Positions 1-27,118 of a DNA stretch of 27,118 bases are shown here, one piece after another. A program made the position numbers and the translations under genes. The DNA lies in the IMG/VR virus record IMGVR_UViG_3300017757_000110, positions 1-27,118 of that record. One strand, given 5' to 3'. Numbering within the stretch: position 1 is the stretch's first letter; every line of letters starts with the position of its first letter. Source of the stretch: a virus. The notes beneath the pieces are model-generated. The model was not told the origin of the DNA, searched no databases, and was given only the letters and a program-made list of their open reading frames with translations.

Positions 1-1545
1 ACCGTATAGCTCTGCATACTCAGGGCTTTGGGCAAACTGCTCAGCCATCTTCTCTAGTTCTTTAATAGAAGAACCGGAAGCATCTGCAGCACGGCGGATA
101 GCCGCTTCAGTCATAGGAGCACGATTAGCTCCATACTTATTTGCAGGGTCATTACGAATCTGAACTTGATCCCTAACTGCTTTAGCTGGACGAGACGTTG
201 ATGTCAGTGGCTGGTTCTCATGGAATTCAGCACCTTGGTAGTAATACGGTGTATCTCTAGGGGAACCACCATCAAGATCAACATTTAATTGATCCTTACC
301 AATCTCAGTAAACTGCTCTGATTGCTTAATAGTTCGACGCGAGAAATCCCTTTCAGATCCCCAATCCATTTTATTGTTAGCAGTATACTCTTGTTTGTAA
401 AATTCAACATCTTTATCGTCTAACTGAGACCAGCTCTTACGTGCATTAGGATCTTTAGAACCCTTATAGTTAGTCTTAAAATCATCAATGGTCATATCAT
501 CAGGGATAAAACCATTTTTTTTTAATGACTTAAACTGTTCACGTGTGTATTTTGCTTCAGCTTGTTCAGAAATAAACTGTTCTTTATTTTTATATTCAAG
601 ATCAGACGCCCTTTCAACAGCGGCCATAGGAGTTTTATCTGTCTCCTTAGCCATATTAGGGTCTTGCTTTTTAGCATTCTTTAGTGCTTTTTGCTTGTTA
701 GTACTAAGTGCTCTAGAGCTAGCTTTGACGCCATCAAGAGCAATGTTCATCAAACCACCAAGGCCAACACCTTCAAGAACGTTGTAGGCGGTCCGTTGGG
801 CAGGCGACATATCATCTGTAGTAGAGATAACACTTAATGCTGGTTTCCAAGCAGGAACAAGGTCACCTAATGATGCAGCCATATTTGCATCATGTGAATC
901 ACTATCCCAAGCATCTACAACAGCTCCAGTAATGGCACCATCTCTAAAGGTCTTACCTAAGTTCTTTGCTTTCTGAAGCCTCATAGCAGAAGCGGTTAGC
1001 GGACCAAACTGTGCAGCTTTCGCAGCTTTTTGTCCAAACATAAGGGCACGAGCACCTTTGATACCTGTACCAATCTTCCCAAAACCAATAAATCCAACAC
1101 CAATATCAGTAACCCCACGAAGTAATTTACCCCAACCAGTTCTTACAATTGGTTGCTCTTTAAACTTCCAATCAGACTTGAACTCATAAGGGTCTCCTTT
1201 TGTGGACTTCTGCCAATAAGCAGGATCAAAGACTTTACCAAGGTCAACAGTGTTATTCCAAGAATCCTGAAGTCCAGCTGTTATAGCATTCCTGGTTTCT
1301 TGTATATTTTCAGTAATACCAAAGTCTTTAGGATCATCAATTGTTTCCTGTGTAGGTTTTAATGAACCGTCGTCATTAACTTTAGATAAAGTCTTAGCAT
1401 TATCCTCGGTTTGTTGTTGTTGCTGTTGTTCAATCTGAGCATTACTGTTCTCAAGTCTATCTTGAGAAGCTTGATATGCTTTTTCTCTTCGCTCCCGTTC
1501 CTCTAGATCAGCAACCTGTTGTGAAGTTAAATTTTGTTCTTCCAT
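1..1545 (-). CDS. T7 gp16-like internal virion protein, 3' end cut by window edge
   Basis: The frame is open for 515 codons from an ATG at 1545 to base 1, with no stop, so the C-terminus lies outside the window. The protein begins MEEQNLTSQQ, has a Gln/Glu-rich N-terminus, then a glycine-rich hydrophobic stretch (about residues 130-160, GVTDIGVGFIGFGKIG) that could touch membrane, then charged helical sequence. The start overlaps the stop of the preceding gene as TAATG, which implies coupled translation. Position after the gp14-like and gp15-like genes, and the length, suggest the largest ejectable core protein, T7 gp16. I see no catalytic motif in this part; the lysozyme-like domain is in the neighbouring gene instead. 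A run of nine A's (residues KKN near 525-517) is read in frame. The gp16 assignment rests on position. Confidence 0.75.
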   Translation of the reverse strand, partial: MEEQNLTSQQVADLEERERREKAYQASQDRLENSNAQIEQQQQQQTEDNAKTLSKVNDDGSLKPTQETIDDPKDFGITENIQETRNAITAGLQDSWNNTVDLGKVFDPAYWQKSTKGDPYEFKSDWKFKEQPIVRTGWGKLLRGVTDIGVGFIGFGKIGTGIKGARALMFGQKAAKAAQFGPLTASAMRLQKAKNLGKTFRDGAITGAVVDAWDSDSHDANMAASLGDLVPAWKPALSVISTTDDMSPAQRTAYNVLEGVGLGGLMNIALDGVKASSRALSTNKQKALKNAKKQDPNMAKETDKTPMAAVERASDLEYKNKEQFISEQAEAKYTREQFKSLKKNGFIPDDMTIDDFKTNYKGSKDPNARKSWSQLDDKDVEFYKQEYTANNKMDWGSERDFSRRTIKQSEQFTEIGKDQLNVDLDGGSPRDTPYYYQGAEFHENQPLTSTSRPAKAVRDQVQIRNDPANKYGANRAPMTEAAIRRAADASGSSIKELEKMAEQFAQSPEYAELYG

Positions 1546-4343
1546 TATTTACCTAGTAGGTTCGGGTACAAGCGAACTGAATCAAAGTTCTTATAACGTG
1601 GATCTGATTTAATTTGTTCTAGTGCATTAATTTTATCTGCAGCAGAAACGTTTTGCAGTCCAATCCATTCTTGACCTAGGCCAATCAATGCATTTCCATC
1701 AGTTCTAAGTTGTTTACCAACACGACCCCATAGCAAATGGATTGCTAAAAGATCTTGTGTTGCTTCATCGTATTTTGTTGTTTTCGGATCAAGACCAACC
1801 TGGCTTACAACATTAGCCAGTGTTGAACGGATAATTTGATATCGACCAGTAGCATGTAGAACTCCATCATTTTGGAGATTCATAACTTCCTCTACTGTCA
1901 TCTCAAGTAATGGCTTTTGGAACTTCTTAGTACCAGTACTAGAACCATATGCTGTGTGACCACCGTCAGCACCGCCCGTGTTCAATGAATCATAACCATT
2001 ATGGATAGTGTCGTTAGAAGACTCCCTACTGGCAATTAGATCCAGCATAGGTTTATAAGCTGGGATACCAACAATTCCGTTTTTATAATTAGTGTTTACC
2101 AAACCACGAGATACACGACCTTCAGATTCCATGTGTGTAATCAAACGTCGAAACTCAGGATCAGTTGCATATTGAACTGCTTGATCCCTAGAAGCCTTAA
2201 TGGGTTTCAAACCATACACTTCAAGTTGACTGTTAATAACATCTAAAACACTACGATCTAAGTCTGTCACCGCTACATCTTTAACAGCTTGGGGGATAGA
2301 ACCACCATTCCTATAAGAAGTATGAAGCCGGGAAATAAGCGATTGCGAGTCATCAATTCTTCCAAATAATTCCTTTTTAGTAATTACATCATTATCTAAA
2401 TCATATTGCTTACCAAAAGACGACCTTAATTTTGATGTATCAGAATGCTGTGAAAATTGTGTACGCAACATTTTGAAACCAGGATTTACTGTATCCAGTG
2501 TTTTCCCGTCATCAAGTCGATTGGTGATGAAGTCGCCAGTGGGGTTATCAGAGTTCCGTCCGGCCTCGATTTCATCCGTAATTTCTTTAAAAGCTGCTGC
2601 GGCAGACTCGCTTGTAGAACCATAATCACGATTCATTATATTATCCTGAACCAGAAATCTATATTTTTGAACGGCTCGAAAATGTACTGTATTGAGCTCT
2701 CCTGTAGGAGCATCATAGGAAGTCATTCTTAATGATTCACCCAGTTCACCCTTAATATCTTTTTCATGAGCCTTCATCTGCTCAGAGCTAGCAGTCTCTT
2801 CATACATACCTGCTAATTGTTCATATCTCTGGCGGCTCTCAGGTGTCAATTGTTGATATGCTTTCATCTTTAGATCAGTACTAGTTAAAGTACGATCTCT
2901 CCATTTCTCTTCGAGGATTGCTTCGGCTTCAGCTACACCATATGTTTCATTAGTAGCATATGTTTTAAGCCAAGATGGTGGGGGCTTATTGTAAGTAGCT
3001 ATAAAAGTTGCTTCCCATTTTTGATACTGAGAAGGGCTATACCCACTGGTTCTAGCAGTTGCAGTAAACTGGGCTATTGCTTCTTGAGAACTGGCCTCAA
3101 GCCGTGCATTCGTCATCCTTTTAACATTTTCAGATTGGCTATGAATTTGCTCTCTTGCAGTGTTAAGGAATGCAATATGTTTGGTAGAACCTGTTTTACC
3201 CTTACCTCTAGAGAATGCATCTAAATAACTAACAGTTTTTCCATCCTTAAAAAGGGTTGCATTTTGTAAAGCGTTAAGTTCCTTTTCACCAAATTGACCA
3301 ATACTTATTAATTTGTTAACAGCTACATGTAAACGATCATAACCTAAAGCACCACCACCATAATGATCAAGAAGATTAGATAGATCAATATTACCTTCAC
3401 TTTCAATAATAGTAGTAGAAAGTAAATTTGTATCTTCTTCTACACGAGCAGCACGGTAAGCTGCTTGATCCTTAGCAGTAAATTCTGATTGTAGAGTTTC
3501 AGTAACTTGATTAACACCAGGCCAGAAATGCTCATGTGCAAATTCAGGACTAAGCTCAGAATAAGCTTGAGTGAATTCTGAACGCATTGAGGTTAGAACA
3601 GAATTAAATAGAACCCGATCAGGATCAGGGCTATTTATAACATCTTCTAGAGACATCATTTCACCCTGACCAACGTTATACTTTTTCTCCCTACGTTCAG
3701 GGTTATCAGTAAATGCTTTCCAATCAGACCCAGCTTTCAAAGCTTGGGCTTTTTGTGCTCCTACAAGTCTCCAACCACTAAGACCCTGTACACGCCGCAA
3801 AGCAGCAACGTCAACTCCCTTAGCTTCAAGACTGGTTAAGTACTCCTCTTCAGCAATACCTTCAGATTCAAGCTCCGCCATTTTTACACGGTACTCTTGA
3901 AGTTGTTGTGGATCTACACCAGTTTCATTATAGATATTAAAGCCAATGTTCTGTTGTTCCTTAGAACGACGTTCACCAAAGGCTTTAAGTTCAGCACCAG
4001 CTTTCTGTGAAAACTGCGCCATGTTCTGAAGCCTTTTCTCATAAGCTTCAGATTTTTTAGACTCCTTTTGAATTAACTGGTCGTAACGTTTACGTAGTGC
4101 AGTAGCATACGTGTTATCAAACTGCCGTTTAAGCTGAGAGTTACTCTCAACATTACGTTGTTCAGCTTCTTGTTTTCTATCGAGTGCATCAGCGTACTGA
4201 TTCCTGTTATTGATTTCCGCGCTATACGCTTCTCTCAATTTACCGATTCGTTTCTCCTCTTCCCGTAGGTAGGTGGATGCTGTATCAGGTAATGTAGCAG
4301 GGTTGAAGGCTATCCTTCTTGCACTACTTTTAAATTGAGCCAT
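1545..4343 (-). CDS. T7 gp15-like internal virion protein with C-terminal lysozyme-like domain
   Basis: A 932-residue protein, mostly charged alpha-helical and likely coiled-coil (about residues 25-130), as expected for an internal core protein ejected into the host. The last ~165 residues differ: LIASRESSND (Glu774), a Gly/Asn-rich segment, then ATGRYQI and ATQDLLAIHLL. This order resembles phage muramidase/lysozyme folds (lambda R/GH104-like), with Glu774 the likely catalytic acid. In T7 the peptidoglycan-cutting domain is at the N-terminus of gp16, so here it has moved to a different core protein. The domain probably opens the host wall locally during DNA entry. The gene starts 17 nt after the gp14-like gene and ends in a TAATG overlap with the gp16-like gene. 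The core-protein role is inferred from position and composition; the lysozyme call comes from motif spacing. Confidence 0.78.
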   Translation of the reverse strand: MAQFKSSARRIAFNPATLPDTASTYLREEEKRIGKLREAYSAEINNRNQYADALDRKQEAEQRNVESNSQLKRQFDNTYATALRKRYDQLIQKESKKSEAYEKRLQNMAQFSQKAGAELKAFGERRSKEQQNIGFNIYNETGVDPQQLQEYRVKMAELESEGIAEEEYLTSLEAKGVDVAALRRVQGLSGWRLVGAQKAQALKAGSDWKAFTDNPERREKKYNVGQGEMMSLEDVINSPDPDRVLFNSVLTSMRSEFTQAYSELSPEFAHEHFWPGVNQVTETLQSEFTAKDQAAYRAARVEEDTNLLSTTIIESEGNIDLSNLLDHYGGGALGYDRLHVAVNKLISIGQFGEKELNALQNATLFKDGKTVSYLDAFSRGKGKTGSTKHIAFLNTAREQIHSQSENVKRMTNARLEASSQEAIAQFTATARTSGYSPSQYQKWEATFIATYNKPPPSWLKTYATNETYGVAEAEAILEEKWRDRTLTSTDLKMKAYQQLTPESRQRYEQLAGMYEETASSEQMKAHEKDIKGELGESLRMTSYDAPTGELNTVHFRAVQKYRFLVQDNIMNRDYGSTSESAAAAFKEITDEIEAGRNSDNPTGDFITNRLDDGKTLDTVNPGFKMLRTQFSQHSDTSKLRSSFGKQYDLDNDVITKKELFGRIDDSQSLISRLHTSYRNGGSIPQAVKDVAVTDLDRSVLDVINSQLEVYGLKPIKASRDQAVQYATDPEFRRLITHMESEGRVSRGLVNTNYKNGIVGIPAYKPMLDLIASRESSNDTIHNGYDSLNTGGADGGHTAYGSSTGTKKFQKPLLEMTVEEVMNLQNDGVLHATGRYQIIRSTLANVVSQVGLDPKTTKYDEATQDLLAIHLLWGRVGKQLRTDGNALIGLGQEWIGLQNVSAADKINALEQIKSDPRYKNFDSVRLYPNLLGK

Positions 4344-4360
4344 ACCTCAAAGATGTGTAG

Positions 4361-6097
4361 TTAATAAGTTGCAGAAAGTTTTTCTTCCAGTTGTACAATT
4401 TTATCTTGAAGTTCCTGATGTCCTTTGACAAGTAGACCAATAAGGTCGTTAGTATCAATGGCAAGAGTACCCTTAAGATCATATGTAGCATCTGGCATAA
4501 CTTCCTTATATTCTTGTGCTACGAAACCATGATGCAGTCGATCTGGTTCAGCAGTGTATTCAGGTGTGTAATAGAAGCTAACAGGCTTCAGACTAGATAG
4601 TTTGGTTGAAGCATTCTCGATGGGTTCAACTGTATGCTTTGTTTTAATATCAGATACAAATGGTGCTGCAATAGATGCAACAGAAGACAGAGCACCAAGA
4701 CCGTCACTGACAGTATTCCAAACACTAGTCTTACCCATTGCACCCTTAATAGGTTTAGGTATTTTCCTAGGCTTGGTAGGATCAATATAGAATGTCTTCG
4801 GTAATTTTTCAGGTATAGGTACTGGAGGTGGCTCAGTCGGTTTAATCATCATCCTGCCGTAAGCTTGTAAGTCTGCTGCTTGAATATCATATTCAATCTT
4901 CTTATCAGAAGCAGCCTTTTCAGCTTTTGCACTTTCCCTAGTAGCTTTAATTTTAGCTCTATTATTAACATTCCTTTCTTGCTGGAACTTAAGGGATTTA
5001 TCTATTTTTTTATCAGAAAGTTTAAGCTGCTCTAAAGTAGTTGTCCTAGCCAATTCAAGTTTAGAAACTTTATTCGCAGTAGTTTTTTTCAAGTAGTCGC
5101 TGTCAGATTGGATTTTACTAACCTCAATCTTACTTAATGCTTTTGAAGTGCCCCTTGAAACTGCGCTTAAAGATTTTTTTGAAGCGACAGCACCTTTGTC
5201 GTATACAGCAGTACCCGATGTTTTTTTGTCTGAAAGGGTTTTTTCTTTTTTTAGAAAAACTAAACTGAGTGCTGTTGCAGCTTGCTTTCTGCCGTAATCA
5301 GCAAGTGCAGATTGTGTCAAAGCAGTGGCAGTGTTACCTTCAACACCTCTGGCAAGTATAGCTCCTTTAGTTCGAATTAATTCAGCTCTAGTATCAATTG
5401 AGTCAGCAACATTTTTTGCTGATGCTTCCTGAAACTTTAGTTCATTACCAGATAGTCCCCAACCTGTTGCGTCGGTAATTCTATCTTTATCTTTATCAAA
5501 CTGAGCTTGCTGAATTAAAAAAGCACTCTCTTCACCTTGATCTTTTCTATTTAAGATTGAGGTGTTTAATGCGTTTTGTGCAAGCTTTTTATCCCTTTCT
5601 AGTCCTACACCATGTAAGTCAAGCTGCGTATTTAATGTAACACTATCACGTTTGATTTGGTTAGCTTCTTTATCGTATTTAGCGTTTTTTTTAAATTCTC
5701 TATTAGCTATATTTTCGTCTGTTTTTTCAAAATCTGCAGCGAGAATAGATTCATCTAGTTTACGCTGTTCAGACTCTCTAGTTAATTCAGCAGCTGCATC
5801 ATTTAAATCAATTTGACTTGAGTAAATTGCTGATGACTTTATATATGCAGTACTTTCTGCATCATATTGTTGCTGTTGTAAATCCTTTTTATACTCATAA
5901 TCTTGCGCTATAGTTCTATCTTTGTAGTTTCTAGTCCTTGTTTCATTTTTTCTTGCTTCCTTGACCTTTTCTCTAGATTCTTCAAATCTATCCGTATTCG
6001 AGTCATTTTGATAATCTCTAAATTTCTTGTCGAACTTGTATTGCTTTTTAATTTGCTTATTCTGTCTCTTAATATTACTATTAGTTCCGCCTGACAT
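4361..6097 (-). CDS. Internal core protein (gp14 position) with C-terminal S74 chaperone/protease domain
   Basis: A 578-residue protein. Residues 1-430 are extremely rich in Lys, Asp, Ala and Gln and look like long coiled coil. A proline-rich hinge (PTEPPPVPIPEKLPK) follows. From residue 482 a recognisable S74 (intramolecular chaperone auto-processing) domain begins: SDIKTK, then SSLKPVSFYY, HHGFVAQE, DLIGLLVKGHQEL and a terminal coiled coil. The family's Ser-Lys dyad, spaced five residues apart, is present as Ser482 and Lys487, so self-cleavage before Ser482 is plausible. S74 domains normally cap trimeric tail spikes and fibres, so its place in the internal-core slot is notable. A strong ribosome site (GAGGAGG) lies 9 nt before the ATG, inside the previous gene, which it overlaps by 17 nt. 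It could instead be a fibre-type protein. Confidence 0.72.
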   Translation of the reverse strand: MSGGTNSNIKRQNKQIKKQYKFDKKFRDYQNDSNTDRFEESREKVKEARKNETRTRNYKDRTIAQDYEYKKDLQQQQYDAESTAYIKSSAIYSSQIDLNDAAAELTRESEQRKLDESILAADFEKTDENIANREFKKNAKYDKEANQIKRDSVTLNTQLDLHGVGLERDKKLAQNALNTSILNRKDQGEESAFLIQQAQFDKDKDRITDATGWGLSGNELKFQEASAKNVADSIDTRAELIRTKGAILARGVEGNTATALTQSALADYGRKQAATALSLVFLKKEKTLSDKKTSGTAVYDKGAVASKKSLSAVSRGTSKALSKIEVSKIQSDSDYLKKTTANKVSKLELARTTTLEQLKLSDKKIDKSLKFQQERNVNNRAKIKATRESAKAEKAASDKKIEYDIQAADLQAYGRMMIKPTEPPPVPIPEKLPKTFYIDPTKPRKIPKPIKGAMGKTSVWNTVSDGLGALSSVASIAAPFVSDIKTKHTVEPIENASTKLSSLKPVSFYYTPEYTAEPDRLHHGFVAQEYKEVMPDATYDLKGTLAIDTNDLIGLLVKGHQELQDKIVQLEEKLSATY

Positions 6098-6587
6098 CTT
6101 CTAAAACCTCCTCTAAATTAAAATCTGGTGGATCCATGCGATGGTAAAAAGCTGTAAAGACACGGATGTCGTTGTCTAACTCCTTCATTTTTTCGTATCC
6201 TTGTGTAAGTAAAGCAACCAACGGTAGTAATTCATCAATGTAAAGTCGCCAAGTTCTAGCATGTACTTTATCTATAAGGTCACCTTTTTCTTCTGCATGA
6301 TTAGCAGCTAACCAGGTGTTCCATATAGTTACATGTTGAGAGACAAGTGCTGCATAGTTAGCAGTAAAGAACTTGTTAGTATGAAGCCTGACAAAGAGGT
6401 TTTCCATACAAGTTAAATAAGACTTGTGGCTTATCTCTTTGTCATTATCAAAAACATCATCAACAACACGTGCAGCCTGAAAAATACAAGCAAGATAATC
6501 AAAAGCTTCATTATTATCTCCAGATGCACGTTGAATCATTTCTGCTGTTCTATTGTGAATTACTTCACGTTGGGTTGGTGTGGTCAT
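6081..6587 (-). CDS. Conserved-looking helical protein of unknown function (gp13 position)
   Basis: A 168-residue, mainly helical protein between tail tube B and the coiled-coil core protein, the slot T7 uses for internal protein gp13. I see no sequence similarity to gp13. Residues about 40-49 read ARVVDDVFDN, an acidic motif with a superficial likeness to the Asp-rich motif of isoprenyl synthases, but no second motif supports such an enzyme. The ATG overlaps the stop of the tail tube B gene as ATGA (4 nt), so translation is probably coupled. The C-terminal coding sequence carries the GAGGAGG ribosome site for the next gene. A virion or assembly role is inferred from context only. Confidence 0.7.
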   Translation of the reverse strand: MTTPTQREVIHNRTAEMIQRASGDNNEAFDYLACIFQAARVVDDVFDNDKEISHKSYLTCMENLFVRLHTNKFFTANYAALVSQHVTIWNTWLAANHAEEKGDLIDKVHARTWRLYIDELLPLVALLTQGYEKMKELDNDIRVFTAFYHRMDPPDFNLEEVLEDVRRN

Positions 6588-8695
6588 GCGCGTTTGTAAT
6601 ACCTAGGTGAATATTGTCCTTCCCATGACATGGAAAGAAGAGATACTGGATATGGACTACTAGACGATATTTGTATATCAAAACTTTCATTCCTTCGATG
6701 GACTGGTAGATCAAAGATCCGTTCGTCATCAACAGGAACAGAATCTAGTTTATAATAATTGGATTGAACTACTTCTCCGATTGTAGTAAAAGCAGGTTCA
6801 CTACGTTCACGAATAGCAAAACTAATAGCTCCAGTATTACCACAACTATATTTAATCCTATTAATAATTAATGATGCAGTTTTATCTACAACATTACCAT
6901 TGCGGAAATAAATTTTTGGTAACTCTATCGACATTGAATAGGTATATCCTACAAACAAAGAAGATAAGCTAAGGGATGAAAGATCTACTTTTTTTATATT
7001 AAAAGCCCAATAAGTAGTTCCACTAATAGTATGTTGTACAATTTCAGATGGTCGGAAAAATGCACCTGAACTAGAACCAGAAGAACTATCAGTTTGCATT
7101 ACAACCGCATTAGTTAAATCAGGATTACCTTGTGCATCTAAGATAGGCGAAAACGGTACAGCAACATAATTGTTATTAATACCACTAGTTTTAACTTGAT
7201 CAAATGCAGATGCTGATGACAGCATATCTACACAAGGGTTAACAACTACTAATCCATCTTCTGTTGTAAGTGTTGCTGTAGCAGCAGTTGGGCTTATAAA
7301 GCCCCGTAGCAATACCGAACGGCCACCTACCTTACATACCACCTGCACCTGATCTTGAGAGGTATCAAAGGCTTGTACAGGTCCTGGTAGCTGCCATTTA
7401 AACCACGATTTAAATACTACATTTTCACCTTCTTCGTAGGTACGAAAGAGATAAACATAATCTAAACTAGGTCCAGACAATGCAATAAATGAGTTTTGAG
7501 AACTACCTACAAGACGGTCTAATCCACTTGGAATCCATTCAGATACAATCTTACCTATGTCATTATAAAGTGAGTTACTCTGATCACCTTGTACGTTCAT
7601 AGAGAACACACGTGTATATGTTGGTGCAGATCCTGTAAAAACAACCTGTCTTCCAATCTGAACTGGGTCAATACCAACGTCCATTTCAAAGTTAGAGATT
7701 GTTCTGATAGTTGATTTTGATGGTGTAAGTACACCTTCATCTGCATACATCAAAAACTGCTCACTTCTACTAAAGAGAACTAGACCTTGCTGCTGTGGAA
7801 TGACTGCAAAGAGATCAACAGGTTTTTGACTAGTAATAAGTAAATCAATTACATCTGCTTCAGACAGAGTTAAAGCTGACTCTCTGAAAAAATTAAATAC
7901 TTCTCGTACTCTAGAAAGAATTATATTGTCACCACTTAAAAAACCAAGACGGTTATTATAAAAGAAAACTTCATTAATAGCACTTCCAACAAAACTTGGC
8001 AAAGGATTAGTATTATCATCACCAGCCAGTCTATTCACATACGATGGTGAACCTAAAAAAAAGGTACCAGTAACAGTATTGTAGTTAAGTTCTAATGGCA
8101 TGGTTGCAGGATCAAGTCCTAAAACAATTCCAGGCTTTACTATTTCTTGCCAAGCACCACCTTGGTAAATGACATAATAATCATCTTCAGCAATAAATGT
8201 ATTTGTTACATGGTAAGTATCATTAACGGTAGGACTAGTTGGCAACTCACCAGCAGCTGTTACAGAACCAGTAAGTGATCCAACTGTGCTACCTGTAGAA
8301 CCTGTTACTTTTGTCTTATTGCAAATGATCATCTGATCTTTACGTTGAGCAACAGAGAACTCATTACGTGTTCCGCTTAAGTAAGCATTTGTTGGATTAT
8401 TAACAGTAACTGTAGCACCAGTATTAAGATTCCATATAGTAACAGTATTACTTACAATAGCACCGAAGTATATTTCTGATGCAGAACGTTCAAACTTAAA
8501 CCAAAACGCATTGTTGTATGCAGCCTCTGTACCAAGATCAGCAACAAAGGAAACACCTGGACGTTTAGACATACCAAACGTCATGTCTGGATATACGTTT
8601 ACAGCATCACTAACATGTCCTAGTTCTTTATCTTGATCAGATTTACGTGATACTCCCTTTAAAAAATCAGGTGTAGATTGAGTAACAGCAGCCAT
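6584..8695 (-). CDS. Tail tubular protein B (T7 gp12-like)
   Basis: A 703-residue protein of the size and place of T7 gp12 (794 residues), the nozzle below the portal and tail tube A. The start MAAVTQSTPDFLKGVS with PDMTFGMSKRPGVSF is the typical opening of podoviral tail tube B proteins (short N-terminal stretch, then a R/K-RPG motif). The rest is beta-rich with many Ser, Thr, Asn and Val, as expected for a beta-propeller. The C-terminus (SLLSMSWEGQYSPRYYKRA) is also typical. The ATG shares one base with the preceding stop (TAATG). It acts in the virion as part of the tail channel that binds the host and guides DNA. Confidence 0.93.
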   Translation of the reverse strand: MAAVTQSTPDFLKGVSRKSDQDKELGHVSDAVNVYPDMTFGMSKRPGVSFVADLGTEAAYNNAFWFKFERSASEIYFGAIVSNTVTIWNLNTGATVTVNNPTNAYLSGTRNEFSVAQRKDQMIICNKTKVTGSTGSTVGSLTGSVTAAGELPTSPTVNDTYHVTNTFIAEDDYYVIYQGGAWQEIVKPGIVLGLDPATMPLELNYNTVTGTFFLGSPSYVNRLAGDDNTNPLPSFVGSAINEVFFYNNRLGFLSGDNIILSRVREVFNFFRESALTLSEADVIDLLITSQKPVDLFAVIPQQQGLVLFSRSEQFLMYADEGVLTPSKSTIRTISNFEMDVGIDPVQIGRQVVFTGSAPTYTRVFSMNVQGDQSNSLYNDIGKIVSEWIPSGLDRLVGSSQNSFIALSGPSLDYVYLFRTYEEGENVVFKSWFKWQLPGPVQAFDTSQDQVQVVCKVGGRSVLLRGFISPTAATATLTTEDGLVVVNPCVDMLSSASAFDQVKTSGINNNYVAVPFSPILDAQGNPDLTNAVVMQTDSSSGSSSGAFFRPSEIVQHTISGTTYWAFNIKKVDLSSLSLSSLFVGYTYSMSIELPKIYFRNGNVVDKTASLIINRIKYSCGNTGAISFAIRERSEPAFTTIGEVVQSNYYKLDSVPVDDERIFDLPVHRRNESFDIQISSSSPYPVSLLSMSWEGQYSPRYYKRA

Positions 8696-9354
8696 TAAAA
8701 TCTCCTTAGCATGTTAACAGGAGAGAACGGTTGATACGTACTGTCAGCCCTATCGAAACCTAAGAAGTTATAGTCACCTTGTGAAGTTTCATACTCCAAA
8801 GCTTGTGCTCTACAGAAACCTTCTCGCTCTTGGAGCATTTGATATTGAGTAGTATCACCAGTAATGCGGCTAGAAGTAATAGCTGCAGCCCTAGCAACAA
8901 CATAGTTTGCTATTGGTACTGGGATATCTTCCCAATTAAATTTTAGAATGACATCAACATAAGGATTGTAATACCACTTATCAGAGTGCTGAAAGCGATC
9001 ATATAAGTAGCGTTGGCCTGAAGCATCAGTTCGAATAACTGCATCGTGATTAACATTGGCTGGATCATTTGTCAAATCAATTTGAATATAATTAGATGAC
9101 ACCTCTAAGATGTTGTCAGAATTACGACTAAATTGAATATGATACTCACGATTAAAAGTCCATCCTTCAGCCTGGATATCCCTCGACGAAGACACCAGCG
9201 TATTCCAAGCAATCGCAACGTCCGGGTTGGATGAATCTAGAGTAGAGACAGGAGCTTGCCCAATGGATTGAAGAATCTCATTGACTGCAGCCCTCTGTAA
9301 TGGTGTAACAGGAGTCGTGGGATAATCACGATATCCAGGGAAAGAAGTAGTCAT
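8695..9354 (-). CDS. Tail tubular protein A (T7 gp11-like)
   Basis: A 219-residue protein, close to T7 gp11 (196 residues). It forms the ring between portal and nozzle. Family-like features are the N-terminal ALQRAAVNEIL-type helix (here PLQRAAVNEILQSIGQAPV), the segment DIQAEGWTFNRE, and a C-terminal helix with ARAAAITSSRITGD. Directly upstream is the strong terminator at 9366-9390, so this gene starts the post-capsid tail block, as in T7. The stop shares a base with the start of tail tube B. Confidence 0.93.
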   Translation of the reverse strand: MTTSFPGYRDYPTTPVTPLQRAAVNEILQSIGQAPVSTLDSSNPDVAIAWNTLVSSSRDIQAEGWTFNREYHIQFSRNSDNILEVSSNYIQIDLTNDPANVNHDAVIRTDASGQRYLYDRFQHSDKWYYNPYVDVILKFNWEDIPVPIANYVVARAAAITSSRITGDTTQYQMLQEREGFCRAQALEYETSQGDYNFLGFDRADSTYQPFSPVNMLRRF

Positions 9355-9365
9355 AACTTATAAAT

Positions 9366-9390
9366 AAAAAAAAGGGACCCGAAGGTCCCC
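9366..9390 (-). terminator. Intrinsic terminator after the capsid block (T7 T-phi-like)
   Basis: On the minus strand the sequence forms a perfect 6-bp stem GGGACC-TTCG-GGTCCC with a stable TTCG tetraloop, followed at once by eight T's. It starts 5 nt after the stop of the last small capsid-region gene and precedes tail tube A. T7 places its main terminator T-phi at the same point, after gene 10, to give high capsid and reduced tail expression. Confidence 0.93.
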
Positions 9391-9394
9391 ATGA

Positions 9395-9700
9395 TCAAGC
9401 AGTACGGGTAGCGTCCCCGGATGCTTCGCTAATAGCTGGTGAGTCAATCTCAGTCAGCGCATAAGCATTACGAAGACACATGGTCTCCGAATAGACTTCA
9501 GAAGCAGCAACGGCAGAACCGAAACCATTCTTAGTCTTAGCCACAGAGTGGCGAATAGATGTGGTCTTTGTAGCGTAGCGATCATTGCCAGCCAAAGTAC
9601 CAGTTACAGCTGCATAAGGGAGCGTTGCTCCTGCAGCAATCTGAGCAGCAGTAGGTCCAGAGACACCACCACCACCAGCTGCAACAGTTGGATTAGCCAT
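9395..9700 (-). CDS. Small hypothetical protein of the capsid block
   Basis: A 101-residue protein rich in Ala, Gly, Thr and Ser. It opens with a Gly-Ala segment (AAGGGGVSGPTAAQIAAGA) and contains KTTSIRHSVAKTKNGFGSAV. It has no membrane helix or catalytic motif. It is the last gene before the terminator and lies 5 nt after its neighbour, in the highly expressed capsid unit, which suggests a capsid decoration or other abundant virion part. This role is inference from place and composition. A GAGG element lies about 11 nt before the ATG. Confidence 0.72.
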   Translation of the reverse strand: MANPTVAAGGGGVSGPTAAQIAAGATLPYAAVTGTLAGNDRYATKTTSIRHSVAKTKNGFGSAVAASEVYSETMCLRNAYALTEIDSPAISEASGDATRTA

Positions 9701-9705
9701 TTAAT

Positions 9706-9897
9706 TTAAGCCTCAGTATCAGTATCGTTAGCACCTGCACCACCCCAGCAAGCAACAGTCGAACTTGTACCGTCAGCATTTGTGCCGGACAAACGACCGT
9801 ACTCTTGAGGAGTAGCAGGATTCATGGTTACTGAACCAACAGCACCCATGTTGTTTGTGCAAGTATCCTTGCGTTGTACACCAGGAAGGAGAGACAT
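9706..9897 (-). CDS. Small hypothetical protein after the major capsid gene
   Basis: A 63-residue protein starting MSLLPGVQRKDTC. I chose the ATG at 9897 because AGGGGG lies 7-8 nt upstream; an in-frame TTG at 9915 would bury the start in the capsid gene end. It contains two Cys (residues 13 and 50) and many Gly, Asn, Thr and Asp residues, ending in an acidic DTDTEA. It is placed between the capsid protein and the 101-residue protein, so a minor capsid or head-stabilising role is plausible but unproven. Confidence 0.7.
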   Translation of the reverse strand: MSLLPGVQRKDTCTNNMGAVGSVTMNPATPQEYGRLSGTNADGTSSTVACWGGAGANDTDTEA

Positions 9898-9911
9898 TAG
9901 TAGTCCCCCTA

Positions 9912-10982
9912 TCAAGCAGCGCGGAGCTCAATTGCACAAGCGGGGTTCAGAGTCCCCACGCCCATAGCAAGTCGCCCGACAATTACGTCTCCCTGGTACA
10001 TAGCCTTCACGTCCGAACCAGTAGTCTGGACACTAGGGCCAATACCTTCGACGACACCAGCACAGTCCTTCATGTAGATAAGTCCACAGGAAGTACGGAA
10101 GTCACCGCCGTAGTCATTGTTCTCACCATCAACGCGAGTGATGTGACCAGCGGAACCGCCAGTACCAGCACCCGTAACCATGAATGGTAGGTTGTTAGAA
10201 CGCTTGATAGAAATACCAGCGATCTCATATAGGCCGTCACCTGAATTCAAATTACCTTGGGTGCTGCCAAAGTCACGATTCAGGATATTACTATCAACTT
10301 GAGAAATCAAGGCGTAGTATTGACGTGGGCTGAGTACAGCACAGCGTCCATCCCGAGGTACATTCTTCTCATCTAAAATACTTGCGGCTTCAAAAAATGA
10401 ATCCACCAAGGATTGAGCATTGTACTGGTTGTTAGCACCAAGATTGATGATAGAACCACCGGCTTCAGGGCCAGGAGCAGCAGTTACAGGATGCGCTTCA
10501 CGTGCAGCAAGTGCAATTTTACGGAAGACTTTCTTGTCATATGCTTCAGCAAGAGCGTGTCCAATCTTCTTGGAGATCTCAGAGCGAAGCGAGTAATGAG
10601 CAAGTGTCTCATCAAGGTCATAAACAAATGCTGAACTAATCAGCAGGTCGTCCATGACGATTGTCTTCTCTGCCACTGGGGGATCGCCACTACCGAGAAT
10701 CGGTGTTCCAGGGGTGTGGTAATCAGCCGTCATACGGCCAGTGAAGATGAACTGCATAGACTTACCGTTCTTAAGAGTACGGTTTTGTACAGTTCCTTTA
10801 GCGATACAAGAGGACTCGTACGCTTTAAACATCTCACCTGAAAAGAGTTTCAGATAAGTATCATACTTGGCGTTATAGTCTGATGCTGTTTGGGTAAGAC
10901 CCAATTGAACAGCAGAGTTCTGAACGCCAAAAGGAGTCGGGCGAGTATTGTTAGTCGCCGACCCTACAGCTGGAGCAGTCAT
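9912..10982 (-). CDS. Major capsid protein (T7 gp10A-like)
   Basis: A 356-residue protein (T7 gp10A has 345). Recognisable parts are LKLFSGEMFKAYE near residue 45, KNGKSMQFIFTGR near 72, GSGDPPVAEKTI near 98, then VMDDLLISSAFVYDLDE, and the C-terminal DVKAMYQGDVIVGRLAMG typical of the gp10 capsid. This is the HK97-fold shell protein. It lies 3' of the psbA-riboswitch cassette and has a long structured leader (10983-11107). The stop is followed within about 15 nt by the ribosome site of the next gene. I saw no gp10B-like frameshift extension. Confidence 0.95.
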   Translation of the reverse strand: MTAPAVGSATNNTRPTPFGVQNSAVQLGLTQTASDYNAKYDTYLKLFSGEMFKAYESSCIAKGTVQNRTLKNGKSMQFIFTGRMTADYHTPGTPILGSGDPPVAEKTIVMDDLLISSAFVYDLDETLAHYSLRSEISKKIGHALAEAYDKKVFRKIALAAREAHPVTAAPGPEAGGSIINLGANNQYNAQSLVDSFFEAASILDEKNVPRDGRCAVLSPRQYYALISQVDSNILNRDFGSTQGNLNSGDGLYEIAGISIKRSNNLPFMVTGAGTGGSAGHITRVDGENNDYGGDFRTSCGLIYMKDCAGVVEGIGPSVQTTGSDVKAMYQGDVIVGRLAMGVGTLNPACAIELRAA

Positions 10983-11107
10983 TATTTTAAAGAGGTTGAA
11001 TAATTTTCAAGATTCCTCTGTGCACAGAAGTATTTAGTTGTATATGTGTGGTCTATCCCACCGTCTAGACGGCTAAGGGTATCCTCCGTAGAGGGCCAAA
11101 GCCAATT
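10983..11107 (-). promoter_or_regulatory. Structured leader of the capsid gene with two 12-bp palindromes
   Basis: About 125 nt without a gene before the capsid ATG. It holds two perfect 12-bp palindromes, CCGTCTAGACGG at 11061-11072 and TCTGTGCACAGA at 11017-11028, and a small hairpin CCTC-TACG-GAGG at 11083-11094. The first palindrome is flanked by partly complementary arms (ATCCC / GGGTAT). There is no good ribosome site close to the ATG. In T7 this spot holds the strongest phage promoter and an RNase III site, so a promoter, an operator or processing site is likely, but I cannot say which. Confidence 0.5.
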
Positions 11108-11150
11108 GCTAAGGGAGGATTTGCACCTCCCAATCACAGAACTACTTAGC
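11108..11150 (-). promoter_or_regulatory. Structured RNA element, copy A (before the capsid gene)
   Basis: The minus strand forms an outer stem GCTAA (11150-11146) with TTAGC (11112-11108) and an inner hairpin GGGAGG-TGCAAAT-CCTCCC (11131-11113). The two stems abut on the 3' side, and a 14-nt unpaired segment joins them on the 5' side. The 5' arm includes the TAA stop of the 33-codon gene. A closely related element (copy B, 12675-12714) precedes psbA. The inner hairpin resembles a tRNA T-arm, but there is no tRNA around it. No T-tract follows, so it is unlikely to be a terminator. It may be an mRNA processing, stability or ligand-binding element. Confidence 0.6.
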
Positions 11151-11247
11151 GGCTTTTAAGGTAAGCCACCCCGCGATACACAAGCTTCTGCTCTTTAAGA
11201 GCTTTGGCTTGTTCACGCACACGCTGACGAAGTTCAACGTTTGGCAT
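11146..11247 (-). CDS. 33-residue YRG-motif peptide (DUF4278/PirA-like), riboswitch-controlled
   Basis: The frame reads MPNVELRQRV, then a Lys/Gln-rich helix, and ends with LVYRGVAYLKSR. The YRG-x-x-Y motif is the mark of the DUF4278 family, which includes cyanobacterial PirA, a small protein that binds PII and so affects arginine synthesis. A perfect GGAGG lies 5 nt before the ATG. It is locked in a hairpin directly downstream of a glutamine-II type aptamer, and such aptamers are named Downstream-peptide RNAs because short ORFs of this kind follow them. The length (33 residues) is shorter than cellular PirA (about 50). Coding status is strongly supported by the ribosome site and context; the PirA-like role rests on a short motif. 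Confidence 0.75.
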   Translation of the reverse strand: MPNVELRQRVREQAKALKEQKLVYRGVAYLKSR

Positions 11248-11252
11248 AGTAT

Positions 11253-11320
11253 CCTCCAATAGAGAATTGAGGGACCCCGTTCCCTGTCACCTCATGTCAT
11301 GCGTCCCGAAGGATGAACGG
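11253..11320 (-). promoter_or_regulatory. Glutamine-II (Downstream-peptide) type riboswitch with SD-sequestering hairpin
   Basis: On the minus strand CCGTTC (11320-11315) pairs with GAACGG (11282-11277) as P1, and TCC-TTCG-GGA (11313-11304) forms P2. The conserved-looking GGACGCATGAC joins them, followed by GAGGTGA before GGGAACG. This order matches my recollection of the glnA/Downstream-peptide glutamine riboswitch family, found in cyanobacteria and cyanophages. The expression platform is visible: CCTCAAT (11272-11266) pairs with ATTgGAGG (11260-11253, one bulged G), hiding the Shine-Dalgarno of the 33-codon gene. An alternative pairing of GGGAC (11307-11303) with GTCCC (11275-11271) could free it. 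Ligand identity is inferred from family resemblance. Confidence 0.82.
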
Positions 11321-11330
11321 ACTTTTTAAA

Positions 11331-11543
11331 TTAGCTAGCTACTAGTTCAGCAGCAGCTGGTGTTCCATCTGCAGTATCACCAGCAAGGATATCGTTCTGA
11401 ACGACACGCTGTGCAGATGTACCAGAGTTAGCATTATCACCATAACCAGTGGTTACATTGAACCATTGGTCGCCAGTAGTTTTAACAACATACTGGACTT
11501 GAAAGTCATTAGCACGGTTCTTAGGATTGTAAGCAAGTCCCAT
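11331..11543 (-). CDS. 70-residue hypothetical protein following psbA
   Basis: The protein starts MGLAYNPKNRANDFQVQYVV 5 nt after the psbA stop and has no membrane segment. It is rich in Gly, Asn, Thr and Ala, similar in style to the small proteins after the capsid gene, and contains KTTGDQWFNVTTGYGDNAN. The stop TAA lies about 10 nt before the riboswitch aptamer. Function is unknown. Composition suggests a small virion protein carried in the psbA transcript. Confidence 0.68.
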   Translation of the reverse strand: MGLAYNPKNRANDFQVQYVVKTTGDQWFNVTTGYGDNANSGTSAQRVVQNDILAGDTADGTPAAAELVAS

Positions 11544-11548
11544 AATAA

Positions 11549-12607
11549 TTATCCGATAGTAGGAGTTTTGTAAGTGGCCAGATCAAGTGGGAAGTTATGA
11601 GCATTACGCTCGTGCATTACTTCCATTCCAAGTCCTGCTCGATTGAGAACATCAGCCCAAGTAGGGAGGACATGATCCCTAGAATCAACAATGGATTGAT
11701 TAAAGTTGAATCCGTTAAGGTTGAAAGCCATAGTGCTAACACCAAGGCTAGCAAACCAAATCCCAACCACAGGCCAAGCAGCCAGGAAAAAGTGAAGCGA
11801 ACGCGAGTTATTAAACGATGCATATTGAAAGATTAATCGACCAAAGTAACCATGTGCAGCTACGATGTTGTACGTTTCTTCCTCTTGTCCAAACTTATAC
11901 CCTTGGTTTTGAGAGACAGTTTCAGTAGTCTCTCTAACCAAGGAGCTAGTGACAAGAGAGCCATGCATTGCCGAGAAAAGGCTTCCGCCAAATACACCAG
12001 CAACACCAAGCATATGAAAGGGATGCATTAAAATATTGTGCTCAGCCTGGAACACAAACATATAGTTAAAGGTTCCAGAAATTCCAAGGGGCATTGCATC
12101 AGAGAATGAGCCTTGTCCAAATGGATATACCAAGAAGACTGCAGTAGCTGCAGCTACGGGAGCTGAGTATGCGACAAATATCCAAGGGCGCATACCTAGC
12201 CGGTAGCTAAGTTCCCATTCGCGTCCCATGTAAGAGTAGATACCCACGAGGAAGTGGAAGATAACAAGTTGGAATGGTCCTCCGTTGTAGAGCCATTCGT
12301 CAAGGGTTGCGGCTTCCCAGATGGGATAGAAGTGGAGTCCGATTGCATTTGAAGACGGGACAACTGCTCCCGATATAATGTTATTTCCGTAAAGGAGCGA
12401 TCCAGCAACTGGTTCACGTATTCCGTCGATATCAACTGGGGGGGCTCCTACAAAGGCGATGATGAAACAAATGGTTGCGGCTAGCAAAGTAGGAATCATA
12501 AGGATTCCAAACCAGCCGACATAGAGACGGTTGTTAGTGGACGTTACCCAGTTGCAGAAAGCCTGCCAGTTATTTTGTTGTTGTGGTCTTGAAAGTACAG
12601 CGGTCAT
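11549..12607 (-). CDS. psbA: Photosystem II D1 protein
   Basis: A full-length 352-residue D1, the reaction-centre protein of photosystem II in the host thylakoid. All key residues are in register: TyrZ Y161, H190, chlorophyll ligand H198, H215 and H272 for non-haem iron, S264 at the QB site, and Mn-cluster ligands D170, E189, H332, E333, D342 and A344. The eight residues after A344 (TYKTPTIG) would be removed by CtpA. Residue 130 is Glu, the form linked to high-light D1. Cyanophages use it to replace damaged host D1 so that photosynthesis feeds replication. It lies between hli and the capsid gene, as in other cyanopodoviruses. There is no clear ribosome site, which is common for psbA. Confidence 0.99.
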
Positions 12608-12674
12608 TTAAGTAATAGTTCATGTTTGGGTATGTATAATTAAGTAAGACCATTTTAAAGACTTGGCTGTCTAG
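12608..12674 (-). promoter_or_regulatory. AT-rich psbA leader
   Basis: An AT-rich leader between structural element B and the psbA ATG. It contains TATACA at about 12633-12638 as a possible -10 box, but I find no convincing -35 at the right distance, so a host-type promoter is only possible. It includes CTTACTTA, which also occurs in the AT-rich leader of the secreted-protein gene (13345-13382). Confidence 0.3.
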
Positions 12675-12714
12675 AGCTATGGGAGGAATTGCACCTCCCT
12701 TATTCTATTTAGCT
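12675..12714 (-). promoter_or_regulatory. Structured RNA element, copy B (before psbA)
   Basis: Same architecture as copy A at 11108-11150: outer stem AGCTA (12714-12710) with TAGCT (12679-12675), a 10-nt unpaired 5' segment, and the inner hairpin GGGAGG-TGCAATT-CCTCCC (12699-12681). The 3' half, from GGGAGG to TAGC, differs from copy A at only 2 of 23 positions. It overlaps the TAG stop of the 38-codon gene and precedes psbA by about 70 nt. PhotoRC RNA motifs are known upstream of psbA in cyanobacteria and cyanophages; whether this is one needs a covariance-model search. Confidence 0.6.
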
Positions 12715-12829
12715 ATTTAGACTTAACGCATTTATCCTTGCCATTTTTAGTACCCGCGTAGGAGTAACCTTTCCAGCAAGCTTTGCCATCAGCACCTTTA
12801 ATTTTTGAAGACTTTTTCTTTTGGGGCAT
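12713..12829 (-). CDS. 38-residue Lys/Cys-rich peptide after hli
   Basis: Starts MPQKKKSSKIKGADGKACWK and ends KDKCVKSK, with 13 Lys and two Cys (residues 18 and 34). The ATG shares one base with the hli stop (TAATG), so it is translated with hli. The stop TAG lies inside the outer stem of RNA element B. No known family is recognised. The basic, Cys-containing character would suit a small nucleic-acid- or metal-binding peptide, but this is a guess. Coding is supported by coupling and by filling the space between hli and psbA. Confidence 0.6.
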   Translation of the reverse strand: MPQKKKSSKIKGADGKACWKGYSYAGTKNGKDKCVKSK

Positions 12830-12999
12830 TACCAGAACCCAGGAATGAGCTGGCCGGTAATGGCGTACGCACCCAGTGCGGCGACCACACCAAGCATAGC
12901 CAAGCGTCCATTAAGTTTTTCAGCTTTTTCATTATGTGTCACGGTTGTTTCTTCCAAATACATACGAGGTTCAGTTGGCCAAATTTGTGTATCGTTCAC
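12829..12999 (-). CDS. hli: High-light-inducible protein (Hli)
   Basis: A 56-residue protein from a GTG start at 12999. It has the signature chlorophyll-binding helix AEKLNGRLAMLG (E27, N30 and R32 in the ExxNxR motif) followed by VVAALGAYAITGQLIPGFW, the usual cyanophage Hli ending. It is a one-helix thylakoid protein that binds pigment and protects photosystems, thought to assist D1 turnover during infection. GTG was chosen because it directly follows the previous stop and because IWPTEPRMY fits phage Hli N-termini; an internal ATG at 12963 would shorten it by 12 residues. It is co-transcribed with psbA. Confidence 0.95.
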   Translation of the reverse strand: MNDTQIWPTEPRMYLEETTVTHNEKAEKLNGRLAMLGVVAALGAYAITGQLIPGFW

Positions 13000-13344
13000 T
13001 TAAAAAGTATACTTAAGTCCAGCTTTTGTTCCATAGTTATTGTCAGCTTCAGCAGTTAGTACTGACAGCTCACCGTATAGAGCCAGGCGGTCACTAAGAG
13101 GTGCACTAGCACCAACTTTACCTGAGAATTCCAGATCAGAATCTGCTCCATCATTAAGGACTACCGCAGGTCCTCCCTGGATATACCAGTTATCACCTTC
13201 GTAACCAATGTGATTATCAATGACAGTAGAGCCGCCATATTCAGATCCAACGAATCCAGCATTAGCTTCGACGTTTACAAATGGTCCAGCAAATGCTGGG
13301 GCAGCAGCAAACAATGCTGCAGGGAGGATAGCAAGAATTTTCAT
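13000..13344 (-). CDS. Secreted small beta-barrel-like protein
   Basis: A 114-residue protein with a clear signal peptide (MKILAILPAALFAAAPAFAG, cut after AFA near residue 19). The mature part is beta-rich with alternating hydrophobic residues and aromatic ends (GPFVNVEANAGFVG, NWYIQGGPAVVLN, GTKAGLKYTF) and a terminal Phe, as in outer-membrane beta-barrel proteins. Similar small proteins occur in cyanomyoviruses, without known function. It could alter the host outer membrane or block other phages; both are guesses. The stop directly abuts the hli start. A 38-nt AT-rich leader precedes it. Confidence 0.8.
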   Translation of the reverse strand: MKILAILPAALFAAAPAFAGPFVNVEANAGFVGSEYGGSTVIDNHIGYEGDNWYIQGGPAVVLNDGADSDLEFSGKVGASAPLSDRLALYGELSVLTAEADNNYGTKAGLKYTF

Positions 13345-13382
13345 TGTTAAATAATAAGTAAGTGTTGTGTGTAAATAATTAA

Positions 13383-13610
13383 TTAGCGGACAGAGATAGG
13401 CTCTTGTTTTGGAAACAAGGTTTTGATAAGCATCTGCCCACCCTTGGCGGCACTGGCAATAGCATTCATGTCGTCTGACTTTTCATCTTTAGAACCTGAC
13501 ATAAATGGGCGCTTCTTAGCTTTTTTAGCAGCAGGTTTTTTAGCAGCCCCTTCTGCAATTGTCATCTTTGAATTATCTAAGTATTTAGATGTCTCGTCTT
13601 TGTAAGTCAT
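13383..13610 (-). CDS. Lys/Ala-rich 75-residue hypothetical protein
   Basis: A basic protein with a low-complexity KKPAAKKAKKRPF segment at about residues 24-36, preceded by MTYKDETSKYLDNSKM. The Ala/Lys repeats resemble histone-like tails and suggest nucleic-acid binding. The ATG shares a base with the scaffold stop (TAATG). It lies between scaffold and the photosynthesis cassette. It is not recognised as a known family; a DNA-packaging or head-assembly role is possible. Confidence 0.68.
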   Translation of the reverse strand: MTYKDETSKYLDNSKMTIAEGAAKKPAAKKAKKRPFMSGSKDEKSDDMNAIASAAKGGQMLIKTLFPKQEPISVR

Positions 13611-14368
13611 TAGTAAACCAGTTGTTTAGAACGTTCGAGTTTTTCAAATACATCCTGACGATAAGCAGGGTCTCGGTCATACCTTGGGTCATTCATTGCT
13701 TGAACGACTTCAGCTTGACTACGGAATGCATCAACAGTACGGGTTGACTCACGGCCGGTGAGCATTTCTCCATTGTCCCAACCCTGCAGTTCTGCATACC
13801 TAAATGCCAAAGCTTGAACAGCAAAGAAGCAAGCGGCTGGATCACCTTGTGCTAATACTCCGTCATACATCTCAATCTCATCTTGACTAAGTGAATCAGC
13901 TGCCCAGTTAAGCATGTTTGTATACTCTTCCTGGCCACCTACTACGTTATACAAGACGTCGATATCACCATCAGATAACTCTTGTGCTGCCGGACCTTCA
14001 GATTGATTAGCCTTATAAGCAAGGAACATCTCAGCAATATCAATAGGATCCTTAGACTTCAGCTCATCAATAAGTTCTTGAGAGAATTCATCTTGTGACT
14101 CCTCCCATAGACGATCAAGTAATGAAGCATCAATCTCTTGTGACTCCTCTTCTACTTGCTCCTCTACTTGATCTTCTTGTTCAGGCTGTTGACCAAGTTT
14201 CTTTTGTAGTTCAATGTATGCTTGTTCAAGTTGTTCAGCATCTTGGAACTTACCAGCTAGCATTTGCTGCTGTTCAGCTTCCATCTGTTCACCAACTTGG
14301 ATAGAGTTTAACTCATCTTCAGTGAACTCAGGTTGATCCTGATTTGGATTGTACGTTAGTGTTGTCAT
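13610..14368 (-). CDS. Scaffolding protein (T7 gp9-like)
   Basis: A 252-residue, very acidic protein rich in Gln and Glu, between portal and capsid as in T7 (gp9, 307 residues). Features include a coiled-coil-like part with GKFQDAEQLEQAYIELQKKL, a Glu/Gln low-complexity stretch, and a C-terminal motif RSQAEVVQAMNDPRYDRDPA with VFEKLERS, typical of podoviral scaffolds, whose C-terminus contacts the capsid protein. It guides procapsid assembly and then leaves the head. It overlaps the preceding small gene by 41 nt. Confidence 0.9.
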   Translation of the reverse strand: MTTLTYNPNQDQPEFTEDELNSIQVGEQMEAEQQQMLAGKFQDAEQLEQAYIELQKKLGQQPEQEDQVEEQVEEESQEIDASLLDRLWEESQDEFSQELIDELKSKDPIDIAEMFLAYKANQSEGPAAQELSDGDIDVLYNVVGGQEEYTNMLNWAADSLSQDEIEMYDGVLAQGDPAACFFAVQALAFRYAELQGWDNGEMLTGRESTRTVDAFRSQAEVVQAMNDPRYDRDPAYRQDVFEKLERSKQLVY

Positions 14369-14633
14369 AAGCGGTGGTTACTTCAAGGTTACCGAGACCG
14401 ACATCAGATACATATTCAGTAGACCTACCTAGGGTTGGTGCACCAATCTTCTTACGTCGGGTGTATTTAGATTGTTGTTGATTGTGAAAGTAAAGTCTGT
14501 CCTTGATACTCAAGGGGTCAGTAACTTCAGGGTTGGCCTCCAGGGGCTGGAGGTGCTCCGCCCGGTCCACCGGGTTGGGCTTGACCTGGGTCTTCCGCGC
14601 CCTGGGTGGGCGAGAGGGCTTGCATTTGTCCAT
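14328..14633 (-). CDS. Small basic protein overlapping the portal and scaffold genes
   Basis: A 101-residue frame starting MDKCKPSRPPRAR. Its first ~35 codons overlap the GC-rich 3' end of the portal gene and its end overlaps scaffold, but about 160 nt between those genes is covered only by this frame. The unique part, SIKDRLYFHNQQQSKYTRRKK to DVGLGNLEV, looks like real protein. The Pro/Arg-rich N-terminus may be an artefact of reading the portal's Gly/Pro-rich tail out of frame, so a later non-ATG start is possible. Function is unknown; similar small genes follow the portal in cyanopodoviruses. Confidence 0.6.
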   Translation of the reverse strand: MDKCKPSRPPRARKTQVKPNPVDRAEHLQPLEANPEVTDPLSIKDRLYFHNQQQSKYTRRKKIGAPTLGRSTEYVSDVGLGNLEVTTAYDNTNVQSKSGST

Positions 14634-16200
14634 CAATAATACTCATTGCTTCAGGGTTTCTCGCTGGATCCATTGCTGGAGACTTAGCGAATTGACCAGC
14701 CTGTTTAGTCATCTCAAGTTCCTTCTGTCCTTCAAGCATTGTCCGCTGTTGTTGAGTCTGTTTCTCTTCAACTTCAGCCATAGACTTAACTAGATTAAGA
14801 ACATCAATACCTTGTGATGCTGCTAGTCGTTTAATCACTTCCTCAGAATTGATATGCGTAGCCAGTGCTTCAGGACCCATCGTTTGAGAGATGGTTGTAA
14901 GGAATGCAGTTAAGCTTTCCCTATCCTGACCACGGCCAAGAGCATTAACACCAGCCACAATGGTTGGTGAAACAATTTCTTTTGGAATACGTGGTATCAC
15001 TCCAGTCTTCTGGAGGACATTTAGTTTTCTGTTTAGATAAGGTACTAGGAATTCAGTAGTCAGTACAGAGAATAAACCTCCTAACTGTTGTTCCAATTCC
15101 ATCTGTGTCATCCTTACTTCCTCAGCAGTAGTACGTTCAGATTGACGTACACTTAGGATAAGGAATGCTTCAGATAATCTCTTCTCTAATGTCTGCATCA
15201 TTTCATATGCAGTACGGAAGTCAGCTGTCTTACCAACTTGAACAACACCAATGTCATCAGGTCTACCCTGGACAATGGCACCGTTACCAGCAGCGGCCAG
15301 AGTGGCTGGCTTAGTAGTGCTCGAAGGTGATACAACAAACACAACCTTTGCAGCTGCTGCAGAGCCTTCTACGAGGGCCTGAGACAATGCTTCGAGTGAC
15401 TTTAGATCACCGATAAATTCTTCAACACGTCCACGTCCGTAAACTTCACCATCGACTGCATTAAACCTAAGAGCCATCCAAGGATCAGCATCCTTTGGTG
15501 ACTTGCCGTAGCTAGTAGGGATAACCTTATCGAAGATCTCTTGATACCAAATGACTCTGTTGTTCTCATACTTAACGCATGTGTATACGTCTACCTCTTC
15601 TGGAGAGCTATTATTTTGAGAAACATCATTCGGTTCACGCTCCTGTAATTCAGGCGGAAGGAGATGTGCTACGAATTTTTTACTAATTTTTTCCTTGGTA
15701 ACAATTGCTGTTACATTACCGTTACCGTCTCGATCTACAACATAGCGATTTAAAGGATATAGTTTCAGCTTATCTCTTCCCATATAGACAAGAACATTTC
15801 CAGTAACAACCAGATGCTTAAGAGCCTGGTGTACTGTTACACGATCATCGGAAGCTGCAATAGATTCCATGATTGTACGTTCAATCTTAGCGAAGGATAA
15901 TTCCAACTCTGATCTCATCTCTGGATCACCACCTAGTTCTGGCAACTTACTTTCGTTAGGTTGCAACTTAAAGAAACTAGTTTGTGGAGGTAGGAGTGCA
16001 AGCATCAGCTTTGATGCAAGGGTTACAACACCCTTAGCACCAACTGATTGCCAAGGAGTAGGTAAAATCCTAGCTCCTTTAGTAAACTCCTCTTCTCCTC
16101 TAAAGATATAAGGGAGAGTTAGTCTTGCTGCTTCTTTTGCTTGTTGTACATATTGAGAACGGTCACCTTGTAAAGAATCATACCTTTGTCGAGCGTTCAT
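14527..16200 (-). CDS. Portal (head-tail connector, T7 gp8-like)
   Basis: A 557-residue protein (T7 gp8 has 536). The N-terminus MNARQRYDSLQGDRSQYVQQ, then RLTLPYIFR, TPWQSVGAKGV and LPPQTSFFKLQ are characteristic of podoviral portals. The long helical stem and wing follow, with EVRMTQMELEQQLGGLFSVL near residue 360. The last residues are a Gly/Pro/Gln-rich tail (from about 540) that is overprinted by the next gene. It forms the dodecameric DNA gate at one capsid vertex. Confidence 0.96.
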   Translation of the reverse strand: MNARQRYDSLQGDRSQYVQQAKEAARLTLPYIFRGEEEFTKGARILPTPWQSVGAKGVVTLASKLMLALLPPQTSFFKLQPNESKLPELGGDPEMRSELELSFAKIERTIMESIAASDDRVTVHQALKHLVVTGNVLVYMGRDKLKLYPLNRYVVDRDGNGNVTAIVTKEKISKKFVAHLLPPELQEREPNDVSQNNSSPEEVDVYTCVKYENNRVIWYQEIFDKVIPTSYGKSPKDADPWMALRFNAVDGEVYGRGRVEEFIGDLKSLEALSQALVEGSAAAAKVVFVVSPSSTTKPATLAAAGNGAIVQGRPDDIGVVQVGKTADFRTAYEMMQTLEKRLSEAFLILSVRQSERTTAEEVRMTQMELEQQLGGLFSVLTTEFLVPYLNRKLNVLQKTGVIPRIPKEIVSPTIVAGVNALGRGQDRESLTAFLTTISQTMGPEALATHINSEEVIKRLAASQGIDVLNLVKSMAEVEEKQTQQQRTMLEGQKELEMTKQAGQFAKSPAMDPARNPEAMSIIDGQMQALSPTQGAEDPGQAQPGGPGGAPPAPGGQP

Positions 16201-16225
16201 TGTTTAGGTTAAAGAAGGATTGACA

Positions 16226-16408
16226 TTATTCATTTGCTTCTATTCGATTTAGAAGCCACTCCACAACTGAACGTTGACCTGACCGATACATAATCTGTTC
16301 GATACTGTCACCAGGTGTGGGTGTAGTAGGTGGGAAGTTTTCTTCTAGTTGTTTAGCCATGGCATGGGTTTCCATACCAAGGGCTTCAAGCATGTTTAGA
16401 GTTTGCAT
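16226..16408 (-). CDS. Small hypothetical protein before the portal
   Basis: Up to 60 residues, starting MQTLNMLEALGMETHAM and ending SGQRSVVEWLLNRIEANE, with a Pro/Thr hinge in the middle. An internal ATG at 16393 gives 55 residues and overlaps the stop of the zinc-ribbon gene within ATGCTTGA, the same junction seen one gene earlier, so that start is attractive. The C-terminal helix is amphipathic. Similar short proteins precede the portal in related cyanophages, as far as I recall, but no function is known. Confidence 0.65.
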   Translation of the reverse strand: MQTLNMLEALGMETHAMAKQLEENFPPTTPTPGDSIEQIMYRSGQRSVVEWLLNRIEANE

Positions 16409-16508
16409 AACACTTTTGACAAGTTACTGTAGAGATTGGGTACATAGCATTTACTGTTACATCCTCTCCACACACCTTGCACTTAATCACTTTTGTTTCG
16501 TCAAGCAT
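16386..16508 (-). CDS. 40-residue zinc-ribbon peptide
   Basis: Starting at the ATG at 16508, the peptide is MLDETKVIKCKVCGEDVTVN and on to CQKCYANSKHA. Four Cys form two CxxC knuckles (C10/C13 and C30/C33), 16 residues apart: a classic small zinc ribbon. The start overlaps the RNR beta stop by 8 nt (ATGCTTGA). A longer frame reaches 16595 but only reads the RNR gene out of phase. Zinc ribbons of this kind usually touch nucleic acid or proteins. Partner unknown. Confidence 0.7.
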   Translation of the reverse strand: MLDETKVIKCKVCGEDVTVNAMYPISTVTCQKCYANSKHA

Positions 16509-17223
16509 ATTGAGGGAGGTTGACATTAGAGTGTTCAAAAAATGCTGGCATTCTGCTTGCTTTGGTTTCGGCAAGTTGTGGAGCCTTACCTTCATACATC
16601 AAGCGATCGCTAGATTCCAGCCAAAAATTTTTGTTTAAATATTTATCAGGGCTAGTACCTGACAGGGGCTGCATAACCCAATTAATGGTTGCTTTACGTA
16701 GCTTGTCTAGTGACGGGGATACTTCTAGACCCATCTCTCTACAAACAATCGTGTTAGTTAATACGTGCCCAACTTCATCTCTTGACACGTCAGCTGATGT
16801 GGTCCTAAGACCTGCATCTCCGCAAAAACGGAAGAACGGAAGCAACACAAAGAAGATACTACGTTCAGCAACTAGTGCTTTAGTAATCGTATGGTCAGGG
16901 TGGTCTTCCCATGCTTTACGTAAACGTAGTGCTTCTAATTCAGATTGTGGATCTACTCCAATAGCGTTAGCTGCGTAGCCTAATGCCACATCATGATTCT
17001 CTTCGTCTTTGACATTAGACAGGAGTAGTTCACGGGCTGCTTCAGGGAATTCACCCTTCAGTGTCTCTTTAATGAATTCACCAACTGGTAACTCCATGTG
17101 TCTCATCGCTAGGGCTCTACGAATGGTGGCTTCGGAGCCTTCCTTTAATTGACCTGCAGTGGTTTGTACCGGTGTCCACTTCCGTTTGTTATTAAGAATT
17201 TTTTGATAAGGATTTAGTCTCAT
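16501..17223 (-). CDS. nrdB: Class I ribonucleotide reductase small (beta) subunit, tyrosine-less
   Basis: A 240-residue ferritin-like protein. The dimetal ligands are visible: E74xxH77, E120 (in AER, as E204 in E. coli NrdB) and E150xxH153 (in RDEVGH, like E. coli RDEALH); E44 or E49 could be the fourth carboxylate. The radical tyrosine of E. coli (Y122, four residues after the first His) is replaced by Leu81. This points to a non-tyrosyl, perhaps Mn/Fe, cofactor. Start at 17223 is set by the ATGA overlap with the alpha gene. It generates the radical used by the alpha subunit. It is much shorter than E. coli NrdB (376 residues). Cyanopodoviral RNRs were long misannotated as class II and later corrected to class I. 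Confidence 0.88.
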   Translation of the reverse strand: MRLNPYQKILNNKRKWTPVQTTAGQLKEGSEATIRRALAMRHMELPVGEFIKETLKGEFPEAARELLLSNVKDEENHDVALGYAANAIGVDPQSELEALRLRKAWEDHPDHTITKALVAERSIFFVLLPFFRFCGDAGLRTTSADVSRDEVGHVLTNTIVCREMGLEVSPSLDKLRKATINWVMQPLSGTSPDKYLNKNFWLESSDRLMYEGKAPQLAETKASRMPAFFEHSNVNLPQYA

Positions 17224-18593
17224 TCTTGGCAATCACATTGTAAGGGTTCATTAAGAAGTCCCTCCAAATAATCTTCTACTTCAGTCTCATCCAGAGCGGC
17301 ATATACGCTCGACTTATCCTGAGTATTCGACATCACTTGGAGCGAATAGTACAAGGAAGTCTGAGGGCATTGCAGCCACTCTTCAATAAACTCCTCATCC
17401 ATAGTGACCATATCTGACCACCAATTAAAAGAGTATCCGTGAAGAAGCCCAGTCCTATCTAACATCGTCATGATGTTATCGGCTACCTTTTTAAATGCGT
17501 CCCAGCCGACCTCAGACGCGATTTCACACTCACCATATTGATAATTGACCACACCCTCAGAGCCGCTGTCACGATCAACACTACGTGCGATAGGAGGTGC
17601 AATCTCAGGTGTTGCAGTAAAACCCTCTAAGGACTTACTGCGGTAAGAGCAGCTCGCTGTAGGTGCGATAGCGAACGCTCGATCCATATTGTTTTCTTTG
17701 GCAATTCTAGTAGCGACATCGATGCCACTCTTTAGTTGAAGTGCAAGATTAAATGCAGGTGAATTTAATTCCTCTCCATTATTAACCTGCTCTAGCGCAC
17801 GACCAAATTGTGAATACGTGACGTCATAGCGAGCAAGTAGCTGAGCAAGGCCAAGCATTCCAAGCCCAACCTGACGGTCAACTTCTGGCTTTAGGTATTC
17901 ACCTTGATCACCAACACCAGTCTTACCATGTAGTTCACAAAGCTCAGTCATGCCCTGCTCAAATGCCCTAGGGATATCAATAAAGTCACATGCTGCAAGG
18001 TTCACATGCGACAAAAGACAACTGCCACGGCTAGGTAAAAATACTTCCAAGCATACATTTAATCGGATACGTTTGCCGTTTTTATCATACTTAACCTTAC
18101 CTAACCAGATATCACCAGCACGGATCCCTTTAATAAGGGCTTCCTTGATGTCAGACGACGTATCCTTCCACCAATCTTCGGTGATGTTGACACATCGTTT
18201 GACCCAGGGTAGTTCAGCTCTTGCAGCTGTAATGAAGTCAAAGATATCAGGATGATTGAGATCAAGATGTAGAACGACTGCACCCTTCTTGAATCTTGAT
18301 CCTCCGCGTCTAACAACATCATTGATTACATTGTAGATACGACCAAAACTTACTGGACCACTTGCAGTAACACGTGGACTCTCAGTACCTTTAGGACGAA
18401 GTTTAGATAAATGGACAGCAACTCCTGCCCCATATCTGAGGCCATGAGTCACAAATTTGAATGATGCATTTAAACCATCAGGTCCATCAAAGGAATCCTC
18501 TGGGACATGAATGGTGCAGCTGACCGGCAAGCGGCCATCAGGTTCGTCAATCCATGACTGGACGCGACCGGTACGAGATATTAGTTCAGTCAT
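17220..18593 (-). CDS. nrdA: Class I ribonucleotide reductase large (alpha) subunit, compact
   Basis: A 457-residue catalytic subunit that reduces ribonucleotides to deoxyribonucleotides for phage DNA. Visible residues are redox Cys26, the catalytic N179-x-C181-x-E183 motif, second redox Cys192, the PTASCSYRSKSLEGF substrate loop near 311, the adjacent Tyr415-Tyr416 pair of the radical path, and a C-terminal C453/C455 pair. The Tyr pair and the adjacent beta gene identify class I, not B12-dependent class II. Compared with E. coli NrdA (761 residues) about 200 N-terminal residues are missing, including the ATP-cone, so it should lack dATP activity control. It overlaps mazG by 8 nt and beta by 4 nt. 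Confidence 0.92.
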   Translation of the reverse strand: MTELISRTGRVQSWIDEPDGRLPVSCTIHVPEDSFDGPDGLNASFKFVTHGLRYGAGVAVHLSKLRPKGTESPRVTASGPVSFGRIYNVINDVVRRGGSRFKKGAVVLHLDLNHPDIFDFITAARAELPWVKRCVNITEDWWKDTSSDIKEALIKGIRAGDIWLGKVKYDKNGKRIRLNVCLEVFLPSRGSCLLSHVNLAACDFIDIPRAFEQGMTELCELHGKTGVGDQGEYLKPEVDRQVGLGMLGLAQLLARYDVTYSQFGRALEQVNNGEELNSPAFNLALQLKSGIDVATRIAKENNMDRAFAIAPTASCSYRSKSLEGFTATPEIAPPIARSVDRDSGSEGVVNYQYGECEIASEVGWDAFKKVADNIMTMLDRTGLLHGYSFNWWSDMVTMDEEFIEEWLQCPQTSLYYSLQVMSNTQDKSSVYAALDETEVEDYLEGLLNEPLQCDCQE

Positions 18594-18924
18594 TAATTAA
18601 ATCAGTTAGGTTTGGTGGTGCATAGTTTGGTCCTTTTAAAATCTTTCCATCTTCACGACGTATAGGTTGTCCATTCTCATCTAGCTTTGACAAGTTAGAT
18701 TTATGAACACGCTTCATTGCTTCGTCAAGGTCCCATTCCATAGCAGCAGCGTATTGATAACAAACATATACAAGATCAGCTAATTCTTTTAGTTGCTCTT
18801 CAAAGCCTTCATTTAAAAATGAATCACAGAATTCAAGGTACTCTTCATCGATCAAAGACTTCTGTGTCGTCATTGCTGTCATCACCAATGAGTATGCTTC
18901 GCGGAATTCCTCCGCCATATCCAT
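18586..18924 (-). CDS. mazG: MazG-like nucleotide pyrophosphohydrolase
   Basis: A 112-residue protein from the ATG at 18924. The MazG metal-binding pattern is present: E27-E28-xx-E31 and E47-xx-D50, followed by VYVCYQYAAAMEWDLDEAM and HKSNLSKLDENGQPI, a familiar phage MazG ending. It hydrolyses NTPs or dNTPs to monophosphates; in cyanophages it is proposed to shape nucleotide or alarmone pools. The frame is open upstream to 19053 (ATGs at 18960 and 18924), but the extra N-terminus reads DUF3310 sequence out of phase. It overlaps DUF3310 by about 80 nt and RNR alpha by 8 nt. Confidence 0.85.
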   Translation of the reverse strand: MDMAEEFREAYSLVMTAMTTQKSLIDEEYLEFCDSFLNEGFEEQLKELADLVYVCYQYAAAMEWDLDEAMKRVHKSNLSKLDENGQPIRREDGKILKGPNYAPPNLTDLIND

Positions 18925-19138
18925 TAGGCTTTGCGTCTGACAATGTGTTTTGTAATTCATTTTCAAGATAGTGGATAGCTTTTTTAATGTCGGAAGTCTT
19001 TGTTGAAGTACTTTTGTGACCGGCTCGGCAAATATATTTAACTGCACAACCAAGGTGGTAGTTTAGTTCCCAATCTCTGATTGCATCCCAGCATTCAATT
19101 GATCCTCGTGTGTAGTAAGTGGGTGAATAGTTGGCCAT
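18845..19138 (-). CDS. DUF3310 protein
   Basis: A 97-residue protein with the DUF3310 signature: YYTRGSIECWDAIRDW, then LGCAVKYICRAGHK and DIKKAIHYLENEL. The family is common in phages next to nucleotide-metabolism genes, with no firm function. The domain ends near residue 65. The remaining Gly- and Asp-rich tail (NGYGGGIPRS to TEVFDR) is read over the start of mazG in another frame, so it is probably a late extension. The N-terminus overlaps the end of the NblA-like gene by 76 nt. Confidence 0.85.
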   Translation of the reverse strand: MANYSPTYYTRGSIECWDAIRDWELNYHLGCAVKYICRAGHKSTSTKTSDIKKAIHYLENELQNTLSDAKPNGYGGGIPRSILIGDDSNDDTEVFDR

Positions 19139-19335
19139 GTTTTAACTAATTGGGAAATGTTGTTAGACAGTACAAAGCATTGTCTTTGTAAGGCTAAGAA
19201 GACCGTAATGATGTCTTCTTTATCAGCTTTAGGTAGTGCATCAGTTATCTGACGCATCTTTAGATCCTGTTCTATCGTCAGTGTCACCACTGGCAACGGG
19301 GGACCAAAGGATGGGTTCTCCTTTTGTTGTGTCAT
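19063..19335 (-). CDS. nblA: NblA-like phycobilisome degradation adaptor
   Basis: A 90-residue protein. Residues 18-66 follow the NblA pattern: LTIEQDLKMRQI at the start (NblA has L-x-x-EQE-x-K-x-R), an acidic middle KADKEDIITVFLALQRQ (cf. QELLLELYRQ), and a final NNISQLVK (cf. YRQLLK, whose Leu and Lys contact phycobiliprotein). NblA brings the Clp protease to phycobilisomes and releases amino acids. A phage copy could supply nitrogen or remove antenna load. The core is flanked by a 17-residue N-terminal and ~24-residue C-terminal extension; both ends overlap neighbours (exonuclease by 95 nt, DUF3310 by 76 nt). Similarity is moderate and recalled, not computed. Marine cyanophages with functional NblA are known. 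Confidence 0.62.
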   Translation of the reverse strand: MTQQKENPSFGPPLPVVTLTIEQDLKMRQITDALPKADKEDIITVFLALQRQCFVLSNNISQLVKTWPTIHPLTTHEDQLNAGMQSEIGN

Positions 19336-20011
19336 AATCGTTTGCTGTAAGAATCTTTGCCAGACGAGTATTCATCAAAGCAATATCCTCAGACAAACCT
19401 TTGGATTTATATGCTTCAACAATTGACTCCCATGTATAACCATTAGCATCTAGGTATTTAGTAGCTGTTTTAACGCCATAGCCTGGTGCTCCGGCATAGC
19501 CGTCAGTTTGGTCTCCGGCGAGGGATTGAATAAGCCACCATTTGTACCCTTCTTCTTCACTAATAACTAGTGTTTCAGATAGAGTGTTGAGACGTCCAGG
19601 GATCTGACGCATATCCTTATCAGGACTACAAATAATACAATCAGGATTAGTGGTTGCATAGATGCCCATTGCGTCATCAGCTTCAAGTGTCGGCATGATC
19701 ACAAGGTCATACTCTTTTCTTAATTTATTAATGACACGCTTGTAGCCACAGGGCTTTTTACGTTGACGGCTCCCTTTGTAATCAGCATAAATTTTCTTCC
19801 GAAAATTAACTGAGTCACTAAAGAAAAGAACTAGCTCAGGTACGTCCCATAAATATTGAGACTTAATTTTGTTGATTTCATTTTTAACATTGTTATAGGC
19901 TTCACTAAACCTACTGACAACCATGATGACATCATCACCAAAGTCGATCTCATCCTCTGCACTAGCGCAGTTTTTATAGACTGTGAAGTCAGCGTCAAGT
20001 AGTAGTTTCAT
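19241..20011 (-). CDS. 5'-3' exonuclease (T7 gp6-like, FEN/PIN fold)
   Basis: A 256-residue nuclease that degrades host DNA and removes primers. The start MKLLLDADFTVYK gives D6 and D8; FFSDSVNFRKK holds D66; YADYKGSR resembles the T7 YKANR loop; LEADDAMG (E110, D112, D113), SPDKDMRQIPG (D131, D133) and AGDQTDGYAGAPGYGVKTA (D167, D170 and the helix-hairpin-helix) complete the metal sites. I set the start at the ATG at 20011, which shares a base with the polymerase stop (TGATG); an upstream TTG is unlikely. The fold ends at LWSP near residue 238. The last 18 residues are read over the NblA-like gene. Confidence 0.93.
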   Translation of the reverse strand: MKLLLDADFTVYKNCASAEDEIDFGDDVIMVVSRFSEAYNNVKNEINKIKSQYLWDVPELVLFFSDSVNFRKKIYADYKGSRQRKKPCGYKRVINKLRKEYDLVIMPTLEADDAMGIYATTNPDCIICSPDKDMRQIPGRLNTLSETLVISEEEGYKWWLIQSLAGDQTDGYAGAPGYGVKTATKYLDANGYTWESIVEAYKSKGLSEDIALMNTRLAKILTANDYDTTKGEPILWSPVASGDTDDRTGSKDASDN

Positions 20012-21285
20012 CAGTGAGTCTCTGCCCAATTGGAGCCTTGTTTCGATTCAGCGTCAATTCGACATCTGAGTCTGTAGTATTCGCCAGCCTCTGTACTGCT
20101 GAGTACCAAGGATGAAGCCAAGTCTTTGGCGTCTCCCGGCTGACATTCAAATTGCAATTCGTCATGTATAAATGCTAGTTGGTTACAACTGAGCTTAAGT
20201 TCATTAATGTGTTCTTGATTGATAAGCATCCAACGCTTCGCAAGAATTGCGGAACTGGATTGAAGTAAATAGTTAAGACCCTTAAAAGGTTTATCTACTG
20301 GGATCTTACGGCCATCAATAGCACGGACATAACCATGCTGTTCTACTTTTCCTTTGACTGCTTTTAATAAGTCGCCAAGCCCAGGAATCGCCTCAATAAA
20401 TGCTTTGCTAATAGCCTGACCTTTGACCTTGGCTTTTTCTGGGGATAACGTATCATCGAAGGATGCCCCGATGCCCGCAGCGCCTTGACCATATAAAAAT
20501 CCATAGGTAACTGTCTTAACTTGTTTGCGAGAGATACCAATCTTGTCTGCATTGATTTGGTGAATGTCATCGTTTAAAAGAATGTTGGCGTATCGACCAT
20601 TATCGAACCTCGCTAAGTAATGTGCTAACATTCTTAATTCCACGCCTGAAAGATCAGCAGCAACCATTACTTGCTTGGGTGAAGGTAAGAACAAAGCCCT
20701 ACATCTTGGGTCACTTTTCGTCTGCCCCAAGTTTGGAGATCGGTGAGCGCAACGCGATGTGGCTGTAGCTACTGAGCAGTGATGGTGAATTCGACTATTC
20801 GCAGTAACGAGCTTTAGCCATGCGTTCACGCCTTCGGATATCATCCCCAGTGTCTTCGTTAAATCCAAGCTCTTCAGACACATCGTTGCAAACGGTGAGT
20901 CGATAGTCTTTAGGATGACTTCGTCTATGACAGGTTTTCCAGTATTCGTCATGATCTTCGGTTGCCAGCCGTAGTGATGTTTTAATATCCATGCTATGTG
21001 ATCTCTTGATGTTGGATTAAACGTGACTTGACGGGTAAATGTTGCACCCTTTATATATCCTGATGTTTTGTTATCTCGTTTAGGAGTAAACTCCGATCCT
21101 CTGATGAAAGGATGCCGCTCACGTAATATCCTATGAGTTTCTTCAAGCTCGAATCTGAGAGAAGATGCAAGCTTCCATGCAGCCTGTTCATCAAAATACC
21201 ATCCATGTAGTTCTTGTTTAGTTAATAGTTTTGCAACTTCGTGTTCTAGCTTGACCCATTCAGGTAAGGTTCGAAATGCTTGCAT
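20011..21285 (-). CDS. DNA polymerase, polymerase domain (T7 gp5-like, split gene part 2)
   Basis: A 424-residue family A polymerase domain. Motif A is ADLSGVELRMLAHYLARFDNG (D211), the O-helix is RKQVKTVTYGFLYG (R253, K257, Y261, Y265), and motif C is FIHDELQFE (D375). FNPTSRDH near residue 89 and the terminal SNWAETH (T7 PNWAICH) confirm the T7 subtype. Y261 corresponds to T7 Y526. The thioredoxin-binding insertion of T7 is almost absent. The exonuclease domain is on a separate, overlapping ORF in the -1 frame. The ATG at 21285 has no ribosome site, so translation probably depends on coupling from the upstream ORF. Confidence 0.93.
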   Translation of the reverse strand: MQAFRTLPEWVKLEHEVAKLLTKQELHGWYFDEQAAWKLASSLRFELEETHRILRERHPFIRGSEFTPKRDNKTSGYIKGATFTRQVTFNPTSRDHIAWILKHHYGWQPKIMTNTGKPVIDEVILKTIDSPFATMCLKSLDLTKTLGMISEGVNAWLKLVTANSRIHHHCSVATATSRCAHRSPNLGQTKSDPRCRALFLPSPKQVMVAADLSGVELRMLAHYLARFDNGRYANILLNDDIHQINADKIGISRKQVKTVTYGFLYGQGAAGIGASFDDTLSPEKAKVKGQAISKAFIEAIPGLGDLLKAVKGKVEQHGYVRAIDGRKIPVDKPFKGLNYLLQSSSAILAKRWMLINQEHINELKLSCNQLAFIHDELQFECQPGDAKDLASSLVLSSTEAGEYYRLRCRIDAESKQGSNWAETH

Positions 21286-21773
21286 AGTTTGGTGGTTAGT
21301 CGTACATCTTGGGCGCAGTACTCTTCCATCTCAGGAGACCACTGTTTCCAATCGGTTGTTTTAGAGAAGCATCCTTTAAATTCCTTTAACCTATAGCCGT
21401 AACTTTCTAAGTTATGACGGCCATAAAGTTGAAGTGGCATCCCTTTAATACTTCTCTTATGATCTAATTTGATCATGTCGGGATGGTACAAACGAGAAAG
21501 TAAAAGAGTATCAACCATGATCCCAGGGTCATCAAACCAAGGGTATAGTTTATGAATAACAGGGATATCGAAGCCAATAATGCCATGCCCGATAATGCAA
21601 TCCGCATCCTGTAACCTTTGAATACCGCGAGAGATCGGCTCAGAGTTACCCTCATCGTTGTACATAATGAGTTGGTCCGTTTCAATTTCATAGATACCTA
21701 AACAATGGATTGTTTTGCATTGAGCAAGTAAGCCGTCTGTTTCAATGTCAAAGACCAGCGTGCTTCCAGACAT
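21246..21773 (-). CDS. DNA polymerase, 3'-5' proofreading exonuclease domain (split gene part 1)
   Basis: A 175-residue DnaQ-like domain equal to T7 gp5 residues 1 to about 190. Exo I is LVFDIETDGLL (D9, E11), exo II includes IIGHGIIGFDIPV (D69), and exo III is EEYCAQDVRLTTKL (Y152, D156). NLESYGYRLKEFKG matches T7 ALEAWGYRLGEMKG. The frame stops with TAG at 21246, 40 nt inside the polymerase ORF, exactly at the junction of the exo and pol domains. It should complex with the polymerase part to proofread. All catalytic residues are intact, so the split looks functional rather than decay. Confidence 0.92.
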   Translation of the reverse strand: MSGSTLVFDIETDGLLAQCKTIHCLGIYEIETDQLIMYNDEGNSEPISRGIQRLQDADCIIGHGIIGFDIPVIHKLYPWFDDPGIMVDTLLLSRLYHPDMIKLDHKRSIKGMPLQLYGRHNLESYGYRLKEFKGCFSKTTDWKQWSPEMEEYCAQDVRLTTKLCKHFEPYLNGSS

Positions 21774-21909
21774 AAGTCTTATCTTTAAATTGTGCTTTTT
21801 TGATTTGGTAGTCTGTTGGTGGATTAGGTTTCTTTAAATTAGAGTAATACTCACGTTCAGCTTCAAAAATCTGCTGCTGGATCAAAGTCTGATGTTGATT
21901 CAATTTCAT
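21748..21909 (-). CDS. Hidden 53-residue gene between primase-helicase and polymerase
   Basis: From ATG at 21909 the frame runs 53 codons to TGA at 21748. It starts MKLNQHQTLIQQQIFEAERE, continues YYSNLKKPNPPTDYQIKK and ends YVWKHAGL. It fills the 89-nt gap (21774-21862) between primase-helicase and the exo ORF, with overlaps on both sides. The sequence is protein-like: an amphipathic helix, then a Pro-containing linker. The ribosome site is weak. No known family is recognised. T7 has small genes (4.x) at the same place. Confidence 0.55.
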   Translation of the reverse strand: MKLNQHQTLIQQQIFEAEREYYSNLKKPNPPTDYQIKKAQFKDKTYVWKHAGL

Positions 21910-23464
21910 AAAATTTGCACTTTTCTAAGTCGTACTTGAGTTGGCAAGCTTCGCCAACTTCACCTGAATAGCGATTTCTAAGCACTCGCACTGTCGTAGC
22001 ATCTCGTTCAGATCCACTCTGCTGATCTCTTTCGAGCGCAATGACGCTATCTGACAATTGGCCCACGCTTCTGGATCCTCTAAGAGAGCGCAGTTGTACC
22101 CTTCCTCCTTCTTCATGTGATTGTCCATTAGGTGGTGTTGTTGTGTGACATACGAGAAATAAAGAAATATTTGTGCGCTCCACGAGTGAGCGGAGACGGG
22201 TCATAGTGACGTCTATCATTCGCCGCTCGTCCCCATCTAGTCCTGACAAAAGGATGCTGAGGTGATCAAGGAACACGACGCGGGTTTCAAGAGCGCTTGC
22301 CATATACTCAATACGCTCGTAAATAATATTGGGGTCGTAAGAACCAAAGCCATCGTAAAGATGCAGGTCCCAAGTACCCATTGTTTTATCGAATAAATCA
22401 ACAAGAAACGGTCTTTCATATTCACCCATATGCAATGGTTTTTCCACCGCTACACTCATCAATCCGAGTGCTGTGCGACGGTTAGATTCTTCAAGCGCCA
22501 AGTAGCCGCACCGTTCTCCTTTATCAAGAAGTCCAGTACACAACTGCCGTAGAAACGTGGATTTTCCGATTCCAGACCCTGCAGTAACCGTTGTAAGCTC
22601 TCCCAACCGGATCCCGTGTAGCTTTGCTTGTAGTCCTTGAAAGGGGTAGTCATGATCTGATGTAGGTGTAGGTGTACATACGAGATCTAATAGCTGCTTA
22701 GCATCTACAATCCCGTCAGGTCTGTATTGTTCGTGGTTGTAATTACATACACCACGTATAGCTTCTGTGTCGTCAGCAATTAAAGCTTCAGACGCATCTT
22801 TGTAATTTTCAAGGAAGCCTATATAAGCCTTACCTGGTGGCAATACACTGGCAGCTTCTGTTGCAGCTTGCTTACCGGCTGTGTCGTTATCAAAGAACAA
22901 CACTACCTTTTCAAATTTACATAGCCATTCAAAGTTCTTTTGTATAGCTTTCTTAGCTGATGCAGCACCGTTTTGAATAGAGCACACAGCCCAGCCAGGT
23001 TGAGATTCATAGACTGCGAGCGCATCCATTTCGCCCTCAACAACTACAACACGTTTACCGCCAGCTTTAAAGAGGTGCATACCATATAGACCACCATCAG
23101 TTTCTCCCTCATAACGGAATTCCTTTTGTTTGGTCTTGGTTTTTGCACCAAGTAGCTGGCCTTCTTTGTTGTAGTAATAGAACTTTAGTAGATCCCCGTC
23201 AGTGTAAGCTTTGAACTTTTCACATGTTTTAGCAGAGATGTTTCGTTTTTTTAGGTCAAGTGCTTGGCCTGTTAGTTGAATACTTTTCACACGGTGACTG
23301 TGAACGACATTAGATTGATCGCCGGAGGTATATGTATGACACTTAAAGCAGAACATATTTCCATCTGAGTACAAACTGTTGGCATCAGATGAGCCACATG
23401 AACTACAAGGTAAGTGTCGTACAAATGATGATTCAGATGAGCCAGTCAAGGGGGATGTTTGCAT
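21863..23464 (-). CDS. Bifunctional primase-helicase (T7 gp4-like)
   Basis: A 533-residue protein (T7 gp4 has 566) that primes lagging-strand synthesis and unwinds the fork. It has a zinc ribbon C20/C23/C39/C42 (HLPCSSCGSSDANSLYSDG closely like T7), the TOPRIM core (VVEGEMDA with E144; FFDNDTAG with D192 and D194), the RecA-like helicase with Walker A GSGIGKST (296-303), E325, Walker B VVFLDH (D400), H440, and the arginine-finger region LRNRYSGEVG (about 495-504). The acidic C-terminus ending DFDPAADF should dock the polymerase. The start overlaps endonuclease I by 32 nt. Confidence 0.96.
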   Translation of the reverse strand: MQTSPLTGSSESSFVRHLPCSSCGSSDANSLYSDGNMFCFKCHTYTSGDQSNVVHSHRVKSIQLTGQALDLKKRNISAKTCEKFKAYTDGDLLKFYYYNKEGQLLGAKTKTKQKEFRYEGETDGGLYGMHLFKAGGKRVVVVEGEMDALAVYESQPGWAVCSIQNGAASAKKAIQKNFEWLCKFEKVVLFFDNDTAGKQAATEAASVLPPGKAYIGFLENYKDASEALIADDTEAIRGVCNYNHEQYRPDGIVDAKQLLDLVCTPTPTSDHDYPFQGLQAKLHGIRLGELTTVTAGSGIGKSTFLRQLCTGLLDKGERCGYLALEESNRRTALGLMSVAVEKPLHMGEYERPFLVDLFDKTMGTWDLHLYDGFGSYDPNIIYERIEYMASALETRVVFLDHLSILLSGLDGDERRMIDVTMTRLRSLVERTNISLFLVCHTTTPPNGQSHEEGGRVQLRSLRGSRSVGQLSDSVIALERDQQSGSERDATTVRVLRNRYSGEVGEACQLKYDLEKCKFYEIESTSDFDPAADF

Positions 23465-23786
23465 AGCTTGACCAAGGAATATTTAAACGTTCGCAGTACT
23501 TGGCGTACGTTGTTTTTGATCGTTTACTGATTTTGTTGAATGGTGATTGAAAGACCATACGGATATCAAGTTCAGGATGTTGTTGTTTAACATTCCGCAT
23601 TTTCCGTCGATCTTTTTCGTCCCAATATCCTTTTGTTTCTAGGTATATACCATTTGGCAAAAGGAAATCAGGAGTGTAGTTATATGAGATTGTATACGGA
23701 ACCTTAGTAGATTCATACTCATACTTGACTCCTAATTCAACAAGGAGATCAGCAACCCTTTCTTCAAGTCCTGATCGAAAAGCCAT
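23433..23786 (-). CDS. Endonuclease I (T7 gp3-like Holliday junction resolvase)
   Basis: A 117-residue nuclease very close to T7 gp3: AFRSGLEERVADLL (E8), KYEYESTKVPY, YTPDFLLPNG (D40), YLETKGYWDE (E50, K52) and QHPELDIRMVF. These match the T7 catalytic residues E20, D55, E65 and K67. It cuts branched DNA and helps degrade the host chromosome. The N-terminus is shorter than in T7 by about 12 residues. The ATG shares a base with the SSB stop (TGATG). Confidence 0.96.
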   Translation of the reverse strand: MAFRSGLEERVADLLVELGVKYEYESTKVPYTISYNYTPDFLLPNGIYLETKGYWDEKDRRKMRNVKQQHPELDIRMVFQSPFNKISKRSKTTYAKYCERLNIPWSSYANIPLDWLI

Positions 23787-24364
23787 CAGAAATCATCTTC
23801 GTCATTTGTATCTTCGTCAGGCTTAGGTACTACATTAGGTTCTGAAATCTTATAACCTTTAGTTGTACCAAACATTGATGCTACTTCTTCAGACCCGAGA
23901 TCACCAGAGTCAACACCAGCTTGTCCACTAACGCTAATGATTTGAGCACCAACAAGCTTGAGGCTTGTACCGTACGTAATACCATCTTGTAGAACATATG
24001 GTTTTTGGTAGAAACCAACCTTGACTTTAGATCCAGAGTAAAGAGGAGTATTCTCATCAGTAACTGGCGCACCTTCTGAATCAACAAAAGGAGGTTTGTC
24101 CTTTTCATTCCATGAGAATTTAACTTTGTATTGACCATCGGAAACTTCTTCCCATGGTTCTAATTTTGCAATTGCACGCTTAGGGTTCTTGACTTTTGAC
24201 AAGCACCATTTCAATAGTTCAATTCTTTCTTCTTCAAGTGCATCGATAAGTTCTTGATTAATGATAGTGGCAAGATTGTAACTGCCAAACTTACCTGGCT
24301 TCATACAAGCTTGAAAGCCTTCAAGTACAACTGGTTCTTCAGTTTTAAGGACGTTACGTGTCAT
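23786..24364 (-). CDS. Single-stranded DNA-binding protein (T7 gp2.5-like)
   Basis: A 192-residue protein with a beta-rich OB-like body and a strongly acidic tail ending in an aromatic residue (PDEDTNDEDDF), the hallmark of gp2.5, which uses this tail to contact the polymerase and helicase. Aromatic and Lys-rich strands such as QYKVKFSWNEKDKPPF and SKVKVGFYQKPYV fit ssDNA contact. It starts 10 nt after the RNAP stop and precedes endonuclease I, the T7 order. Confidence 0.9.
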   Translation of the reverse strand: MTRNVLKTEEPVVLEGFQACMKPGKFGSYNLATIINQELIDALEEERIELLKWCLSKVKNPKRAIAKLEPWEEVSDGQYKVKFSWNEKDKPPFVDSEGAPVTDENTPLYSGSKVKVGFYQKPYVLQDGITYGTSLKLVGAQIISVSGQAGVDSGDLGSEEVASMFGTTKGYKISEPNVVPKPDEDTNDEDDF

Positions 24365-24374
24365 AGGTGGTTAA

Positions 24375-26732
24375 TTAACAGAAAAAATAGGTGGAATCAA
24401 TGACTGTCTCTGGACATAAATCACCAATAATTGGTGGTTCTGTTTCTGCTCCAATTGAGTCAGCAAAGTCCCGTAGATAATCATGCTCAGCAAACAAATG
24501 CATGTATGTCTCACGTACTAAGGTGGACAGGTTGCTCATGTCTGTAGCACGGCATAGCACTGAATCATGAATTAGTGCGATTGGAGCATTAAATCGGATT
24601 GCACATAGGTGAAGGAGAGAACTATCTAAAGAATGAATAAGATTAGGACTAGTAGCATTTTTATGGTGATTTATATCAACCTCATCACTATCACCTGTTG
24701 CTACTCTCATGTTTACTTTACCTAACAATTGTAAAGTAACTCTTTCATACTTGCTTTTCATTAGCCGTTGAACTACTACAAAACCAGAAGGAGTTGTCCA
24801 AGTAAGTTCAGTTGCACCAGCTTTTATTGCTTTAGTTACTTCTTCTTCAATCCATTTCATGACTCGCATCGGACCAGGTAATACCTCATCCATTGCAGCC
24901 CGAACGGCCTTAACTGTAATGTTGATATCATCTTTTGTTACTTCCAAGCCCTTTTCTTCTAAAGCATCTCGCACATAATGTCTGTTTGAGTACTCTTTTG
25001 CCGAATATGGAAGGGTCATCACTACTCTCTTGACACATTTTCTATCCCAAACTTCATGTAAATGTTCTGGAATATTTGGTTTAGCTTTTTCAGCTACAAC
25101 CTTATATGCGTCTTGAGGTTTAATGGAAGGTACTACATTTACAAGAGAAGCAGCTGATTTATCACGAGATAAACCAGACAAAATTTGAATGCCAGAGCAA
25201 CTTGCATCTGTAGCAACCATTAACGAAGTAAATTGACGGCTACATTCAATACAAGTGGCATGATATTCCTCACAAGCACTTAAGAATTGCCATGGTTCAT
25301 CAGCTGTTTCCCAATCAGATATATTTCCAATCGGATCAGTAGCTACACGTGTGATTAGACTGTGATTATTCTTAGTCCAATCTAATCTTTCTTGCATTGT
25401 GGATTTATCTAACCCATCTTTGCCATAACATGTAGCACACATGAATCGTAGCCAACCTTCTGCTTCAGGTGTCATGAATGCAGGTTCAGCAAAACGAATC
25501 AACGCTTTACCAAAGTCTGTATCCTGAACTGAAAGATATGGCTGTAGAGGATATGCTCTTCCTCTATAATCCAGGCTCCAACAGAGATACCATCGATCAT
25601 AATCTTTAAACCGACGAGCAGCTTCTAATGTATGTCTTGTACGACATGAGCGTTTAAAAGCCTGTGCATTTTGATCATGTGCTTTAGCAGCAGCTCTCCT
25701 ATATTCCATCTCTACTGATTTATCAGTGTCGATGTTGAGTGGTTTGTTAGGGAGAGGTGTCTCTAATATAGGGACAAACTTTCCTACTGAATACTGTCTT
25801 TCTTCAAGTGCTTCAGCAACGTCAAGAATGAACTTTGAGACGACGTAGCTAGTCAGTTGAATATGGTTCAGGAAGTCAATAGGAGTTTGGCCCTGTATAC
25901 ATGACGTACCTCGTCTGACCATGCTATGGCCCTCCATCAGCTCATTTAAAAGGAACCCTCCTTTCTCTGTATTGCTCCATGGTTTGGGTGGTACAAGCAT
26001 GGGCCACACTGCAGGAGAGAACAACTCAGCTTGTTTCATGAGCTGATCTTTGATGTCAGCAAACTCAGCAGTAGGGACGATATACGTCTCCTTTCTTCGT
26101 TTACTTTTTACTTGAGTTAGTTTCGTAAAGTAACCAGTAGAACAAATGACACAATCAAGTAGCCAGACACCAAGTTTAGATCGTAACGACCTATTCCATG
26201 CTTTCCAAGATGGTACATCTTCCTTGCGGTTCATCAGTGTTGTGACTGTCCTGAGTTTTTGCCCAGTACCAGATGAACTATGCCAATAATCCTCTTTGAT
26301 CCTTTTTAAGATTCCTGGTGCTACACGTTCGTAGTACCTCATCTTGCATTCTGCTTCTATTGCCAGACTGATTGCATCAGCAACATTCTGTAAGACACCG
26401 CTATCAAGTCTGTATCCAAACACCTTGTCGAAGGTGATCTTAAGTGCAATTGAAGCAGCAGCTAATGGTTCAAGAGTACCGAGGTATTCTCTTATCTCCT
26501 TGAACAGCGGACCATTGGTTCCCCTGTAGATGCGATCAGTGGTGTCTGAGATGCGCTGTGTGACCTTTGGAAGGACAGCTTTGATTGATGCCCTTCCGTA
26601 TAAAGAATTGGATGCGTACTCTCGATTCTCAGCCTTCATGGTGTCGTCCCGTAGGGATTTCAAGCCATGTCTCATCGCCTCTCTTTCGAGGTTTATTTGT
26701 TGCTCAATTAGCTCAGGAGTGACTTGATTCAA
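24375..26732 (-). CDS. Single-subunit RNA polymerase (T7 gp1-like)
   Basis: About 785 residues, near the size of the Syn5 enzyme and shorter than T7's (883). It transcribes the later phage genes. Catalytic residues by T7 equivalence: D509 in DASCSGIQILSGLSRD (T7 D537), K568 and Y576 in KRVVMTLPY (K631, Y639), and D723 in IHDS (D812); the C-terminus ends in aromatic residues (YFFC), like the T7 foot. I place the start at TTG 26732 because ELIEQQINLEREAMRHG aligns with the T7 N-terminal helix, which rules out the ATG at 26675. The frame is open to 26885, but that part reads a tRNA fragment (MAELVDALVS) and hairpins. There is no good ribosome site, so the exact start is uncertain. Confidence 0.94.
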   Translation of the reverse strand: MNQVTPELIEQQINLEREAMRHGLKSLRDDTMKAENREYASNSLYGRASIKAVLPKVTQRISDTTDRIYRGTNGPLFKEIREYLGTLEPLAAASIALKITFDKVFGYRLDSGVLQNVADAISLAIEAECKMRYYERVAPGILKRIKEDYWHSSSGTGQKLRTVTTLMNRKEDVPSWKAWNRSLRSKLGVWLLDCVICSTGYFTKLTQVKSKRRKETYIVPTAEFADIKDQLMKQAELFSPAVWPMLVPPKPWSNTEKGGFLLNELMEGHSMVRRGTSCIQGQTPIDFLNHIQLTSYVVSKFILDVAEALEERQYSVGKFVPILETPLPNKPLNIDTDKSVEMEYRRAAAKAHDQNAQAFKRSCRTRHTLEAARRFKDYDRWYLCWSLDYRGRAYPLQPYLSVQDTDFGKALIRFAEPAFMTPEAEGWLRFMCATCYGKDGLDKSTMQERLDWTKNNHSLITRVATDPIGNISDWETADEPWQFLSACEEYHATCIECSRQFTSLMVATDASCSGIQILSGLSRDKSAASLVNVVPSIKPQDAYKVVAEKAKPNIPEHLHEVWDRKCVKRVVMTLPYSAKEYSNRHYVRDALEEKGLEVTKDDINITVKAVRAAMDEVLPGPMRVMKWIEEEVTKAIKAGATELTWTTPSGFVVVQRLMKSKYERVTLQLLGKVNMRVATGDSDEVDINHHKNATSPNLIHSLDSSLLHLCAIRFNAPIALIHDSVLCRATDMSNLSTLVRETYMHLFAEHDYLRDFADSIGAETEPPIIGDLCPETVIDSTYFFC

Positions 26733-26768
26733 TAAAAAGAAGGCGCGGTAGTCTAAAAATTCATTTTG

Positions 26769-26818
26769 TACCAACCAGGACAAGTTGGTATGACTGAAAG
26801 GCCAGGAACAACGTCCTG
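26769..26818 (-). promoter_or_regulatory. Two hairpins in the RNA polymerase leader with alternative pairing
   Basis: The minus strand has hairpin 2, CAGGA-CGTTGT-TCCTG (26818-26803), then hairpin 1, TACCAAC-TTGTCCTG-GTTGGTA (26790-26769; 7-bp stem, 8-nt loop). The loop of hairpin 1 contains GTCCTG, which perfectly matches CAGGAC in hairpin 2, so a pseudoknot or a switch between states is possible. It lies about 37 nt before the proposed RNAP start. It could be an RNase III site, a translation control, or an att-arm structure. Confidence 0.5.
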
Positions 26819-26848
26819 ACCTGTCCATGTTTGTTGCTTGTTTCTGGA

Positions 26849-26891
26849 TAGTACCTGAAACTAGCGCGTCTACCAATTCCGCCACATCCGC
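26849..26891 (-). other. Partial tRNA-Leu(CAG): putative attP core
   Basis: On the minus strand 43 nt from GCGGATGTGGCGGAATTGG to TTTCAGGTACTA read as the 5' half of a bacterial tRNA-Leu: acceptor strand, D-arm with GGTAGACGCGC, and an anticodon arm CTAGT-TTCAGGT-ACTA with anticodon CAG. After it the match stops (the last stem base is T instead of G) and no T-arm follows, so it cannot be a working tRNA. The temperate-type cyanophage P-SSP7 carries a ~42-bp match to a host tRNA-Leu as a proposed integration site, and this fragment has the same length and gene. Confidence 0.82.
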
Positions 26892-27007
26892 AGGCGAGAA
26901 CCGTTGCTATGACTGTGATTCATAAGAACGGACTAGGTAGAGCTAAGTGATGACGCCTAGCTTTCCCCGTATAAGAGGTTAGCAGACAGCAGTACTAGAC
27001 ACGGTAG
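26892..27007. other. Gene-free stretch upstream of the att core
   Basis: About 116 nt with no ORF. It includes an interrupted inverted repeat AGCTA / TAGCT at 26941-26962 and several CTAG tetramers. No convincing host-type promoter was found: a TTGACT near 27012-27007 on the minus strand lacks a good -10 box at 16-18 nt. Confidence 0.4.
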
Positions 27008-27118
27008 TCAACAGGCTGAGAGGGCTAGAAGCTCTTGGGACAAAGGTGTTCCAATTCGCCCTAGCTCTTTTGCTAAGTGTTCCTCTCCCAAGTGGATGTA
27101 ATACTTCATAGAAGTCTC
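27008..27118 (-). CDS. Short ORF at the right edge, possibly the end of a longer gene
   Basis: The frame is open from the window edge and ends at TGA 27008. An ATG at 27109 would give 33 residues, starting MKYYIHLGEEHLAKELGRIG and ending LALSAC. The three preceding codons are also open, so it may be the 3' end of a longer early gene. The helix is amphipathic. It does not resemble the C-terminus of a tyrosine integrase. Function unknown. Confidence 0.4.
   Translation of the reverse strand, partial: ETSMKYYIHLGEEHLAKELGRIGTPLSQELLALSAC

Follow-up and report, generated by a model that had tools for sequence, protein, structure and literature searches.

S74 domains are usually carried by tail fibres and tail spikes. 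What, then, is the role of one at the C-terminus of a 578-aa protein encoded where T7-like phages have the gene for an internal virion protein? The gene occupies positions 4361..6097 on the minus strand of the window, by which we mean the whole stretch of DNA analysed, the 27,118 bases of IMG/VR virus record IMGVR_UViG_3300017757_000110, with the gene content (portal, capsid, tail tubes) of a T7-like cyanopodovirus. The initial annotation of this DNA had offered two answers: either the domain serves a protein of the internal core, or this is a fibre gene found where none is expected.

The same annotation had assigned the C-terminal ~97 residues to the S74 family with a Ser482/Lys487 dyad, and this was confirmed by profile, by the Ser-Lys pair and by predicted fold. 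The Pfam profile Peptidase_S74 (PF13884) matched residues 482-537 over positions 1-56 of its 58 (E 1.6e-12; 48 bits, well above the cut-off of 22 bits), and this gene is the sole S74 match within the 27,118-base record. The domain, also designated the intramolecular chaperone autocleavage (ICA) domain, spans residues 482-578 (4364..4654, minus strand), including a predicted C-terminal helix at residues 549-577. Sequence comparison identifies Ser482 (4652..4654, minus strand) as the predicted nucleophile, which would become the new N-terminus after cleavage, and Lys487 (4637..4639, minus strand) as its predicted catalytic partner. The predicted structure of residues 465-578 (mean pLDDT 87) gave four top structural matches, all of them ICA domains: MyRF 7dc3 (Z 9.5), endoNF 3gw6 (7.2), 3gud (6.2) and the T5 fibre 4uw8 (6.2), with the next unrelated chain at Z 3.2. 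With the full-length model, the first three Foldseek rows were likewise the MyRF ICA domain, and most of the others, apart from 3gw6, were long-helix look-alikes. In the alignment to 7dc3, Lys487 lies opposite a Lys and Ser482 opposite an Ala. The MyRF dyad is described as S587/K592, equivalent to S911/K916 of endoNF, and since the protein crystallised was S587A (PMC8326128), we infer that these two residues of 7dc3 are the catalytic positions, the substituted S587 and K592.

Thus the window domain shares with known phage ICA domains (endoNF, the T5 L-shaped fibre and GA-1 gp12) its C-terminal place, the profile, a Ser and Lys five residues apart, the predicted fold and the C-terminal helix. 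It differs in its context: the phage ICA domains covered in the account of PMC8326128 come after a triple beta-helix, in tailspikes, fibres and a neck appendage, whereas that of the window comes after a hydrophobic segment, in an ejection protein that is helical. MyRF offers a parallel here, in that the protein carrying its ICA domain is tethered to a membrane.

The gene neighbourhood is that of an ejection protein. Read along the minus strand, the genes encode tail tube A (gp11-like, 8695..9354; Pfam Tube, 6.5e-27), tail tube B or nozzle (gp12-like, 6584..8695; Pfam Phage_nozzle, 1.4e-138), a 168-aa gene from the ORF list in the gp13 position (6081..6587), the 578-aa gp14-S74 gene, whose start overlaps the end of the 168-aa gene, a gp15-like protein of 932 aa whose C-terminal region is lysozyme-like (1545..4343; ORF and homology) and the first 515 aa of a gp16-like protein recognised by homology, which runs off the record (1..1545). 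This is the order 11-12-13-14-15-16 of T7, and that of P-SSP7 as well, including the run from nozzle through 13, 14 and 15 to 16. A Shine-Dalgarno-like sequence, AGAGGAGG, stands 9 nt upstream of the gp14-S74 ATG. The initial annotation had placed the gene between tail tube B and the lysozyme-bearing core protein; this holds on the downstream side, where the gp15-like gene follows, but on the other side the gp13-position gene intervenes before tail tube B. The fibre genes of this phage lie past the end of the record.

A chimeric assembly was ruled out because an independent IMG/VR contig (L001, carried as L108 in the gp14-position set) encodes a full-length relative of the same architecture, 63% identical in the best segment over residues 1-577. 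A third contig of the lineage (L109), with 76% identity in tail tube B, ends inside gp14. A search with the window gp15 returned only an already-known relative contig. As side observations, the lysozyme-like region of the gp15-position protein lies at about residues 737-911 and its matches include proteins annotated as endolysins in Synechococcus phages whose genomes measure near 170 kb; the best match is the gp15-position protein of S-TIP37. The gp13-position protein has a good match only to phrog_21390 (unknown function, E 5e-12), and blastp gave no match between it and the proteins at the same place in P-SSP7 and Syn5.

The remainder of the 578-aa protein is related to cyanopodovirus gp14. 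The AlphaFold model of the full protein (mean pLDDT 79, pTM 0.40) consists of long helices at residues 7-208 and 301-414, followed by disorder and then the S74 domain. Together with the family alignment, it delimits a gp14 core at residues 7-414 (4856..6079, minus strand), with a low-confidence middle. Next comes a Pro-rich strap conserved in cyanopodovirus gp14 (residues 419-452; 4742..4843, minus strand), in which P420, P429 and P433 are nearly invariant in a 75-protein alignment, and then a hydrophobic Gly/Ala/Ser-rich segment of 20 residues (462-481; 4655..4714, minus strand; mean hydropathy +1.24) ending at the predicted cut site. The initial annotation had described a ~430-residue Lys/Asp-rich coiled coil; residues 1-430 consist of 13% Lys, 11% Ala, 8% Ser and 8% Asp, and what the model predicts is two long helices around a low-confidence middle, which do not prove a coiled coil.

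Residues 11-476 match phrog_20153 (E 6.6e-24), as do 73 of the 75 gp14-position cyanopodovirus proteins, the window included; phrog_15746, labelled internal virion protein, is matched by 42 of them. The gp14-position proteins of named cyanopodoviruses were matched in pieces by blastp, at residues 1-127, 88-298 and 341-480. In a tree of the gp14 core, the window protein and its relative L108 group with six long S74-less gp14s (an 8-row set, support 99/94). Only 13 of the 75 match Pfam T7_gp14 (PF24072), which the window protein fails to reach, and hhalign found no match between the 75-protein alignment and T7 gp14 alone, so the link to T7 rests on family and synteny; a search of solved structures with the profile of this alignment likewise returned none. 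The window protein thus resembles cyanopodovirus and T7 gp14 in gene order, long helices, phrog_20153 and conserved positions, and differs in being 578 aa with an S74 domain, where the S74-less majority (70 of 75) spans 200-593 aa, and in going unmatched by T7_gp14. Together, these comparisons support the identification of the gene as gp14, the first internal or ejection protein of a T7-like marine cyanopodovirus. Of the two original answers, then, the first is supported by the phrog, the blastp matches, the gene order and the gp14-core tree, the comparison with other cyanopodoviruses having assigned the non-S74 part to their gp14 family. The second is contradicted: helices and disorder, not a beta-structured stalk, precede the S74 domain in the model, the gene lies between the gp13 and gp15 positions, and a fibre in the wrong place was set aside on homology, synteny and predicted structure.

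We asked how often gp14 proteins carry this domain. The 75 gp14-position proteins comprise the window protein, 56 distinct complete ORFs from contigs, seven relatives of a second S74-bearing gp14 (L135) and 11 named records. The 56 came from 80 contigs found via tail tube B, from which 15 loci without a complete gene in place and 9 with duplicate proteins were dropped; L011 (DSL-LC07), where gp14 spans the start of the record, was also dropped from the set. A home-made S74 HMM found the window and L108, found L135 weakly (2.7e-4) and missed L141, and for this reason S74 was recounted with Pfam on the gp14-position alignment. Pfam S74 was found in five of the 75 (window, L108, L135, L141 and L189). 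Seven of the 75 rows (L189-L191, L193-L196) had been gathered with the S74-bearing L135 protein as query and cannot count as unbiased sampling. Among the 56 contig ORFs found via tail tube B the count was three, and among the 11 named records zero. When records were searched over their whole length, 7 of 12 named cyanopodoviruses had S74, with 8 matches in total, all of them outside the gp14-position gene and three in annotated tail fibres (Syn5, S-CBP3 and S-CBP1).

Additional cases came from a scan of viral contigs with the S74 domain of L135, which represents a short type with 64-76 residues after the Ser and without a C-terminal helix. The scan yielded 329 stretches encoding short-S74 relatives, from which 80 loci were taken, 78 of them under new locus ids (L215-L292). 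Five parent proteins among the 78 match the gp14-core HMM: L215 and L216, which are known contigs whose proteins were in the model, and the new L243, L261 and L277. All three new loci have tail tube B directly upstream of gp14-S74; on the downstream side, homologues of both gp15 and gp16 follow in L277 and one of gp16 in L243, and the L261 contig stops shortly past the gene. In total, gp14-S74 was found on 8 contigs across the tail-tube-B, L135 and short-S74 sets examined. Most short-S74 loci with a complete start (66 of 74) encode proteins below 450 aa, unlike long fibres. At about 235-4155 of L243, the nozzle gene aligns with S-RIP2 tail tube B as two segments, residues 1-213 and 213-981, with some 950 bases between them, as if carrying an insert.

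The combination also extends beyond the cyanopodoviruses. The L135-type S74 domain matches 59 phage records, of which 8 were picked for close study and not as a census: Pseudoalteromonas H6/1 gp17, Pseudomonas PAE2_13, Vibrio PVA1, Vibrio 199E37-1, Sulfitobacter NYA-2014a SUFP_020, EBPR podovirus 2 gp27, Rhizobium RHph_Y1_10 and Microcystis Mae-JY35. The C-terminus of all eight proteins shows the SD...K motif; the Pfam S74 match clears the cut-off in five, falls below it in two and is unlisted in PVA1. The DNA ejection family phrog_598 covers the N-terminal part of four, and phrog_4287, labelled DNA ejection protein, covers nearly all of the Mae-JY35 protein. In six of the eight, the genes that follow carry ejection, injection or peptidoglycan-hydrolase annotations; in PAE2 and Mae-JY35 they are unnamed. 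Since the H6/1 gp17 record reads "putative ejection protein; pfam13884", annotators had already seen S74 and ejection in combination. Although they share the C-terminal SD...K with the window protein, these ejection-type proteins carry the short S74 subtype, without the C-terminal helix, on different N-terminal families.

The closest S74 sequences to that of the window are instead found in a family of Ala/Gly-rich S74 proteins of ~220-240 aa (L028-L059), encoded in cyanophage-like contigs of up to 84 kb. These small proteins have the same hydrophobic lead-in, but the one tested (L002) matches the window protein in its S74 part only, and the gene neighbourhood differs. One such contig has a terminase with 54% identity to the terminase of cyanophage S-EIV1, the sole basis for a link to that phage, in whose record no S74 annotation was seen. 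A match of the small-S74 alignment profile to AopB (E 0.0055) was set aside as probably compositional.

The history of the fusion was traced on a tree of 78 gp14 cores from which the S74 domain had been cut away, 8 of the rows being S74-bearing. Presence of S74 required five changes, all forced by well-supported branches, and counting gains and losses alike; L243 is a long branch of unsure place. Shuffling the labels gave a mean of 7.8 changes, and only one of 500 shuffles was as low as five. These trees show a gp14-S74 fusion that arose more than once. In a tree of the S74 domains themselves, which has 104 columns only and a bootstrap that had not settled, the window domain falls inside the clade of small cyanophage S74 proteins (support 100/99) and the L135-type domain groups with the ejection-protein S74s of other podophages (99/87), which suggests that two S74 subtypes were recruited onto gp14. 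Presence and absence alternate even among close relatives: in the group 63-82% identical to L135, the domain is found in L135, L141 and L189 and missing from L190, L191, L128 and L193. The S74-bearing gp14s of this group share a different N-terminal stretch of ~55 residues from the S74-less ones, as if both gene ends had been swapped together.

Synonymous and nonsynonymous divergence was compared for the same domains. The S74 dN/dS is 0.10 for window-L001, 0.08 for L135-L189 and 0.22 for L135-L192, beside 0.20 for the gp14 core of window-L001, and the S74 codons thus appear to be under purifying selection. However, for window-L001 the dS of the S74 segment (4364-4654) is only 0.36 and that of the gp13-position gene (6081-6587) 0.21, with 2.1 in the gp14 core between them. 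The low S74 dS points to recombination as well as selection, the pattern suggesting patchy recombination, and the idea that S74 is better conserved than the gp14 core purely by selection is weakened. The catalytic pair is retained in the relatives examined. Of the 31 small-class rows with the site complete, which comprise 30 small proteins plus the gp14 of L001, 28 have Ser as nucleophile and 3 have Cys; in the short class it is Ser in 78 of 78 rows. Both motif searches presupposed a Lys at +5, and both counts retain duplicate contigs. The three exceptions, L031 (7737-8450), L054 (1300-1953) and L055 (7722-8375), read CDERTK, with Cys for the catalytic Ser and the Lys kept, and are possibly a Cys-Lys variant of the autoprotease; the S74 domains of L054 and L055 are identical.

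Where would such a domain cut? Measured from the conserved strap Pro (P433 in the window), the Ser lies 44-49 residues on in the five S74 proteins of the 75-protein alignment, 49 in the window. The tails of S74-less gp14s past the same Pro have a median of 56 residues (range 25-114, n=70), and those of the closest S74-less tree relatives of the window (557-593 aa) are 68-85 residues, longer than its 49. With S74 still attached, the tails would be 115-146 residues, a length reached by no S74-less gp14. In L277, the protein up to the Ser is 316 aa, compared with 314 in the S74-less gp14 of S-CBP1. The alignments thus show the predicted cut to fall near the natural ends of S74-less gp14s, usually just after a hydrophobic segment. 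Over the 20 residues before the Ser, mean hydropathy is +1.21 in the five gp14-S74 proteins and +1.25 in the small S74 group (n=27), a weaker +0.53 in the 8 podophage proteins and -0.58 in the fibre class (n=33; loci L060-L106, labelled by size and sequence). The contrast has a Mann-Whitney p of 3.7e-13, computed over related rows that are not independent. L277 is an exception at -1.10, not hydrophobic, and the short-S74 loci overall range from -1.39 to +1.52.

We consider it probable that the window gp14 is a pro-protein whose S74 domain trimerises, shields the C-terminus and cuts itself off before core assembly. The helical core would be an ordinary gp14; the C-terminal helix of S74 would bring three chains together, and the domain would hold the hydrophobic Gly/Ala-rich gp14 C-terminus in its cutting site. 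Cleavage before Ser482 would then yield a mature gp14 of 481 residues, ending about where S74-less gp14s end, and a 97-residue S74 fragment that should be absent from the virion. By analogy with T7, the mature protein would take its place in the core, between the portal and gp15, and would form the outer-membrane part of the ejection channel when the phage infects.

Precedents are described in the sources cited. ICA domains trimerise and then cleave, cleavage of MyRF needs the trimer, its C-terminal helix drives trimerisation, and phage S74 domains cut once the trimer is correctly folded (PMC8326128). T7 gp14 on its own is reported to be insoluble in water, is solubilised by gp15 and forms the outer-membrane pore (PMC8954989), and P22 gp7 is described as losing 20 N-terminal residues to a host protease before virion assembly (PMC4992974). 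It is because of this behaviour of ICA domains, the insolubility and pore formation of T7 gp14 and the trimming of P22 gp7 that a removable C-terminal chaperone over a membrane-active end is the best reading. Two qualifications concern the trimer. As T7 gp14 is given as eight copies per virion but six in the channel formed on ejection (PMC11784390), a trimeric gp14 precursor would have to rearrange; and the trimer step may not apply to the short S74 type, since this lacks the C-terminal helix. Also weighing against this reading are the lead-in of L277, which is not hydrophobic, the longer tails of the S74-less tree relatives of the window, the low S74 dS, the 70 of 75 gp14-position proteins that manage without the domain, the unsure place of L243 and the missing matches to T7_gp14 and T7 gp14.

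Other readings accept the gp14 identity and differ over the fate of the domain. That S74 is not removed before assembly and stays on the protein as a folded, trimeric part of the structure, a knob of the core or the tail channel that is at most lost at ejection, is unlikely: the symmetry of a trimer would fit a six-fold nozzle and a channel that, once ejected, has six copies of gp14, and the window domain keeps the helix that makes the ICA trimer, but the retained nucleophile in both the small and the short class and a cut near natural gp14 ends both speak against it. Very unlikely, in our estimation, is a delayed autocleavage, in which the S74 domain of packaged gp14 would cut when chains meet in the nozzle or the outer membrane and so time channel opening. 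The trimer requirement of ICA cleavage as given in PMC8326128 and the change in gp14 oligomeric state on ejection as given in PMC11784390 would suit such a timer; against it, phage S74 is described in the former as cutting upon correct trimer folding, and the folded domain would need to be packed in the core and to pass through the portal.

We give equally little credence to the domain being a neutral passenger, a by-product of recombination at a permissive 3' end with little function. Its presence and absence among close relatives and the low S74 synonymous divergence are what this would predict, but the tree requires five changes, with S74 always at the same end, the nucleophile is kept, dN/dS is about 0.1-0.2, and similar fusions occur in the ejection-type proteins of other podophages. 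A fibre or spike gene moved to an unexpected place is extremely improbable. The usual association of S74 with fibres, and the finding that the S74 matches of named records all lie outside the gp14-position gene, would fit such a move, but gp14 homology, T7 synteny, tree placement and helices in place of a beta-stalk in the model do not.

Both the S74 domain and the gp14 family are known, and some database records annotate S74 on ejection proteins; in the open-access literature searched, no description of S74 on ejection or internal virion proteins was found, and the repeated fusion is to that extent undescribed. Its recurrence suggests that certain injection proteins of viruses are synthesised as precursors that trim themselves. 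More tentatively, and at somewhat less than even chances, we propose that the membrane-active first ejection proteins of various podophages, the class of T7 gp14 and P22 gp7, are self-cleaving pro-proteins, in which a repeatedly recruited C-terminal S74 domain would shield the channel-forming end during synthesis and release it by autocleavage once chains associate. If so, the DNA-ejection machines of viruses would mature by a route not described so far, and ejection proteins could pass via a trimeric precursor despite the non-trimeric final core. It is poorly understood how ejection proteins, insoluble and able to pierce membranes, are protected and put together within the infected cell, and a fused, removable chaperone would provide a direct handle, in that one serine should decide precursor maturation. 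The findings would also add a protein predicted to lie inside the capsid to the range of S74, a domain usually discussed in connection with fibres and spikes, and they indicate that labelling every S74 gene "tail fibre" can mislabel such ejection genes. Among other S74 genes seen in the course of this work, that of Roseobacter phage CRP-3 encodes a 619-aa protein of unclear role, and that of Pelagibacter phage Bylgja lies two genes downstream of an annotated tail fibre.
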